Origin: an uncultured Bacilli bacterium
GTDB lineage: Bacteria > Bacillota_I > Bacilli_A > RF39 > UBA660
Length of the DNA stretch: 64,000 bases
NCBI GenBank assembly: GCA_944332505.1
Contig: CALVKC010000001.1
Coordinates: 186,001 to 250,000, forward strand
Reading direction: 5' to 3'
The position numbers and the translations under genes are program-made. The notes below the pieces were generated by a model. That model was not told the origin of the DNA, did not search any database, and saw nothing but the letters and a program-made list of their open reading frames with translations. Shown here one piece after another: positions 1 to 64,000 of this stretch. The stretch's first letter is position 1. Each line of letters begins with the position of its first letter.

Positions 1-500
1 GTATAAACATTCCAATTTCTTGGTAAACGAACTGGAACTTCTCTACCTAAATCTTCATTGAAACGATTTACAATTTTAGCATCTTGAATAATTAAGAATT
101 CTGCTAATAATTCTTTTGCAAAATCTTCAAGTTCAAATTGTTTAGAATTAGAATACATGTTAATTGTATTAATTACTGTAGCTAAATCAGTAACTTTACC
201 TTTTCCTTTAACTGATTCTTCTCCTCTAACTTTTACTGCATAAACTCCTTCACCTTTAACTGTAACTGGTTTGAAATATAATTTACATTTTAAAGATTCT
301 GGTTGTCCAGCTTGCTGAACAGGTAAGATTTTACATCCTTCAAAATCTACAAATGTAGATCCGAATAGTTCAGAAATTTGTTTTTCAAGTTCTGAACTTG
401 TCACTGTTGCAGTTGAAATAATGTTGTTAAATTTCACTGCCTCTCCCAATTCGATTTGTGCTAGTTTTGGTACGTTTGTTGTTTTTGTTTGTTCTGCCAT
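1..500 (-). CDS. Unknown protein, probably virion, C-terminus off the window
   Basis: The start codon is at 500, behind a strong AAAGGAGG site, and the reading frame stays open to base 1, so only the first ~166 residues are seen. The protein begins MAEQTKTTNVPKLAQIELGE. The segment is somewhat less AT-rich than its neighbours, like the capsid gene at 34-36 kb, which I take as a hint of a highly expressed product. I recognise no family and no catalytic motif. Confidence 0.7.
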   Translation of the reverse strand, partial: MAEQTKTTNVPKLAQIELGEAVKFNNIISTATVTSSELEKQISELFGSTFVDFEGCKILPVQQAGQPESLKCKLYFKPVTVKGEGVYAVKVRGEESVKGKGKVTDLATVINTINMYSNSKQFELEDFAKELLAEFLIIQDAKIVNRFNEDLGREVPVRLPRNWNVY

Positions 501-619
501 AATTAATTTCCTCCTTTTTTGTTTATAGCAATATGTCTGAAGTGATGTAAAATTATATTTACCAGATATAATCACATCCCTTTGCTCCAGACTCATGTAA
601 ATAATATATAACTGAAATA

Positions 620-1585
620 TTATTTACATATTACACGTTGTAATAATTCTCGATCTCTTTGATCTTCTAATGAATCAAATTCTTTATTGATATATTCTCC
701 TTTATCATAAGAGATAATATAAAGTTCTTTATTTAAATCTTCAAAGAACAAATAATTTCTCTTAATCTCAGTAATATCAACAGATTTATCATACTTGATC
801 AATATTGGAGCTATTACTTTGTGCTTTGTTAAACTTTCGATAGTATTAATTTCTTCATCAGAAATTTTATATACACCATCTTTAGTCCAACTATCTATAG
901 AAGTATTAATAGTAAGATTTAAACGTATAATTCCAAATGCTCTTCTAAAATCATACATAAAATCATTTTCTATTAATAACTCTCTATACGTATTTTTAAA
1001 GCCTACATAAGTCATATTATCATTCTCATCCATATGAGATTTAATAATATTTAAAGCTTTATCATAAAGATCTTCATTTACAAAAGACATAATATCTTCA
1101 AATGAATCATCTTTATAAACAAAATGAATTTTTTGGTCTCTTACACCCGATGCAGCATAAACTGATTTAAAATCAAAATCTGCAGGTGCAGTATCTCTAC
1201 TTATAGAGACCCCTACATAAATTTTTTTAGAATTATTATTCAATATAGTTTCAAATGGATCTACAATATTTTGTCTACATACTGCATATGGTTCATTGAT
1301 ATCTTTATCTATATCATCTAATCGATATAATAAACATAAAGTATCAATTCCATAATTAGGATCAGATGCTAAGACATGAATAATTAATCCATCTGGTTCT
1401 AACATTGAAAATTCTTCAAGTTGGTTCTTAGTAAGAACAACTTTATTTTTTTGTTTGTCTTTTAATAAAAAAGTATTTTCTGATTTTACTTTATATAATC
1501 TTAATAGTATGAGCTCATTATTTTCATCATATTTAAAATATTGAGCACCTATAGGTTGTTTATAAAGTTTACTATATTTATTCAT
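620..1585 (-). CDS. Hypothetical protein, 321 aa
   Basis: Open frame of 321 codons. I prefer the ATG at 1585 over the GTG at 1594 because AAAGGGG lies 8-9 nt before it. The sequence is mixed alpha/beta without signal peptide, membrane segment or recognised motif. A phage promoter lies about 75 bp upstream, so it is a single early-type transcription unit. Function unknown. Confidence 0.8.
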   Translation of the reverse strand: MNKYSKLYKQPIGAQYFKYDENNELILLRLYKVKSENTFLLKDKQKNKVVLTKNQLEEFSMLEPDGLIIHVLASDPNYGIDTLCLLYRLDDIDKDINEPYAVCRQNIVDPFETILNNNSKKIYVGVSISRDTAPADFDFKSVYAASGVRDQKIHFVYKDDSFEDIMSFVNEDLYDKALNIIKSHMDENDNMTYVGFKNTYRELLIENDFMYDFRRAFGIIRLNLTINTSIDSWTKDGVYKISDEEINTIESLTKHKVIAPILIKYDKSVDITEIKRNYLFFEDLNKELYIISYDKGEYINKEFDSLEDQRDRELLQRVICK

Positions 1586-1656
1586 ATGAATCACCCCTTT
1601 AATATTATGAAGTTTAGTATACTTTTTAAATTAAATATCATATCTCCTTTCATTCT

Positions 1657-1670
1657 TATAATATATAACC
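1657..1670 (-). promoter_or_regulatory. Phage promoter, TATATTATA core
   Basis: The minus strand reads GGTTATATATTATA, upstream of the gene starting at 1585. A weaker upstream half than other copies. Confidence 0.55.
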
Positions 1671-1708
1671 AAAAAATAAAATAAGAAGAAGAAATTGGAG
1701 AAGAGTTT

Positions 1709-2146
1709 TTACTCTTCTCCGTTATTCATAATATCTTTAAATATTTTTTTAGTTTCTTCTGTAATAGGCGATTTTTTAATCAATGGTTCATCATCCTCAG
1801 AATTTTCTTTATTAATTCTTTCTACAGGACAAATTAAATCTTCTTCAGATTTAGTATCAGTTTCTTCTTCAAAGTTAATACGTTCAATATCCTCTAACCA
1901 TGATTTTGTAAGTACTTCAATTGTAGCTACAAACGATTTAATTAATCCTACTGCACTTTTAATTACACTAGTATAGGCTAGAATAAATTCAGTTTTTAAT
2001 TCGATATCAATACTACCTTTAGGATCATAAATAAAAGAACCAAATTTTCCTTTAGTTCCTTCTTTTTTGTCTTCTGTTAAAGGACATTCTAAAGTACTAG
2101 CAATTTCAATTTTTTCTTTCTGTTCGAATTCAATTTTAATTTTCAT
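1709..2146 (-). CDS. Hypothetical protein with LICPVERI motif
   Basis: 145 aa, own promoter. Residues 1-90 are a mixed domain of unknown family; the C-terminal third is acidic and looks disordered. Residues 104-111 read LICPVERI, a short motif that recurs at or near the C-termini of the helicase (52593-54104), RNAP beta'-C (54579-56750) and the 134-aa protein at 54137-54541. That link suggests a part in the DNA/RNA machinery, but the function is not known. Confidence 0.75.
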   Translation of the reverse strand: MKIKIEFEQKEKIEIASTLECPLTEDKKEGTKGKFGSFIYDPKGSIDIELKTEFILAYTSVIKSAVGLIKSFVATIEVLTKSWLEDIERINFEEETDTKSEEDLICPVERINKENSEDDEPLIKKSPITEETKKIFKDIMNNGEE

Positions 2147-2195
2147 TTTCTTTTCCTCCTAGGGATTTACCCTTATTCTATATCTATTTCATGAT

Positions 2196-2210
2196 TATAA
2201 TATACAATTA
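2196..2210 (-). promoter_or_regulatory. Phage promoter, TTGATA-N19-TATATTATA
   Basis: The minus strand reads TAATTGTATATTATA with TTGATA 19 nt upstream; it precedes the gene starting at 2146. Confidence 0.65.
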
Positions 2211-2225
2211 AAATATTATAAATTA

Positions 2226-2507
2226 TCAAATTCGTAATTGTTGTATTCTTATAAAAAGCTTATTTTTATAAATTGGATCATCATCTATCTTATAGATATA
2301 TCCTAACATAATTTCTCTTAGGAAATTACAATTACTTAAAAATGATTTTTTCCGGTTTACAAATATATTAATATTTGAATATTTTTTATTATTAGTTATC
2401 CCATTAGAAATTGTACATTGCTTAGTATCATAAGAAACAGTTTCAATACAAGTCATAAGTATAATATTATTGATAATTGATATTATTAAATTTAGTATTC
2501 TATCCAC
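2226..2507 (-). CDS. Hypothetical protein, 93 aa, GTG start
   Basis: The frame starts at GTG (2507), 9 nt after GAGGAG. The overlapping ATG one base earlier would give only four codons. The N-terminal ~20 residues are hydrophobic (ILNLIISIINNIILM) and could be a signal anchor or a short membrane helix. The rest is polar. No family recognised. Confidence 0.6.
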   Translation of the reverse strand: MDRILNLIISIINNIILMTCIETVSYDTKQCTISNGITNNKKYSNINIFVNRKKSFLSNCNFLREIMLGYIYKIDDDPIYKNKLFIRIQQLRI

Positions 2508-2552
2508 ATTTAATCTCTCCTCAAAATTTATTTTTTATTTTCTTTTTTTCAT

Positions 2553-2801
2553 TTATGAAGTATCCTTAAACCTAATTGCCCGACGATAAAAATCTCCTGT
2601 TCTGTTACTGGCTAATGATAATATTTTGATATCTGTATTATTTTCAATTTGGATACTAGTACTGTATCTTTTGTAAAAAGGTTTTATTATTTCTTTTTCT
2701 TCTTTATTCTCTACATAATATGAAGCTAAATTAGAACAATACTTCATACATGCTTCTTTAGTATTCTCTACAGTACGTTTTCTAATATCATATAAGTCCA
2801 T
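2553..2801 (-). CDS. Hypothetical protein, 82 aa
   Basis: Small basic helical protein with a good AAGGAGAG ribosome site before the ATG at 2801. It is driven by the promoter at 2834-2850, whose surroundings are nearly duplicated at 45261. No recognised domain. Confidence 0.65.
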   Translation of the reverse strand: MDLYDIRKRTVENTKEACMKYCSNLASYYVENKEEKEIIKPFYKRYSTSIQIENNTDIKILSLASNRTGDFYRRAIRFKDTS

Positions 2802-2833
2802 AATATCTCTCCTTTCTTTTATTTATACCCATC

Positions 2834-2850
2834 TATAATATATGCTTGAG
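2834..2850 (-). promoter_or_regulatory. Phage promoter, duplicated variant
   Basis: The minus strand reads CAAGCATATATTATA with TTGTCA 19 nt upstream of the core. About 35 bp here match the promoter region at 45261 almost exactly. Confidence 0.6.
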
Positions 2851-2872
2851 ATATTGAACTTTGACAAAAATA

Positions 2873-2898
2873 GAAGACTAGGATATATCCTAGTCTTC
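2873..2898 (-). terminator. Hairpin terminator
   Basis: Perfect 26-bp palindrome (GAAGACTAGG...), followed on the minus strand by TATTTTTG. It contains the last codons of the YD-repeat gene that ends at 2890. Confidence 0.75.
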
Positions 2899-3216
2899 GT
2901 CTTCATATTCATAAAATTCTTCATAATCGTCACTGTTTTTAATGTGAATTAAATTACCATTCTTATCATACTCATATACAATTTCAAAATCTTTAGAATT
3001 ATATTGACTGATTATATGATTATTTTCATCATATTCATAATATTCTTCAAAATTATCAGTAACGTTTTTAAAATGAATTAAATTATTATTTTCATCATAT
3101 TCATAAATACATTCACAGCCATTAGGATTTTGATAATAAATTAAATTTCCTTTATCATCATATTTTTTAATATAGATAATTTCACCATCTTTATCTTTTG
3201 CAGTTCTTATTTTCAT
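2890..3216 (-). CDS. YD-repeat (RHS-like) small protein
   Basis: 108 aa made of tandem ~20-residue units of the form YEYDxNxNLIHxKN, the YD repeat seen in RHS and cell-wall proteins, ending in an acidic EDED. There is no signal peptide and no toxin domain. At least three other loci in this window carry the same repeat (5419-5856, 31947-32096, 43270-44394). Role unknown; YD repeats usually build beta-sheet shells or bind carbohydrate, but such short free-standing forms are not characterised. Confidence 0.75.
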   Translation of the reverse strand: MKIRTAKDKDGEIIYIKKYDDKGNLIYYQNPNGCECIYEYDENNNLIHFKNVTDNFEEYYEYDENNHIISQYNSKDFEIVYEYDKNGNLIHIKNSDDYEEFYEYEDED

Positions 3217-3238
3217 ATTAATTTCCTCCTAAATTTAA

Positions 3239-3946
3239 TTATTTGTTATCTACTTTGGCTGATTGTACTCCTTGTTGATTTTGATATTTTCCTTCATATG
3301 TCATTGAAGAATCACCTTCGATAGATTCATAATATAATTGTCCAATTTCCATACCTGGATATACTACGACAGGGTGTGTTACTGTAATTTCTAAAGTCCA
3401 TTTACCTTTAAATCCATTATCACCAAATCCTGCTGTTAAATGAACAACAATACCTAATCTTCCAGTAGTTGATCGTCCATCAATTTTAGGTACATAGCCA
3501 TAAGTTTCAGTATATTCCATAGTTTCACCTAAATATAATACTCCTGGTAATAAGATATGACCTTCTTCTGTAATTGTAAATTCTTCAGTTTCATTATCCT
3601 TTTTAGGATCTAAAGCATATTCTCTTAATACTTTATTTTTTATTTCTTCTTGTTTATCATATAATTTTTGTAAACGTTCATTTCTATCATTTAAAGATTC
3701 TTCATCTAATGATTTTTCATCTTTGAATTCGTTACAAATATCAAGATATTCCTTTTGAATATCTTCAGATCTTTCTCTGATTACTTTATTAATTTCTTCT
3801 GGTGATACTACTCCTTTAGTATAAACTTTCATAGTATTACCTAATCTAATATTGTATGAATTAGGATTAAGACGAGATTCATCGAAATCACTAATTACAA
3901 TATTTCCTTTTTTAATTTCTTCTTTAATTTTTAATCCTGATAGCAT
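3239..3946 (-). CDS. dcd: dCTP deaminase-like protein (Dcd/dUTPase fold)
   Basis: 235 aa. The C-terminal half carries the Dcd signature: GRSTTGRLGIVVHLTAG (residues 157-173) then GFKGKWTLEI (178-187). It includes the conserved Ser, Arg and, at residue 186, the glutamate expected to be catalytic. Dcd converts dCTP to dUTP in the cytoplasm. It is longer than bacterial Dcd (about 190 aa) because of a charged helical insertion at about residues 46-125. The trimeric dUTPase family shares the fold, but the LEI glutamate context favours the deaminase. It could feed dTMP synthesis or a uracil-containing genome. Confidence 0.8.
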   Translation of the reverse strand: MLSGLKIKEEIKKGNIVISDFDESRLNPNSYNIRLGNTMKVYTKGVVSPEEINKVIRERSEDIQKEYLDICNEFKDEKSLDEESLNDRNERLQKLYDKQEEIKNKVLREYALDPKKDNETEEFTITEEGHILLPGVLYLGETMEYTETYGYVPKIDGRSTTGRLGIVVHLTAGFGDNGFKGKWTLEITVTHPVVVYPGMEIGQLYYESIEGDSSMTYEGKYQNQQGVQSAKVDNK

Positions 3947-3949
3947 TGA

Positions 3950-4555
3950 TTATGCTCCTTTCATTGTAAATATAGTATCAATATTAGTTGCTACAATAAA
4001 ATCAGATTTACTGTATTTTTCTGGTAATTCATTATCATATTCTTCATAATCATCAAAATTATCATTACTAAATACTAAATATTTATATTCATCATTATCA
4101 TCTTGATGTAGCATATTTTTTATTTTATATAATTTAATAATTATATATGTATTATAATTTCTCATATTTTGTATATTATAAAGTAAATATTTATCAGATG
4201 ATAATATTTTATTTAATTTACAATAATCCTCATATGATTTAAATTTAATATTAGATGTATTACATAATCTTCCAATAGTAATAGAATCATATCTACCATT
4301 TATAAGCAATTCTAATGATTTTTCGTCATTATAAATATATAATGGGTTATATGTATTATCAAACCCTATACATAAAAAAGATGAATTATTTTCAACAAGT
4401 ATAGTATAAATATTTTTATCAGTTGCTAGAAATTTAATTTTATCTTTTTCTACTTCTAAAATTATAGCACCTTTAGAATCTAAAAATTCTAAAATTTTTT
4501 TAATTTGATCGTTTTTAATATCTTTTTCAAATATCTCTTTATTAGAATATATCAT
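3950..4555 (-). CDS. Hypothetical protein, 201 aa
   Basis: Very AT-rich, Asn/Ile/Lys/Tyr-rich protein without a recognised motif. It starts at the ATG 4555, whose codon touches the stop of the upstream gene, so the two are translationally coupled. Downstream it nearly touches the dcd gene, giving a compact operon 5349 to 3239. Confidence 0.7.
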   Translation of the reverse strand: MIYSNKEIFEKDIKNDQIKKILEFLDSKGAIILEVEKDKIKFLATDKNIYTILVENNSSFLCIGFDNTYNPLYIYNDEKSLELLINGRYDSITIGRLCNTSNIKFKSYEDYCKLNKILSSDKYLLYNIQNMRNYNTYIIIKLYKIKNMLHQDDNDEYKYLVFSNDNFDDYEEYDNELPEKYSKSDFIVATNIDTIFTMKGA

Positions 4556-4872
4556 TAAGATTTTTCCTCCTCGATAGGATCTCCTTTATAATCCACCTCT
4601 ATAATATCATCTAATAACTCATCAGATTCAAATAATAATTTTTTAAAAGATTCTAATTCATTAAATACGAATTGAAATTTATTTTTAAAGTCTTCTAAAG
4701 CTTCTTCTTTAGTTGCTCCATATCCATCTATATCAGATAAGTCATAACTATATATGCCCAACTTAGCATTATGAAAACCATTATCATAAGCAGAAATGGT
4801 ATGAGATTGCCACTTCTGCTTATGATCATCATTATGAGCTAATTTAATCATAATTTTATTATCATTGGTCAA
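4555..4872 (-). CDS. HicB-like small protein, TTG start
   Basis: 105 aa from TTG at 4872, 6 nt after a strong GGAGG; the longer in-frame start at 5031 would overlap the membrane-protein gene below in a different frame. The segment SYDLSDIDGYGATKEEALED resembles the HicB-type antitoxin fold (strand, GxGAT, EEAxxD helix). No HicA toxin is next to it, so it may be a lone HicB-fold protein. The fold assignment is tentative. Confidence 0.6.
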   Translation of the reverse strand: MTNDNKIMIKLAHNDDHKQKWQSHTISAYDNGFHNAKLGIYSYDLSDIDGYGATKEEALEDFKNKFQFVFNELESFKKLLFESDELLDDIIEVDYKGDPIEEEKS

Positions 4873-5038
4873 AATGTATCCTCCTTCGATCTTCTTCATC
4901 ACTTTTTTTCTTTTGTCTTTTTTCTTTAATATCTTCGACAATTGGCATAAGAGTGAAAATATACAGAATAGCAGCCGCAAAAATAAAAGCACTAATATAT
5001 TGTATAATATTAAAAATTGACAGTATATCACAAGACAT
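4862..5038 (-). CDS. Small membrane protein, 58 aa
   Basis: Frame MSCDILSIFN to RRRIHFDQ, ATG at 5038 with AGGTGAA upstream. Residues ~9-33 form one hydrophobic segment (IIQYISAFIFAAAILYIFTL), followed by a highly charged cytoplasmic tail (KEKRQKKKSDEEDRRR). Its end overlaps the TTG start of the next gene by 11 nt. The compact coupling to genes on both sides supports it as real. Function unknown; small phage membrane proteins can serve in lysis or exclusion. Confidence 0.65.
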   Translation of the reverse strand: MSCDILSIFNIIQYISAFIFAAAILYIFTLMPIVEDIKEKRQKKKSDEEDRRRIHFDQ

Positions 5039-5040
5039 TC

Positions 5041-5349
5041 TTATTCACCTACCTTTGTTTTAATGGATGAAATAATTTTAGATGAAGCTTCTTTTAAATC
5101 CTCTTCAATTTCAAATCCTTCTGTATCGATTGGATTTACTAATTCCCATTCTTCAGAAAACATTTCTACAACAGTTTCTTTCCAAGGAACACATCCAAAT
5201 CTACTTTCTACGTACAAATATGGATGAGTCATTTTAGAATGTTCATCTGGTCTTTGTACTTTTATTACTACATCTTCTTTCCATTGTGGTAATCTCATAC
5301 CTTCACAAAAACCTACTTGTAACATTGTTAACGCAATCCCGAATTTCAT
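5041..5349 (-). CDS. DUF2829-like (Tad2-type) protein
   Basis: 102 aa. It begins MKFGIALTMLQVGFCEGMRL and has a late PWKETVVEMFSEEWELV segment, the same layout as the clearer DUF2829 protein at 62545-62802 (MNFGKALEAVKEGKRIARKGW...SEDWYIVE). DUF2829 includes the Thoeris anti-defence protein Tad2, which binds the gcADPR signal. Here the conserved RKGW is changed to RLPQW and a C-terminal tail of about 25 residues is added, so ligand specificity may differ. Confidence 0.6.
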   Translation of the reverse strand: MKFGIALTMLQVGFCEGMRLPQWKEDVVIKVQRPDEHSKMTHPYLYVESRFGCVPWKETVVEMFSEEWELVNPIDTEGFEIEEDLKEASSKIISSIKTKVGE

Positions 5350-5375
5350 ATTAATTTCCTCCTTTTATTTACTAA

Positions 5376-5446
5376 TTAAAAGTCAATAAAATAATAAAAA
5401 ATAAAAGATTAGGTTATCCTAATCTTCATATTCATATTTTTCATAT
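5376..5446. repeat. Direct repeat copy 1 flanking a YD gene
   Basis: 71 bp almost identical to 5881-5954 (the second copy has 3 extra bases in the hairpin loop). It spans an A/T spacer, the terminator hairpin and the last codons of the YD gene. Confidence 0.85.
5405..5426 (-). terminator. Hairpin terminator
   Basis: AAGATTAGG stem with TTA loop, minus-strand T-rich tail; overlaps the end of the YD gene at 5419. Confidence 0.7.
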
Positions 5447-5856
5447 CCTCCATCAGAATCTTCATAATAAATTTTATTTCCTTTATCATACTCCCATTTT
5501 TTCCACAACCCATTAGAATCTTCTTTATAGATTAAACGCTTTTTATCATCATATTCATATTTTTTCCAATATCCATCAGAATCTTCAAAATAAATTAATT
5601 TTCCGTTATCATCATATTTCATTTTTTCCCAATATCCATTAGAATCTTCGCTATAAATTAAATTTCCTTTATCATCATATTTAAATTTATACCATTCACC
5701 TGTACAATATTCTTTATAGATTAAACGTCCTTTATCATCATACTTCCATTTTAACCAATCTCCATTAGGTTTTTCCTGATAAATTTTATTTCCTTTTTCG
5801 TCAAATTCTTCAATTTTTATTATATTATCATTTCTATCTTTAGTAATTTTTTTCAT
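5419..5856 (-). CDS. YD-repeat (RHS-like) protein
   Basis: 145 aa with about six tandem units of the form KYDDKGxLIYxEDSNGxWxK, ending in KYEYED. Ribosome site AGGGAG before the ATG at 5856. The gene is bracketed by 71-74 bp direct repeats, so it could have arisen, or be lost, by recombination between them. Same family as 2890-3216 but with Trp-containing units. Function unknown. Confidence 0.75.
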   Translation of the reverse strand: MKKITKDRNDNIIKIEEFDEKGNKIYQEKPNGDWLKWKYDDKGRLIYKEYCTGEWYKFKYDDKGNLIYSEDSNGYWEKMKYDDNGKLIYFEDSDGYWKKYEYDDKKRLIYKEDSNGLWKKWEYDKGNKIYYEDSDGGYEKYEYED

Positions 5857-5880
5857 AATTATTCTCCCTATATTTAATAT

Positions 5881-5954
5881 TTAAAAGTCAATAAAATAAT
5901 AAAAAATAAAAGATTAGGATATTATCCTAATCTTCATATTCATATTTTTCATAT
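5881..5954. repeat. Direct repeat copy 2, with terminator
   Basis: Second copy of the 5376-5446 repeat. It lies just after the macro-domain gene and keeps a remnant of the YD gene's last codons together with a working-looking hairpin (5910-5933). Confidence 0.85.
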
Positions 5955-5958
5955 GACC

Positions 5959-6396
5959 CTATTTCTTAAATACAATATTTTCACTAGTAGATATATTATA
6001 TTTTTCTAATAATTTAGAAACAATATTCCAATCTCCTCCAGCATTACCACATCCTATATATTTAGGAGCAGTAATCTTATTATCAGGATATTGACCTCTT
6101 ATATATTTTAAAGCTTTTTCCATAGCACCATAATCAGTCTGACATTTATTACGTCCATAATTTAACTGAGAAAACATATTTAAAATTATATAATTTTCAT
6201 CATAATAAATAAATACCTGACCTAATAAATCTTTAGGATGTACAGGTTTAGGATTAATCCCATACAAATAATTTACTTGATTACATATCTGCTTATATTG
6301 AAAATATAAATCAGGAAATGTATCTCTTACATATTTAGCAAATCCTGCTCCCATTACTCCCATACAATTCACTTGATGTAATATAATTTCTCTCAT
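5959..6396 (-). CDS. Macro-domain protein (ADP-ribose binding/hydrolysis)
   Basis: 145 aa, a single macro domain. The N-terminal HQVNCMGVMGAGFAKYVRDTFP (split: NCMGVMGAGFA, FP) is the nucleotide-binding loop of the Poa1p/ALC1/DarG-like macro class. YIGCGNAGGDW near residues 114-124 is the second loop. Such domains bind or remove ADP-ribose or its phosphate esters from proteins, DNA or RNA. In a phage this would fit reversal of ADP-ribosylating host defences; that role is inference. It has its own promoter at 6458. Confidence 0.85.
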   Translation of the reverse strand: MREIILHQVNCMGVMGAGFAKYVRDTFPDLYFQYKQICNQVNYLYGINPKPVHPKDLLGQVFIYYDENYIILNMFSQLNYGRNKCQTDYGAMEKALKYIRGQYPDNKITAPKYIGCGNAGGDWNIVSKLLEKYNISTSENIVFKK

Positions 6397-6457
6397 ATTT
6401 AATCCTCCTTATCACATTTTAGTGAAAACAATAGATATATTATATCTATTTCATAAA

Positions 6458-6472
6458 TATAATATATAATTA
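6458..6472 (-). promoter_or_regulatory. Phage promoter, TTGTGA-N19-TATATTATA
   Basis: The minus strand reads TAATTATATATTATA with TTGTGA 19 nt upstream; serves the macro-domain gene starting at 6396. Confidence 0.7.
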
Positions 6473-6495
6473 TATTTATAAATAATCACAAAAAA

Positions 6496-6520
6496 TAGAC
6501 TAGAGATACACTCTAGTCTA
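6496..6520 (-). terminator. Hairpin terminator of the polyprotein-like gene
   Basis: TAGACTAGAG stem, 5-nt loop, minus-strand tail TTTTTTG; overlaps the stop region of the gene ending at 6518. Confidence 0.75.
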
Positions 6521-9500
6521 TTTAATTAAATATTTTAACGCTTCCCATCCAAATTTTAAAGTATTCTTATCAATCTGAATAATAGCATCATTAAAAGGCG
6601 ATCTTTCATAATATTCTGTAAAATTAAAAGTTTTATCATTAGCAACTACAATCTTTAAATATTTCTTAAAATCATTTAAAAATCTAGCTCTTACTTTTAA
6701 TTCTTTTACAGATTTATCTTTACCTTGTTTATATATTTTCTTTTCTAATAAAGTAATAAAGAATTGCATTTTAGCTAATTCAAATTTCATAGGATCATAT
6801 GATTCTTGTTTATCATATTCCATTAATAATCTATGAGAATTTGTATACTCTTGTTCAAAATCAATTCTTTTTATATTTTTTAATAATAAATTTCCATCTT
6901 TATCAAATTGAATAGGGAATGATTTAGCTTCTTCTATATAAGTATTAGATTCTAAAACCATCATTATCATTTTTTCAGTTTCAGATTCTTTTTTAAATCC
7001 AGTAGATTTATATATATTATATGCTACTTGATTATTTTTATTTACTGATAATTTTGTTACTTTAAAATCTTTGATGGCAGTATTTAGTAATTGTTTAGAT
7101 AAACCATGATTTTGATATTCTTTGGATATTTCTAATGCTTGAATCCATATACCATCATCTTTCTTTTCTGTATTTAAGATAGCAACTACGTTATCATTTT
7201 TATCTAAATAAATATATCCATTTGTATTTTTATTAATTCTTACATGTTTTAAAATTGTATATTTTTTAGATAATGATTCTTCTATTTTTAATTTTTTAAA
7301 CGATGATAAATTTAATCTATTAAGATTTGAATGATCAGAATCAATTTTTGAATTTATTTTTGTTTCTAGTATAATATTACTATCATATTCTACAAATTCA
7401 TATACAGGTAATCTACTTCTTTTTAACTTTTCAATTTTCTTCTTTATTATAGAAGGATTAAAATCTTTAGGGTTTCCTTTAAAGACTTCTACAATTTTAA
7501 CATCGTTTTTTACTTTATTTGTGAAATCTTTAGGTGATACAAACATACTCTTTTTATTAGTTAAATCTAAAGATGCAGATTTTAATAATTTATCTACAAA
7601 TTCAGAACAAACTAATTTCATATCCATATCTAATGGAATATTTAAAGGGATAGTTAATAAATTAAGTATAGAATATTTAGTCTTATTTATAAACAAATTA
7701 AAATTATCTAATGTTTTTTCTAATTGTTTATAAACTGAATCTGTTACTAAAAATGTATAAACTCCAACCTTATCTACTCCGTCTTTTGTATATTGTTTCA
7801 TTGATTCATATGATAATCCATTAAATCCATTTTTCTTATTAAATGAATATATGCGTGATATATCATCATCTAATGATATTGATGCATGAGAAAATTCATT
7901 TCCTTGTACTTTCTTAATAGTTTTACCTAACCAAGAATTACCTGAAACTAATACGATACTTACAGCTTTTTTATTAATATCTGTAGTATTAGATTCATTC
8001 ATTGAAACAGGTACAGTTCCTAAATATTCTCCACAATCTTTACATTTAAAGATTGGCTCTCCTTGAATAAAGACTCCTATATTTGTAGAACCACATTTAG
8101 TACATTTTTCTGGTTTTACTATTTTAGATTCTTTTATAGATTTATCTTTATTTCTTTCAAGATACATATAATAATAATCTTTACTTTTTCTATCAGATGA
8201 TTCTTTAAATCCATAATTTTTATACATTTTATAAGCTATCTCATTATCTTTATATACAGCTAATGCTCCAGCTTTATATTTATTTACGGCAATATCTAAA
8301 ATTTGTTTTCCTAATCCATATCCTCTATACTTATTAGAAACTTCTAGACTACCAAACCATCTATATCCATCAGAGGCAGGGATACTATCAACAGTTACTT
8401 TACCTACAACTTTATCATTGTCATCTTTCCAAAATAAATTATATGATTCTCCATCATCATTATTTTTAGTTTTAGAAAATTTAAAATCTGAAAGTCTTTT
8501 TTGCCCGTTTTGTTTATGATTTTTATCTAGATAAGATTTATCACTAGATTCTTCTATATAAGATTCTTTAATAGATTTTTTCAATTCATCTAAATCTTTA
8601 TCAGATCTAATTAGCCAAGATAAATCATCTTTTGAATATTTTAAAAATGTTTTATAATCCCATTTTTCACGTTTAACAGATTTTTGATAAAAAGATTTTA
8701 GTACAGAAGTACCTTTAATTATTAAAGGGTAATTTCTAGCTTTATCTTTAAATAATTCATAAATTTGAATACCTTCTATAATAAATTTTTTATCCTTATT
8801 ATTTTTAGCATAATTAATACAGAAATTTAAAAATGATGGTTGAAATTCTCCTTCAAAAGGATCTTTATAAAGATCTTTTAATTCTTCAGATGATAATGTA
8901 TTCATCCATTTTTGTAATATATATGGTCTATTATTTTTTATTACATCACTTATACAATCTAACTCTATATATTCTGCTTTATATTTTTTAGATAATTGTT
9001 TACCTAATGTACTCTTACCTGAGCCAGATAATCCTGTAATCAAAAGGATATTTGATTTTCCAGATTCAAAATCATCAAATTTCCAATATAAATCATTCTT
9101 ATTTAATATCATAGATTCTTCTATATAAGATTCATTAATCATACTATAATAATTATAACCATTTTTTGAGTTGGTTAAATTTAATCCTAATATTTTAGCT
9201 AAATTATTAGAACTTTTATTAGATATTTTAGCTTGCCAGATTAAACCATCTATATCTTTATTTGTTTTAAAATATGATAAAGCATCACTTGCTAATTTAT
9301 TACCTAAACCTTTATTTCTATATTTTGGAGATACAGCTAATGCAATATATCCAATACATTTTTTATATTCTTTATCATCTTTTGATCGTAGTAAAACAAA
9401 TCCTACTGGTTTATTACCATCATATTCAATTTTATAATATTTTACATTTACAAGTTCTATATTTTCAAAGCTGTCATCATCTTTATTTAGTGAATTAATT

Positions 9501-10549
9501 ACCTTATGTATATCTTCTGAATCTTTTTTTGGTATTTTAATATACTTTGTATCATTAAATAATTCATTATAAGCTTTTATTGAATAAGTCATAGCATCCA
9601 TTTTATCTCTTACTAATTTAGATGCTTTAGCTCTATTTTCAGAATTAAATTCAATTTCAGGAATCCATCCACATTGAACAATTGCATCATTGTTGTTTTC
9701 ATAAATAGCTTTTCTAAGAATATTAATTCTATCTAGATTATACTTATTATATTCAGGAATTTTAATACCGTGTCCTAATAATGAATAAGCCTCTCTCCAG
9801 CTTTTAATTTTTTCACCATCTTCTTTAGAAAAACAATCATAGTTTTCTTCCACTTTATTTTCAAAATCTTCAGGTGTTAGTATAGGTAAATCATTTGAAT
9901 ATAGTGATGATTCTTTATCTTCTGTTTTATATATATTTTCATCTTTTACAGTATGAGTTCCTTTTATCTCATCATTTTTAGTACTTATTAAATTATCCTG
10001 AATAAATTTATAAATATCCCTATTTGGTTTCCCAAATAATTCATGAGCTTTATTATCAGAAGATGCTCTAGCATTTACATCTAATGCCATATATTTCATA
10101 TATAAAGATTCTAATTCATTTCTATCTTGTGTTGGATATATAATAACTCTTCCTGTTGTATGAGTATTAAATTCTATTGCAGAATTAATTTTTTCATCTA
10201 ATTCTTTAGAATCTTTACATCCAAATTCTTTTGGAAGATTATAGATATCGTATTCTTCTTTAACAATACCATCATGTGGGTTATATTCTAATCCATCAAT
10301 TTCATCATCTTTGGTACCTTTTTTAATTTTAGATAATAAAGTATAATAATGATCATAATTATTCATTCCATATAATGCAAAACTTCTAATATCAGATTTT
10401 CTTTTCTGATCATCATTTTGAGCATTAAATTTTTGGAAATCATCATCTAATTTTTCTTTATCTTTAGATGGTTTAATCATAAAAAATCCATCTGTATTTG
10501 ATTCTAATTCTAATTTTAAATCATTACAAAGTTCATTTATATTTATCAT
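6518..10549 (-). CDS. Multidomain protein: three GNAT domains, P-loop kinase, zinc ribbon, papain-like domain
   Basis: 1343 aa. In order: an unknown N-terminal region (1-330); a GNAT acetyltransferase around 345-455 (YRNKGLG); a P-loop kinase-like domain around 495-650 (GLSGSGKST); a second GNAT around 680-800 (RGYGLG); a CxxC...CxxC zinc ribbon near 820-845; a permuted NlpC/P60 or LRAT-like domain 865-1000 (SHASIS histidine, VCSEFV cysteine); a third GNAT about 1090-1200; and a helical C-terminus. Recurrent linkers (ESYIEES twice, KIEES, TYIEEAK) separate domains. I read this as a polyprotein or virion-packaged cargo, perhaps cut at the linkers by the phage prohead protease; that is inference. 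One uninterrupted frame, no sign of frameshift. Confidence 0.75.
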   Translation of the reverse strand: MININELCNDLKLELESNTDGFFMIKPSKDKEKLDDDFQKFNAQNDDQKRKSDIRSFALYGMNNYDHYYTLLSKIKKGTKDDEIDGLEYNPHDGIVKEEYDIYNLPKEFGCKDSKELDEKINSAIEFNTHTTGRVIIYPTQDRNELESLYMKYMALDVNARASSDNKAHELFGKPNRDIYKFIQDNLISTKNDEIKGTHTVKDENIYKTEDKESSLYSNDLPILTPEDFENKVEENYDCFSKEDGEKIKSWREAYSLLGHGIKIPEYNKYNLDRINILRKAIYENNNDAIVQCGWIPEIEFNSENRAKASKLVRDKMDAMTYSIKAYNELFNDTKYIKIPKKDSEDIHKVINSLNKDDDSFENIELVNVKYYKIEYDGNKPVGFVLLRSKDDKEYKKCIGYIALAVSPKYRNKGLGNKLASDALSYFKTNKDIDGLIWQAKISNKSSNNLAKILGLNLTNSKNGYNYYSMINESYIEESMILNKNDLYWKFDDFESGKSNILLITGLSGSGKSTLGKQLSKKYKAEYIELDCISDVIKNNRPYILQKWMNTLSSEELKDLYKDPFEGEFQPSFLNFCINYAKNNKDKKFIIEGIQIYELFKDKARNYPLIIKGTSVLKSFYQKSVKREKWDYKTFLKYSKDDLSWLIRSDKDLDELKKSIKESYIEESSDKSYLDKNHKQNGQKRLSDFKFSKTKNNDDGESYNLFWKDDNDKVVGKVTVDSIPASDGYRWFGSLEVSNKYRGYGLGKQILDIAVNKYKAGALAVYKDNEIAYKMYKNYGFKESSDRKSKDYYYMYLERNKDKSIKESKIVKPEKCTKCGSTNIGVFIQGEPIFKCKDCGEYLGTVPVSMNESNTTDINKKAVSIVLVSGNSWLGKTIKKVQGNEFSHASISLDDDISRIYSFNKKNGFNGLSYESMKQYTKDGVDKVGVYTFLVTDSVYKQLEKTLDNFNLFINKTKYSILNLLTIPLNIPLDMDMKLVCSEFVDKLLKSASLDLTNKKSMFVSPKDFTNKVKNDVKIVEVFKGNPKDFNPSIIKKKIEKLKRSRLPVYEFVEYDSNIILETKINSKIDSDHSNLNRLNLSSFKKLKIEESLSKKYTILKHVRINKNTNGYIYLDKNDNVVAILNTEKKDDGIWIQALEISKEYQNHGLSKQLLNTAIKDFKVTKLSVNKNNQVAYNIYKSTGFKKESETEKMIMMVLESNTYIEEAKSFPIQFDKDGNLLLKNIKRIDFEQEYTNSHRLLMEYDKQESYDPMKFELAKMQFFITLLEKKIYKQGKDKSVKELKVRARFLNDFKKYLKIVVANDKTFNFTEYYERSPFNDAIIQIDKNTLKFGWEALKYLIK

Positions 10550-10573
10550 TTTTACAACTCCTTTCTAAAAAAT

Positions 10574-10601
10574 AAAGACCAAGAATAAAATTCTTAGTCT
10601 T
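10574..10601 (-). terminator. Hairpin terminator
   Basis: AAGACYAAGAA stem over the last codons of the gene ending at 10594; minus-strand TTTATTTTTT tail. Confidence 0.65.
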
Positions 10602-11094
10602 CATATCTATATTCAAATCTATATTCTCCATTTCTACAACTTTCCATACTAAATTGTACATTAGAACGTATACAATATTCATCTTTAGGGATCTGGATAG
10701 AAACTTCAGAACTTATAAAATTTCCTTTATAATCATATAGCCTTCTATCAGATTCTACTAAAGATAATAAAAAATCATATAAATTATCATTACTAATATT
10801 TTTAATATTAGTATTAAAATAATCCATTAATTCTTTACTAGTATTAAATCTTTTTCTATTACCTGATATTATATCTATAGAAAATTCAAAATATGTTATT
10901 TTATTAATAAAATTTTCTAATTCTATATCTGTAATATCGGTATCTGTATTAGATATATTATTATATTGCCATTTTATATCTTCTATTCCTGATTCTATAG
11001 CTTCATCTAAAGTATAGCATATGAACCTATTACTATAAGAAATATCAGAATCTTCGAATTCTAATTTAATATTTAATATAAAAATATTACTCAT
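10594..11094 (-). CDS. Hypothetical protein, 166 aa
   Basis: Acidic protein with no recognised family. It follows the gene at 11101-11577 by only 6 bp and shares its promoter (11606). C-terminus NGEYRFEYRYED has a faint YD-like flavour but no tandem repeat. Confidence 0.7.
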   Translation of the reverse strand: MSNIFILNIKLEFEDSDISYSNRFICYTLDEAIESGIEDIKWQYNNISNTDTDITDIELENFINKITYFEFSIDIISGNRKRFNTSKELMDYFNTNIKNISNDNLYDFLLSLVESDRRLYDYKGNFISSEVSIQIPKDEYCIRSNVQFSMESCRNGEYRFEYRYED

Positions 11095-11100
11095 TTTATT

Positions 11101-11577
11101 TTACCTCTTATATTTATTATATATTTTATCTTCAATAATTTTAATAGTATTTCTACCTTCTATTGTATCGGGATCGGCCTCCCAATATGCTAAAATATCT
11201 TCTTTATTATCATTAACTACTTTCTCTAAAAATTTATAATCATTTTTATTATTTTTTATTAATTTTCTATTTTTATCATTATCTACTTTTTCATATAGTT
11301 TAAGTTTTGGTTCTATAGAAAACGGTAATCCCTTATTATCTTTTCCTCCATAAATATCTCCTCTTATTAATTTCACTGTACATTCATGAGGAATTTTTTT
11401 ATCATTAGCTCCATCTAATTTTTTATTTCTAATATAAACGAAAAGTTTTTTATTAGATTTATCTCTTATAGGAATTGATTCTTTGATAGGAATCATACCT
11501 CCAAAAATAATATTATACTCTTCTGTATTTAACATTTTTTCTAAATCAATCTCTTTTAAATTATTTAAGTATATCAT
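11101..11577 (-). CDS. Hypothetical protein, possibly DUF4160-like
   Basis: 158 aa. A basic central part with PHECTVKL and a C-terminal FLEKVVNDNKEDILAYWEAD, weakly like the H-x-H and LxxWxxxN pattern of DUF4160 small proteins often found beside toxin-antitoxin genes. The assignment is a guess. GGAGG site before the ATG at 11577; own promoter at 11606. Confidence 0.6.
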   Translation of the reverse strand: MIYLNNLKEIDLEKMLNTEEYNIIFGGMIPIKESIPIRDKSNKKLFVYIRNKKLDGANDKKIPHECTVKLIRGDIYGGKDNKGLPFSIEPKLKLYEKVDNDKNRKLIKNNKNDYKFLEKVVNDNKEDILAYWEADPDTIEGRNTIKIIEDKIYNKYKR

Positions 11578-11605
11578 ATGATATATACCTCCTTCTATTC
11601 AATAA

Positions 11606-11620
11606 TATAATATATAATTA
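11606..11620 (-). promoter_or_regulatory. Phage promoter, TATATTATA core
   Basis: TAATTATATATTATA on the minus strand, about 30 bp before the start at 11577; upstream hexamer poorly conserved. Confidence 0.6.
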
Positions 11621-11625
11621 AAAAA

Positions 11626-13050
11626 TTATATATTCAGAATAGAACAGATCTCTTCAATTTTTTCATAATCCTCAATTCCTAATTCTTTAGCTGATTTATT
11701 AAACATTGCTATTACAGAATTATTTTGTTTAATTTTTGTTGCTTGCTTTCCATTTCGAAGAATAGATTCTACTTCGTATTCTTTATCTAAATCCATTTTA
11801 GGTAATGTAATACCAATAGAATCATCTGTAATATTTAATTCTAAAGCACTATTTACTTTCTCAACTTTTTTAGATAAATCTAATACATTTTGATCTACTC
11901 CTTTATTAACAACTTTTTTAAATTCTTTATCAAAATAAATTTGATCTTCTGTAATTATATTATCAAATGATGATAAATTACAATAAATACCTTTATAAAT
12001 ATCATCAGAATGATTTTTAAATGACTCTAATAAATTAAAATATTTTTCATTTTTATTTACTAAAAATTGATCTTTGATTTTATAATTTTCAATAAATTCT
12101 TTTTTAGAAATCTTTTTAATTCCTTCTTCATCATCATCTATTAATATAGAATCATTAAAATCTAATGAAGATAATGCTACTTTAGATTCTCCTGCCATAT
12201 TATTAGTAATCATTACATTTGCATCATTTGCCCATTGTGGTGGTACAGTACTCATAGCAGCAGATAATTCTTGAAAATAAGTACCTTCATTAATTCTAGT
12301 AATTAATTGTCTTTGTGTTATATCTAATGCCATAGATTTTAAATCTGCTAATACTTCTACAAATTGTAAGAAATTGTTATCTGTTAATCTTAGATAATTA
12401 TATTTCTTCAATTTTCTAATAGCCTTCTCTTTAGCAATTTGTTTTTCTCTATATTCTTGCATTGGTCTAGTATTAGGATTCTTTCCACCATCTTTAATAT
12501 CCAATACAAGATTTCCAGGAACATAGTAAAAATCTGTAATCCAATGATGAATTTCTCCATTAAATTCATATTCAATAACAGGACCAGGACCTATAATATC
12601 TTTAGACTCTATATTTAATACTTTATCAATAAACTCTAAAAATTTACGTTCATATGATCCTACATAATCTATTTTTCCACCATCTTTAAATTTATAAGTA
12701 GATGATATTTTTCTATTTTTTAACATTTTTTCTTGAAAGTCTGGGTTTCCTAAAAGATTATTTGTTCCGTATACAGGTTCCATATTTTTAGTAAACTCTT
12801 CTCTAAGTTTTTCTTTACATTTTGGATCGCCACATAATCTATTATATCTACCAATCTTTTCATTCCATTCAGTATCTTTTTTACATACGATACATATTCC
12901 ATGCGTCTTTTTATTTATAGAATTAAATACTACCTGAGTAGGTGTTTGATTTTCAGGGATTAAATCTTCGTGTTTTTCTTCAACATGAGTAATTAATTTT
13001 TCACGTTCTAATCTTTCTTCACAATAAGGACATTTATATCTTTTACCCAT
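11626..13050 (-). CDS. Zinc-finger protein with PD-(D/E)XK nuclease-like core
   Basis: 474 aa. Residues ~5-27 form a C2H2-like finger (CPYCEERL...HVEEKH); a second Cys cluster follows (CIVCKK...CGDPKC, about 50-85). Residues ~130-190 contain SYERKFLEFID, then ITDFYYVPGNLVLDIKDGG, the E...D...DxK arrangement of PD-(D/E)XK endonucleases. The last 240 residues are unrecognised. DNA cutting or repair is likely; a free-standing homing-type nuclease is an alternative. Divergent from the plus-strand baseplate block. Confidence 0.65.
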   Translation of the reverse strand: MGKRYKCPYCEERLEREKLITHVEEKHEDLIPENQTPTQVVFNSINKKTHGICIVCKKDTEWNEKIGRYNRLCGDPKCKEKLREEFTKNMEPVYGTNNLLGNPDFQEKMLKNRKISSTYKFKDGGKIDYVGSYERKFLEFIDKVLNIESKDIIGPGPVIEYEFNGEIHHWITDFYYVPGNLVLDIKDGGKNPNTRPMQEYREKQIAKEKAIRKLKKYNYLRLTDNNFLQFVEVLADLKSMALDITQRQLITRINEGTYFQELSAAMSTVPPQWANDANVMITNNMAGESKVALSSLDFNDSILIDDDEEGIKKISKKEFIENYKIKDQFLVNKNEKYFNLLESFKNHSDDIYKGIYCNLSSFDNIITEDQIYFDKEFKKVVNKGVDQNVLDLSKKVEKVNSALELNITDDSIGITLPKMDLDKEYEVESILRNGKQATKIKQNNSVIAMFNKSAKELGIEDYEKIEEICSILNI

Positions 13051-13171
13051 ATTATAATCCTCCTTTCAATTATTAATTCAATGTTTTTACTATCTAATTA
13101 TATCAATATTAATATATTGCATAATATTTTAATAAAATAACTAAATATTAAAGCTGAAAGGATGTGAGTAA

Positions 13172-13567
13172 ATGGCAAATAATGAAATTACTGGATTAAA
13201 AGAACAATTATTATCTATTAATGAATTCATGCAGCCTAAAATTCTTAAAGGTGAATCTGCAGCTTTTACTGATATAATCAGATTATTTTTATTAGAACCA
13301 GGAACGAATCAAACTCATCCTGAAATGGGAATAGGTATTAGATCCAGATATAGATTTAGTGACACTGATGAAATAAGTGTGCTTAAGCAAGAGATAAAAA
13401 CTCAAATGGAAACATACCTACCAACATTATTAATTATGGATATTCAAGTAGAAACCTATGGTACAACTTTAGCTATATTTATATCTTCACAAGATGACGT
13501 ATTCGCAGTAGGATATGATACTGCTACAGGTGATATAGGTGCATTAACTTTGGATGATATTAAATAA
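13172..13567 (+). CDS. Baseplate wedge protein, gp25-like
   Basis: 131 aa. It matches the GPW/gp25 family in length and pattern: a disordered N-terminus, FTDIIRLFLLEPGTNQTHPEMGIGIRSRYRF (early LL-x-PG-x-x-x-x-x-P-x-x-G), then KTQMETYLPTLLIMDIQVE and a beta-rich tail. In T4 and P2-type contractile tails gp25/W starts sheath polymerisation at the baseplate wedge. It opens the plus-strand structural block. AAAGGA site before the ATG. Confidence 0.8.
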   Translation: MANNEITGLKEQLLSINEFMQPKILKGESAAFTDIIRLFLLEPGTNQTHPEMGIGIRSRYRFSDTDEISVLKQEIKTQMETYLPTLLIMDIQVETYGTTLAIFISSQDDVFAVGYDTATGDIGALTLDDIK

Positions 13568-13583
13568 ATAGGAGGAATTTTAA

Positions 13584-15167
13584 ATGAATTTACAAGATTT
13601 AAAACAAAATAACATTCAAAAAGAATCTGGAATGGTTAAAAAACCTGAAGAATTAAAACCATTATCTAAAGAAGATTTAAGAAAAATTATGCCAAACAAA
13701 TCAGAAATGGAAGATTCTCCAATGAAATTATTAGATGATGAAATGTCTGGTTTGGATGCAATGATGAAAAATGAAATGAAGGCAGCTGAAGTAAAAGCTG
13801 AAGAACTTTCTAATCAACAGCAAGAAATTTTTAATGATGCAGTATTTGATGCTCCAGTAGAAGATATTGATAAAGGATTACTAACACCAGAAGAATCAAA
13901 TAAAGCATTATCTGAAGCTCTTGAAAATGCAAATAAAATGATCGAAGATGATCCTAATATTCAAGCAGGCATTAATGCTGTTAATAATGTAGGAAAGTCT
14001 TCTCAATCTCCTGAAAATATGGATATGGAAGATTTTCTAAAAGACCTAAGTGACGGAGAAGATGATTTTGATTCTGATGAAGAAGACTTTGATATTACAG
14101 AAGAATCAGATGATGACGATGATGATATTGATCAAGAAGAACAAAAGAAAATGCTACAAAGTATGAAAGATCAAGTTAATAGTAGTATTAAACCATTTAA
14201 GAACGTAATTGATCTTAAAAACTTTAAAATTGCAACTAAAGCTAAATCAGCTGCAGAAGTATTAAAACATGTAGAAGAAGGACCAACCGCAACATGGGTA
14301 TTATTGGATTCTAAATCTGCATTTACTTGTACAGCATTAGGTGCAGTAGAAATCGAAAACTTAGACCCTGAAAAAATCAATGCACAGAATGGTAGAATTG
14401 ATGCATTGAAACAAATGTATGGTACATTATTTAGACATTATGTATCACCAAATAAACCAGCAACTCTTGAAGAATGGGTAAAAACTATTTCATTCTCTGA
14501 TCAAGATAACTTAATTTTCGGATACTATAAAGCAACATTTGGAACTTCTAACTTGATTACTTATGCATGTGAAAAATGTAAAGAAGTAAAAATTGAAAAT
14601 GTCCCAATTGAAAAATGTGTTAAATACGATAATGAAGAAACTAGAAAAGAAGTTGAGCATATTCTTAAATATTCAGATCCTACATTTAAACCTGAAATTA
14701 AATCAACTTTAATTCAGATTTCTGATAATCTAGCAGTATCTGTTAAGAGTCCATCAATCTATAACATCGTATTTGAATTTGGTGTATTAGATGCTGAATT
14801 TACTAATAAATATGCAGATGTATTAGGAACTGTTGGATATATTGAAGATATCTTTGAAATTGATCTTGCTAATGGGCAATTAATTCCTATTAAAGTAAAA
14901 GAAGATCCTAAAAATATTACTAAATCTGTAAAACGTAGAATTCGTTCAAAAGTTGAATTATTGAAAGGATTAACTCCTGACCAATATAATATTCTACTTT
15001 CTCAAATTTCTGAAATTAGTAAAAATTCATCTAGAATTTCATATCGTCAACCTGAATATGAATGTAAAAAATGTCATACTAAAATTGACGAGGTAGAAAT
15101 GTCTGCTCAAAATATGCTTTTTACACGTCATCAGTTGGCTCTTATCAAGAATTTATCAATCGAGTAA
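13584..15167 (+). CDS. Acidic zinc-binding structural protein, probably baseplate
   Basis: 527 aa. Residues 1-200 are low-complexity and strongly acidic (runs of D/E near 155-190); the rest is folded. It has two CxxC pairs: YACEKCK plus EKC near 330-350, and YECKKCHTK near 493-500, both likely zinc sites. It sits 16 bp behind the gp25-like gene and just before a 57-aa gene, a layout like baseplate hub genes of contractile phages. The family is not recognised with certainty. Confidence 0.65.
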   Translation: MNLQDLKQNNIQKESGMVKKPEELKPLSKEDLRKIMPNKSEMEDSPMKLLDDEMSGLDAMMKNEMKAAEVKAEELSNQQQEIFNDAVFDAPVEDIDKGLLTPEESNKALSEALENANKMIEDDPNIQAGINAVNNVGKSSQSPENMDMEDFLKDLSDGEDDFDSDEEDFDITEESDDDDDDIDQEEQKKMLQSMKDQVNSSIKPFKNVIDLKNFKIATKAKSAAEVLKHVEEGPTATWVLLDSKSAFTCTALGAVEIENLDPEKINAQNGRIDALKQMYGTLFRHYVSPNKPATLEEWVKTISFSDQDNLIFGYYKATFGTSNLITYACEKCKEVKIENVPIEKCVKYDNEETRKEVEHILKYSDPTFKPEIKSTLIQISDNLAVSVKSPSIYNIVFEFGVLDAEFTNKYADVLGTVGYIEDIFEIDLANGQLIPIKVKEDPKNITKSVKRRIRSKVELLKGLTPDQYNILLSQISEISKNSSRISYRQPEYECKKCHTKIDEVEMSAQNMLFTRHQLALIKNLSIE

Positions 15168-15169
15168 TA

Positions 15170-15343
15170 ATGCTCGGAGATTTTTATAGAGGTAGATTAT
15201 CATTTAATGAAATTAAAAATCTACCTGCTGGAGATTTTAGATTGTATTGGTGTGCTGCTGTAGAGAAAATGAAATCTAAAGAAGGACAAGAGCAAAAACA
15301 ATCTGAAGTTCTTGAAGATGAGATAACTGATGGAATGATGTAG
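15170..15343 (+). CDS. Small protein, 57 aa, baseplate block
   Basis: MLGDFYRGRLSFNEIKNLPA to EDEITDGMM. The ATG lies 3 nt after the previous stop, so translation is likely coupled. It begins with a helix-turn pattern (FYRGRLSFNEIKNLPAGDF) reminiscent of short tail or hub assembly chaperones that follow a larger partner gene. Function inferred only from position. Confidence 0.65.
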   Translation: MLGDFYRGRLSFNEIKNLPAGDFRLYWCAAVEKMKSKEGQEQKQSEVLEDEITDGMM

Positions 15344-15361
15344 CAAAGGGGGTAGACAATA

Positions 15362-15667
15362 ATGTCCGTTATAACTTTTACAAAAGAGTCTTGTAAAAAT
15401 ATTGACACGATGAATAAAACATTAGTAGAACATTTTGAAGAACACTTTGCTATGTATAGTCTCTCTACTATTAAAAAATTTCCTAAAGTAGAAGTTGTAA
15501 ACAATGGTAAATTGTGTTATATTATTAAATGTAATAAAAAAGAATCTGTTGATATTATCGACGTATTATCATCATTTCAATGTAGTAATTTCGGTAATAC
15601 TCTGATTCCAGTATTTAATTTAATAGATGAAGGATTACTAGTAGAATTTAAATTAGCTGGAGAGTGA
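15362..15667 (+). CDS. Hypothetical protein, 101 aa
   Basis: AAAGGGGG site before the ATG. Mixed alpha/beta, no motif recognised. It lies between the baseplate genes and the RNAP gene, in the same transcription direction. Confidence 0.7.
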   Translation: MSVITFTKESCKNIDTMNKTLVEHFEEHFAMYSLSTIKKFPKVEVVNNGKLCYIIKCNKKESVDIIDVLSSFQCSNFGNTLIPVFNLIDEGLLVEFKLAGE

Positions 15668-15732
15668 TAATTCACTCTCCATTTTTTTATATAAATGACA
15701 TTTATATATTTAGTAGAAAGGAGGAATTTAAA

Positions 15733-17759
15733 ATGCCTATAGAAAGACATTTTAAAATAGACCCTTTAAATCCTTTATTATTGATAAAAGCTAATGATTT
15801 AAAGGAGATACAAAACCCAATAGCATTTGCTAAAAATAATATCCCAACAACTGATGGTTTATTATCTAATGAAATATTTGGAATTACAAAATTTGATAGG
15901 TCTAATACCTATGCTTATATAGGATTAGGTGATTGGTTTATGCATCCATTACATTATAGAATATGGTCAAAAATGGATTCTAATATTAAAGCAATTGTTC
16001 ATGAAACAGATACTTTTAAAATTAATTCAGCAGGAGAACTTGTTAGTGATCCTGATGGTGATACAGGTATCAAATGGCTAAAAAAGAATATAGATAAAAT
16101 AAAAATAAAATCTACAACGTCTATGAAAAGAGATAAAAATATTCAATTTTTAAATAATCATAGAGATACAATGTTTATAAATAATTTTATTATTATACCA
16201 GCATATTATCGTGATGCTAATACTACTAATGGTAGACCTGGATTAAGCGAAATTAATAAATTATATCAATCATTAATTATTGCTGTTAGATCGCTAAAAG
16301 AAAATGCAGAATATGGATTCACATTATCAGGAGCTACTAGAGGAAGAATCCAAGAACAATTACTTACTATTTATGAATGGTTTTCAGGATCTCAAAGTTA
16401 TGATTTTAAAAATGCCGTAGGTATTCCTAGTAAATTTGGTGTCATGAATAGATCAAATTTAAATAAAACTACAGACTACGCTGCACGTTTAGTATTATCA
16501 GCACCTGAATTAAAAGTTGAAAAAATGGAAGATATGCTTGTAGATTTAGATCATAGCGCAGTTCCACTAGCAGCAGTATGTACAGCATTTATGCCTTTTA
16601 TTCAATTTCAAATAAGAAGATTCTTTGAAAATGAATTTTCTGGTATTAATAGATATCCTTATAAAACTAAAAAAGGAGAAACTGAATATATCGAGATCGA
16701 AGATTATCAAGTATTATTTTCAGATGATATAATTAAAAATGAATTAGAATTATTCCAGCATGGATATGCAGATAGATTTAGACCTATTAAAATTCCTAAC
16801 AAAGAAGGAAAAGATATTTATATGCATTTTAAAGGATATAATGTAAAAAATGAAGATTTTGATATTAATAATCCTGGAAATATGCCTATTATAGAAAGAC
16901 CATTGACATGGTTAGATATAATATATCAAGCAGCAGTAGAAGTTGTTAAAGATAAACATATCTTAATAACTAGATATCCGATGAACTAAAACGTCGCATA
17001 ATTCAGTAATGAATTAATGAAAACTCTTCTAATTGCTGGAAAACCCTAAAGCCTCAATGCCTATTTTAATAGGAATCGAAAGATAGAAACAAGTTTGAGG
17101 ATGGTCTACGGTTAAATCCTAAGGATCGAAACAATGGGCAATCAGCAGCTAAAAATAATTATATAATATGTGATAATAAATATAATTATTAAAGTTCAAC
17201 GACTAGTAGAAATACTTAGGACCCAAGCGGGCACCGAAATGGAGAGCTGCCAAATATATAATATAATAAATATTTGGTAGAAGATATAGTCTAGTATCCT
17301 ATCGAAAGATAGGGAAGTTCATAAGAGAACTGCATAGTGTAGCGAACTATGTGAATGCAACGAGACAGTTACTTTAACCAATTTCCTACAAAAGTTAATA
17401 TATCTAGCACTAAAAAAACAGAGCCTATGGTTATAAATAATAAATTATACAGACATTATCCAAAAATAAGACAAGAAGATATTGGAACTAATACAGCTAA
17501 TTTATTTGTTGAAACAATGAATATTTGTAATTGTTATTTAGGAGCAATTGGCGGGGATTATGATGGAGACCAGGTTACAGTTAAAGGAGTATGGACTGTT
17601 GAAGCTAATGAAGAATTAGATAAAGCATTAAATTCTAAAAAACAGTATATTGGATTAACTGGAAAAAATGTTCGTACTGGTAGTAATGAAGCAATACAAG
17701 CATTATATAGTTTAACTTTATTACTTGATGATAGTAAACATGAAAAACCTGTATTTTGA
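15733..17759 (+). CDS. RNA polymerase beta' subunit, N-terminal part; interrupted by a group I intron
   Basis: Exons 15733-16982 and 17363-17759 join to a 548-aa protein. The chosen junction reads RYPIDSYFNQFPTK across the splice site. GGDYDGDQV is the catalytic NADFDGD-type loop that holds the active-site magnesium; TDGLLSNEIFG near residue 45 matches the N-terminal clamp of beta'. Start at 15733 follows AGGAGG; the longer frame from 15664 has no ribosome site. Giant phages split beta' after this loop; the remaining part would be a separate protein such as 54579-56750. Lying with baseplate genes, it could be the virion-packaged polymerase, but this is not proven. Confidence 0.9.
16983..17362 (+). 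ncRNA. Group I intron in the RNAP beta' gene
   Basis: 380 nt with no open frame inside. The R element GTTCAACGACTAG (17193-17205) and S element AGATATAGTCT (17282-17292) are classic group I core strings; GGGCAATCAGCAGC fits the P/Q side. 5' exon end CCGAU pairs with intron GUCG just downstream (P1 with U-G wobble), and the intron ends in G. The 3' domain (GAAGTTCATAAGAGAACTG) is shared with the intron at 24316-24800. No homing endonuclease is encoded. Confidence 0.92.
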
Positions 17760-17877
17760 TAATATCAAATTTCTTACTTATATATTATAATATTGGATAA
17801 GGAGGTATAAAAATGGACAACCAAACGACTGGAGTAGAACACTAATTCTATAAAGCGGTGGGTTGGATGGGAAAACA

Positions 17878-17902
17878 AGAGATAACCGTAATGGTTATCT
17901 CT
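17878..17902. terminator. Bidirectional terminator between convergent genes
   Basis: AGAGATAACC stem, 5-nt loop, followed by TATAATTTTT on the plus strand. It also overlaps the end of the minus-strand gene at 17895. Upstream, AAGGAGG plus an ATG at 17813 opens only a 10-codon frame, perhaps a leader or relic. Confidence 0.75.
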
Positions 17903-18329
17903 TATAATTTTTATTCTTTCCTTTTTTGTAATTATTAGATGATTTTTGATATGTAGTACTTCTTGAATGTACTTCATGAGTTTTAACCAAACTATCAGAA
18001 CTAGTTTCTACAGGTTGTTCTTCTTTATTATTTTCTAAAGTTTTATCTTCTTCTACTTCTTCTTTATCTTCAACAGGTTCTTTTATTTTTTGTACTGTTT
18101 CGATAATTTCTTCTTTTGGTTTTATTTCATAATTATCTTTATCATAATTTGTGAAATCTAAATTTACTAATTTACCATCTGGTAAAACTTCAGTAATTTC
18201 TGCTTTAGCACATAGGCATTTATAAATTTCTTCACTAGTAAGATTTAATTCAGTAAAACCTACAATAGGTACTTCGAAACAAGTAATTGGGTATCTAGCA
18301 TGAATTTGACATTTCTTTTTATTAATCAT
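17895..18329 (-). CDS. Hypothetical protein with acidic/basic tail
   Basis: 144 aa. Residues 1-75 look folded and have four cysteines (KCQIHARYPITCFEV, KCLCAK); the rest is low complexity, first Glu-rich then Lys/Asn-rich. AGGAGG before the ATG. First-to-last gene relation with the two acidic small proteins upstream suggests one operon (18794 to 17895). Function unknown. Confidence 0.65.
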   Translation of the reverse strand: MINKKKCQIHARYPITCFEVPIVGFTELNLTSEEIYKCLCAKAEITEVLPDGKLVNLDFTNYDKDNYEIKPKEEIIETVQKIKEPVEDKEEVEEDKTLENNKEEQPVETSSDSLVKTHEVHSRSTTYQKSSNNYKKGKNKNYKR

Positions 18330-18340
18330 GATTTACCTCC

Positions 18341-18619
18341 TTAGTAAATATAAGAGAATGATTCCTCGATATCTTCAATACTTTGAGGATCATCATCGTC
18401 TCTTAATGTATCTTCAACATCATCATCAGTATACTCGTTAGGATCAGCGTTAGCCATTCGTTTTCCACTGTCAATAAATTCAATAACGTCATCGTCATCT
18501 TCACCAACACCTAACATAGCATCTTCTTCATTTTCTAAAGTTTCTTCCATTTGATCATCTAATACCGCTTCAGCTGGATCTACTAATTCTTCAGCTAATT
18601 CCATAATAAGTTCATTCAT
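18341..18619 (-). CDS. Small acidic protein, 92 aa
   Basis: Almost entirely Asp/Glu-rich (EDDDDVIEFID, DDDDPQSIED) without aromatic core. Could act as a charge mimic, scaffold or internal head protein; none can be shown. AAGGAG site; 12 bp before the next gene. Confidence 0.65.
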   Translation of the reverse strand: MNELIMELAEELVDPAEAVLDDQMEETLENEEDAMLGVGEDDDDVIEFIDSGKRMANADPNEYTDDDVEDTLRDDDDPQSIEDIEESFSYIY

Positions 18620-18620
18620 A

Positions 18621-18794
18621 TTACATTTCTCCTTCCAATAAATATTCTTGATCGAAAATACTAATTTTTCTATTTTCTTCTAAATGATCTAATAGATCAT
18701 CTTCCATATCGTCTTCGACTGCATTATCTATATCATTTTCTACTAATAATGATTCTTCAAATAATGCTTCTACCGTCTCCGGAGTTTTTCTCAT
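18621..18794 (-). CDS. Small acidic protein, 57 aa
   Basis: MRKTPETVEALFEESLLVEN to YLLEGEM, ATG at 18794 behind AAGGAGG. Its stop touches the ribosome site of the next acidic gene. Similar composition to that gene suggests a duplicated or functionally paired set. Confidence 0.65.
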   Translation of the reverse strand: MRKTPETVEALFEESLLVENDIDNAVEDDMEDDLLDHLEENRKISIFDQEYLLEGEM

Positions 18795-18829
18795 ATCTTT
18801 TTCCTCCTTATATCATATATATCAGAATG

Positions 18830-20035
18830 TTATTTTAGTATATTTTGTATGTATTTTTTAAGTATATACATTACTTCAGGTATAGCATAGTATAATATTT
18901 CAGAATCTAAATAATTTAATGATTCTAATTCATCTATATCTATAGAAGTAATCTTTGATTTATTAAAATATTTTACAATAATATTATAAATAGTTTTATT
19001 AGAATCAGGATCAAATAACTTATTATCTGTTATAGCTGATATTAAATCTGGATCTATAACTGATAATTGTTCATCATAAAATCCTGGTGTATCATAATCT
19101 ATTTGATAATATGCTTCTGGTCTTGATTTAAATAATGTAAAAGGCTGTGTAATTCTTTTTGCTGACGTAGAATGAATCTTAAAATATTTCATATCACATT
19201 CTTCAATAGCTCTAAAAAACGTTTTATCATATTTAAATCCAAATGTAGCAGGTAATTCTACAGGTTGTCCTATATATACATAATCTCCATTATTTACAAA
19301 TACATCATTATCAATAATGAATTGAAATAAATAAGGATCATAGAAATATATATCAGTAGCAGTAGAACATACATGACATTGTACTTTTTGTTTAAAAAAT
19401 AAAGTATTGTAATATTTATATAATTTAAATAATACATCATCTAGCTTTTCTATAAATTTATATTCAGATGATTTAATTACCGATTTATAATTAGTGCCTA
19501 CATAATTTACAATCATTTCATATTCTTCAGTAACTTGTTTATTTATATCATTGATACCTTCTTTGGTCCAATATTTAATACTTATTTTATAAAAATTAGC
19601 ACCATCTTCTAAAGTATCAGGAGTAACTCTTGTTACTTTATATAAATGATCTTTTCCTGAATGTGGTATAATTAAAAAATCTTCCTGATAAGGAATAAAT
19701 GTATTAGGTAATACATAAAGTTCTAATTCCAAAGGATCAGATTCTAAACCAACAGGACCAATATCTAATGACTGTTCTAATCTAATACCATTACCAAATA
19801 ATGAAGCATTATGAATTAAATTATACTTAGTAGGTGATTTTCTACCTAATAAATCTTCTTGCAATTTTGTAGACTCATCCAATGTAGATTCATGAATATT
19901 TCGATTATAATATTCTACTATAATTGGTTTTTTATCAGTAAATGCATAATATGGATTTTTTAATCGATCTTTCATACCGTCTGTTAATGCTACTACGGTA
20001 TTTTCATATCTTTTCGTATTAGTAAAAGAACCCAT
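18830..20035 (-). CDS. Virion structural protein candidate, 401 aa
   Basis: GGAGG site before ATG 20035. Soluble alpha/beta protein; LIIPHSGKDHLYKVTRVTPDT looks like a beta-rich connector region and CHVC at about residue 222 could bind metal. No membrane segment. Its place between structural genes suggests a tail or neck protein, but I do not recognise the family. Confidence 0.6.
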   Translation of the reverse strand: MGSFTNTKRYENTVVALTDGMKDRLKNPYYAFTDKKPIIVEYYNRNIHESTLDESTKLQEDLLGRKSPTKYNLIHNASLFGNGIRLEQSLDIGPVGLESDPLELELYVLPNTFIPYQEDFLIIPHSGKDHLYKVTRVTPDTLEDGANFYKISIKYWTKEGINDINKQVTEEYEMIVNYVGTNYKSVIKSSEYKFIEKLDDVLFKLYKYYNTLFFKQKVQCHVCSTATDIYFYDPYLFQFIIDNDVFVNNGDYVYIGQPVELPATFGFKYDKTFFRAIEECDMKYFKIHSTSAKRITQPFTLFKSRPEAYYQIDYDTPGFYDEQLSVIDPDLISAITDNKLFDPDSNKTIYNIIVKYFNKSKITSIDIDELESLNYLDSEILYYAIPEVMYILKKYIQNILK

Positions 20036-20072
20036 ATAAACACCTCCATTTCAGTATTAATCAGATGTTAAA

Positions 20073-20097
20073 AGGCTACGGAATAACCCCGTAGCCT
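20073..20097 (-). terminator. Strong GC-rich hairpin terminator
   Basis: GGCTACGG/CCGTAGCC stem followed on the minus strand by TTTTAA; the most GC-rich hairpin in the window, and a second barrier behind the primase gene. Confidence 0.8.
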
Positions 20098-20110
20098 AAT
20101 AATTACAAAA

Positions 20111-20132
20111 AATAAAGTAGTATATACTTTAT
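20111..20132 (-). terminator. Hairpin terminator at primase end
   Basis: AATAAAGTAGTATATACTTTATT palindrome containing the last codons of the primase gene, T-rich tail on the minus strand. Confidence 0.65.
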
Positions 20133-21208
20133 TTTTTTATTACATGTTCACAATAATCTATAATATTTGATTTTGGAACACCATAATCTTTTTCATTTTT
20201 ATATCTATTCCAATGAAAATATATATCCAAATCTAAATATTGTAATTGTTCTAATATTCCTTGTATTTCTTTTTGTTTAACATCATTATCAAAATAAATA
20301 TGTATTTCAGCATTTATTATTTTTAAATCTGCTAAAAAGAATTTTACAATATTTACATATGATTTACCTTCTATAGAGGCATATATAGAATTATATTTAT
20401 CTCCATTATATAAATTATAAAATATACTTAATACATCAAATGGTCCTTCTGCAATATGTATTTTTACAGGATCTGGATTTAAGGTATCTATAGTGGTAGG
20501 AATTATATAATATTTAGAAGTCCCTTCTAAATCTTCTGAATTAAAAAGATTATAATTTACATATCGTTTATTTAAATATTTTGTATAATCTTTTTTATCT
20601 TTTAAATTTCTCATATTTAAAACACCGTTATTATATCCTAAAAATCCAATAAAAGAATCATTTAATTCATCCATTATTCTTTTATCTCTTGTATTACGAA
20701 GATACCAATTATTAGATTTATCATTCCATAAATCATATAAATTTAATACGATTTTACAATCTAAGATATCTTGATATGATAAATTTAATCCTAATCTATT
20801 ATTTATATATTTTAATTTATATTCTGTATTTTCATTAATAGATATAAAATTATTACTTGTTTTAAATTTATAAATAGATTTATTTTTATTAGAACCTCTA
20901 ATAAAATTACCATTTAATTTTTTATGTCTTGATATTAAATCAGATAATACATCTTGATCTATTAATTCTACTCCTAATTGTCTTAATACAGATCTATTTA
21001 ATACACCAGATGTATTACATTTTTTACAATGATACATTACTGGAGTTTCATCTGATGATGGTAAATTAATATAAAAATGTGCAGATTTTAAATGAACACT
21101 ATCTCCACAAAATGGACATCTGCATAAAAATTCTTTATCACCAGATACTACTTTTCCAGGAATATTATTTAATAAAAATTGTTTTAAATTTTCTTTAAAA
21201 TCACTCAT
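20129..21208 (-). CDS. DNA primase, CHC2/TOPRIM type
   Basis: 359 aa. A zinc-binding N-terminus (CRCPFCGD at 29-36, YHCKKC at 59-64) is followed by a linker and a TOPRIM domain: AEGPFDVLS (253-261, Glu 254), then IYFDNDV (305-311, the two metal-binding Asp). This is DnaG-type RNA primer synthesis for lagging strands. It lacks a fused helicase. The start overlaps the stop of the small gene upstream. Confidence 0.85.
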   Translation of the reverse strand: MSDFKENLKQFLLNNIPGKVVSGDKEFLCRCPFCGDSVHLKSAHFYINLPSSDETPVMYHCKKCNTSGVLNRSVLRQLGVELIDQDVLSDLISRHKKLNGNFIRGSNKNKSIYKFKTSNNFISINENTEYKLKYINNRLGLNLSYQDILDCKIVLNLYDLWNDKSNNWYLRNTRDKRIMDELNDSFIGFLGYNNGVLNMRNLKDKKDYTKYLNKRYVNYNLFNSEDLEGTSKYYIIPTTIDTLNPDPVKIHIAEGPFDVLSIFYNLYNGDKYNSIYASIEGKSYVNIVKFFLADLKIINAEIHIYFDNDVKQKEIQGILEQLQYLDLDIYFHWNRYKNEKDYGVPKSNIIDYCEHVIKK

Positions 21209-21405
21209 AATTTAACACCCTTTGATAAAGATTCAATTTTTTGAATTATTTCAAATTGAGCTTTTGTAAATTTACAATTATCACAATCTTTTTTAGACTT
21301 TTCCATTTCATTATAACAACATCCATTATTACATGGATTTTCATCTACTAAATATGATAAAGCTCTTAATTGATTTTTATCTAATTCTAAAGTATATTTT
21401 ATCAT
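21205..21405 (-). CDS. Small Cys-rich protein, 66 aa
   Basis: I start it at ATG 21405, after AAGGAG; the longer frame to 21441 lacks a ribosome site and overlaps the XRE gene. CNNGCCYNEMEKSKKDCDNC holds five cysteines likely to bind zinc. It is overlapped by the primase start, so it may be a primase partner. Confidence 0.65.
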   Translation of the reverse strand: MIKYTLELDKNQLRALSYLVDENPCNNGCCYNEMEKSKKDCDNCKFTKAQFEIIQKIESLSKGVKL

Positions 21406-21406
21406 A

Positions 21407-21640
21407 TTATTTCTCCTTACTTTTAACAAATATTGTTGCATCTATTGCTCTAGCATATTTAATTATAGATGCTAATGTAACTCCTTTTTCTTCTCCTGAT
21501 TCTATATTAGAAATAGTGGATTTACTTAACCCAGCCTTTTCTGCAACCTGAGATTGAGTCATGTGTCTACTTTTTCTTATTTCTGCTAACTCAGATCTTA
21601 ATAATTGAGTATCTATAAGTATATCTATCGTATTTAGCAT
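21407..21640 (-). CDS. XRE-family helix-turn-helix regulator
   Basis: 77 aa, almost only an HTH: LAEIRKSRHMTQSQVAEKAG then LSKSTISNIESGEEKGVTLA, the Cro/C1 fold. It binds DNA as a small repressor or antitoxin; no toxin gene adjoins. It heads the operon with the Cys-rich protein and primase and has the promoter at 21666, so it may autoregulate. Confidence 0.85.
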   Translation of the reverse strand: MLNTIDILIDTQLLRSELAEIRKSRHMTQSQVAEKAGLSKSTISNIESGEEKGVTLASIIKYARAIDATIFVKSKEK

Positions 21641-21665
21641 GGATAAATTCCTCCTTATTCATAAG

Positions 21666-21680
21666 TATAATATATAATTA
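21666..21680 (-). promoter_or_regulatory. Phage promoter, TATATTATA core
   Basis: TAATTATATATTATA, 26 bp before the XRE start; its upstream half overlaps the terminator of the gene before. Confidence 0.6.
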
Positions 21681-21689
21681 AATAAAAAA

Positions 21690-21716
21690 ATAAGAGTACT
21701 AATAAGTACTCTTATA
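21690..21716 (-). terminator. Hairpin terminator
   Basis: ATAAGAGTACT inverted repeat with minus-strand TTTTTTTATT tail, overlapping the end of the gene at 21712. Confidence 0.7.
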
Positions 21717-23670
21717 ATAAAACTACACAATTATCATCTTCTGAAAAATCTTCTGAGAGTTCTATAACTCTATTAGCATATTCTTTATTTTCTACTAAAT
21801 AGGTGTCCCTATTTTCCCTATTACATGCAATAATATAATTATCTTGATATTTGAAATTATTTTCTATTTGTTTTGAATAAGATTCAAATTTATAAATTAT
21901 ATTATCAGCATCCACGTTTAAATTTGCTAACGTGAATTTGGATTCGGTAATATTATATAAACCTATAAATACTTTTCCCTCGTATAATGGTCCAGCATTA
22001 ACTTTTATTTTATTATTATTATCACCGCTTATTAATAATACTTCTAATTTATTTTGATCTTGTTCTTTTGAAACGTTAATATATTTTGCAATAAATACAG
22101 CTGTATCTTTATCACATTTATTAAACTTTTCATCTAAATATTCATCTATTACATCAAATGAAGAATCTAATGGTTCTACAACTCTAATATCATTAAATAC
22201 TGATCCTGTTTTTACAATTCCAAACATTCCGTAGATTTTATTGTTTTTTATAGAATCTCCTTCTAAAAAAGAATAATAATTTACTCCAATATCTGAATTT
22301 TCGCCAGGAATTAAATTAGTATCAAATTCACCATTTCTATTAAGCAATTTTTTCTCAATAATATTAATAACAAAATAGATATGACTATCATTTATCTCAT
22401 TATCTTTAATTATTTCAGATGATAATTTATTATTATTTATTTTAAATAATACCTTAGAATTGTTTTTTGAATATACATATTGAGCTAATTTATCATGTAA
22501 GAATATTAAATAATGGTCTACAATATTATTGCGTAAATTAACAAAACCATCAATACATTCGGTAATTAAATCTTCTACAACACTGTTATCTAGTGCATCT
22601 ATTATATATTTATATATAACTTCAAATTTATTACAGAATAATGATACATCCATTGATAATAATATATTTCTTATATAGAAGTATGAATCTTCATTATAAC
22701 AATCTTTTACTCTAGATAAATATTCTACAGGATCTAAAATCTTAAATCTATCAGGATCACTTTGATATAGATTTAAAGCCATTAAAAGAGTAGATAATTT
22801 ATGATAATTATTATCACAATATTCTCTCCATTCATTATAATTTTTACCTATAATCATAGCAGTTTGTTCTATAGGCATATTAACAGTTAAAATTTCTATT
22901 AATCTTCTAATATTATTATTTACAATTGTAGAGAATTTTAGTTTAGTATCAGAATATTTATCATAGCATTTTATTAACTGCAATAATTTATCTAATGAAT
23001 TAATTTTAGATACTAAAATATCTAAAGAATCATTATCAGTATTATCTAATAAGAAAAATAAGCATTCTAAATTATTATTTTTTTCTAATAAATAATATTT
23101 ATATGCATTAGTATTTTCTTTATATAATACATATGAAAATTCTGCTAATTGTTCAGGGATTTTTATTTTTGAAATTGCATCTTTACATATAACATCCATT
23201 GGATAATTTTCTTGATTAAGTATTACTAAAAATTCTGGTTTTGGAATATCTCCATAATGAGGCACATTATCTAAAGTATATTCAGATAAATCATAAATTT
23301 TTGAATATTCCATAACAAAATCTTTAGCATCTTCTGGATTTAAAGTTGTAAATTCAACATCTGTTTCAGAATTATAACAATTCATAGCATCAAGTAAAAT
23401 ATTTTGATATGCATTAAAAAGCTTATATTCATATCCTTCGTAGTTAATAATATCTAGTAATTTAGAAAAAATACTTTCTGATATTACATATCCTCTATAA
23501 TATGATTTATTCAAAAATGATGCAAATTCTTGAATATAACTTTGCGTAGAATTTTCTACTTCTAAGCTATCATCAATATTAATATTTTTATCTAATAGCT
23601 TATCAGAACAAATACAATTATAGTAATCTTTCATTATAGTATCAATAGTAGATTTTCTTATGTCTCTCAT
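21712..23670 (-). CDS. Large hypothetical protein, 652 aa
   Basis: AAGGAGG before the ATG. Largely alpha-helical in the first 400 residues, beta-richer later; many Asn/Asp/Tyr, no membrane segment and no known catalytic motif. Size and neighbours fit a virion or infection-compartment protein. Not recognised. Confidence 0.7.
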   Translation of the reverse strand: MRDIRKSTIDTIMKDYYNCICSDKLLDKNINIDDSLEVENSTQSYIQEFASFLNKSYYRGYVISESIFSKLLDIINYEGYEYKLFNAYQNILLDAMNCYNSETDVEFTTLNPEDAKDFVMEYSKIYDLSEYTLDNVPHYGDIPKPEFLVILNQENYPMDVICKDAISKIKIPEQLAEFSYVLYKENTNAYKYYLLEKNNNLECLFFLLDNTDNDSLDILVSKINSLDKLLQLIKCYDKYSDTKLKFSTIVNNNIRRLIEILTVNMPIEQTAMIIGKNYNEWREYCDNNYHKLSTLLMALNLYQSDPDRFKILDPVEYLSRVKDCYNEDSYFYIRNILLSMDVSLFCNKFEVIYKYIIDALDNSVVEDLITECIDGFVNLRNNIVDHYLIFLHDKLAQYVYSKNNSKVLFKINNNKLSSEIIKDNEINDSHIYFVINIIEKKLLNRNGEFDTNLIPGENSDIGVNYYSFLEGDSIKNNKIYGMFGIVKTGSVFNDIRVVEPLDSSFDVIDEYLDEKFNKCDKDTAVFIAKYINVSKEQDQNKLEVLLISGDNNNKIKVNAGPLYEGKVFIGLYNITESKFTLANLNVDADNIIYKFESYSKQIENNFKYQDNYIIACNRENRDTYLVENKEYANRVIELSEDFSEDDNCVVLL

Positions 23671-23699
23671 TTTTATTTATCCTCCTTTTTATAAAAAAT

Positions 23700-23726
23700 A
23701 AAGAGTAAGTAAATATCTTACTCTTT
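23700..23726 (-). terminator. Hairpin terminator
   Basis: AAAGAGTAAG stem with minus-strand TTTATTTTTT, overlapping the stop of the split gene at 23725. Confidence 0.7.
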
Positions 23727-25754
23727 ATATTAACAAAATATACATTAATACTTCTTCTAGAAGTAAATCTATATTTGTTTCTACTAATTTACCATCTAAT
23801 TCATCATCATAAAAATCAATAATTTCAAACTCACTAGATAATATACCTGCAATCATAGATAAAATTTGATTTTCTATTTTTGGATTTTTATATTTATCTA
23901 ATACTAGTTTATAGAATGGAGATGATTGTAATTTAGATAGTTCTTTTTTGTTTACACTTTTTCTAGTAATTAATCTTTTTACTTTACTAGAAACAATATA
24001 AGGCATAATAATTAATCTATTTGATTCTAATATCTTTTTAGCAGCAATAATTAATTTGATATAATCTCTTTGATTTATTGCTTTAATAGATATAGTATCT
24101 CCAAAGTATTTATAATATAAATTAAATACTAAAGATTCTTGGAATGAATTAATAGTAAATGAACCATCTTTTGATAATTTCTTAATATAGAAATTAATTT
24201 CATCTTCACTAAATGGACCATAAACTAATTCAATCATTTTCATTGTTTCTTCACAATTTACTTTATTTTGTAAATATAACCCTTCATCTTGTTTTGTAAG
24301 TTGTGATTCAAACTTCAGATATCTTCATATAGATCGTTACTCTATACAGTTCTCTTATGAACTTCTCCAGTTTTTCTCTGGATGCTGAGACTATATTATC
24401 ATTATCAGAATTACTTCTTCAAATGCCTCATCTTTCGATTTAAAGGGACTTAATGTGAATGCCCTACCACTTGGCTCTACTCTACTTGCTTCTTCAATAA
24501 TAATCCAAACATGGATTCTTATCTATGCTTTCGATAGTCGTTGAACGTTCCTAATATTTATATTTATTATCATATATTATATAAATATAAATATTAGGCT
24601 TCGCTGCTGATTGAACATTGTTAACACTACTTAGGACCTATCATATAATAGGCTTTTATTTCACCATATAGCATCCTAGAACTTGTTTCTGTCTTTCGAC
24701 TCCTATATATTATAGGCATCTAGGCTTTAGCTCTTCCCAGCAATTAATGAGGTGTTTCCCTTCTCATATTTATAATATGAAATGGGCGACTCGTATGTCA
24801 ATCGAATTCACTATTATTTTCATTATCTCGTTCTGAACTGGAATAATTTACAAATCCATATTCATAGCTAATATCAGTTACTTGGTATCCGATATTAAAT
24901 ACAATGGATTTATAATTAAATGAAATAATATTTAAATTATAAGTATATTTTGGCATGATATGCAAAATAATATCACTAACCGCAGAAATACTATGTGTTG
25001 TAGTATTTTTACCACGGATTTTATTCATATCCCATAAAATTCTATGAATTTGAGAATTCTTATTTACAGATGAAATTGAAGTTTCATATAATTTATTATA
25101 AATATCTACTTGATCTACATATTTATCTAAAATCATATCAAAAGCTTCAAGTAAGAAATCTTTAATCTGCATAATATTTCTCACTGTTAAATAATGAACT
25201 AATAACGGTATAAATACTAATTGTAATAAAGATATATGCATTAATATTATACCATGTTTATCAGAATACTGTAAACATGTAACTGTTTTATTTGTATTCT
25301 TTTCACGTTTCTTATCAAGATCCAAATTATAATTATCTTCATTCATAAATGATGTTTTCATAAATATTGGACCATCTAAGATAAGTCTTTTTAAATCATA
25401 CATAAATGCTTCTTTGTTATATACATCTTTAAATTTTTCATTATCTATCATGTGTTTAATTCTATAATACTGAAGTAATAATTCCTTATCAGGATCATAG
25501 AATTTAAGATAATAATTAAGATAATGACAGAGATGATCTTTAACTTTATCCCCATCATAACATCTTTTAGCTGACATTTGAAAAAAGTCTAAATATGTAT
25601 CATCCATATTTAAAAATAATTTAGATAGTGGAACATAAACACATTTAGTTACATTTTTAAATATTATATCTCCTTCCTCTGGTACCCATTCATCAACAGG
25701 TATAAATTTTCTATCAACTCGTTCAACGATACTCTTTAGTTTAGGTGTAGCCAT
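23725..25754 (-). CDS. Unknown 514-aa protein split by a group I intron
   Basis: Exon 1 25754-24801 (318 codons) and exon 2 24315-23725 (196 residues) join in frame to read NNSEFD-KFESQLTKQDEG. The protein is alpha-rich; residues around 175-195 are hydrophobic (MHISLLQLVFIPLLVHYL). No family recognised. Intron invasion usually marks conserved sites of conserved genes, so this is probably an essential phage function. Promoter at 25786. Confidence 0.8.
24316..24800 (-). ncRNA. Group I intron, second copy type
   Basis: 485 nt on the minus strand. GTTCAACGACTATCG (R) and GATAATATAGTCTCAG (S) are present, as is the 3' part GAAGTTCATAAGAGAACTG shared with intron 16983-17362. 5' exon end UCGAU pairs with intron GUCG, as in the first intron; last base G. 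No endonuclease gene. Boundaries are set by P1 pairing plus restored reading frame. Confidence 0.9.
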
Positions 25755-25785
25755 AAATCAAAATCACTCCTATTCAGTCCATAAG

Positions 25786-25800
25786 TATAATATATAATTA
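25786..25800 (-). promoter_or_regulatory. Phage promoter, TATATTATA core
   Basis: TAATTATATATTATA, 32 bp before the start of the intron-split gene at 25754. Confidence 0.6.
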
Positions 25801-25807
25801 TTATTAA

Positions 25808-26569
25808 TTATATCTTTTTAACTCTCTTAGAGTTTCTAGTCCTATTTACAGAAGATACAACTCTTGTTTTAATAACATTTTTACTAGGTTTAGTTGGAGT
25901 TGTGGTTCCTTCTTTGTCATTAAATCTGTTTTCGTTCGATTTTTTTCTTTTTTCTTCTTTTCTTTTTTTCTCTTCCTCTTCTTGTCTCTTTTTGATTTTG
26001 TCCTTAGCATGTTCTACTTCTTTAAGAATTTTAGATTTACTATACTTAGAAGCTGTTTTATCAAAAATAGCTTTAGAAAATAAACCATAATCTCCGATTA
26101 ATAAATATGCAAAAAATAATGACTTTACATATCCAACTAAATTTTTAGGGTTCTTTTCTTTTGCTACTGTTGTTATAGCTTCTTTAGTCATTTTTGATTC
26201 TAAGTCTGAAACAAAAATATTATTCTTAATGAAAGCATGTCCAAACGTATAAACAAATGCAGGATCATTAGAATAAAATTTTACATAATAATCTCTTAAA
26301 GATGGACTACGTTCTCTCATAGCATCATCAGTATAAAATTCAATAATCGTATCATAATAGAATTTTTCTATTACTTCAGATGGAATTTTAAAATGAATAT
26401 AATACTTTTCACTATCTTTATAGAGATTATATTTTACTTTACCCCCTTCTCTTAATAAAATTTTATCTAATTTATCTCTATACATTTTTTGATATATTCC
26501 TCTATTTGTAATAACAGAATTCTTCTCTCCTAATGGATTATTGATATATTGTGTATAGGTAATTTTCAT
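25808..26569 (-). CDS. Hypothetical protein with charged coiled-coil tail
   Basis: 253 aa. Residues 1-165 look globular; residues ~175-215 are a run of Lys/Glu (KKRQEEEEKKRKEEKRKK) forming a likely coiled coil, and the C-terminus is basic (NRTRNSKRVKKI), suggesting nucleic-acid or head contact. Function unknown. Confidence 0.65.
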   Translation of the reverse strand: MKITYTQYINNPLGEKNSVITNRGIYQKMYRDKLDKILLREGGKVKYNLYKDSEKYYIHFKIPSEVIEKFYYDTIIEFYTDDAMRERSPSLRDYYVKFYSNDPAFVYTFGHAFIKNNIFVSDLESKMTKEAITTVAKEKNPKNLVGYVKSLFFAYLLIGDYGLFSKAIFDKTASKYSKSKILKEVEHAKDKIKKRQEEEEKKRKEEKRKKSNENRFNDKEGTTTPTKPSKNVIKTRVVSSVNRTRNSKRVKKI

Positions 26570-26638
26570 ATTTTATCACCTCGGTCGCAAATGTACATAT
26601 TATATCTAAGTTAAAATATTAATAAAAAACAAAAAATA

Positions 26639-26664
26639 AAGACTAGAGAATTTTCTCTAGTCTT
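26639..26664 (-). terminator. Hairpin terminator containing the stop codon
   Basis: AAGACTAGAGAA perfect inverted repeat; the TAG stop of the gene ending at 26643 lies in the 3' arm; minus-strand tail TTTATTTTTTG. Confidence 0.8.
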
Positions 26665-28265
26665 TCATCAATAATAAATTCAATATGTAACATTTTATCT
26701 GTTGTAATAATACAGTTATATGGTTTTAAATAATCTACCATTACTGAAATTTCTTTATCTTTATCAGAGATATAGTATAAAATAAATTTCAATAATTCAG
26801 GTTTTAATATATTTATTTTTTTGATAATATCATCAATATCTGCAAATGTCTTTACTGACATTTCTACTTTTACTATATTCCACTTTGAAGATTTAGTATC
26901 TTCAGTTTTTCTTTTTTCAATTTTTGGTAATGATACAAAAATACCTATAAGTGGTTTATAAAGTTCATGAACCTTTTCTATTGTATTTAAAACATCATCT
27001 TTTTTAACTATATGATTACGTTTTAAAATATCACATATAATATCTTTTTCGTTTGCACTTATAAAATGATTATATGGTTTTATTATATTAGTAGATTTAT
27101 TATTAGTAATATCTATATCGTCGATAGTATACTCATAGTATTTATCTAAAACTTCTAATATTTTAAGACATTCTTTACTCATTTTAGTTTGATAAAAATA
27201 ATAATTTTTATCTAATTTTTTACAAATTGTATATAATAATTTTTCATCAGTAATATCAAAAGTTTTATCTCTATACTTAAAATATTTACTATTTTTTAAT
27301 TTAATGGCATCTTTTCTAGGAATTCCTATTTGTATTCTTTTGGATAATAACTTATTATATCTTGATGTAATATTTTTTACCTTATTATCTTCATCAATAA
27401 TATAAGTTTCATTATTAGCATTAAATAAATCTTTGTTTATATACTTAATATATTTATTTATAATACCAATCCTTTTAATATTAAAAACACATGATACATA
27501 ATCCCAATCTAAATATTTATAATATTTATTTAATATATAAACAAAGTCAGCTGCAGATATATCATCTGTTATCATTTTACGTGTTAATATTTTCCAATCT
27601 AATAAATGATTATATTTTAATATAACAGATTTATCATTATATCTACCTATATAATATATATATTTTTGAATCATAGTATAATTTTTATGCTGTTCAAATT
27701 TAGATAATAAACCATGACCTACTCTTGGGATAAACGCCCTTTCAAGATTAATTGGGTCTCCGCAAACTGTATAGCCATTAATTTTTATTTCATTTTTATC
27801 AAAATCTAAATATTTATTACTATCATATAAATGATACCTATAAATATAATTTAATGATAAATCTACTATTAAATCATGAAAATAATCAAATTTTGATATG
27901 AACTGTATATCTATATCAATTTTATTTTTTATATACAAATAATTATTTTTATATAAATCATTATATATTTCATTTTTATATTTATTTAATATAATTGATA
28001 AGGTATTATAATCTTTATATTCTGATAGTTCTTTTAATACCCCAGTCCAACCAATGTACATAGTAAAATTATCAATAAGATATTCATTAATTTTAATATA
28101 ATTTTCAAATAAATCATCTAAAATACTTTCTGAATATTTTTTGCAGAATTTTTTAGAGCCCTTATTTAATAAAAAATTCAAATATTCTATTTCTTGAGTT
28201 CCCATATTTTCTGTTTTCCATTCTAAATATGGCAGCATCTCATCTTTTAAAGTGTTTAGTATCAT
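26643..28265 (-). CDS. Large hypothetical protein with W-type repeats
   Basis: 540 aa from ATG 28265, 7 nt behind GAGGAGAA (the track of upstream Met codons at 28286 has no ribosome site). Lys/Ile/Tyr-rich. Around residues 235-285 segments such as KYLDWDYVSCVFNIKRIGII resemble the tandem unit of the 44831-45220 protein. The 5' leader carries a CGTC/GACG hairpin shared with the Tas gene at 41850. Function unknown. Confidence 0.7.
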   Translation of the reverse strand: MILNTLKDEMLPYLEWKTENMGTQEIEYLNFLLNKGSKKFCKKYSESILDDLFENYIKINEYLIDNFTMYIGWTGVLKELSEYKDYNTLSIILNKYKNEIYNDLYKNNYLYIKNKIDIDIQFISKFDYFHDLIVDLSLNYIYRYHLYDSNKYLDFDKNEIKINGYTVCGDPINLERAFIPRVGHGLLSKFEQHKNYTMIQKYIYYIGRYNDKSVILKYNHLLDWKILTRKMITDDISAADFVYILNKYYKYLDWDYVSCVFNIKRIGIINKYIKYINKDLFNANNETYIIDEDNKVKNITSRYNKLLSKRIQIGIPRKDAIKLKNSKYFKYRDKTFDITDEKLLYTICKKLDKNYYFYQTKMSKECLKILEVLDKYYEYTIDDIDITNNKSTNIIKPYNHFISANEKDIICDILKRNHIVKKDDVLNTIEKVHELYKPLIGIFVSLPKIEKRKTEDTKSSKWNIVKVEMSVKTFADIDDIIKKINILKPELLKFILYYISDKDKEISVMVDYLKPYNCIITTDKMLHIEFIIDERLEKIL

Positions 28266-28274
28266 AAATTTTCT

Positions 28275-28297
28275 CCTCATCGTCATTAAGACGGAAC
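28275..28297 (-). promoter_or_regulatory. 5' leader hairpin next to the ribosome site
   Basis: The minus strand reads TTCCGTCTTAATGACGA followed by GAGGAGAA; CGTC pairs with GACG over a 5-nt loop. The same string precedes the gene starting at 41850. Confidence 0.6.
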
Positions 28298-28330
28298 TAT
28301 AATGAATAGATATTTCTATCTATTCATAAA

Positions 28331-28345
28331 TATAATATATAAATA
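28331..28345 (-). promoter_or_regulatory. Phage promoter, TTGTAA-N19-TATATTATA
   Basis: TATTTATATATTATA with TTGTAA 19 nt upstream; drives the gene starting at 28265. Confidence 0.7.
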
Positions 28346-28370
28346 AAATATCGTTATTTTACAAAAAATA

Positions 28371-28397
28371 AAGACTAAGGAATTAATCCTTAGTCTT
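28371..28397 (-). terminator. Hairpin terminator
   Basis: AAGACTAAGGA inverted repeat containing the stop of the 52-aa gene; minus-strand TTTATTTTTTG tail. Confidence 0.75.
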
Positions 28398-28541
28398 TAA
28401 ATTATCATGTATTACATAAAAACTTAGTTTACTTTTTGTCCCATCTCTTAATACAAAAGATCTATTGCTTTTATATAATGATCCTTTACTATCTCTTTTA
28501 GAAAGTTTAAAGTAAGATTCTTTATTTCGTTTTTTCTTCAT
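28383..28541 (-). CDS. Small basic protein, 52 aa
   Basis: MKKKRNKESYFKLSKRDSKG to HDNLKTKD; ATG at 28541, 3 nt after the chaperonin stop, so it is cotranscribed and perhaps coupled. Strongly basic N-terminus. No known family. Confidence 0.6.
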   Translation of the reverse strand: MKKKRNKESYFKLSKRDSKGSLYKSNRSFVLRDGTKSKLSFYVIHDNLKTKD

Positions 28542-28543
28542 AA

Positions 28544-30298
28544 TTATTCCACCATATATTTATTAAATGCTGGATCTGGTAATAAGAATTGATTAGATGT
28601 GTACATCAAAGTTACAATTTTAGAAATAGTAGAAAGAATAACTTTATCAGATTCTATAGATGTTAATACTTTACCATCACATTTATTTGTTCTAATATTG
28701 TATGCACAATCGTTACTATCAATAATTTCAAAAATATTATCAATTTCATCTTTTGAATATCCTGAAACTTCATATAAAGTTCCTAATAGATTAACGTATG
28801 CATTTGCAATGATTTCGATACATTTTTCTTTTAATGTAGGATCTTTACAATTTTCATCCCCTTCAGAATCACATAAAACACTTTTTACTCCATTTTTCCA
28901 TTGATAATTTAATAGATTTTGAGATGCTTTGTATCCTTCATAATTTGAACCATTTCCTACACCGTAAGCACAAGCAGATCTTAATGATTTAACAGCATCT
29001 TCTACTAAATCTCTTACAGAGTCTCTATCTGCTACTGATACACCACCAATTAAGAATTCTACCATATTAGCTTTCAATGCATTAATACGTCTTTTTAATC
29101 TTCCTGTCACAGCTACAGATTCATTATTTTCATATGCCATTTTTAATTCAGCTTCTAATGCTTTAATTAAATTATTAAATTCATCTGTATATTCTTCAGT
29201 TCCAGGTTTATACATATAAGCAGGTCTAATAAATTTAGTACTTGTTGCATCTGCTACAATTAATTCAGTTGTTCCTGCAAATGACGTAATATTTTCCATA
29301 GTAGGAGCTTTTCCATTTTCAATATCAATCTTTTGAAGTTCTGGATCAATATATCTATTGATAGGTTTAGCCCCTGTTAAATGAATAAGATCTTCATATA
29401 CATCTTCATTAAAAATATTTGTAATAATTAATAATGGGAATTTATATTGATGCATTTGCATAATAATTTCATTCATTGTTTGTGCTAAATCCGATGAAAT
29501 TTTTGGAGCCATAATTACTGTATTAACACAATTAGATACCTGTCCAGTTGCATTGATAGGATCAACGATATTCTGCTTAATAATAGCATTTAATAAGTTA
29601 ACCATATCTGGAGTATCTACTGGATCTCTAAAGATATAAATATGAGGTTCTGGTAATTCAGCTGTACCTTTAGCTTGATTTGTAATCATTACAGGATCTA
29701 AATATCCAGCTTTTAATGTTGTACCATTGTAGTATTTAATTTTTGTATTTTCATCATTAGAGATACCTACATCAATAAATACATCATTACCAAATTCTTT
29801 ATAAATATCATATAAATATTGAGCAATTTCTGTATTATTATTTGTAGATGTCAAAGCAATATTATAAATATCATCTAATGAAACTTCTTTATTATCTTTT
29901 TTAGAAATTTCATCAATAATATCACTAACAGCTTCTTTAAAAGCTTTAATAATAGCAGATGGATGTGCTTCTAATTCTGATTCTACTAATTTATCAAAAA
30001 TAATAGATGATAGAATGATAGCTGATGTTGTACCATCTCCAACAGTTTTTACAATATGAGTTGTAAGTTCTATTAATTCTTGTACTACTGTTCCTTCAAT
30101 TATTCCAGTGAATTTAATATTACTTAAAACAGTATGACCATCTTTAGTAGTATTAGAAAATTCAGTAGGAGATTTTTTAATCATAGTTGTACTTCCATTA
30201 GGACCAAAAGTATTTACTAATGAATCCTTTATCACATGTAATGTATCTTGCTGAACTTTTCTTAGTTCTTCACCTTTAACAATATTTGTTCCTAGCAT
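28544..30298 (-). CDS. groEL: GroEL-type chaperonin (phage-encoded)
   Basis: 584 aa, a full group I chaperonin: GPNGSTTMI (32-40), TKDGHTVLSNI (51-61) and GDGTTSAII (87-95), with Asp 88 in the place of the ATPase aspartate of GroEL. Equatorial-intermediate-apical-intermediate-equatorial order is complete; the tail lacks GGM repeats and ends DPAFNKYMVE. Some insertions in the apical part make it longer than bacterial GroEL (about 545 aa). Probably folds capsid or other virion proteins; no GroES gene is seen beside it. No early-type promoter. Confidence 0.92.
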   Translation of the reverse strand: MLGTNIVKGEELRKVQQDTLHVIKDSLVNTFGPNGSTTMIKKSPTEFSNTTKDGHTVLSNIKFTGIIEGTVVQELIELTTHIVKTVGDGTTSAIILSSIIFDKLVESELEAHPSAIIKAFKEAVSDIIDEISKKDNKEVSLDDIYNIALTSTNNNTEIAQYLYDIYKEFGNDVFIDVGISNDENTKIKYYNGTTLKAGYLDPVMITNQAKGTAELPEPHIYIFRDPVDTPDMVNLLNAIIKQNIVDPINATGQVSNCVNTVIMAPKISSDLAQTMNEIIMQMHQYKFPLLIITNIFNEDVYEDLIHLTGAKPINRYIDPELQKIDIENGKAPTMENITSFAGTTELIVADATSTKFIRPAYMYKPGTEEYTDEFNNLIKALEAELKMAYENNESVAVTGRLKRRINALKANMVEFLIGGVSVADRDSVRDLVEDAVKSLRSACAYGVGNGSNYEGYKASQNLLNYQWKNGVKSVLCDSEGDENCKDPTLKEKCIEIIANAYVNLLGTLYEVSGYSKDEIDNIFEIIDSNDCAYNIRTNKCDGKVLTSIESDKVILSTISKIVTLMYTSNQFLLPDPAFNKYMVE

Positions 30299-30346
30299 TG
30301 TTTTATCCTCCTTTTATAATTATATCATTGTAAATAGTATTATTTT

Positions 30347-31039
30347 TTACCTCATCGCTCCAACAGGTTCAGAAATACCTTTATAAGGATCAGCAGTCAT
30401 AAATTTATTATTTTTATAATATTTTTCGGCTACTTCTATAATAGGTAATTCCATTTTTGATGAGGTGTTTTCTAAATTAAATTTAAATCTAGGTAATATT
30501 ATATTCTTATTATTTAAAGATTCTTGATTAAATAATAAAAGATTATATATATCTTTTATATATAAAGTATCATACTTTAATAAATCAAAATTTTCATATT
30601 TACCTATAACACATTTTAATTTAGGATCATGATTAACAACCCAATTTTTTTCTTTTTCTGTATTACATAAAACTGTAACATTTACTATTTTATGTACAGT
30701 ATTAGATACACTTGCTATACTCATAATCGAAGTAGGCGGTGATAATTCTAATATTTTATCATATTCTTGAGTAATAAATTGACGATATAAGTCATCCAAT
30801 TCAATATTACTCATTTTACCATCTTTACAAAATTCTGTTAACGGATTAAAGTATTTTCTACATAATAGCACAGTTTTTATAAAATCAGCATCATCAGAAT
30901 CAAATAATTCATTTTTAAATACATTTCTATCATAATATTCTTTTTTTATTAATCTATATAATCCAATATCAGTATCACATATTACTTGAAAATCAAATAA
31001 TGGATCTATGATATATCTAGGTGATGAATTTTGAGACAT
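30347..31039 (-). CDS. Hypothetical protein, 230 aa
   Basis: GGAGG site before ATG. Mixed alpha/beta; no motif recognised. It lies directly upstream of the chaperonin gene, so it may share a transcript, and downstream of the SSB-like gene. Confidence 0.65.
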   Translation of the reverse strand: MSQNSSPRYIIDPLFDFQVICDTDIGLYRLIKKEYYDRNVFKNELFDSDDADFIKTVLLCRKYFNPLTEFCKDGKMSNIELDDLYRQFITQEYDKILELSPPTSIMSIASVSNTVHKIVNVTVLCNTEKEKNWVVNHDPKLKCVIGKYENFDLLKYDTLYIKDIYNLLLFNQESLNNKNIILPRFKFNLENTSSKMELPIIEVAEKYYKNNKFMTADPYKGISEPVGAMR

Positions 31040-31064
31040 TTTTATAACACCTCCATAAAAAATA

Positions 31065-31091
31065 AAGAGAGAAGATTTTATCTTCTCTCTT
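31065..31091 (-). terminator. Hairpin terminator
   Basis: AAGAGAGAAGAT inverted repeat with minus-strand TTTATTTTTT, just after the SSB-like gene. Confidence 0.75.
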
Positions 31092-31098
31092 ATCTTAA

Positions 31099-31884
31099 TT
31101 AATCAATATCATCTAATGTTCCAGATTCAAATGAAGATGATCCTCCATTGTATCCAGAATTAGAAGGTTTAGCATTTGAGAAGTATGAACTATTAGATTG
31201 TCTACTGTTGTTATTACCAGGTTTACTAAATTCTACCCCTAATTTTTCAGCAATAACTTTTAATTTAGTATTAATACGACTAGTATCATATTTGTTTGTT
31301 TCTTGAATAGAATATGCTGTAGCCATTGTCATTGCTTCATAATAGCTTTTTAGAAGATTTGCTACTTGTTCAATTTCAATTAAATCATAGAAATTAGAAT
31401 CAAATGCTGCTGTCTTCTCGACATAATTTACAATTGATGAATGAATTCCACGTCTAAATTCATATACAAACGTAGAAGTAGGATGTCCTTTTTCATCAAT
31501 TTTTCTAATTACTAAGCATGGACCATCTGCATTAAATTCTTTTCCTGAACTTAAATAAATTAATCCATCTTTTCCTGAAGAAACTCCTACATTATCTATA
31601 CTAGAATCTTTATTTTCTAAAAATTTACAGATTTCTTTGTATAGAATAAGTGCTTTTGTATGAGATAAATATACCGATCCTGCATTTTCATGATCGAAAG
31701 CAATCTCATCATTTCCTGTTTCTTTTTTAGGTGCAATAGAAACTTTTAATAACTTATTCCAGAATGAAAATGATAATTGAGTTTTATCAATATTTGAATC
31801 TGGATTACTATATCTGTAAGCCGATGTTACAGAAGGTGAATAGTTTTTCTTTTCATTGTTGTTATAAGTATCGCCTAGTGCCAT
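31099..31884 (-). CDS. Probable single-stranded DNA-binding protein
   Basis: 261 aa. A folded part (1-215) is followed by a Ser/Asn/Gly-rich flexible linker and a short acidic end (SGTLDDID), the general layout of SSB proteins whose acidic tip recruits replication partners. The folded part (QLSFSFWNKLLKVSIAP, FVYEFRRG) is beta-rich but I cannot match it to the standard OB family. Less AT-rich, good ribosome site: likely abundant. Confidence 0.5.
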   Translation of the reverse strand: MALGDTYNNNEKKNYSPSVTSAYRYSNPDSNIDKTQLSFSFWNKLLKVSIAPKKETGNDEIAFDHENAGSVYLSHTKALILYKEICKFLENKDSSIDNVGVSSGKDGLIYLSSGKEFNADGPCLVIRKIDEKGHPTSTFVYEFRRGIHSSIVNYVEKTAAFDSNFYDLIEIEQVANLLKSYYEAMTMATAYSIQETNKYDTSRINTKLKVIAEKLGVEFSKPGNNNSRQSNSSYFSNAKPSNSGYNGGSSSFESGTLDDID

Positions 31885-31946
31885 ATTTATAAATCCTCCT
31901 TTTAATTTTATCTATATAGGTGTTATTACAATATTAAATATTCATT

Positions 31947-32096
31947 TTAATCGGCATATTCGTATTCACATATATATTCATCACCACTAGAATCTTTAGA
32001 ATGAATTTCTCTTCCATTTTCATCATAGTCAATAGTGTTTACATGACCATTAGATAAATCTTTAATAGTCATTTTTTTAATTTTTCTTTTTTTCAT
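31947..32096 (-). CDS. Tiny YD-repeat protein, 49 aa
   Basis: MKKRKIKKMTIKDLSNGHVN, then TIDYDENGREIHSKDSSGDE and an EYEYAD end: one to two YD units, a minimal relative of the proteins at 2890 and 5419. ATG at 32096 behind GAGGAAA; own promoter at 32137. Confidence 0.65.
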   Translation of the reverse strand: MKKRKIKKMTIKDLSNGHVNTIDYDENGREIHSKDSSGDEYICEYEYAD

Positions 32097-32136
32097 TTTA
32101 ATTTTCCTCCTCTAGAATACTTATTGTATTCATCAA

Positions 32137-32151
32137 TATAATATATATTTA
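32137..32151 (-). promoter_or_regulatory. Phage promoter, TATATTATA core
   Basis: TAAATATATATTATA, 41 bp before the small YD gene. Confidence 0.55.
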
Positions 32152-32170
32152 AAAAAGAAATTATCTTTAT

Positions 32171-32494
32171 TTATTTAAAATATTTTTCTGGATCTAATAA
32201 ATAATTATATATAGACATTAACACAATATGCAATTCATCAAAATAATTATCTCTAAATCCTTTAAGCCAACGATCGCTTAAATTAGTAAATCCTACTTGT
32301 ACTATATTATTTAAAGATTTATCAACTATTTGTATTTCTTTATAATATTCAATAGGACCTCTTATATTAAAAATAAGATCATATTTTTCTATTATTTGTT
32401 TTATTATATCAATAACCTTATTTAATGGTAATTCTCTATTATCAGAATATTTATTTAATATTGTAATAATTTCATCATATTCATTTTTATTCAT
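32171..32494 (-). CDS. Hypothetical protein, 107 aa
   Basis: Acidic alpha/beta protein starting MNKNEYDEIITILNKYSDNR; no known motif. Shares direction and close spacing (26 bp) with the gene at 32521-32817. Confidence 0.65.
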   Translation of the reverse strand: MNKNEYDEIITILNKYSDNRELPLNKVIDIIKQIIEKYDLIFNIRGPIEYYKEIQIVDKSLNNIVQVGFTNLSDRWLKGFRDNYFDELHIVLMSIYNYLLDPEKYFK

Positions 32495-32520
32495 ATTATT
32501 TATCTCTTTAATAATTATAT

Positions 32521-32817
32521 TTATTTCTTTTTCGATTTTATATAATTTCTGTATTCAGGACAATATTTATATAATATACTATCTAAGATAATAGTATTTA
32601 TCTGTTTATTAGATAAAGGATCTACAACATACCAATCTTCTCCTAAGAATAAATCACATAAACAATCTACAGCCAATTGTGCATCTGTTGCTATAGGATA
32701 TATATCTCTTTCATCTATCGGTTTTTTCATTTCTTCTTTTTGATTTTCTTCCATTCGTTTTATAAATTCTTGAATATTTTTGCCCAATCTCTTTTGTTTA
32801 GATTTTTTAAAAAACAT
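32521..32817 (-). CDS. Hypothetical protein, 98 aa
   Basis: Basic N-terminus (FFKKSKQKRLGK), central helical region with DAQLAVDCLCDLFLGEDWYV, basic end (YIKSKKK). Family unknown. Confidence 0.65.
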   Translation of the reverse strand: MFFKKSKQKRLGKNIQEFIKRMEENQKEEMKKPIDERDIYPIATDAQLAVDCLCDLFLGEDWYVVDPLSNKQINTIILDSILYKYCPEYRNYIKSKKK

Positions 32818-32862
32818 AGTATACCTCCTATCATTTAATATAAAGTAATATTAGTTATAAAA

Positions 32863-32889
32863 AAGAATATCCAATAATTGGATATTCTT
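32863..32889 (-). terminator. Hairpin terminator
   Basis: AAGAATATCCAAT inverted repeat covering the last codons of the peptidase gene; minus-strand TTTTTTATAA tail. Confidence 0.7.
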
Positions 32890-34042
32890 AATATTTTTGT
32901 TTAATATCTGGATATACAATATTGAATAATTGTTTTTCTTTAAATAAATCTCTCTTAAGTAATTTAGTTCTTAATTCATCATACATTTCAAGAATTTCAA
33001 ATACTTCATTTCTAGTCTTTTCATCTAAACCTTCAGTATCTAAATAATCTTGAATAATAGCCATATTAGAATTAATTCGTCTAATAATAATTAAACCTTC
33101 ATCAACTAAATCAACGTTTTTAGCTCGTAATGCTAATTCATAATAGTCTTCTTTTAGACCTTTAACCCCTTTATACTTAATACGATCAATTCTATCTTTA
33201 TATAATTTCTTTAATCCATCTATAGCTGATTCGTTTGTAGCTGAAAGATCAATACTTTTTAAATTTCTTTCTAATCTTTCCAAATCTTTCTTCTGTAATT
33301 GAGATGATGAGATTTGTTTTCCTTTCTTAATTAATCTTAATGCAGGAATACGTTGCATTTTTACGTTTTTATATAAAGCAATACTCCACATAAAAATTGC
33401 AAGTTTATTATCTCTTTCATTAACAATACTATTTCTTTTCTTTACAATAGTATGTAATGCTGATTGTAACTGTTCTCCATATCCACATTTATAAACAAAT
33501 TCATCTGCAGTGATTTCTTCAGCTTGATCTTTTTCAAAAATAGATATAGTTTTTCTCATTAAATCTCTCAAACCAAAACCTAAAATAGCTTTTTGATTGA
33601 TAGATTCTGCTATATCTAATTCTGAATGGGTTTTAGCTAAATATAAGTCTAATACATTTCTTGCATTTTCTACTGGTTCTGTAGAATTTACCATGTGTCC
33701 AACTTCATGTAGCAATACTGCTAATAATTCTTCATTAGATAGATTTAATTCAGGTCCAAATAATTTAGAATCTAATTCTAAATAATACTCTTTAACCATA
33801 TAATCATTATCAGAATTAAGAATATATACTACATCTTCATCTTTCATAATTGGTGATACAGACATTCCAAAGAATACTTTATCAGTATTATTAGTATATA
33901 GTACTTCTCTACATTTCTGACCTTTGAAGAATCTGTTTAATTCATTTTTTAATTTATTAAGATCAGAAGATTTTCCATTACTATATCTAATATCATTAAG
34001 AATTTCAATAAATTCTGAAAAATTATAGTAAATAGTTTTCAT
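32888..34042 (-). CDS. Zinc metallopeptidase-like protein (HEXXH)
   Basis: 384 aa. LLAVLLHEVGHMVN (107-119) is a zincin HExxH site, with a following helix and an E-rich segment (AEEITADEF, about 184-192) that could give the third ligand. C-terminal half is coiled-coil rich. It lies directly downstream of the capsid gene, so it may act in head maturation or be packaged; a separate S80-like prohead protease exists at 42020, which makes the classical role less likely for this one. Confidence 0.7.
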   Translation of the reverse strand: MKTIYYNFSEFIEILNDIRYSNGKSSDLNKLKNELNRFFKGQKCREVLYTNNTDKVFFGMSVSPIMKDEDVVYILNSDNDYMVKEYYLELDSKLFGPELNLSNEELLAVLLHEVGHMVNSTEPVENARNVLDLYLAKTHSELDIAESINQKAILGFGLRDLMRKTISIFEKDQAEEITADEFVYKCGYGEQLQSALHTIVKKRNSIVNERDNKLAIFMWSIALYKNVKMQRIPALRLIKKGKQISSSQLQKKDLERLERNLKSIDLSATNESAIDGLKKLYKDRIDRIKYKGVKGLKEDYYELALRAKNVDLVDEGLIIIRRINSNMAIIQDYLDTEGLDEKTRNEVFEILEMYDELRTKLLKRDLFKEKQLFNIVYPDIKQKY

Positions 34043-34069
34043 CTAATTATACCTCCTAATTATAAAAAT

Positions 34070-34096
34070 GTTCCCTAGAGTAAAACTCTAGGGAAC
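34070..34096 (-). terminator. Strong terminator behind the capsid gene
   Basis: GTTCCCTAGAG stem with TTTTA loop; minus-strand ATTTTTATAA tail. Separates the capsid gene from the peptidase gene. Confidence 0.8.
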
Positions 34097-34138
34097 TAAT
34101 ATCATCAGGAATATTGATTCCTTCTAATACAAAATTAA

Positions 34139-35941
34139 TTAAGGTTTAATGAATGGAGCATTTAATCCCATTGCATCATTCATAGTGTTAACTCCGATTG
34201 GATCATCGTTAACAACAGCTTCTTTCAATCCAGTTGGGTTCAAGACTTTAACACGACCTTGTACTGGCTGGTATTCCTGAACTTTGAAACGATCGAATGA
34301 ATGAATTGCTGGCAATGCATAGTTTTCACTGTTACGGATTTCGTTTGACAAGTAGAACTGATAGTCAACTACTTGGTACAAAATACGGTTAGTGTTACGA
34401 GGTTTCAACAAGATGATTAGGTTGTCGTTTCCACGTAATTTGTCAGAACTAATGAACTGATATACACGGTTTTCACTAGAAACTACAGTCTTGCAGTAAT
34501 CCAATGTGATTGGACCAACAGATGTAGGAGTCTGAGAAGTTGTGTATGTACTTGTTGGCGTAATCTTACGGATAATGTCAGCACGTCCAACAACAGAAAT
34601 TGTCATGTTTGGATCATTCAATACCTGAAGCATAGAAGTAGCAACAGTATCTAGATAATCCATGAATGTCTTTTGACGCCATTCGATGTGGTCAGCATAG
34701 TAACCTTGTCTTGGTGCGAAGTCAAATGCTGTAGAAACACGAGCTTCATCTGGTAATCTAACGAATGATTCGTCTAAGTAGTTATGGATCTTGTCATCAC
34801 GGTAGTTTCCTAGAACTGCCTGGATAATGCTCATAACTTTAGTAGCCTGGTTTACATTGTAAAGAGCAGCAACGTCTTTTACTTCTTCTGGAGACATTGT
34901 AACGTTAATTGGATTAGCGTTAGGCATTTCTTCAGCAGTAGTAGTTGTCTTCCAACGAACTTGACAAGTTTTAATCATTGCACTAGAAGTATCGATCTTA
35001 GCTGCCATGCGTACACCTAAAACCTTAGCATCTCCTGCAAAGATTCCGAATTTGTTATCTTTCATATAAGCACTAATAACAGTACTTAAATCTTCATATG
35101 TTGTACCATCTTGAGATGTAGGGATCACAATTTTCTGAGTCAATGTACGGTTGTATTCACCATAAGCAGGTACGAAGTTTAATCTAACTGGAACCCAAGT
35201 AACAGCTAATTCGCCGCCTACACCAGCAGTTCCTTCTTCTTCAAGAGTAGTTTCGTTAAGTTTAACTTCTCCTTCTTTTACCCAAGTCTTAACAGCAACA
35301 GCATCAATGTGAGTATCAATAGCCAATGCATCATGACGAGCAGTTGCTTTGAATACGTCTTTTAGGATATCTACTGTTTCAACTTCAGGAAGTTTAATAG
35401 TAACCTTCTTGAATGGAGCAGTTGATTCCATTGCTTCATAGATCTTATTTTGTTGTTTCCAGATATCAATTTCTTCACCATCTGGAGTCTGAAGGATACG
35501 AGTTTCCATAGTCATTGTCCAAATAGGAGAAACTGTAACTGTCTTTGGCATAGCTTTATCAAAAACAGTGTTCATCAACAAGTTTTTGTGAAGTGGGAAA
35601 GCCATTCCAACTACTGGAGAGTATGTTCCTGCAACTGCGTTTTCTAGAATTGCATCACGGTTGTTTTCGAACAATGCTTCCATTTCTGCTTCATGCATTG
35701 CACGATCATCCATATCCTGCAAATCGCATTCAGGAGCAGATTCATTTACATAGAAATCTTTAAGTGCTTCAGTTGCAGTTTTAACGTTCATTGCAACTGT
35801 AGGCTGAGCAAAAAGATCAACGCCTGATTCGTTTACGATACTTCTTGCAACATCGGTAAATTCTTTAGCAAGTGCATACATTGGATCTTTTTTAATATTA
35901 GAACCAATCATAGCGCTTTTTCTTTGACCTAAAACTGGCAT
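34139..35941 (-). CDS. Major capsid protein
   Basis: 600 aa. HK97-fold major capsid protein of giant phages by size, composition and gene context: an N-terminal alpha-rich region with likely processing sites (the first ~130 residues), then a beta-rich core (KTVTVSPIWTMTMETRI, RLNFVPAYGEYNRTLTQKIV, EWRQKTFMDYLDTVATSMLQ) and an F/Y-rich end. The coding sequence is clearly richer in GC than its surroundings, with C-ending codons, as expected for the most abundant product. AAAGGAGG site before the ATG. Confidence 0.85.
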   Translation of the reverse strand: MPVLGQRKSAMIGSNIKKDPMYALAKEFTDVARSIVNESGVDLFAQPTVAMNVKTATEALKDFYVNESAPECDLQDMDDRAMHEAEMEALFENNRDAILENAVAGTYSPVVGMAFPLHKNLLMNTVFDKAMPKTVTVSPIWTMTMETRILQTPDGEEIDIWKQQNKIYEAMESTAPFKKVTIKLPEVETVDILKDVFKATARHDALAIDTHIDAVAVKTWVKEGEVKLNETTLEEEGTAGVGGELAVTWVPVRLNFVPAYGEYNRTLTQKIVIPTSQDGTTYEDLSTVISAYMKDNKFGIFAGDAKVLGVRMAAKIDTSSAMIKTCQVRWKTTTTAEEMPNANPINVTMSPEEVKDVAALYNVNQATKVMSIIQAVLGNYRDDKIHNYLDESFVRLPDEARVSTAFDFAPRQGYYADHIEWRQKTFMDYLDTVATSMLQVLNDPNMTISVVGRADIIRKITPTSTYTTSQTPTSVGPITLDYCKTVVSSENRVYQFISSDKLRGNDNLIILLKPRNTNRILYQVVDYQFYLSNEIRNSENYALPAIHSFDRFKVQEYQPVQGRVKVLNPTGLKEAVVNDDPIGVNTMNDAMGLNAPFIKP

Positions 35942-36054
35942 TTTATTTTCCTCCTTTTTATTTTACCTTTTAGTGTAATTTTTCTTATTATACCAATAGG
36001 TTTTATATCACCTGGTATTTACTATATTGTTTAGTATTTTTATTACCAATTCCC

Positions 36055-36921
36055 TTATTTTTGAGGTTCATTTTCTATATTTTTCAATTTATTTACAATT
36101 TCTACTAATTGAGTTATTGTTAAAATGAAATGATTATAGGTAATAAAATTTTCTATATAAGATTTTTTATTATATCTTGATATAATATAGTCTCTTATTA
36201 TATTATCTAAGCTAATCAGACTATCTTCTACGAAATATAATATCTCTCTATTGTTATCAGTGACTGTTATTGTACGTACTTTTTCAGTAAAGAGTTTAAT
36301 AGTCTTTTTTGCTTCTATATAATTATCTATTAATTCTTTATTTTTAATAACTTTTTCATCTTCAGATAAAGTATTAAAAATTTCAGCTTCAGTCTTTTTT
36401 ATTTTGTCTTCTAATGAATCGGTATCTGATACATCATCGCTAGTATCATCGCCATTGTCAATATCGCCATTATTATCAGATGATTCTTCACCTGTTTCTT
36501 CTTCTCCGGAATCAGTATAATCCTCATCATCATCTCCGCCCATATCAAGTTCATTAGAATTGTTATCATCAGAATCAGAAGGTTCGCCTGAATCTGTGTC
36601 ACCATCTGTATTATCAGGGTCAGCCCCAGTATCATCATTATTTTCATCTCCAGGATCAGATTCCTCTTGATTAGTGTCCTCTGCTCCCACAGTGTAATCG
36701 TCACTATCATCATCATTATTATCGTCAGTATCGGTATCATTATTATCATCTCCCTCTTCAGTATTATTAGAAGGAGATAAATTTATATTTGTAGTATCAT
36801 CATTACCTTCATCATTTTCATCATCATCAGGATCTGATGTGTAGTCGTCTTCTAATTCATCTTCTTCTACAGGTTTACCGTTAACAGATAATTCATGTAT
36901 GTATTTTAAAAAATCTGGCAT
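36055..36921 (-). CDS. Highly acidic virion-associated protein, 288 aa
   Basis: Residues ~18-165 are nearly all Asp, Glu, Asn, Ser, Gly; residues 165-288 are helical (KIKKTEAEIFNTLSEDEKVI, FTEKVRTITV). The acidic part could be scaffold-like or keep DNA-binding proteins apart. It lies 16 bp behind the 915-aa gene and just before the capsid gene. Confidence 0.65.
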   Translation of the reverse strand: MPDFLKYIHELSVNGKPVEEDELEDDYTSDPDDDENDEGNDDTTNINLSPSNNTEEGDDNNDTDTDDNNDDDSDDYTVGAEDTNQEESDPGDENNDDTGADPDNTDGDTDSGEPSDSDDNNSNELDMGGDDDEDYTDSGEEETGEESSDNNGDIDNGDDTSDDVSDTDSLEDKIKKTEAEIFNTLSEDEKVIKNKELIDNYIEAKKTIKLFTEKVRTITVTDNNREILYFVEDSLISLDNIIRDYIISRYNKKSYIENFITYNHFILTITQLVEIVNKLKNIENEPQK

Positions 36922-36936
36922 TGTAGTATCCTCCTA

Positions 36937-39684
36937 TTATTCATCATCTTTCTTTACACTAGGAACATCATGATTCCAATACATCTTCATATTATAAAGA
37001 ATACGCTGTCTTTGTCTTTCTAAATTACGCTGAATTCGTAATATCTTCTTTTGGGCTTCTAAATCATTTTGATCTTCAGCTTGACGAAGATATCTTTTAC
37101 ACATTTCAAGTTCAACTTCTATTTCGTCTAATACTAATTGACGTTCTTTCTTTTGCATTTTTTTACTAATAGCAAATTGACCTAATGCTAAAATTATAGC
37201 TAGTGCAGGGTTTATTAATGCTACACCGCCATCTATTATTGCAGCTTTTACAATTTTTGATGCTGATGGTATAATAGATCCTCTAATAATAGCTTCACGG
37301 TTATTATTTCTAGCAGCTCTTTGCATTCCAGATATAAATAAATTTACAGAAGAATCAATACGTCTACTTGCTTCTTTATCCATATCTGAAGCTTTTTCTA
37401 CAGTCTTTCTCAATTTATTAGATATAGATTTTGCCATAGTAGTCATTGATTCATTGGTAGCTTTTAATGTTTTATTAATTGAAACTTCTACAAATAAATC
37501 TTCTAATCCATTAATAACTTCAAAAACATTAGTTGGATCATCATCACTGGTTGCAATATATTCTTCATTATCCAATTTTCTAATATTAGAATTTAAACAA
37601 GACATTCTGATCCATTTTTTACTTCCAGTATATTTATCTTTTAAATCTGCTAATTGCTCTTTATATATTGCATAAAGATTAGATTTATCGATAATTAAAG
37701 GATATTTAATAGCAATATCTGTAATAGTATCAATAGTATCTTCACTTAAATAATCTATAGAATTTTTAATATTTTTAGTAAAGTATTCTTTTGATAAGAA
37801 ATTAGAATTTTCTACCAATTTTTCAAATGATGTAGCTTCTAAATCAAAATCTAAGAAATCATCTTCACCTTTAATACTCTTTAATTCTGCATCTTTATCG
37901 TATTCTTCTCCTGTATCTTTAGCTAGTTTTTCATATTCAGATAATAAAGAATCTTGATATTCTTCTAGTTTTTCAATACCATTTTTTAAATACTTATCAT
38001 ATTCTTTTAAATTTTCTTTATCTTTATAATCAACTTTTTTAAGTTTTTCAGCAACTAATTTTCTTTCATTTTTAAATACAGTAATCATCTTAGATACATC
38101 TCTACGTTTTAATTTCATAGAAATAAATTGATCTAGGAATAACGTGATTCCTCCTAAAATAGGATTTATTGCTGTTGCTCCTACTACATATGATAATCTT
38201 AACCATGATAAGAAATTAGGAGTACCTTCAATAATTTGATCTGGTGATTTAGTAAATATTCTTGATATACAAGTTCTAATATCAGTTGATTTTTTAATAC
38301 GTGCTAATTTAAAATCGTTTACAATATCTTTTACATTTTTAGAAGCTGAAGATACAAATGATTCATCATAACTATCAAAACCTAATAAAATAGAAGCTTC
38401 ATTTTTACTATATTTAGCAGCATATTTATTTAAGATTTTTATATAGTTAGCTTGTGCCATATAACCTTCAGGACTTTTATTATCTCTCTTTTTAGAAACT
38501 CTATCTAATTCTTCTGCACATAATTTATTAAAATTTTCTCCAGTATATTGAGATGCAATATTTCTTACTAAATTATCTACATCTTTACTACAAGTATTTA
38601 GAATTTCTCCTCCTTGTACAGTGAATAATTTTCTTATACTAGAAAATACTTTACGTACATCCTGATCTGTGATATTATCAGATATATTATTTATAGTTTT
38701 TCCTAATTCACTAATATAAGGTTCTTTAAAACTATTAAAAGGTTTAGCTAATTCAGAATTTTCTAAGAATGGAGTTTCTTTATATATAAATGATACTGAT
38801 TCTTTATCAATGTTATCAAAAATAACAGATTCATTTAATAAATATCTCATATTATTTAAATCAGTGTCTGATACTTCTTTACTGATATAATTATTGACAA
38901 CTTCTTCTAATACTAAAGATTTATTAAAGTTTTTATCTTTTCTAGATAAAAAATAAAAACAAGTTTCAAGTGCAGCATTAAATCTTACATCTAATGGAGA
39001 ATTATATGTATTAATACATTCACAAATAGAATCTACTAATGATATTAATTCATAATCATTTTTAATATCAACAGATTCAACCATATTCATTATATTAAAT
39101 CTTTTCTGTATATTGTAAGTATTTTCTAAGATCCTATCACAATGATCATATTTTTCTAATGTATCTAAAATTTGAACATAAGATTCTCTAATATCTTTTT
39201 CTGTTACTTTATTTTTACCTAAACTTTTCTTTGCATTATTTTTTAAAGTTGATATACTTTTACTATTAGTATTTTTCACATTATCTACTAAAGCTTTTGT
39301 ATTATCTTTAATATCAGAGACATTATTTTTAATTCTTTCATTAATTTTATTTTTCATTCGTGTAGTCTTATATTTTAAATATCTAACAGATTGTTTTGCA
39401 TCTCTTACAGTAGGTGCAATTTCATTAATGATATATGATTTAATATATTCATATTCTGATTTGATACTGGTTTCATCTAATATATTCATCACAGTTTTAA
39501 AACACTCTACTTGTGTTTCGTTTAAGCTTTCCCAATGTTGTAATAAAAATTTCTTGTCATTAAATTGACAAGTATTACTTTCTAATAACATTTTTGATTT
39601 ATTATGAAATTTATTATATTCGTATTCTTTATTCGATAAATTAATATATCTACTACGTTTCATAATATCGTCGATTTGTATCAT
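36937..39684 (-). CDS. Large virion-like protein with two membrane-hairpin modules
   Basis: 915 aa. Mostly helical. Two similar modules occur: at ~490-560 (LSYVVGATAINPILGGITLF followed by MKLKRRDVSKM) and at ~800-900 (IIDGGVALINPALAIILALG followed by ISKKMQKKERQ), each a hydrophobic Gly-rich stretch with INP, then a basic coiled-coil helix. This looks like an internal duplication. Amphipathic hairpins of this sort could insert in membranes during entry. Family not recognised. Confidence 0.7.
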   Translation of the reverse strand: MIQIDDIMKRSRYINLSNKEYEYNKFHNKSKMLLESNTCQFNDKKFLLQHWESLNETQVECFKTVMNILDETSIKSEYEYIKSYIINEIAPTVRDAKQSVRYLKYKTTRMKNKINERIKNNVSDIKDNTKALVDNVKNTNSKSISTLKNNAKKSLGKNKVTEKDIRESYVQILDTLEKYDHCDRILENTYNIQKRFNIMNMVESVDIKNDYELISLVDSICECINTYNSPLDVRFNAALETCFYFLSRKDKNFNKSLVLEEVVNNYISKEVSDTDLNNMRYLLNESVIFDNIDKESVSFIYKETPFLENSELAKPFNSFKEPYISELGKTINNISDNITDQDVRKVFSSIRKLFTVQGGEILNTCSKDVDNLVRNIASQYTGENFNKLCAEELDRVSKKRDNKSPEGYMAQANYIKILNKYAAKYSKNEASILLGFDSYDESFVSSASKNVKDIVNDFKLARIKKSTDIRTCISRIFTKSPDQIIEGTPNFLSWLRLSYVVGATAINPILGGITLFLDQFISMKLKRRDVSKMITVFKNERKLVAEKLKKVDYKDKENLKEYDKYLKNGIEKLEEYQDSLLSEYEKLAKDTGEEYDKDAELKSIKGEDDFLDFDLEATSFEKLVENSNFLSKEYFTKNIKNSIDYLSEDTIDTITDIAIKYPLIIDKSNLYAIYKEQLADLKDKYTGSKKWIRMSCLNSNIRKLDNEEYIATSDDDPTNVFEVINGLEDLFVEVSINKTLKATNESMTTMAKSISNKLRKTVEKASDMDKEASRRIDSSVNLFISGMQRAARNNNREAIIRGSIIPSASKIVKAAIIDGGVALINPALAIILALGQFAISKKMQKKERQLVLDEIEVELEMCKRYLRQAEDQNDLEAQKKILRIQRNLERQRQRILYNMKMYWNHDVPSVKKDDE

Positions 39685-39763
39685 ATGCTACTCCTCCTTC
39701 TTAAAATTAATAATAAGTTAATGCTTTTAAATATGCAGTAACATTATTAGACAAACAAAAAAT

Positions 39764-39783
39764 AAAAGACTAATTAGTCTTTT
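39764..39783. terminator. Palindromic terminator at the far end of the repeat array
   Basis: AAAAGACTAATTAGTCTTTT with A/T tails on both sides, so it can stop transcription from either direction; on the minus strand it ends the Tas-array unit (TTTTATTTTTTG). Confidence 0.7.
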
Positions 39784-39802
39784 ATTTTGACTTTTACAAG
39801 CA

Positions 39803-40738
39803 ATGATTAAATTATCTGTCTTGAATCTTTAATCTATAGTAATTAAATTTAATACTCTGAATCTTTTACTTACCTTAATTGAATTTTTAAACATGAATCT
39901 TTTCTAGCACCTAATTAAATTTATTTATATGAATCTTTAACCTAACCATAATTAAATTTATGTGCATGAATCTTTTTTAGATAATGATTAAATTGATAAT
40001 TATGAATCTTTTCCACATATTAATTAAATTAATTGGGATGAATCTTTTATTTTGTATGATTAAACTTGGAAATCATGAATCTTTACTTTTTTTCTGATTA
40101 AATTTTCATCTTCATGAATCTTTTATACAAAATAATTAAAATACAGCTTTTGAATCTTTTTGTGATACATGATTAAATTTAAGTATATGAATCTTTTTTC
40201 CAAAATAATTAAATTAACGGTTTTGAATCTTTTTATAGTTATATGATTATATTAACTTCTTATGAATCTTTTACACCTATTGATTTAATAAATCAGAATA
40301 AATCTTATATAATTATTAATTAAATTACATTATTTGAATCTTTTATTTTATATGATTAAACTTAGAAACTATGAATCTTTTCGACTTTGTAATTAAATTG
40401 TATGAAATGAATCTTTTATTCTCTGTGATTAAATTTCCACAATATGAATCTTTTATGAACGATAATTAAATTTTTTTCTGAATCTTTTCTATCAACTAAT
40501 TAAATTGTACGAGATGAATCTTTTTATCAATCTAATTAAATTTATACACATGAATCTTTTCTATATAATAATTAAATTATTGTCAATGAATCTTTTATGA
40601 ACGATAATTAAATTTTTTTTCTGAATCTTTTCTATATAATAATTAAATTTATATATATAAATCTTTTATTTTCGATGAATAAGTTCGAATTAATGAATCT
40701 TTTTCTATATTTAATTAAATTGAACGTTTTGAATAAAT
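39803..40738 (-). repeat. TIGR-like guide array: about 25 units, period 36 bp
   Basis: No gene. On the plus strand every unit reads TGAATCTTTT - 9-11 variable bases - RATTAAATT - 8-10 variable bases. Box 1 begins at 39822, 39858, 39894, 39930, 39967, 40003, 40039, 40076, 40115, 40151, 40188, 40224, 40263, 40299, 40335, 40372, 40408, 40445, 40479, 40515, 40551, 40587, 40622, 40658, 40694 (steps 34-39, mostly 36), with half-units at both ends. Two short boxes plus two ~9-nt variable segments per 36 bp is the plan of tandem interspaced guide RNA arrays (dual-guide tigRNAs of ~36 nt), not of CRISPR. Variable segments are mostly unique. Strand set to match the neighbouring Tas gene; actual transcription direction is inferred. 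Confidence 0.85.
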
Positions 40739-40767
40739 TATGCAGTTGGAATTTATCCAACTGCATA
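40739..40767 (-). terminator. Hairpin between Tas gene and array, stop codon in loop
   Basis: TATGCAGTTGGA inverted repeat with the TAA stop of the Tas gene in the loop. On the minus strand it is followed by AATTTATTC, a poor T-run, so read-through into the array or use as an RNA processing site is plausible. Confidence 0.65.
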
Positions 40768-41850
40768 AAAATCTACTTCTGGTTTAATATAGTCTTTATG
40801 ACCTAGATGTGTAAATACATAAAATGGTGCTGGAACAGAGTTATTATGTACTCTATACATTTCTTCAAAAAGATGAGAAATGAAAATTTTACATGCCCAT
40901 CTTTTTGCACGTCTATCAATATGTGCTTTAGGTAATTTACCAACACTATAAGCTTTATAAGCATCAGTATCTTTACCAATATTTTTAGTAGCAAGAATTC
41001 TTTCAGCTTGATCTTTGTAATGAAGTTTTTCATTTAATTCAGTTTCAAGAGCTTTACGCTGTTTATATAATTCACCATATAAAGATCCTCTATTTGCAAC
41101 TTTTACAAAAGATTCCTCAATCTTAAACATAATAACTTTAAGATTCTTATTATAAGGAATTTTAGATATAGCTTTAATCAATTCAGATTTAGATCTTGAT
41201 TTTAATTTTCCTTCAGAATCATATTTAGAACAAGAGTCATTTAAATATTTATAACTCCATTTAGTTCTAATAGATAATTGTTCTAGATGATCATCAGTAA
41301 TAGTTTTAGAATCTCCTAATACTTCTTCTACAATTTTTCTAGAAGCTTCAGCTCCTAACCAAGGTCTATTATTATCATTTAATCCTGCATAAGAGATAAA
41401 ATGAGTAGCATATTCAATACCTTCCACATCAAAATATGCTAATAATGCAGATGCTAATGTAGGACCGATACCTTTAATTTGTAATAACCATCTTCCTACT
41501 TCACTAGTTTGTGCAACACAATTTAAAGCATCTTTTAATCCTTTTTCTTGGATCATTTGAGTTTTTAATTGCCATTCTAGAATATCAGCAAATGCATTAG
41601 TAGACAATTCATCAGCCTCTTGTCTAATAGATCTGATTTGTCCTTGTAATGCAATACGTTTTTCTTGGATCTGATAGAAGTTATCAACTAATGCTTTAAT
41701 TTCTTGACGTGATGCATTAGTTACAGATTTAATTTCTTTCTTTAAATCTTTTCCAAGATTTTCTGGAATTAGAAGTTCTACTTCTCCTTCTAATAAATCC
41801 ACGTCTAAATTTTCATTTAGAGTTTTTGCTTTTTCTTTTGTTTTTGTCAT
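40753..41850 (-). CDS. tasA: Tas-like protein (Nop / IS110-C-terminal-like domain), no nuclease domain
   Basis: 365 aa. Residues ~35-110 are helical and coiled-coil prone. Residues 122-160 (LLQIKGIGPTLASALLAYFD, then HFISYAGLNDNNRP) match the GIGP helix-hairpin region shared by Nop domains of box C/D snoRNP proteins and the transposase-20 domain of IS110. The C-terminus has RRAKRWACKIFISHLFEEMY. There is no DEDD/RuvC N-terminus as in IS110, no HNH and no RuvC. With the adjacent 36-bp array this fits a TasA-type RNA-guided DNA-binding protein of TIGR-Tas. Early-type promoter at 41923 and a leader hairpin at 41861. Confidence 0.8.
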   Translation of the reverse strand: MTKTKEKAKTLNENLDVDLLEGEVELLIPENLGKDLKKEIKSVTNASRQEIKALVDNFYQIQEKRIALQGQIRSIRQEADELSTNAFADILEWQLKTQMIQEKGLKDALNCVAQTSEVGRWLLQIKGIGPTLASALLAYFDVEGIEYATHFISYAGLNDNNRPWLGAEASRKIVEEVLGDSKTITDDHLEQLSIRTKWSYKYLNDSCSKYDSEGKLKSRSKSELIKAISKIPYNKNLKVIMFKIEESFVKVANRGSLYGELYKQRKALETELNEKLHYKDQAERILATKNIGKDTDAYKAYSVGKLPKAHIDRRAKRWACKIFISHLFEEMYRVHNNSVPAPFYVFTHLGHKDYIKPEVDFYAVG

Positions 41851-41860
41851 GATTAAATTC

Positions 41861-41885
41861 TCCTCTTCGTCATTAAGACGGAATT
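41861..41885 (-). promoter_or_regulatory. 5' leader hairpin of the Tas gene
   Basis: Minus strand AATTCCGTCTTAATGACGA then GAGGAGAA, nearly the same as at 28275-28297. The CGTC/GACG stem ends directly at the ribosome site, as a translational operator would. Confidence 0.6.
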
Positions 41886-41922
41886 AACAATAGATGATAA
41901 GCAATCTCATCTATTCACAAAT

Positions 41923-41937
41923 ATAATATACAATTAA
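41923..41937 (-). promoter_or_regulatory. Phage promoter of the Tas gene, TTGTAA-N19-TATATTATA
   Basis: TAATTGTATATTATA with TTGTAA 19 nt upstream, one of the best matches in the window; 73 bp before the Tas start. Confidence 0.75.
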
Positions 41938-42019
41938 AATTTCATTAATTTACAATATGCATACCATTACAATAGCTTAACATATTCGTAATTAATAAGA
42001 AAAAGGAGGATCATAGAAA

Positions 42020-42850
42020 ATGGCTAATATTGGATATATAATCTGTGAAAATCTATCACAGGTAAAAGATATGAAAATTGTCGGTAAAACTCCTTCTGGT
42101 AAACCTATTGGAGAAGGTATTCTTCAAGAAGTAGAAGAGGATAACCGTAATGGTAGATACTATGAAAAAGATCAATTATTTCCACAATTGAAAACAGAAA
42201 GAACTTTAGAATTATTAAAAACTGGTAACTTTAAAGGTGAAAATGGTCATCCTATGACAAATGATATTAAGAGACAAGCTACAATTGATCCTAATAACGT
42301 AGTTGTTAAATTCTTAGATATTTGGACAGAAGGTAACTTTATTAAAGCTAGATTTACTGGAACTAATAATGCTTTAGGTGAAAGTTTTAATAAAGATATG
42401 CTTGATGGGGAACTACCATCTTTCTCATTACGTGCTTTAGGTACTATTGTTAATAAAAATGGTCATGCATGTGTTAGAAATATTAAATTAATCACATGGG
42501 ATAGAGTTATTTATCCTTCTCATAAACATGCATACATGGAAAGATTAGTATCAGAATCTGCAGGTATGAATGAAGAGTATATGACAGGTAACGGAAATAA
42601 TTTATTTGTAGATGAAAACTATCATGGATTTGTAACTCCTATTACAAATGAAAAAGTAGTAAATCTTTTAAAACAAGAAAGTGCTAATGTAAATTTTGTA
42701 ATGGAAAACTTCGAAGGTATTTATGAATCAATTGAATTAATTGATAACGGTAGAAGTATTAAATTAGCTGATGGTAAAGGAACAGCTTTAGTTGTAAACT
42801 TAGAACAACATGTTCAAGATATTTTAATGGACTATTGTTACAAAAAATAA
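42020..42850 (+). CDS. Prohead protease, S80/gp21-like
   Basis: 276 aa. GEGILQEVEEDNRNGRYYEK resembles the N-terminal strand of T4 gp21/phiKZ-type prohead proteases; GENGHP (residues 74-79) carries the likely catalytic His and LPSFSLRALG (about 133-142) the likely nucleophile Ser, followed by the strand VRNIKLITWD. The enzyme would trim capsid and internal proteins during head maturation. It is isolated on the plus strand among minus genes; AAAGGAGG before ATG. Confidence 0.75.
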   Translation: MANIGYIICENLSQVKDMKIVGKTPSGKPIGEGILQEVEEDNRNGRYYEKDQLFPQLKTERTLELLKTGNFKGENGHPMTNDIKRQATIDPNNVVVKFLDIWTEGNFIKARFTGTNNALGESFNKDMLDGELPSFSLRALGTIVNKNGHACVRNIKLITWDRVIYPSHKHAYMERLVSESAGMNEEYMTGNGNNLFVDENYHGFVTPITNEKVVNLLKQESANVNFVMENFEGIYESIELIDNGRSIKLADGKGTALVVNLEQHVQDILMDYCYKK

Positions 42851-42878
42851 AAGACTAGAGGTTAATCCTCTAGTCTTT
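42850..42878. terminator. Bidirectional terminator
   Basis: AAAGACTAGAGG inverted repeat between the convergent prohead protease and the gene ending at 42870; A/T-rich flanks both sides. Confidence 0.8.
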
Positions 42879-43256
42879 ATTTATTGTATATAATTCTCTT
42901 AGAATTCTTTTTGGATAGTGATATGCTTTTTGTATTTGTTTATCTCTCCACTCAAAATCTATACCATATCCTGCAAATATTATATAAGTATCATTTTGAT
43001 TTTTTATATAGATACGAGTTATTCTATCTAGTCTTTTAATCTCAAAATAAACACCTTTTACTTTCTTAATAATTTTTCGATATGGGTGATAAAGATCAAT
43101 AAAATCATATAATATAGTATCATCATATTTTGCCTCGAATCCTTTAGGATAGATACTAAATTTTATACCATTTATAAAACATTCACCATCAAGAAAATCT
43201 TTATTTATTAATTTATTATTTTTATAAATTAATACTCCATTATCTATTAATGCCAT
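42870..43256 (-). CDS. Hypothetical protein, 128 aa
   Basis: Start placed at ATG 43256 (MALIDNG) after AGAGGAAA; the longer frame to 43277 overlaps the upstream gene without a ribosome site. Beta-rich, basic. Function unknown. Confidence 0.65.
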   Translation of the reverse strand: MALIDNGVLIYKNNKLINKDFLDGECFINGIKFSIYPKGFEAKYDDTILYDFIDLYHPYRKIIKKVKGVYFEIKRLDRITRIYIKNQNDTYIIFAGYGIDFEWRDKQIQKAYHYPKRILRELYTINKD

Positions 43257-43269
43257 ATAATATTTCCTC

Positions 43270-44394
43270 TTAAACAATCTGAAACCAATAATCTTTACGA
43301 TCGATAATATTATCTTTAATTTTAATAATAAATATAGAAATTAAATTATATTCAAAGTTTTTAATAATTTTAATAGCTAAACCATTATTAAGTTTTACAT
43401 ATCTATTAGCTTTAGTATAATCTACTTCAGCAATTTCACTAATCTCTTTTCGTGATGTATTAATACATTCTTTATACGAACCATCATCAAATTGCTTAAT
43501 GAATGTTGTATATGTTTTATAAGTACCATCTTTTTTACGTACTGTCAATATATCTTTATCATCAATATTTACAGGTTTAGCAATTAAAGAAAATAATTTA
43601 TGAGGTATACCTATCTTTATTATATTTTCCATTAATTTAATAGCAGCTTCATTTGTATATAAATACATTTGACTATTTTCATAATCTCCAATATAATCAT
43701 TGATATTGAAGAATCCGTTTTTAGTATAGAATTTATCTAATTTATAGAATAATGCATTACGTTCTTCTGAAGTAGCATTTTCAAATTCTTCTTTAGTGTA
43801 TTCATCTTTTGAAAATCCTGCTTGGGCAAAGAATAATTTATCATCTCCTATATTTTCTTTAATATAATTCTGTAATAATTCACTACCTATGCCTTTATTT
43901 CTAAATTCTTTAGGAATAAAAATTGCATTGCAATATGATATGCTATCAAAAATATCATCACACCATCCATATGCATCTTGAACCCAAAAAGGCTCACTTT
44001 TTAAATCAAAATCTTTGTCTTTAAAATTAATTACCTTTGTAGTTAGCTTTGTAGCTAGTTCTAAATTTTCTTTATTCATTTTTTGTCCTCCTCTATTATT
44101 ATTTAAATATCCATTAGATGTTTCACAGTAAATTTCATTACCATTTTCATCATATGTATATTTTTCCCAATATACGTTACCTTTATTATCAGGAACTAAT
44201 TCTAAAATTTCAGTAGATTCCATATAAATTAAACGACCATTTTCATCATATTTATATGAAGTATAAGTTTCATTATAAATATCTTCTTTATAGACTAAAT
44301 GACCATCTTTATCATATTTATATCTATAATTTTCATTATAAGTTTTATAATGAATTAAATGACCATTCTCATCATATTTTACTATTTTATCCAT
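43270..44394 (-). CDS. YD-repeat region fused in frame to a GNAT domain
   Basis: 374 aa from ATG 44394. Residues ~1-100 are YD units (KYDENGHLIHYKTYNEN, KYDENGRLIYMEST); residues ~106-374 hold a GNAT acetyltransferase (FIPKEFRNKGIGSELLQNYI). At 44079 an in-frame ATG (MNKENLEL) follows GAGGAGG by 7 nt, the best ribosome site of the region, so the GNAT part may also be made alone. Other YD proteins here end in YED and a stop at this point, so this looks like a loss of the stop between two former genes. Confidence 0.7.
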   Translation of the reverse strand: MDKIVKYDENGHLIHYKTYNENYRYKYDKDGHLVYKEDIYNETYTSYKYDENGRLIYMESTEILELVPDNKGNVYWEKYTYDENGNEIYCETSNGYLNNNRGGQKMNKENLELATKLTTKVINFKDKDFDLKSEPFWVQDAYGWCDDIFDSISYCNAIFIPKEFRNKGIGSELLQNYIKENIGDDKLFFAQAGFSKDEYTKEEFENATSEERNALFYKLDKFYTKNGFFNINDYIGDYENSQMYLYTNEAAIKLMENIIKIGIPHKLFSLIAKPVNIDDKDILTVRKKDGTYKTYTTFIKQFDDGSYKECINTSRKEISEIAEVDYTKANRYVKLNNGLAIKIIKNFEYNLISIFIIKIKDNIIDRKDYWFQIV

Positions 44395-44737
44395 CTCCAT
44401 TTTCCTCTTCTATTATAAAATGAATATGCTTAGTAAGATATTCAGTATAAATTTTTATTAAGAATCTATCAATTTTTATTAATTGTTTAGAATCTTCTAA
44501 TCTTATTTTTAATACATAATTATCTAATCCTACTAAAGACATAACCGTATTAATAGTTATTGTATATTTTGGTAAATTTTCTGACAATACAAATATAACA
44601 GTTCTGCCTTTTATCTCTATAGATTTTATATAATATTCATCTCCATTTTTTATAACTGAAATTTCATCAGTATATATATTTAAAGAATTTAAAGTGTTAA
44701 TATTTTCTATTTCTTTTTTAAATTCTAAAAATTTCAT
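44387..44737 (-). CDS. Hypothetical protein, 116 aa
   Basis: AAGGAG site; no motif recognised. Stop overlaps the start of the YD-GNAT gene, so they are coupled. Promoter at 44767. Confidence 0.65.
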   Translation of the reverse strand: MKFLEFKKEIENINTLNSLNIYTDEISVIKNGDEYYIKSIEIKGRTVIFVLSENLPKYTITINTVMSLVGLDNYVLKIRLEDSKQLIKIDRFLIKIYTEYLTKHIHFIIEEENGDG

Positions 44738-44766
44738 ATTATTCCTTCTCCTTTCTATTTCATAAA

Positions 44767-44781
44767 TATAATATATAATTA
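44767..44781 (-). promoter_or_regulatory. Phage promoter, TATATTATA core
   Basis: TAATTATATATTATA, 30 bp before the start at 44737. Confidence 0.6.
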
Positions 44782-44808
44782 TATTTCAATATTAAGATAA
44801 AAAATAAA

Positions 44809-44832
44809 AAGACTAGGAATTACCCTAGTCTT
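44809..44832 (-). terminator. Hairpin terminator
   Basis: AAGACTAGGG-type inverted repeat at the end of the repeat-protein gene; minus-strand TTTTTATTTTTT tail. Confidence 0.75.
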
Positions 44833-45220
44833 AAATATATGCACAATCTTTAATAAAATTTTGAGATACTGATTGACATTCTATGATTCCTCTCCAATGT
44901 AATTTATTAAGATTTTCTTTTATAAATCTTTCTGATAAATTTTGACACCATGATACATGTTCCATATCTAATCTATCTTCATATTTTTTAATAAAATCTT
45001 CAGATAATACTTGAAAAGAAGATATCCATCTCCAGTTTATTTTATCTTTATGCTTTTCTATAAACTCTTCTGATAATTTTTGATTACATGATATTGCATC
45101 CCACCATAAATATTTTTTATATTTATCCATAAATTCTTCAGATAAATCATAGAATTCGGATATATAATCCCATCCTTTTAGTTTAGCTATTGTTAGTAAG
45201 TATTTTTCATTTTTTATCAA
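44831..45220 (-). CDS. Tandem W-repeat protein, TTG start
   Basis: 129 aa from TTG 45220, 9 nt after AAAGGA (the GTG at 45229 abuts the ribosome site). Five ~24-residue units of the form WxxISxxQxLSExFIxKxxDK, e.g. WWDAISCNQKLSEEFIEKHK. Such alpha-helical repeats form a solenoid and probably bind a protein; related units are seen in the 26643-28265 protein. The same repeat type occurs in large DNA viruses and giant phages, from memory. Confidence 0.75.
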   Translation of the reverse strand: MIKNEKYLLTIAKLKGWDYISEFYDLSEEFMDKYKKYLWWDAISCNQKLSEEFIEKHKDKINWRWISSFQVLSEDFIKKYEDRLDMEHVSWCQNLSERFIKENLNKLHWRGIIECQSVSQNFIKDCAYI

Positions 45221-45260
45221 TTTTAACACTCCTTTAAAATAATTTTTATGTATTCCTGTC

Positions 45261-45276
45261 TATAATATATGCTTGA
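45261..45276 (-). promoter_or_regulatory. Phage promoter, duplicated variant
   Basis: CAAGCATATATTATA with upstream TTGTCA; near copy of the promoter at 2834. Confidence 0.6.
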
Positions 45277-45305
45277 GATATTGAAGAATGACAAAAAATA
45301 AAATA

Positions 45306-45331
45306 GGGGGTTAGGAATATTCCTAACCCCC
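45306..45331 (-). terminator. GC-rich hairpin terminator
   Basis: GGGGGTTAGGAAT perfect inverted repeat, minus-strand TATTTTATTTTTTG tail. Confidence 0.8.
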
Positions 45332-45334
45332 TTA

Positions 45335-46552
45335 TTAAGCAAATCTAAGTTTACTAAAATAATTCTTTCTAATAGAATCAACCTTATCTATATTACGCTT
45401 TTTAATCTTAAATTTATTAATAGTATCTTTATCTATTAATAGTAAATATTTATTCTTTTTATTCTTAGATTTGATAGCATTTATATCCATTAAAAAATCT
45501 GTACTATGACCTTTATGTTTTTCTGGTTGCTCGAATATTAAAACAACTATATCACAATTATCTGAAACATATGCTTCAGTTATACTACCAGATAAGTATT
45601 CGTCTAGAAATTTTAAAAGAACAATCGGCTCAAATTTTTCATATGAACTTTCTTTTCTATATCCATTGTTTAAGATATTAGCAATTAAATCATCCACTTT
45701 AATATGATGATTATTAATATCAACATACCCATCAATAATTTTATATTTATTATTAATATGGTGATTATGTTTTTTCAGCTCAGGTTCTTCTAAAATATTA
45801 ATATTTTCAACTTCTTTGTTATTAGATTCTGATTCTTCTTTTTTGTTCTCATCAATATTCCCAATATATTGATATACATTTGTATTTTTAATGGATTTTA
45901 CAAATCTAAATACATTAGATTTTCTTAATTTTAAATTCGCTGAATCATTATGGGGTATTATATAAGGATTTTTATCCTTATATTTATCCCAATCAATATT
46001 TTCAATATCAACAGTAGATAATATAGTATCATATCTATCAAAACTACATGAAATATTGAACATCTTATTTTCTATATATTTATAAGGAATAGCTATAACA
46101 AACATATCCTTTAAATTGTTATCATCTATATATTGACAAGCATCTTCGTACTTGGTAAATGTTAATAAACTATCATCACTGTTCAATTCGGTCAATTTAT
46201 ATAAACTATCTAAATTTAAATTTAGATATTCATCTGATAATTGTTGTGTATATAATTTATTTGTTTTTATAGCACCTAACGGCACATAATCAAAATTCTT
46301 ATTAATAATAGCAAATTCATGATATGCTTTAAATTTACCATTATTATTATCAGTAGAATGAGATGGTGCATCAGAAATTGATACAAAATTATCCATAATT
46401 CTACAAATAGAAATTAATCCTAAAAAGCACAAATATTTTAAAGTATATAATCTTAAAATTTCTTCTAATTTAGAAGTAAATCTGATTACGCTTGTACCGA
46501 ATAAATCAAATCCAGATTTATCAAATGTAAATTCATATTTCTTAAATTTCAT
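45335..46552 (-). CDS. Hypothetical protein, 405 aa
   Basis: Two folded regions joined by a Glu/Asn/Lys-rich linker (around 235-265). A hydrophobic helix near 38-50 (YLCFLGLISICRIM) may be buried. Last gene of an operon from 47009; no family recognised. Confidence 0.65.
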   Translation of the reverse strand: MKFKKYEFTFDKSGFDLFGTSVIRFTSKLEEILRLYTLKYLCFLGLISICRIMDNFVSISDAPSHSTDNNNGKFKAYHEFAIINKNFDYVPLGAIKTNKLYTQQLSDEYLNLNLDSLYKLTELNSDDSLLTFTKYEDACQYIDDNNLKDMFVIAIPYKYIENKMFNISCSFDRYDTILSTVDIENIDWDKYKDKNPYIIPHNDSANLKLRKSNVFRFVKSIKNTNVYQYIGNIDENKKEESESNNKEVENINILEEPELKKHNHHINNKYKIIDGYVDINNHHIKVDDLIANILNNGYRKESSYEKFEPIVLLKFLDEYLSGSITEAYVSDNCDIVVLIFEQPEKHKGHSTDFLMDINAIKSKNKKNKYLLLIDKDTINKFKIKKRNIDKVDSIRKNYFSKLRFA

Positions 46553-46554
46553 AA

Positions 46555-46857
46555 CTATTCCCCTTCTATTATTAATTCACTTTCATGGAATAAATGACCA
46601 AGACCATCTATTTTTCCATATACAACATTATCATCTAATGGAACTTTTTCATCTTGTATCTTCATTCCAATCCTAAGAGCATATTCTAAAGCAGCTGGAT
46701 TACCATTTGAATCTTTCCATGAAATTCCATCATTAATATTAATCCAGTAATCTTCTGCAATAAACTCTTTATTACCTAAATCGGTATTTAATGTAAAAGA
46801 ATATCCTACATTAGATTTTGTTTTTAAAACTTTATTAGAATATTTATATTTATTCAT
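46555..46857 (-). CDS. Hypothetical protein, 100 aa
   Basis: Beta-rich small protein; its ATG overlaps the stop of the 51-aa gene (ATGA), 2 bp before the next gene. Unknown function. Confidence 0.65.
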   Translation of the reverse strand: MNKYKYSNKVLKTKSNVGYSFTLNTDLGNKEFIAEDYWININDGISWKDSNGNPAALEYALRIGMKIQDEKVPLDDNVVYGKIDGLGHLFHESELIIEGE

Positions 46858-47009
46858 AATAAACTCCTTTGCATCCTTAATTCATCAATTGTTTTACAAA
46901 ATTCGTAAAACTTATTTAATATTTCATCAGTATTTTGATTTTTCTTTTCTTTAACCATTTCAAAATACTTAGCTGGTTCAATTGCTACATTTTTGTTATT
47001 TTCTTCCAT
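46854..47009 (-). CDS. Small protein, 51 aa
   Basis: MEENNKNVAIEPAKYFEMVK to ELRMQRSLL, ATG 47009 behind GAGGTAAA. Helical and charged. Its terminal AGGAG is also the ribosome site for the next gene, so translation is coupled. Confidence 0.6.
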   Translation of the reverse strand: MEENNKNVAIEPAKYFEMVKEKKNQNTDEILNKFYEFCKTIDELRMQRSLL

Positions 47010-47046
47010 GTTTTTACCTCCATCATTATTATTTAAAGTTTATTAT

Positions 47047-47781
47047 TTAACAGTTTCTCCTTTCATACAATTTTAATATAATACATCTATCATCTTTTTC
47101 AAATCTAATTATATTAAAATCGGTTAAGTAGATTAGATTAATTAATAAATTTAATTCTTCTACAGTGCTATAATTTAAATCTATATAGTATTCTCTATCG
47201 GAGAATACTATTTTTACTACACCTGGGCCATTTATGATTAAATCATAAATATATTGAAAATTGTAATTTAATTTATTACATAAAGCTCCTGCTATTGTTT
47301 TTGTAAAATAATTAGCTTTATTGAAGTCTATATATTCTTCAAATCTAGTACATAACTGTCTTTCTATTCCTATAATATATCTATCATTAAAATTAAATTT
47401 TAATCTAGATTCTATTAAAGGTTTATTATCTCTAATATATTTAATTGTGTTATAATCAGCCGAATCTTCAATAAATACTTTATTTTGATTATAGGTATTT
47501 ATAGCTGGCTGATAATAATGAATAATTTCATGAATAAAACCATAAGTAATTACGGTTTTAATATCATTTATATTTTTTAATTCTAATATAGCAGGCATAT
47601 TTAATGTAATAATATCACCTGATACATTTTGATACATATAAAATCCAAATCTAATATCTTGATTAGTAGAATAATCAAATACTAATCTAGGAACTATAAT
47701 TTCTAATTCCATAATATCATTAATAATGATATTAATTGCTATCATAGCGAATTTTTCAATTTCTTTAAACATTTTAGTCAT
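47047..47781 (-). CDS. HEXXH protein, putative metallopeptidase
   Basis: 244 aa. GFIHEIIHYYQP (81-92) holds an HExxH zinc site and FIEDSADYNT follows 15 residues later with a possible third ligand. Two starts are possible: ATG 47781 overlapping the upstream stop, or ATG 47772 with better spacing. Substrate unknown; a second HEXXH gene lies at 32888. Confidence 0.65.
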   Translation of the reverse strand: MTKMFKEIEKFAMIAINIIINDIMELEIIVPRLVFDYSTNQDIRFGFYMYQNVSGDIITLNMPAILELKNINDIKTVITYGFIHEIIHYYQPAINTYNQNKVFIEDSADYNTIKYIRDNKPLIESRLKFNFNDRYIIGIERQLCTRFEEYIDFNKANYFTKTIAGALCNKLNYNFQYIYDLIINGPGVVKIVFSDREYYIDLNYSTVEELNLLINLIYLTDFNIIRFEKDDRCIILKLYERRNC

Positions 47782-48173
47782 TCCTTTCTACTGATTATAT
47801 TACCATATTTATTTTTATAGATAATTTTAGATTCATATTTAGGATATATACATCCTTTTTCAACTAATTTATCTAAAGCTTCTTTTTGTTTTTCTGAAAT
47901 ATTTTCAGGTCTTAAAATAAACTCATACCACACAGATATTAATCCTTCATTATAACAAATCCATTCTTCTGGTGCTTCTGTGATAGGTATTAAATTAATC
48001 AATTGATCAAAACTAATATTATGATTTTTACAATAAATATCTGATAATTTCATTTGATGAGATGGTACTGCATATTCTATACGACCATCTTTAAATATAA
48101 TAACTTCTAAATATGATATAAAATTTTTAGCATGTGTATCATAATCAAATACAGTATTCATATTAAGTTGCAT
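47778..48173 (-). CDS. Hypothetical protein, 131 aa
   Basis: AGGAGG before the ATG; coupled by ATGA overlap to the HEXXH gene. Mixed alpha/beta; no family. Promoter at 48198. Confidence 0.65.
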   Translation of the reverse strand: MQLNMNTVFDYDTHAKNFISYLEVIIFKDGRIEYAVPSHQMKLSDIYCKNHNISFDQLINLIPITEAPEEWICYNEGLISVWYEFILRPENISEKQKEALDKLVEKGCIYPKYESKIIYKNKYGNIISRKE

Positions 48174-48197
48174 TTTCTATTTCCTCCTATTCACAAA

Positions 48198-48212
48198 TAT
48201 AATATATAATTG
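48198..48212 (-). promoter_or_regulatory. Phage promoter, ATGTAA-N19-TATATTATA
   Basis: CAATTATATATTATA with ATGTAA 19 nt upstream; 25 bp before the start at 48173 and divergent from the plus gene at 48265. Confidence 0.65.
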
Positions 48213-48264
48213 ATTCTTTAGTTAATTACATTTTTATATATAACTGTGAAAGGAGAGATTAAAA

Positions 48265-49026
48265 ATGAATAAAATGACTAGTTTATTAAATAAAATTGAA
48301 CGACGTCTAGGTACAAACGTCATAAATCTCCCAAAAGAATTATCTAAAGAAAATTGGGTTAATATAATTAAAGAAGATACTCTTCCTACTTTCAGTAGAT
48401 ATTTACCTAATGCAATAAGAGTATTAGTAAATACAAAAGAAACAGACGAGGAAGGTTATTCTTGGGTTGACACAAATTTACCTGATTCTATAGTAATATT
48501 AGGTATAAGAGATATCGATTGGTCTGCATTTGGCGTTATAAATGGCGGATCTAGAACACCTGCTGGATTTGGTATCTACGATATGTTTTCAAGTCAATAT
48601 GGATTAGATGAAATAGGTTTATTACAAGCAAGAGCAGATGTTACATCGTTTTATAATACAACTATTTATCCTGAATTTAAATATCCTAATAAGGTAAGAT
48701 TTAAAACCGCTGCTGGTACAGCTGCGATAAACTTTCAGTATGATACAGTACCTTTAACATTATTAATTCAGCATAGTGAAGATTTATCATCTATAGCTCC
48801 AACAAAAATGGAAATATTTGAAGATTTAGCAACAGCCGATGTAGCTAGTTTTTTATATGAAAATTTAAAATATTTTGATAATTTAGAAACTGTTTTTGCT
48901 AATGTTGATATTAAAATAGATTCTCTAAAAGAGAGAGCAGATAGACGTGAAAATATAGTTAATGACTTAAAAGATGGTTACGTATCTGCAGCTAACTCTA
49001 ATCAACCATTAATATTTACAGTATAA
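48265..49026 (+). CDS. Virion structural protein candidate (neck/connector-like)
   Basis: 253 aa. MTSLLNKIERRLGTNVINLPKELSK-type start and KEDTLPTFSRYLPN resemble structural proteins conserved in contractile-tailed phages of Firmicutes, from memory. Beta-rich middle, C-terminal helix DIKIDSLKERADRRENIVND. One of three separate plus-strand structural islands. AAAGGAGAG site. Confidence 0.55.
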   Translation: MNKMTSLLNKIERRLGTNVINLPKELSKENWVNIIKEDTLPTFSRYLPNAIRVLVNTKETDEEGYSWVDTNLPDSIVILGIRDIDWSAFGVINGGSRTPAGFGIYDMFSSQYGLDEIGLLQARADVTSFYNTTIYPEFKYPNKVRFKTAAGTAAINFQYDTVPLTLLIQHSEDLSSIAPTKMEIFEDLATADVASFLYENLKYFDNLETVFANVDIKIDSLKERADRRENIVNDLKDGYVSAANSNQPLIFTV

Positions 49027-49054
49027 AAAATAAAATATATCTATACATTAAAAT

Positions 49055-49096
49055 AAATGGAAAATATAGGGATTTACCCTGATTTCATTTCCATTT
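49055..49096. terminator. Hairpin between convergent genes
   Basis: AAATGGAAA/TTTCCATTT outer arms and an inner AGGG/CCCT pair, between the genes ending at 49026 (+) and 49103 (-). Confidence 0.5.
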
Positions 49097-49102
49097 TGAT
49101 GG

Positions 49103-49321
49103 TTAGTAGCAATTTATATTTGCCACGTTCCCATTTTCAATACATATTAAACCATTATATGGTTTTGTATTGAACTTGGATCTAATGATGAAGTTTTTTA
49201 TATCATCAAATCCGATGATATCATGTTTAACATTGTTTGCTAGGTTAATATTATTCATAATATCATCAAACACTTTTAGATCATCACTATCAAGTGATGA
49301 TCTAATCTTTTGTATAGACAT
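49103..49321 (-). CDS. Hypothetical protein, 72 aa
   Basis: Start at ATG 49321 (MSIQKIRS), 9 nt after AGGAG. Helical N-terminal half, beta end. Promoter at 49344. Unknown. Confidence 0.6.
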   Translation of the reverse strand: MSIQKIRSSLDSDDLKVFDDIMNNINLANNVKHDIIGFDDIKNFIIRSKFNTKPYNGLICIENGNVANINCY

Positions 49322-49343
49322 TATAATCATCTCCTTTCATGAT

Positions 49344-49358
49344 TATAATATACAATTA
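49344..49358 (-). promoter_or_regulatory. Phage promoter, TTGTCA-N19-TATATTATA
   Basis: TAATTGTATATTATA with TTGTCA exactly 19 nt upstream. Confidence 0.7.
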
Positions 49359-49382
49359 AAAAATAATTGTTTGACAAAATAA

Positions 49383-49410
49383 AAGACTAGAGCATATTTG
49401 CTCTAGTCTT
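49383..49410 (-). terminator. Hairpin terminator
   Basis: AAGACTAGAGCA inverted repeat over the last codons of the gene at 49403, T-rich minus tail. Confidence 0.75.
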
Positions 49411-49687
49411 CTTCTAATAAAACAATAATATTATCTGAACTTATCCATTTATAATAATCTTTTTCAGCAACTTTTATTTTTTCTTTTATAGAGATTTGTA
49501 TATGGATAACATCGTCTTCTTTTTTAACGTCTATTATTTCATATATACTTAATGGTAAATCTATAAAATAATTATCTACTGTAAATAAATTTTTTAAGAA
49601 TTTATTATAACATGCTCCAGTATATAATATTTTATCCCCCTTTTTTAATTTACTCTCATCTATTGTTTTGCATCTTATCCCTATCAT
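49403..49687 (-). CDS. Hypothetical small beta protein, 94 aa
   Basis: KLKKGDKILYTGACYNKF and YEIIDVKKEDDVIHIQI suggest an SH3-like barrel. AAGGGG site; 13 bp behind the gene upstream. Unknown role. Confidence 0.65.
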   Translation of the reverse strand: MIGIRCKTIDESKLKKGDKILYTGACYNKFLKNLFTVDNYFIDLPLSIYEIIDVKKEDDVIHIQISIKEKIKVAEKDYYKWISSDNIIVLLEED

Positions 49688-49700
49688 TAGTAATTCCCCT

Positions 49701-50429
49701 TTACTCTAAACTTTTCATTTTATCAAAATAAGATAAATTTGATTTTTTACTTTCTACTTTTCTTCCTTCCTGTCCTTCAAAATCTCTATCCATATTATCA
49801 GGTTCAGTATTAAATGTATATAAATTATAACCACGTTCAGGTCGTTCTATATAATTTATCATATTTTGAGCCGCCTCAAATAAATTTATAGAATCTATTA
49901 TATATTTAAAACCTTCTAATCTGTTTATAGATATGTCACAATATGTATTAGAGGAAGATAGAAACATTCTTAATCCTCGCTCACTTTCTCCTCTAAAATT
50001 TACAAATATACATGGTTCAAATTGTAGATATTTATCCATAGATAATCCTGATATAATTATAGGAGAAGGTCTGGATAACATAATTAATTCACCATCTTTT
50101 TTAGCATATATATTACTATATCTTGGATCGGTAAAAAACTTATATGCTTCATCTAAAGCATATCTTAATTTAATAATATCAGTAATACCTATTCTAATAA
50201 AATCTTTTGTTTCTGTATGTTCTATTGACAAATAATAATCAAATTGTCTTTTTATATTAATTAAATTTTTATTTGCTTTTTGAGAGTAATATTCTACTTC
50301 TCTATGAAAATTTATTCTTTTATTTTCATTAATATAATAAGATAATCCTACGTTCATTTTTAATATAACTCTATTAGCGATTATCATAATATTATCGCTA
50401 ATTTTTTCATACTTTCCATAATCTATCAT
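49701..50429 (-). CDS. Hypothetical protein, 242 aa
   Basis: Mixed alpha/beta, acidic end. AGGGG site before the ATG at 50429; promoter at 50472. Family not recognised. Confidence 0.65.
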   Translation of the reverse strand: MIDYGKYEKISDNIMIIANRVILKMNVGLSYYINENKRINFHREVEYYSQKANKNLINIKRQFDYYLSIEHTETKDFIRIGITDIIKLRYALDEAYKFFTDPRYSNIYAKKDGELIMLSRPSPIIISGLSMDKYLQFEPCIFVNFRGESERGLRMFLSSSNTYCDISINRLEGFKYIIDSINLFEAAQNMINYIERPERGYNLYTFNTEPDNMDRDFEGQEGRKVESKKSNLSYFDKMKSLE

Positions 50430-50471
50430 TTTATAATCATCCCCTAAAAATATTTATACTATAATCATTAG

Positions 50472-50486
50472 TATAATATATAATTA
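50472..50486 (-). promoter_or_regulatory. Phage promoter, TATATTATA core
   Basis: TAATTATATATTATA directly behind the terminator of the gene at 50511. Confidence 0.6.
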
Positions 50487-50499
50487 AAACAAAAAATAA

Positions 50500-50522
50500 A
50501 GCTGTGCATATTATGCACAGCT
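50500..50522 (-). terminator. Hairpin terminator with stop codon in the stem
   Basis: AGCTGTGCATA inverted repeat; minus-strand TTTATTTTTTG tail; includes the final codons of the 50511 gene. Confidence 0.8.
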
Positions 50523-51461
50523 CTTTACCGTTAATTTCATTTCTTTATCTTTGAAATTAATCCAGATTTCTTTAGATACTTTTAGTTTTTCAGTATCTAG
50601 ATTTGATAACAGATTTCGTTTAGAAGATACAATAGAAAATTCATTTTCTGAAATATATCTGCAGAATGCAAATCTAACTGGTTCTCCATTTGCAGCTTTT
50701 ATGATATCTTCATATAATCCTTTTTCTGAAAGAATCTTAGCAACTGTTGAGAATACTGCTTCTCTCTTTTTCTTATCTTTTTCTCTAAGTGTTTGTAAAT
50801 CTACAAACTTATTTAATTGGAAAAGATTGAAAGGTACAATATATCTTTCAGGAATTTGTTGTGCATTTTTCAATGCTTCTAAAGAAGTTTTTGTCATGAA
50901 AATACATGGTCTTTTATTATCATATTCATCACCAGGATTCATATGACCAATAAAGAATTTAATTTCATCTGAATATAAGACACCGTTAATATCTACAGTA
51001 ATCGGTAATTGATTTCCTGTAGCTTGTAATACATTTAGTTCATATAACCCGGTAGGCATTTTGACTGGCTGAGTGAATTGAATATTATTATCAGTTAAAT
51101 GCTTCACTAGATGTTGCAAACGATGTTCTTCTTCTTTATTTTTTACGCTATTCTTTTTTTCTTTTTTCATAGCTTTCTTTTCTTCGTTTGTCATTACATG
51201 AACTGGACAAGTAGATCTATTAATCAATGTAATATTATCTACTTTAACTTTAGATTCTTTTTTAGCAGTGTCTTTTACTTCTTCTACTGTTTCTTCTTTT
51301 TTAGAATCTACTACTTCTTGTTCGACTGTAGAATTTTTAACCTGGTTATTAATTTTATTTTCTCTATTAGCTAAAAATTCATGCAAACATTTAAAGATTG
51401 AATCACATTTATTCAATCCTTGAGTATTAGATCCTAATCTGTCAATAAAAACTTGTTCCAT
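50511..51461 (-). CDS. Hypothetical protein, 316 aa, abundant-type codon use
   Basis: Residues 35-115 are low complexity Lys/Glu/Val-rich with a CPVHVM motif (85-90) and a basic stretch (KKAMKKEKKNSVKNK); 120-316 fold as a mixed domain. AAGGAGG site. Slightly richer in GC than neighbours. The CPV string loosely recalls the LICPV motif. Function unknown. Confidence 0.6.
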   Translation of the reverse strand: MEQVFIDRLGSNTQGLNKCDSIFKCLHEFLANRENKINNQVKNSTVEQEVVDSKKEETVEEVKDTAKKESKVKVDNITLINRSTCPVHVMTNEEKKAMKKEKKNSVKNKEEEHRLQHLVKHLTDNNIQFTQPVKMPTGLYELNVLQATGNQLPITVDINGVLYSDEIKFFIGHMNPGDEYDNKRPCIFMTKTSLEALKNAQQIPERYIVPFNLFQLNKFVDLQTLREKDKKKREAVFSTVAKILSEKGLYEDIIKAANGEPVRFAFCRYISENEFSIVSSKRNLLSNLDTEKLKVSKEIWINFKDKEMKLTVKSCA

Positions 51462-51501
51462 ATTATTTTCCTCCTTGTATGATTATCCTCATACTCACAT
51501 C

Positions 51502-51516
51502 TATAATATACAATTG
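51502..51516 (-). promoter_or_regulatory. Phage promoter, TTGTAA-N19-TATATTATA
   Basis: CAATTGTATATTATA with TTGTAA 19 nt upstream; 41 bp before the start at 51461. Confidence 0.7.
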
Positions 51517-51538
51517 AAATTTTTAATAGTTACAAAAT

Positions 51539-51563
51539 ATCAGTAGACTAAAAGTCTACTGAT
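51539..51563 (-). terminator. Hairpin terminator behind the endolysin
   Basis: ATCAGTAGACT inverted repeat, minus-strand ATTTTGTAAC tail that also forms the upstream half of the promoter at 51502. Confidence 0.65.
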
Positions 51564-51570
51564 TATATTA

Positions 51571-52506
51571 TTATTTACAATTTTTAGCAGGCACCCATCC
51601 ATAAGTTCCTATATGTATAGGATAATTAGATCCTGGATTATAATAAGTTACAGTATAATTTCCTGCAGGTGGTATCATTCCAGGACCATCTCCATTAGAT
51701 GACATATAACATTTAGAATTTCCATCAAAATATACAGTAGATCCTACCTCTATATTTTTAACAGGATTTTTATTTAAACCACAATTTATAGCAGGCACCC
51801 ATCCATAAGTTCCTATATGAATAGAGCATTTAGATCCAGGACTATAATAAGTAACTGGATAATTTCCTGCAGGTGGTATCATTCCAGGACCATCTCCATC
51901 TGCAGTGGAATAACATCTAGAATTTCCATCAAAATATACAGTAGATCCAACACCGATAGAAGCAGAATTAGATATATTATTATCATTATCTTGTTCTACT
52001 TTATTATCTTCATTCATTGCTATTTTAACTTTATTTTTGAATGTTTCCCAGCTATATGGAATATTATTCATCATTTGAGATGGACACCATTTTCCAGACC
52101 AATCATAATGTCTGTATAAATTATCAACTGATAATTTATATCTTTTTAAAATTTCACCTGCTAATATCGCAGCATTGTCACATGCTTTTGTTAAATCAGA
52201 ATCAGGATTTAAACATATCTCGATTGATATAGTATTATAATTTCCTTTTTCTGTTCCAGAATGCCATGATACTTCATCTTCAGGTATTGATTGTGTTGCA
52301 TATGTATCATCGATACAATAATGCCATGAAGCTTGATATACAGATCCAGTATTTTGAAGATAATTAGCATGGGCTATAGCTCCTGCTCCTTCTCCCCAAT
52401 TATCAGTCATATGAATAGTTACACCTATAACACTATTCATAGATATACCAGATCTAGCTCCATTTTCAATAATTGGTGCATGTTTAATTATTAATTTGTA
52501 ACTCAA
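51571..52506 (-). CDS. Endolysin: N-acetylmuramoyl-L-alanine amidase with two C-terminal repeats
   Basis: 311 aa. Residues ~20-165 are an Amidase_2/PGRP domain: GVTIHMTDNW with a zinc His, VSWHSGT, NTISIEICLN and RHYDWSGKWCP with the second His and the Cys ligand. Two ~55-residue repeats follow (VGSTVYFDGNSRCYSTADGD, PAGNYPVTYY, HIGTYGWVPA), an SH3b-like wall-binding pair. It cuts the peptide from the glycan in peptidoglycan; no signal peptide, so a holin is expected. The type points to a Gram-positive host. Confidence 0.9.
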   Translation of the reverse strand: MSYKLIIKHAPIIENGARSGISMNSVIGVTIHMTDNWGEGAGAIAHANYLQNTGSVYQASWHYCIDDTYATQSIPEDEVSWHSGTEKGNYNTISIEICLNPDSDLTKACDNAAILAGEILKRYKLSVDNLYRHYDWSGKWCPSQMMNNIPYSWETFKNKVKIAMNEDNKVEQDNDNNISNSASIGVGSTVYFDGNSRCYSTADGDGPGMIPPAGNYPVTYYSPGSKCSIHIGTYGWVPAINCGLNKNPVKNIEVGSTVYFDGNSKCYMSSNGDGPGMIPPAGNYTVTYYNPGSNYPIHIGTYGWVPAKNCK

Positions 52507-52547
52507 TTAACACAACTCCTATATTATAGATTTTAATAAAAAATAAA

Positions 52548-52572
52548 AGGCATAACCAAAAAGGTTATGTCT
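52548..52572 (-). terminator. Hairpin terminator of the helicase operon
   Basis: AGGCATAACC/GGTTATGYCT inverted repeat, minus-strand TTTTATTTTTTATT tail. Confidence 0.7.
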
Positions 52573-52592
52573 TATCTTTTATTAATTTATAG

Positions 52593-54104
52593 CTATGTTA
52601 TTCTTTTTACTGGACAAATTAATTTAGGTATTGTATTCATTCTTTCATTTATTTCAAATTCATTCATTACTATATTTGTACATTTTGTAGCATATTTATT
52701 AAATATAGGTTTCTTAGAATTAAAATAAGATTTACAATAAAAGAATCCATCATCTACACAATCTATATAAAATGTATTATCCGCTCTGGTTCTTCCTAAT
52801 GTTTGTCTTGCTAATACTTCAGATCTAAAAGGTTCTGCTAAAACTACTGTTACTTTTAAGCCATGAATATCCATTGCAGCTCCACATGATTTAGTTGTAC
52901 TTAATATAATACGTTTATTTAACATATCTTCTTTTTGATCATCTGGAATTATACTCGTATAAATACCTATCTGATATTTGTACTGTGGATATGCATTTAT
53001 TAAAAAATCATAAAACTTACTTATTGCTTTATTTGTTCCTATATAAATCAACGCTTTGGTTCCATCTTGTGTTAATTTAAATATTTTATCCATTAATACA
53101 TAAGAAAAATTTAAAAATCTTTCATTATCTATTACCCAGTCTATATAAGCTAATCGATTAAATCCAAATTTATTTTTACAACCAGATATAATAGCTGGAG
53201 ATGGTTTAGAATTAAAATGCATTGCTATGTATTGAGTATGAGGATCTTTATCCTCTTTAAATAAATCTATTTTAGGAACATTTTTAAATGCTAATTGGTA
53301 TATATTATCTTCATTTTGAGCTGACCTTTTAGGTGTAGCTGTTAAATATAAATTTTTATATGTATTTGTATGATAATCTATTTTCAATATATTATCAAAA
53401 TTTTGATGTGCTTCATCATATACTTTAATACCTATTTTTAAATATTTAAATAGTAAACCTATTTTATCCCATCCATTTTTATCACCATATGATTTTAAAG
53501 TTGCATGTGATGCTAAAAATATCTTATATTGTCCAACATCTCTGTTAAACAATCTTTCTATTGAATTAGAACCTTCAATAATATAAATTTCTCGTGGTTT
53601 AATATCAGTATATTCTTCTATACGATCTTTCCACTGATTGATAATACCTTTTGTACTAGCTATTATAATGCTTCGTACAAGCCAATAAGAGATAGCTGCT
53701 ACTGTTACATAAGTTTTTCCTTTTCCTGTATTAAGATTTATACTTAATTGAGATTTAGCTGAATTGCTATGATATTCAGCTTTTCCTAATATAAATCTTA
53801 ATGCTTCTCTTTGTTCATTATCTCTAGGCATATTTTTAATCATAATAGGCTCTGATACATATTCAAATTCATCATAATTATTATCTACTTTTGCATCTCC
53901 GTTTAATGTAAATTCTAACCATGATATATCTAATCCTCTAGGAAGGATTAATACTTTTCTTTTTTGATCATAATCTAACCCTTTCATATAATAAGAATGA
54001 GTTACAGGGTCATATATAGTAAAAAAATATTCTAGTTTAGGACAATCCCCTAATTCATAATTATTAACTTCTATTCTTGAATGTTTAACAATTATTTTTG
54101 ACAT
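52593..54104 (-). CDS. SF2 DEAH-type helicase (UvsW/type III restriction-like)
   Basis: 503 aa. Walker A NTGKGKT (125-131), DEAH (230-233), motif III TATP (255-258), then a C-terminal RecA lobe with QTLGRTRADNTFYIDCVDDG (motif VI area). The N-terminal 95 residues may be a DNA-binding accessory domain. Role in recombination, replication fork processing or transcription release. The last residues read LICPVKRIT (495-503), the recurrent short motif. Ribosome site GAGGTG, shared with the next upstream gene's arrangement. Confidence 0.88.
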   Translation of the reverse strand: MSKIIVKHSRIEVNNYELGDCPKLEYFFTIYDPVTHSYYMKGLDYDQKRKVLILPRGLDISWLEFTLNGDAKVDNNYDEFEYVSEPIMIKNMPRDNEQREALRFILGKAEYHSNSAKSQLSINLNTGKGKTYVTVAAISYWLVRSIIIASTKGIINQWKDRIEEYTDIKPREIYIIEGSNSIERLFNRDVGQYKIFLASHATLKSYGDKNGWDKIGLLFKYLKIGIKVYDEAHQNFDNILKIDYHTNTYKNLYLTATPKRSAQNEDNIYQLAFKNVPKIDLFKEDKDPHTQYIAMHFNSKPSPAIISGCKNKFGFNRLAYIDWVIDNERFLNFSYVLMDKIFKLTQDGTKALIYIGTNKAISKFYDFLINAYPQYKYQIGIYTSIIPDDQKEDMLNKRIILSTTKSCGAAMDIHGLKVTVVLAEPFRSEVLARQTLGRTRADNTFYIDCVDDGFFYCKSYFNSKKPIFNKYATKCTNIVMNEFEINERMNTIPKLICPVKRIT

Positions 54105-54136
54105 TTAATCACCTCAATATATAGTCGTAATTAAAA

Positions 54137-54541
54137 TTAATAATTAACTTTAACTTGATAATATTTTTCTTCTGTGTCATCTTCATCATCATATAAACGT
54201 ACAACTGGTTTTACCAGTTTTCTTCCTTTAGTAGGATTTTGTAATCTTAAACAATAATCATTAATATTACCATATTCAAAATTAGGTAATTGATTTACAT
54301 ATAATCTGTCTCTAGCTCTAAATGTTACAGCATCACCTTTTTCTAAATTTAATTTTTCAAAATTTTTAATGCAATCAAATACGGCATAATTTGCTTTTTT
54401 GCCAGATTTTAAATCATATAAATCTTTAAATACCATATTATATTTTCTTTTATTATTGCGATCTTTGGTAATACTATACCCATTAAATATAGCTAAATAC
54501 ATTCGTCTTATATCTTTATCAAATTTCACTATTTTAGACAT
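54137..54541 (-). CDS. Hypothetical protein, 134 aa, LVKPVVRL motif
   Basis: Beta-rich small protein; AVTFRARDRLYVNQLPNFEY could be an OB-like core. LVKPVVRL at 109-116 precedes an acidic stretch (YDDEDDTEEK), close to the motif at the ends of the helicase and RNAP beta'-C. It lies between those two genes, so a shared partner is plausible. Confidence 0.65.
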   Translation of the reverse strand: MSKIVKFDKDIRRMYLAIFNGYSITKDRNNKRKYNMVFKDLYDLKSGKKANYAVFDCIKNFEKLNLEKGDAVTFRARDRLYVNQLPNFEYGNINDYCLRLQNPTKGRKLVKPVVRLYDDEDDTEEKYYQVKVNY

Positions 54542-54565
54542 TTTATCACCTCATTATATAAAAAA

Positions 54566-54593
54566 GAATCAGAGGAAATTAATCCTCTGATTC
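54566..54593 (-). terminator. Hairpin terminator at RNAP beta'-C end
   Basis: GAATCAGAGGA inverted repeat containing the last codons (NESED stop); minus-strand TTTTTTATATAATG tail. Confidence 0.75.
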
Positions 54594-56750
54594 ATTATTT
54601 TTAATTCGTTGAACTGGATTAATCATTTTCTTATTAATTCCATCATCAGCACCATAGTCTTTATATTCAATTGATCCGTCTACCATTTTATCATTATTAA
54701 TAAACATTTGTGGCTGTTCCATAAAGAATAAATCAACAAATGATGGAGCAGATTTTCTAAATGTTAATGGACTATAGAACATTTTTTCCAGTTTCTCATT
54801 TAATAAAGAAATAACAACAGATGGATTTTTATCCAACGCTTGTTTCATTGTTAAAATCTGATAATCTGCATTTGGTAAATCCCATCTAGGTTTTTCTAAA
54901 ACATCATCTAATGCTCTAATTTGATTCATTAAGATTACTTCTAGATGAACTGCCTGAATGCTTAAATTTGATCTTATAATTGTATTAATAAATAAATTGA
55001 TTAGTTTATCTTTAGTCATATTTTTAGACTTAGTAACAGAAACCTTATCAATACAATCTTTTACATCCTGTAATGCTTTCATTAAATCATTATTATGCAA
55101 TATAATAAAGAATAATGCTTCATTTTGAATTACGCTAAATGGTATAGAAAATCTACCGTTATCAGGAACTGATTTTTTACGTATAATACCATTCAATGTA
55201 TTAGAAATATAGAATTTATCTTCTGTTTCTGAATATATTCTAATTTCTTCTCCTGAAGGTGTTTTAATATATACTTGAGTAGCATATTCTGTATATACAT
55301 CTTCTTCATCTGATGTATCCTCTCCACCGTCTTCAGAATCCATATCATCAGGATCAATTAATAAACTAAATCCTTTTGTAGGGATTTCAGAATTTAAAGT
55401 AATACAGTTTGAATTTATATCAAAGAAATCTTCAAATTCTTTACACCATTGAATCTTTTTAATTACTGTTTCTAATAAATGCTTAGCTGATAATAATCGC
55501 TGAGTTAATTCTGCTGATAGTTTTTCGGACGCATATCTTCCAGGATTTATATCTTTATTAACATATGCTAATTCACCATAACATTTATAACAGATACCTT
55601 CTCCTCTAGCCGCAGATGCACAAGTGATAGGAGATCTTAATAAAATTGTTTTACCTATCAAATGTTTATCTCTTTTTGCTTTGATTAAATGATCTACTCC
55701 ATTAGGTGTCATTCTATAATATCTAGCATCTATCATTTTTAAGATCTTTTCAGATGTAACTTCCAATTCTATAAAATTAGCAGTATGACAATCATAATGA
55801 GGATCTTGATTTAAACTAGTATCAATATTATTTAATCCTAATAATCGAGCAAAATATCCAGATGTACCAACGTTTTCTTTCTGCAATATCTGTGCAATAC
55901 GAGAAGCATTTGCATCCATATAATAATCATATGGGTCAGAAATACCTCCAGTAATAAAAGATGTTTTAATAGCATGAGGGAAAATACCACCTTCATTATT
56001 TGGTTTAGTACCTTCTACTACTGCAAATTCCCTAAACTGTTTTGGGTTTACACCTTCTCCTATAGCCAATGGTATAGCTAAACAATGTTCATAGTCTTTA
56101 CCATATGGATTTTTAATTTTTGTTGTGTTCATAATTTCTATCATTTTATTAGCATTTTTGTTTCCAACAAGTTTTACATCTTCTAATGGAACATTTTCTA
56201 AATCAGGATGCATTAAATCATAGAATTCAGGATTTTGTTTCATTAAAGAATAGAAATCTTCTAGGTTAAATGTATTAGCTAAATAGAATGAGAAATTATC
56301 TATTTTAGAAATCTCTGTTAAACAATCAGAAATAATTCCATTCAATTGAGTATTTGGAATTGTTCTTTTATTTACTTCTATACAGAATTCATCAATGAAT
56401 TCTTTTAATTCTTTTTTAGTAATATATTTAGTAAAGAATAAATGTTTTGGTTGAATAGGTTGATTTGTATATATTAATAACCTCCACATAATTAAATTAA
56501 ACCAAAGATCAAATGGAGTTAAATGTATTGTAATTTTATCTCCAAATGATACATTAATTTTATAATTCTGAACTAAATCTGTTTCGATACCATCTAATAA
56601 TACATTATGTAATGAATGAAAATAATCATTCCATGTATTTATATTAATATCATTAGTATTAATATAGGTTGGTCTATATTCTGGAATGTTAACAAATATT
56701 CCGTAATTTTGATAATTGACTAAACCGTTAGCCTCTAAATTAAATTTCAT
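54579..56750 (-). CDS. RNA polymerase beta' subunit, C-terminal part
   Basis: 723 aa. Landmarks: KTSFITGGISDPYDYYMDAN (~260-280) and NVGTSGYFARLLG (~288-300) match the trigger-loop/bridge-helix region of beta'; CASAARGEGICYKCYGELA (~375-395) is the Zn site; LSAELTQRLLSAKHLLET (~405-425) matches the conserved helix before the jaw. An acidic insertion (DPDDMDSEDGGEDTSDEED) follows. It lacks NADFDGD, which lies in the separate beta'-N protein. C-terminus MINPVQRIKNNESED carries the recurrent motif. It has an early-type promoter (56781), which would suit the non-virion polymerase; whether it pairs with 15733-17759 is unknown. Confidence 0.88.
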   Translation of the reverse strand: MKFNLEANGLVNYQNYGIFVNIPEYRPTYINTNDININTWNDYFHSLHNVLLDGIETDLVQNYKINVSFGDKITIHLTPFDLWFNLIMWRLLIYTNQPIQPKHLFFTKYITKKELKEFIDEFCIEVNKRTIPNTQLNGIISDCLTEISKIDNFSFYLANTFNLEDFYSLMKQNPEFYDLMHPDLENVPLEDVKLVGNKNANKMIEIMNTTKIKNPYGKDYEHCLAIPLAIGEGVNPKQFREFAVVEGTKPNNEGGIFPHAIKTSFITGGISDPYDYYMDANASRIAQILQKENVGTSGYFARLLGLNNIDTSLNQDPHYDCHTANFIELEVTSEKILKMIDARYYRMTPNGVDHLIKAKRDKHLIGKTILLRSPITCASAARGEGICYKCYGELAYVNKDINPGRYASEKLSAELTQRLLSAKHLLETVIKKIQWCKEFEDFFDINSNCITLNSEIPTKGFSLLIDPDDMDSEDGGEDTSDEEDVYTEYATQVYIKTPSGEEIRIYSETEDKFYISNTLNGIIRKKSVPDNGRFSIPFSVIQNEALFFIILHNNDLMKALQDVKDCIDKVSVTKSKNMTKDKLINLFINTIIRSNLSIQAVHLEVILMNQIRALDDVLEKPRWDLPNADYQILTMKQALDKNPSVVISLLNEKLEKMFYSPLTFRKSAPSFVDLFFMEQPQMFINNDKMVDGSIEYKDYGADDGINKKMINPVQRIKNNESED

Positions 56751-56780
56751 TTTTTGTTCCTCCTATTTCATTATCAAATA

Positions 56781-56795
56781 TATAATATATATTTG
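56781..56795 (-). promoter_or_regulatory. Phage promoter, TATATTATA core
   Basis: CAAATATATATTATA, 31 bp before the RNAP beta'-C start. Confidence 0.55.
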
Positions 56796-56802
56796 AATTT
56801 TT

Positions 56803-57489
56803 TTATAATGATATATATGACAATATAGATTTTTGTATTGATTCTATTGAATATACTTCTCCTATTTCATTATTAATTTTATAAGTAAATATTGGTCCTA
56901 AGTTTTTATGTATAATATTTTTATTTTTATTATGATCAATAAATTTTATATTATCATAAATTAAACGTTGGAATTCAATATTTTCATTTTGATCTCTTTT
57001 ATTATCATCATTATTATATCTTTTATTTAATAATTTATCTGAGACTTCTGGATCAGCATAAAATATTATAGTTAAATCAGGTACCGGTAATTTTAATGCT
57101 TCGTTTTCTACAATACCCATAAAATCAATATATAATAATTTATCTTCTTTGGTTTCAAAATTTTGAATTTCATATAAAGTATTAGATATAGTATATCTAT
57201 CCATAATAATAATATAACCATCTTCATATTTATCTTTTAATTCTCTTATATAAGATATTCCTCTATCTAAAGAATAAAATAATGAAGAAATATATGGATT
57301 TTTTATATCATTAAATTCCCCATTCAATAGTTTTTTAACAAAATATGATGAATCACTATCATAATTAGGAAAAGAAAATAAACATACTTTATCAGTATAT
57401 TTTTTAAAATTTTCAAATAATAATTTAGCTTGTGTGTTTTTTCCTGTTCCGTCCATTCCATCAATTACGATTATTTTTCCTTTGTTCAT
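56803..57489 (-). CDS. tmk: Thymidylate kinase
   Basis: 228 aa. P-loop DGMDGTGKNTQ (10-20), then IIIMDRYTISNTLY with the DR motif, and a lid-like KRYNNDDNKRDQNENIEF. Phosphorylates dTMP (or dUMP) to the diphosphate. AAGGAGG site. Fits the dCTP deaminase and FolD genes as a pyrimidine set. Confidence 0.85.
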   Translation of the reverse strand: MNKGKIIVIDGMDGTGKNTQAKLLFENFKKYTDKVCLFSFPNYDSDSSYFVKKLLNGEFNDIKNPYISSLFYSLDRGISYIRELKDKYEDGYIIIMDRYTISNTLYEIQNFETKEDKLLYIDFMGIVENEALKLPVPDLTIIFYADPEVSDKLLNKRYNNDDNKRDQNENIEFQRLIYDNIKFIDHNKNKNIIHKNLGPIFTYKINNEIGEVYSIESIQKSILSYISL

Positions 57490-57546
57490 AAAAATCCTCC
57501 TTATTCTTATTTATACGTTTAAGATCAAATAAAAAGCAAAAAATAT

Positions 57547-57569
57547 AAGGATAGCCTATGGCTATCCTT
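57547..57569 (-). terminator. Hairpin terminator
   Basis: AAGGATAGCCT inverted repeat, minus-strand ATATTTTTTG tail, behind the virion-like gene at 57574. Confidence 0.75.
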
Positions 57570-57573
57570 AATT

Positions 57574-58023
57574 TTACTTTTCACGAGTTTTTGTTAAATC
57601 AGAAACTTTTAATAGTTTAGCTGCTGGGTGTTTCAAATAATCTTTTTGAGACTGTTTAGCAACACGCTGAGCTTTTACGCCATATTTCTTTAAAATCTTT
57701 TCTTTGTACATTTTCTTCATGTTCAAAGCTTTTACTAGTTTTCCCCAAAGTGGATCATTAGCATCTTTAGCTAACTGATAAGCAGCAGCTGAAGTTCTAC
57801 GTTCCATATCATCCTTCTTATTTAGACGAATAATAGTTTTACGGCTAATCTTTCCTTTAGCTTCAAGGATAGCAGCTTCTTCTGATTCAGCAATTGCCTT
57901 GCGATCTTCTTCTGGTAGAGATGCCAATTCCATGAATAAACAAGTTTCATTATAAGCATCCATATCAAATTCTTCATCTAGCATGATATCATCATTATCA
58001 TGTGTATTTGCAAAAAATGGCAT
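57574..58023 (-). CDS. Abundant virion-type protein, 149 aa
   Basis: Acidic N-terminus (DNDDIMLDEEFDMDAY), then ALA-rich AIAESEEAAILEAKG and a long basic helical part (KKMYKEKILKKYGVKAQRVA). The coding sequence has higher GC, like the capsid gene, and AAAGGAGG. I recall similar proteins among virion proteins of Bacillus jumbo phages; AESE/LEAK could be a prohead-protease cleavage site. Confidence 0.65.
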   Translation of the reverse strand: MPFFANTHDNDDIMLDEEFDMDAYNETCLFMELASLPEEDRKAIAESEEAAILEAKGKISRKTIIRLNKKDDMERRTSAAAYQLAKDANDPLWGKLVKALNMKKMYKEKILKKYGVKAQRVAKQSQKDYLKHPAAKLLKVSDLTKTREK

Positions 58024-58074
58024 ATTTATTTCCTCCTTTTATTTAATTACTTTTATGTTTTCGAAAATATTAAT

Positions 58075-58455
58075 CTAATTATACCTTTTTGCGTATTTTA
58101 GATTATCTGGATGTTTGTATCCTTCTGGTTTATTATAATAAAAATCTATAATATCATAAAATAGTTTATGTAATCCAATATTTAAATAATCTACGTTTAT
58201 GTAACTCGATACGATAAATGGAGTAAATACTTCACATGATAATTCTATTATAGTTCTAAAATACGTATCAGGTATTGCAATTACTTTATTTCCTAATAAA
58301 AATATTTTACTATTGCTTTTAATTGTATCTTCTAATTCATCTTTAAAAAAGTTTTCAAAATATTCTTCTCCAGAATGGTCTCCAAATTTAATATAATTAG
58401 ATCCAGGATTAATATAGTTTAATTCAGTAAATGTTATTATTTTATTATTTTTCAT
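58075..58455 (-). CDS. Hypothetical protein, 126 aa
   Basis: Start at ATG 58455 (MKNNKIIT), 9 nt after AAGGAG; the frame upstream to 58494 is a Phe/Leu run over a terminator. No recognised family. Confidence 0.6.
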   Translation of the reverse strand: MKNNKIITFTELNYINPGSNYIKFGDHSGEEYFENFFKDELEDTIKSNSKIFLLGNKVIAIPDTYFRTIIELSCEVFTPFIVSSYINVDYLNIGLHKLFYDIIDFYYNKPEGYKHPDNLKYAKRYN

Positions 58456-58484
58456 AATCATATTCTCCTTTATAAAAAAAAATA

Positions 58485-58505
58485 AAAAGAGCAAGAGCTC
58501 TTTTT
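58485..58505 (-). terminator. Hairpin terminator
   Basis: AAAAAGAGC/GCTCTTTTT behind the polymerase gene; minus-strand TTTTTATTTTTTTT tail. Confidence 0.75.
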
Positions 58506-58506
58506 A

Positions 58507-60615
58507 TTATAATTGTATTATATTTGTATAATTAATACTTCCTTTATCCATTCTAGAAATTCCAATTGTTTCTATAGGGAAAGGTGTTAAATTATCATTT
58601 ACGATAGTATTAAAGTCAATATAATTAAATAACCAATCAGGTATTTGAACATCTGGTGGTAAACTTATGGCTTTTATACCATCTTTAAATGAAGTTATAT
58701 TTAAAATATCTAATAAAGCATTATATATATCTGGATGAGTTTCTTTTAATGGTTCAATATTATTTCTATTAATATTAATTTTAAGAATATCTACAGCACT
58801 TCTTTCATCCATATTAATACCTGGCATATAATCATATTTAATCTTATTATATACCAATGCCCCTCTTACTGATTGAATTCTCATAGGATCATCATAGCTA
58901 TTCATAGATTTCATTACAGCAGGTTTCAAATAAACACGTTCTCCAGATTTGATAGATTTATGAATTTTATTTTCAACTTCTTGTAATCTTTCTATTACTT
59001 TTACTTGATCTATATTTCTACTATTAAGAATATCATCATATAAAATATGTTTTAAATCTTGTTGAGTTTGTTTAGCTAGTGAAGATTTCATTAACTCTAG
59101 TCCCATTACTGCCATAGAAGCATCCATATTTTGAGGAACCATATTTCCTTCTTGAATTTCTTGGATATCTGCATAATGTTTCTTTCCTTCACATACAGCA
59201 GCTCGTTTAAATAAGAATTCATTTTTCTGTATCATTAGACATTTTCTATTAGATCCAGGAACTCCTAATGAATTAGAATTCATACAATATTTTTCCATAT
59301 ATTCTAAAATTAATCTACTACAAATATTTGCAATAATATTAATAATAGAATATCTTAAATTATCTTGTGGTATCATAACAACAGGACAAATTAATCTTTC
59401 TTTTTGAACTGTTTCTTCAGAATAAGATTCTAAATCTAATTTATCTTCAGTAGTTCCAACTTTCATCATTTTATCGGAACCATTAATAAATGAATCAATA
59501 GAATATTCTGTATTTTTAATCTTCATTGGAACATCATATGTTTTACTTAAAATATATCTATACCATGCATCAAAACTAACAATAGTTGAGTCAGTATCAA
59601 TAATAATAGATACATTTCTTTGCATATTTTCAGCTCGTCCTAATTTATCAATAACTTGATGAGAATAATATACATATTCTCTTACCATTTTATAAACTTC
59701 ATCCATAGATGCTTTAATTTCTTCTGGAATTTTATTTGGATTTAAGAATGGAGCATCTAATTCTTTAAGTATAAATCTAATAGATTTTGTCATAACTTTA
59801 TTATCAAAGAAATGATATAAGTTATTTTTATAGAATAATCGATTTATATCTTCTTGAGAAATTTTTAATAGTATATCCCAAACTATTTCTAAATCTTTTT
59901 CGGATGGAACATATCCGTTAAATCCGCATGTAGTAATTAATTTATAAAAACATTCAGCTCTTGTAATATTTCTATCTAAAATAACATTATCATCAAATAT
60001 TCTTTCTTCGCATAACACATTATCTATAAAAGTTATTAATTCGTTTAAACTACCAAATTTAACATTGTTCGATAAGAAAGCTTCAAAGAATAAAATAGAT
60101 GATGAAATCGCAGATCGTCCTTGTGTAGTAGTAGATTCTGCAGTAAATAAATTATATAAGATGCATGAATACTGACCTTGTGCACCATATAATGCATTTG
60201 CATTTCGCTTTTCTAGTAACTGCTGAAGGTTCCAATATTGGAACTCTTCTGTACCTTTTGGATATTTAAACATTGTATTTTTAGCTATACTTCGTGAATC
60301 TAGAAATTCTTCAATAACTTTATAAATTAAATTAACAGAATTTTCATGTCTTTGAAACATTACGCCAGAAGCTGCTAAAATAGGTTTCTTATTTTCTATA
60401 TAATCACAAGTATCTAATAAGGTCAAATCTACAACCTTCTTTTTATAATTATTCTCTATTTGCACTTGATTATCTTTAAATCTTTTTTGTATAGAATAAT
60501 CTATTGCATCATTTAATATATTAAATGGTAAATCACCTCTACTAATCGATGACATTCTTAATGCCACATCTTTATAATGATTTATTGTAGGGCTATTTTT
60601 TAATTTTATATCCAT
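58507..60615 (-). CDS. Family B DNA polymerase, C-terminal half (fingers-palm-thumb)
   Basis: 702 aa. LEKRNANALYGAQGQYS (134-150) is motif B (KxxxNSxYG), SIIIDTDSTIVSFD (336-349) is motif C with the two catalytic Asp. ILAASGVMFQRH (79-90) matches the fingers entry. Motif A (DxxSLYPS) and the exonuclease domain, which should lie upstream, are absent: the start at 60615 has a strong AAGGAGG, so the enzyme is probably split and the N-terminal half is encoded outside the window. Residues 408-412 read LICPV. Thumb domain to the end. Confidence 0.75.
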   Translation of the reverse strand: MDIKLKNSPTINHYKDVALRMSSISRGDLPFNILNDAIDYSIQKRFKDNQVQIENNYKKKVVDLTLLDTCDYIENKKPILAASGVMFQRHENSVNLIYKVIEEFLDSRSIAKNTMFKYPKGTEEFQYWNLQQLLEKRNANALYGAQGQYSCILYNLFTAESTTTQGRSAISSSILFFEAFLSNNVKFGSLNELITFIDNVLCEERIFDDNVILDRNITRAECFYKLITTCGFNGYVPSEKDLEIVWDILLKISQEDINRLFYKNNLYHFFDNKVMTKSIRFILKELDAPFLNPNKIPEEIKASMDEVYKMVREYVYYSHQVIDKLGRAENMQRNVSIIIDTDSTIVSFDAWYRYILSKTYDVPMKIKNTEYSIDSFINGSDKMMKVGTTEDKLDLESYSEETVQKERLICPVVMIPQDNLRYSIINIIANICSRLILEYMEKYCMNSNSLGVPGSNRKCLMIQKNEFLFKRAAVCEGKKHYADIQEIQEGNMVPQNMDASMAVMGLELMKSSLAKQTQQDLKHILYDDILNSRNIDQVKVIERLQEVENKIHKSIKSGERVYLKPAVMKSMNSYDDPMRIQSVRGALVYNKIKYDYMPGINMDERSAVDILKININRNNIEPLKETHPDIYNALLDILNITSFKDGIKAISLPPDVQIPDWLFNYIDFNTIVNDNLTPFPIETIGISRMDKGSINYTNIIQL

Positions 60616-60630
60616 AATTAAAAATCCTCC

Positions 60631-60807
60631 TTAGATTATTTTACCTCTATAATCTTTGTCATAAGTTTTAAAACATCTACCATTAAAAGTATATACTTTA
60701 TTACTATTTTCTAATTTAAATTCCATTTTAAAAGAATTATCTTCTTTTTGAAATGCTTTATTTTTAATATTTTTATAAATATTAATTAATTTAGTTTTTA
60801 TGCTCAT
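60631..60807 (-). CDS. Small basic protein, 58 aa
   Basis: MSIKTKLINIYKNIKNKAFQ to KTYDKDYRGKII; ATG 60807 after GGAGA. It precedes the polymerase gene by 15 bp and shares its promoter (60835). Could be a small polymerase-associated protein. Confidence 0.6.
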   Translation of the reverse strand: MSIKTKLINIYKNIKNKAFQKEDNSFKMEFKLENSNKVYTFNGRCFKTYDKDYRGKII

Positions 60808-60834
60808 ATATTATATTCTCCTTTTATTCATTTG

Positions 60835-60849
60835 TATAATATATAATCA
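60835..60849 (-). promoter_or_regulatory. Phage promoter, TATATTATA core
   Basis: TGATTATATATTATA before the 58-aa and DNA polymerase genes. Confidence 0.6.
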
Positions 60850-60860
60850 AAACAAAAAAT

Positions 60861-60886
60861 AAACCTATGGAAATATCCATAGGTTT
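60861..60886 (-). terminator. Hairpin terminator
   Basis: AAACCTATGGAAA inverted repeat, minus-strand TTTATTTTTTG tail; behind the gene at 60888. Confidence 0.75.
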
Positions 60887-60887
60887 T

Positions 60888-61376
60888 CTATTCAATTTTT
60901 AATAAATCTTTAAGTTTTTCATTAATAGAATGGTAATGCTGATCTGTATAATTTTGACAAAATTTAATATCATTAATTAGAATATCATTTATATTATTTA
61001 ATTTATTTATAATATAATCTATAATTTTAATATCTAAAAAATCTATATCTTCTTTGTTTAAATGTAATTCATCATTTTCATTATCTGAAGGTAAAAATGT
61101 TATACTATCTAAATTATTATATTCAGTAGATATATAAAATTTAGGATATTCATCTATAATACTACTTTTTATTTTATGAATAATTATTGTTGAATTTTTA
61201 TTCCTTGTATCATACAAAATATATTTACTTATATTGTTATGATGCAATAACAATTCATTGACATTCTTATTTTTATGTATAATCGGATATGCTTTCATCA
61301 CTATATTATCATATTTAATTATGTTAAAAGATATATTACTAATAATTTTATTTATAGATTGTAATTTATTATCCAT
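60888..61376 (-). CDS. Hypothetical protein, 162 aa
   Basis: Asn/Ile/Lys-rich, mixed fold; starts 3 bp after the FolD stop, so cotranscribed. Not recognised. Confidence 0.65.
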   Translation of the reverse strand: MDNKLQSINKIISNISFNIIKYDNIVMKAYPIIHKNKNVNELLLHHNNISKYILYDTRNKNSTIIIHKIKSSIIDEYPKFYISTEYNNLDSITFLPSDNENDELHLNKEDIDFLDIKIIDYIINKLNNINDILINDIKFCQNYTDQHYHSINEKLKDLLKIE

Positions 61377-61378
61377 TA

Positions 61379-62353
61379 TTAATCTCCATTTTTAAATTCA
61401 CATTCGTATTCTTTATCAAAACCATTTATACAAGCTTCAGAAATTTGTAAATTATTGCAATAATGCCATATAAAATCAAATTGATTTTTGTAAGCAATAT
61501 AAATATTATCAATTAATTCAGCTACTGTCATAGGACCTACTCCACCTGGTACTGGTGTATATTGCCATTTGATTCTATCGCAATATAGTTCTGAATTTTT
61601 TACAAATTCTTTACTTAGATCACCACATAATTTTCCTTGTTTATTTCTACTAATTCCAGCATCAATAATAATTAAATCTTTAGAACCATAGAAATATCTA
61701 TCTGTAAAATATTCTGGTAGACCTGTTGCTAAAACTACAATATCGCTATTACCAGTAAATTCTTCTAACGATTTAGTTTTAGAATGACATAATGTAACAG
61801 TAGCATTTTTTTCTTGTAATAATTGTGCTACGGGTTTTCCTACAATATTACTTCTTCCTACAACTGTTACTTTTTTACCTTCTAAATCTGTAACAGATTC
61901 TAATAATCTAATAATTCCTTTTGCAGTACAAGGTAATAATCTTCTTTCTTCTTTCATTCCTAATTGAAGCATTCCTGCTTGAGTTTTTGTAAATCCATCC
62001 ACATCTTTTTTAGGATCAATAGCTTCTATAACATTTTTTTCATTTATATGCTTAGGTAATGGTAATTGTACTAAAATACCTGTAACAGTAGGCGTCAGTG
62101 ATAATTTTTCAATCACTTCTATTAATTTTTCCTCAGGTACTTCTTCCTTATAATGGTAATGACTAAATTTAATTCCAACTTCTTCACATGCTTTTTTCTT
62201 ATTTCTAATATAAACTTCTGAAGCAGGATCATCTCCTACTTGAATTACTACTAAATGTGGTTTAGTGATAGATTTAAATCTATCATCTTGTAATTTTTCT
62301 TTTACTTCTTCTCTTACTTGTTTAGCTAATGCTTTACCATCAATTATCTTCAT
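61379..62353 (-). CDS. folD: FolD: methylenetetrahydrofolate dehydrogenase/cyclohydrolase
   Basis: 324 aa. Full FolD: active-site Tyr 48 and Lys 52 in VYIRNKKKAC, VDGFTKTQAG, PCTAKG, nucleotide-binding VGRSNIVGKPVA, IIDAGISRN, and PVPGGVGPMTVAEL. It interconverts 5,10-methylene- and 10-formyl-THF using NADP, feeding one-carbon units for thymidylate or formyl-Met. A ~35-residue tail beyond the bacterial length. It is rare in phages. Overlaps the Cys-rich gene by 14 bp. Confidence 0.92.
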   Translation of the reverse strand: MKIIDGKALAKQVREEVKEKLQDDRFKSITKPHLVVIQVGDDPASEVYIRNKKKACEEVGIKFSHYHYKEEVPEEKLIEVIEKLSLTPTVTGILVQLPLPKHINEKNVIEAIDPKKDVDGFTKTQAGMLQLGMKEERRLLPCTAKGIIRLLESVTDLEGKKVTVVGRSNIVGKPVAQLLQEKNATVTLCHSKTKSLEEFTGNSDIVVLATGLPEYFTDRYFYGSKDLIIIDAGISRNKQGKLCGDLSKEFVKNSELYCDRIKWQYTPVPGGVGPMTVAELIDNIYIAYKNQFDFIWHYCNNLQISEACINGFDKEYECEFKNGD

Positions 62354-62531
62354 TATATTCTATCTCCTTTAACGGGCAATATTCATGCTTCGTAGCAAAT
62401 TCTAGTTCAGTTTCTACAATATAATCAGTTAATTTACAACGAGGATCATATTGATTAATATTTAAAAATGGGCATCGTGAACATTTTTCAGGTAAAATAA
62501 AATCTTCTGTGTCTATTAATACTTTGCTCAT
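62340..62531 (-). CDS. Small Cys-rich zinc-binding protein, 63 aa
   Basis: CSRCPFLN...CKL...YCPL gives four Cys with His near (HEYCP), a zinc-ribbon or treble-clef type. Overlaps folD; ribosome site AGGAGAA. Unknown function. Confidence 0.65.
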   Translation of the reverse strand: MSKVLIDTEDFILPEKCSRCPFLNINQYDPRCKLTDYIVETELEFATKHEYCPLKEIEYNEDN

Positions 62532-62544
62532 AATAATTCTCCTA

Positions 62545-62802
62545 TTATTCTACAATATACCAATCTTCTGATAGGCAATCATTTACACTAGGAACCCATG
62601 TACTTACAGTATTATTTACATTTTTAATAGCAAAATATGGATTATATGGAACCATATCACCAAACTCTTTTCTAGCAACCTCAGTACATGCTTTATAACT
62701 ATTAGCAGGAATATAGTAAACATACATTCCTTTACCATTCCATCCTTTTCTTGCAATTCTTTTTCCTTCTTTTACAGCTTCTAAGGCTTTCCCGAAATTC
62801 AT
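62545..62802 (-). CDS. tad2: DUF2829 protein, Tad2-like Thoeris anti-defence candidate
   Basis: 85 aa, the usual family length. MNFGKALEAVKEGKRIARKG, WNGKGMYVYYIP and the end NDCLSEDWYIVE are the DUF2829 landmarks. Family member Tad2 sequesters the cyclic ADP-ribose signal made by Thoeris ThsB and blocks that defence. AGGAGG before the ATG. Whether this copy binds gcADPR is not shown. Confidence 0.8.
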   Translation of the reverse strand: MNFGKALEAVKEGKRIARKGWNGKGMYVYYIPANSYKACTEVARKEFGDMVPYNPYFAIKNVNNTVSTWVPSVNDCLSEDWYIVE

Positions 62803-62851
62803 ATATAATACCTCCTTATAATATTTAATTGTCTTACAATAGATAAAAAAT

Positions 62852-62873
62852 AAAAAGAGTATAAACTCTTTTT
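62852..62873 (-). terminator. Hairpin terminator
   Basis: AAAAAGAGT/ACTCTTTTT with minus-strand TTTTTATTTTTTAT tail, behind the gene ending at 62872. Confidence 0.7.
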
Positions 62874-63564
62874 ATTTAATTTCAATCTTTATTGATGGTG
62901 AATTTGTGATACTAAATAATTTAACACTATCTGATTCATTATCATATCTGCAGTCTCCTAATACTGCATTATATCTAAATACTGTATCATACGAATCATC
63001 TTTTATAGAAATAATAATATCATAATCTAAATAATCTTTTATATTATTAATTAATGCATTGATAGTATGGTCACAATAAAAATTATCAGCATATAGATAA
63101 TTAGATAAAGTAACTCTTTTTAATTTTTCATCTACAATAATATCATAAACAATCATATTTAATCTATATGTAGTAGCACTTCCAATAGGCACAATTTCTA
63201 CCGATAAGCATTTATCTAAACAATTAGCAAATTTTGAAAGTAATATATCTAATAAATCTTTTACTTTTATCTTTTTTACGGGATACCCTTCAGATTCATC
63301 ATAAGTAATTAATACTCCACCGTGTTCAAAGAATGAAATATCAGCATTTTCAATTTTAAAATCTTTCATATCTTTAGCTGTAACATTGTGCTCTTTCAAA
63401 TAACGTTTAGCATCTTTTTTTGTATTAAATACTGCAGGATATCTTATTAATCCTAAAGCTCTAACTCCTTCATTTACTAGATCTTCTGTTACTAGTAATC
63501 CAGCCTCTATAGATTTAATAGCAAATTTGTTTTCAATTTTTTCATTAATTTTTGTCTTTTTCAT
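62872..63564 (-). CDS. Hypothetical protein, 230 aa
   Basis: N-terminal region with YPAVFNTKKDAKRYLKEHN, the look of a small alpha/beta domain found in phage proteins; C-terminal part beta-rich. Good GGAGG site. Family not identified. Confidence 0.65.
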   Translation of the reverse strand: MKKTKINEKIENKFAIKSIEAGLLVTEDLVNEGVRALGLIRYPAVFNTKKDAKRYLKEHNVTAKDMKDFKIENADISFFEHGGVLITYDESEGYPVKKIKVKDLLDILLSKFANCLDKCLSVEIVPIGSATTYRLNMIVYDIIVDEKLKRVTLSNYLYADNFYCDHTINALINNIKDYLDYDIIISIKDDSYDTVFRYNAVLGDCRYDNESDSVKLFSITNSPSIKIEIK

Positions 63565-63598
63565 ATTTATTCCTCCATAATTTATTCTTTATAAATTT

Positions 63599-64000
63599 TT
63601 AATCAATAAAAAGTTTAGCTAATTCTATAGCTAATTTATACTGATCTTCATATATCAGCCCTTTATAATTTTTTTCTATCCATTTTTCAAATTTTTCAAG
63701 ATTAGTATAAAATTCATATGATACTTTAATATTATCATTTTTAGATTTAAAAAATGTTATAGTATGATTATCAGGACCAATATTAGAAATTAACATATAT
63801 GAATTCATCGTATCAATTTTAGCATCACTAGAGATTATAGCATTATTAGAAATTTTAACATTTCCACAAATGATAGCATCATCTAAAACTCTACAATATC
63901 CACAAATTATTGCGTTATCATAAATTATAGAACTGCCAGTAATAGTAGCATTATCGTACACTAAAGCGTTACCTGAAACTCTTGCATGATTAGAAACTAT
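63599..64000 (-). CDS. Hexapeptide-repeat (left-handed beta-helix) protein, N-terminus off the window
   Basis: The frame is open through base 64000. Repeats of the form NAxIxGxxxIxDNA (e.g. YDNAIICGYCRVLDDAIICG) form left-handed beta-helix turns; a C-terminal globular part (SNIGPDNHTITFFKSKN, FEKWIEKNYK) follows. Common as short phage proteins of unknown role; not an acyltransferase by motif. Confidence 0.75.
   Translation of the reverse strand: MVSNHARVSGNALVYDNATITGSSIIYDNAIICGYCRVLDDAIICGNVKISNNAIISSDAKIDTMNSYMLISNIGPDNHTITFFKSKNDNIKVSYEFYTNLEKFEKWIEKNYKGLIYEDQYKLAIELAKLFID

Follow-up and report, generated by a model that had tools for sequence, protein, structure and literature searches.

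Results

Phage setting of the locus

The window analysed here is the whole 64-kb stretch of DNA, with a G+C content of 25%. It carries genes for phage-type RNA polymerase subunits and for a divergent DNA polymerase of family B. A head maturation protease, a GroEL and a major head protein are encoded as well. This gene set, which we take to be that of phiKZ-like giant phages, makes the phage phiKZ-like by gene content. Relatives of the TasA protein described below were found on contigs of up to 303 kb, and these long contigs together with the phiKZ-like gene set of the 64-kb window make it likely that the phage is a giant one. The tasA locus is surrounded by these polymerase genes and by capsid genes of phage type, which supports the phage setting that an earlier sequence-only reading of this DNA had given to the locus.

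Several other features of the window were recorded. A group I intron (16973-17314, plus strand; Rfam 82.7 bits) lies between the ORFs 15664-16989 and 17355-17759, which resemble two exons of a gene for an RNA polymerase subunit; in the related locus L005 the matches to these ORFs are likewise about 300 bp apart. A dCTP deaminase-like protein and a thymidylate kinase are encoded at 3239-3946 and 56803-57489 (minus), a pair that brings phages with uracil-containing DNA to mind. Short tandem-repeat proteins of the YDENG/YDDKG kind are found at 2890-3216, 5419-5856 and 43270-44400 (minus); the last has a weak RHS-repeat match slightly below the cut-off, and the protein at 5419-5856 had no Pfam match. 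In a 1343-aa protein (6518-10549, minus), three stretches are of the GNAT acetyltransferase kind, and a P-loop match is weak and under the cut-off. The phage also encodes a FolD-like folate enzyme and a GroEL-like chaperonin (61379-62353 and 28544-30298, minus).

The tasA gene, the array and their predicted products are listed below in minus-strand order.

40753..41850, minus strand: tasA, 365 aa, Nop-like domain with GIGP motif, without nuclease domain
40738..40768, minus strand: 13-bp terminator-like hairpin at the junction of tasA and the array, covering the tasA stop codon (-19.7 kcal/mol, z -7.8)
39791..40739, minus strand: TIGR array of 26 units, each with edge repeat AAAAGATTCA, spacer A, loop repeat AATTTAATYA and spacer B
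40730..40739, minus strand: first edge repeat, with a degenerate 5' part (only ATTCA intact in the sequence)
40699..40734, minus strand: predicted tigRNA 1, 36 nt, with the cut set in the middle of the edge repeat
40450..40483, minus strand: unit 8, both of whose spacers nearly repeat those of unit 4 (40592-40626)
40340..40376, minus strand: unit 11, likely a diverged duplicate of unit 19 (40044-40080), with similar spacers
39791..39826, minus strand: predicted tigRNA 26, 36 nt, with the 3'-truncated edge repeat AAAAG at its end
39759..39788, minus strand: A/U-rich hairpin right after the array, a likely intrinsic terminator (-11.4 kcal/mol, z -4.9)

TasA is a Tas protein without a nuclease domain

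The TasA protein scored 139.9 bits against the NCBIfam model TIGR_Tas_endo (NF052498), above its cut-off of 100, and the solved folds closest to its predicted structure were those of TasH and TasR. The score and the predicted fold identify TasA as a Tas protein with a predicted Nop-like RNA-binding domain. The predicted structure has low confidence at the N-terminus to about residue 30, residues 48-114 form long, coiled-coil-like helices, and the structural alignment with TasR starts at model residue 47 and TasR residue 111. No HNH or RuvC family was found in TasA in Pfam (E <= 10), PHROGs or NCBIfam (E <= 1). Since there is no space for a RuvC domain and there were no nuclease matches, the protein belongs to the TasA subtype. 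The sequence-only reading had proposed a minus-strand gene for a nuclease-less Tas protein directly beside the array and had suggested structure prediction and a search against Nop, Tas and IS110 proteins; the position, the identity and the lack of a nuclease all held, and the repeat grammar of the array agrees with them.

The Pfam family Transposase_20 matches TasA as the C-terminal part of IS110 only, and the PHROG match is named transposase. A full IS110 protein with an N-terminal DEDD domain was rejected on this partial match and on the NCBIfam IS110 score of 30 bits, far under the cut-off of 140.

Organization of the TIGR array

The array lies downstream of tasA on the same strand, beside the gene as the sequence-only reading had placed it. 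Two kinds of 10-nt repeat alternate; in the minus-strand reading the edge repeat is exact in 20 of the 25 internal copies and the loop repeat in 19 of 26. Spacer A measures 8 nt in 19 of the 26 units and spacer B in 22. The variable segments, reported before as about 9 and 8 nt, are thus mostly 8 and 8 nt, and the array has 26 units where 25 had been counted. With cuts placed in the middle of the edge repeats, as in other TIGR arrays according to Faure et al. (PMC12045711), the predicted processed RNA is exactly 36 nt long in 17 units and 34-39 nt in the remainder. The pattern AAAAGATTCA-N8-AATTTAAT, with up to 3 mismatches, was matched at 27 places in the window, with 21 inside the array; 100 dinucleotide shuffles gave a mean of 3.4 and a maximum of 9, and none reached 27. 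The array thus shows the TIGR-Tas layout of alternating 8-12-nt repeats and two spacers of about 9 nt beside a tas gene. Both edge and loop repeats open with AA (box D) and close with TCA or TYA (box C). A CRISPR-Cas reading was rejected because the repeats are 10 nt long, not 25-36 nt with spacers of like size. No Cas match was found for TasA and the adjoining ORFs searched, the remaining ORFs of the window being covered in part.

The minus strand is most likely the guide strand, because tasA lies on it; because the array read in this direction opens with an edge repeat in which only ATTCA is intact and closes with the 3'-truncated AAAAG; because a hairpin sits directly past its minus-strand end; and because in the relatives inspected the arrays occupy the tas strand, with repeats mostly ending in CCA, TCA or TTA. 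A first edge truncated at its 5' side, a last edge truncated at its 3' side and then a putative terminator were all found here, and TIGR arrays are described as having a truncated edge repeat at both ends followed by a terminator (PMC12045711). The hairpin at 39759-39788 was absent from the output of a terminator scan, which demands three G-C pairs; the hairpin is mostly A-U. The hairpin at 40738-40768 may act as an attenuator, in processing or as an mRNA end. A promoter scan performed at chance level.

AATTTAATYA has six copies outside the array, one of them at the tasA start codon, where the exact loop repeat AATTTAATCA overlaps it (41850-41859, minus). A loop repeat over the tas start was not obvious by eye among 21 relatives. 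The copy at 41850-41859 could be due to chance or could serve self-regulation.

The loop variant AGTTTAATCA occurs in units 11 and 19 and in no other unit. The unit pairs 4/8 and 11/19 each score 13, and 300 column shuffles gave a mean best score of 10.7 and a maximum of 13, which is suggestive of diverged copies within the array. Repeats are degenerate in units 2, 12/13 and 14 and some spacers measure 6-10 nt, as would be expected of a decaying TIGR-TasA locus that no longer works. We regard such decay as very unlikely, given that the tasA reading frame is intact, that a 99% identical protein (P0001) is encoded on a separate contig, and that most edge and loop repeats are exact.

Relatives of the locus

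Searches of IMG/VR found 161 loci with tas relatives, of which 80 were kept. The loci L001, L003, L005 and L006 have several other genes in common with the window, and in L003, L005 and L006 the neighbours of tasA differ from those in the window. A simple periodicity test detected an array in five of the eight nearest loci (L001, L004, L005, L006 and L008). A periodic consensus was present in 58 of the 80 kept loci, although at least L045 and L047 are not of the TIGR type and L029 is doubtful. From 38 loci picked by eye we parsed 711 units, in which 1254 of 1429 spacers were 8 nt long with a parser that permitted 7-10 nt and favoured 8. By eye, the relatives' repeats are mostly RA....YCA in edge and loop alike; L054 has a change to CCG in both, and L014 is an exception, with ACA and CCA in its two repeats. 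With the exception of L014, the matching boxes seen on inspection fit a symmetric dimer that would read both repeats.

No homologue was found in INPHARED by tblastn with TasA or with the major head protein, and IMG/VR yielded no close relatives of the RNA polymerase subunit or the head protein. Genome contigs searched with a TasA alignment gave 93 pattern matches, none of which was confirmed. PADLOC gave no result.

Array turnover in distant relatives

Arrays were compared between relatives whose TasA is 29-54% identical to that of the window over the best-matching segment and which lie outside its own clade. Shared spacers were counted per smaller array, with at most one difference and in the same order.

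L165/L166: 2 of 25 spacers in common, tas 94.1% identical
L067/L164: 6 of 35, tas 95.8% identical
L039/L044: 17 of 49, tas 96.9% identical
L021/L027: 13 of 41, tas 99.3% identical
L023/L026: 20 of 33, tas 96.8% identical
L024/L026: 25 of 33, tas 95.3% identical
L023/L024: 19 of 33
L021/L072: 13 of 41

The array of L025, whose contig stops within it, had 10 or 11 of 19 spacers in common. Turnover is not universal, since L027 and L072 share all 53 spacers with tas 96.0% identical, and L021 and L022 carry the same array in a locus 96% identical. Among the changed pairs compared, with array ends set by hand, flanking DNA was 84-98% identical where aligned; only 1441 and 1149 of 2000 flanking bases aligned for L165/L166, and only 251 downstream bases were comparable for L021/L027. 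Less related arrays with the same repeats had 0-1 spacers in common in 13 of 13 pairs. At this level of divergence, point mutations cannot account for the missing spacers, and TIGR arrays appear often to change much faster than the genes around them.

In all 11 comparisons in which the arrays were not fully identical, adjacent shared spacers fell within a unit more often than across two units; the totals were 62 and 25. Restricted to L039/L044, L067/L164, L021/L027, L165/L166 and L023/L026 the counts were 25 and 5; edge and loop labels in the relatives were assigned by us, and comparisons within a group are not independent. Because shared neighbours are concentrated within units, the dual-spacer unit tends, as far as these arrays indicate, to be gained or lost whole, and whole-unit change therefore supports the view that the two spacers act as a pair. 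Summed over the same five pairs, shared spacers per quartile from the tas-proximal end were 10, 12, 17 and 19, a slight distal lean with no clear trend towards polarity at a leader end. In L021, L027 and L072, tas and array have different histories (99.3% identical tas with different arrays, 96.0% identical tas with identical arrays), which suggests recombination.

These comparisons also bear on the nature of the repeats. If the box pairs were iterons or partition sites for a DNA-binding protein, beside an unrelated IS110-like remnant, an intergenic tandem repeat in a phage and a neighbouring protein with Transposase_20 and transposase-named PHROG matches would be accounted for. The protein nevertheless falls far short of the IS110 model, exceeds the TIGR-Tas cut-off and has no N-terminal catalytic domain. 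From unit to unit the variable segments differ in sequence while their length is largely constant, arrays beside tas recur in many relatives with different repeat sequences, and whole units turn over between close relatives. We consider iterons or partition sites extremely improbable.

Search for targets of the array

Following a suggestion in the sequence-only reading, paired spacers were searched in phage DNA. The target geometry, spacer A, a gap of 0-2 nt and the reverse complement of spacer B, was derived from the 8-nt 3' overhangs published by Faure et al. (PMC12045711); since the cut site is worded in two ways in sections 7 and 8 of that paper, the opposite geometry was tested too. Controls were the opposite orientation and permuted spacer pairs. 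The 64-kb window gave 0 exact and 4 one-mismatch matches, no better than six permutations (0 and 2-5) or the control orientation (1 and 3). A 0.71-Mb set, consisting of the window, six related contigs and two loci (relatives 0.65 Mb), was searched with 25 of the 26 pairs, unit 8 being dropped as too short. It gave 4 exact matches, whereas 20 permutations averaged 0.4 and never exceeded 1; the control orientation gave 1 against 0.3 (maximum 3). One-mismatch matches numbered 19, against a permuted mean of 14.4 and a maximum of 26. The four exact matches reduce to two independent sites, one in L111 and one in L109, where three of them are copies of a dispersed AT repeat. The arrays of L001, L004, L005, L006 and L008 had no exact match in the 0.71 Mb in either orientation.

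The repeat in L109 is intergenic and at least about 100 bp long, with three copies at about 11734, 13833 and 16124; it includes TATATATACTATATAA, which unit 3 matches exactly in the geometry tested.

For the relatives, all parsed loci except L044 (37 of 38) supplied 686 distinct pairs, which were searched in 1.64 Mb and the window. They gave 4 exact and 116 one-mismatch matches, compared with 5 and 127 in the control orientation and with 0, 2 and 3 exact and 133, 128 and 123 one-mismatch matches in three permutations. In IMG/VR, unit 7 alone matched 24 stretches, against 17 in the control orientation. Units aimed at overlapping sites were not in excess. No target for the array was thus found in the window, in the relatives' DNA or, for unit 7 only, in IMG/VR.

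The same TIGR-TasA parts might instead do an internal job, with guides that send TasA to DNA of the phage itself to control gene timing, packaging or replication, or with TasA as an accessory that bends DNA. TasA has no nuclease, the tasA gene adjoins the prohead protease gene and lies near the major head protein gene, and gene regulation and aid to an integrase are raised as options in section 10 of PMC12045711. Against such a job, spacer-pair matches were not in excess in the 64-kb window, which is part of the genome, the position of tasA differs in related large phages, and array contents change fast between close relatives. A fixed set of internal targets is disfavoured because it does not predict such quick change, and we consider an internal job unlikely.

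Discussion

The closest described system is FpTIGR, a TIGR-TasA of Flavonifractor plautii that binds 36-nt RNAs (Faure et al. 2025, PMC12045711). Both combine a nuclease-less Nop-domain protein with a dual-repeat array at one locus. By its published description FpTIGR is set apart by a variable length that totals 18 nt, where the window has mostly 8 + 8 nt; the locus in the window differs further in its AT-rich repeats and its phiKZ-like phage. TasA of the window does not have the RuvC or HNH part of TIGR-TasR (PDB 9mty) and TIGR-TasH (9vzx, 9w02-9w04, 21kl), and its repeats read AA...TCA/TYA instead of the UG...CCA of TasR repeats. Unlike the IS110/IS621 bridge-RNA recombinases, whose NCBIfam model scores it far under the cut-off, the protein lacks an N-terminal catalytic domain, and no single bridge RNA was seen at the locus. 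The box C/D snoRNP proteins and Prp31 of the Nop family are also among the closest known systems.

From the gene and array, the strand logic, the family membership, the predicted fold and the whole-unit turnover in distant relatives, we infer array expression, RNA processing, DNA binding and a purpose as follows. Minus-strand transcription of the array would run as far as the hairpin at 39759-39788, and a host RNase would probably cleave the transcript at the midpoint of every edge repeat. Each resulting RNA would pair with both DNA strands, with one through spacer A and with the opposite one through spacer B. In the published work TasA binds 36-nt RNAs, the spacers lie on opposite strands, no motif is required and the site is bent (PMC12045711). 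Because TasA has no nuclease, the bound and bent site would be likely to block transcription or replication; the host or rival mobile elements would thereby probably have genes or replication silenced, without any cut. We give a probability of about 60% to the reading that this is a TIGR-TasA system in which a 26-unit array yields about 26 tigRNAs of about 36 nt, which guide a TasA dimer to bind about 16 bp of DNA and likely silence rivals or host.

The turnover in distant relatives suggests that the array serves as a set of guides in a conflict that keeps changing, and not as a housekeeping element. Carried over from these relatives to the system of the window, the fast turnover of units speaks for a conflict role, aimed at variable genes of the host or at competing mobile elements, rather than for an unchanging internal one.

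TIGR-Tas systems were described in 2025, and the authors listed as open questions which targets they naturally have, what TasA does without a nuclease and how the arrays grow (PMC12045711, section 10). The words jumbo, giant, turnover and acquisition do not occur in the main text of Faure et al. (PMC12045711). TIGR-TasA as such is already known; what the locus contributes is a complete TasA system with 26 units, carried by a phiKZ-like and probably giant phage, and the turnover is a lead about TIGR-Tas in general. Turnover in close relatives bears on the question of array growth and suggests looking for targets in strain collections of one phage. Tentatively, and with more doubt than we attach to the TIGR-TasA system itself, phage TIGR arrays may be fast-changing arsenals in which whole dual-guide units come, go and are exchanged among near-identical viruses, re-aiming a non-cutting TasA at a shifting set of rival phages or host genes. 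If this is true, such arsenals would change with no clear leader end and no known adaptation genes, and the giant phage of the window would carry 26 guides.
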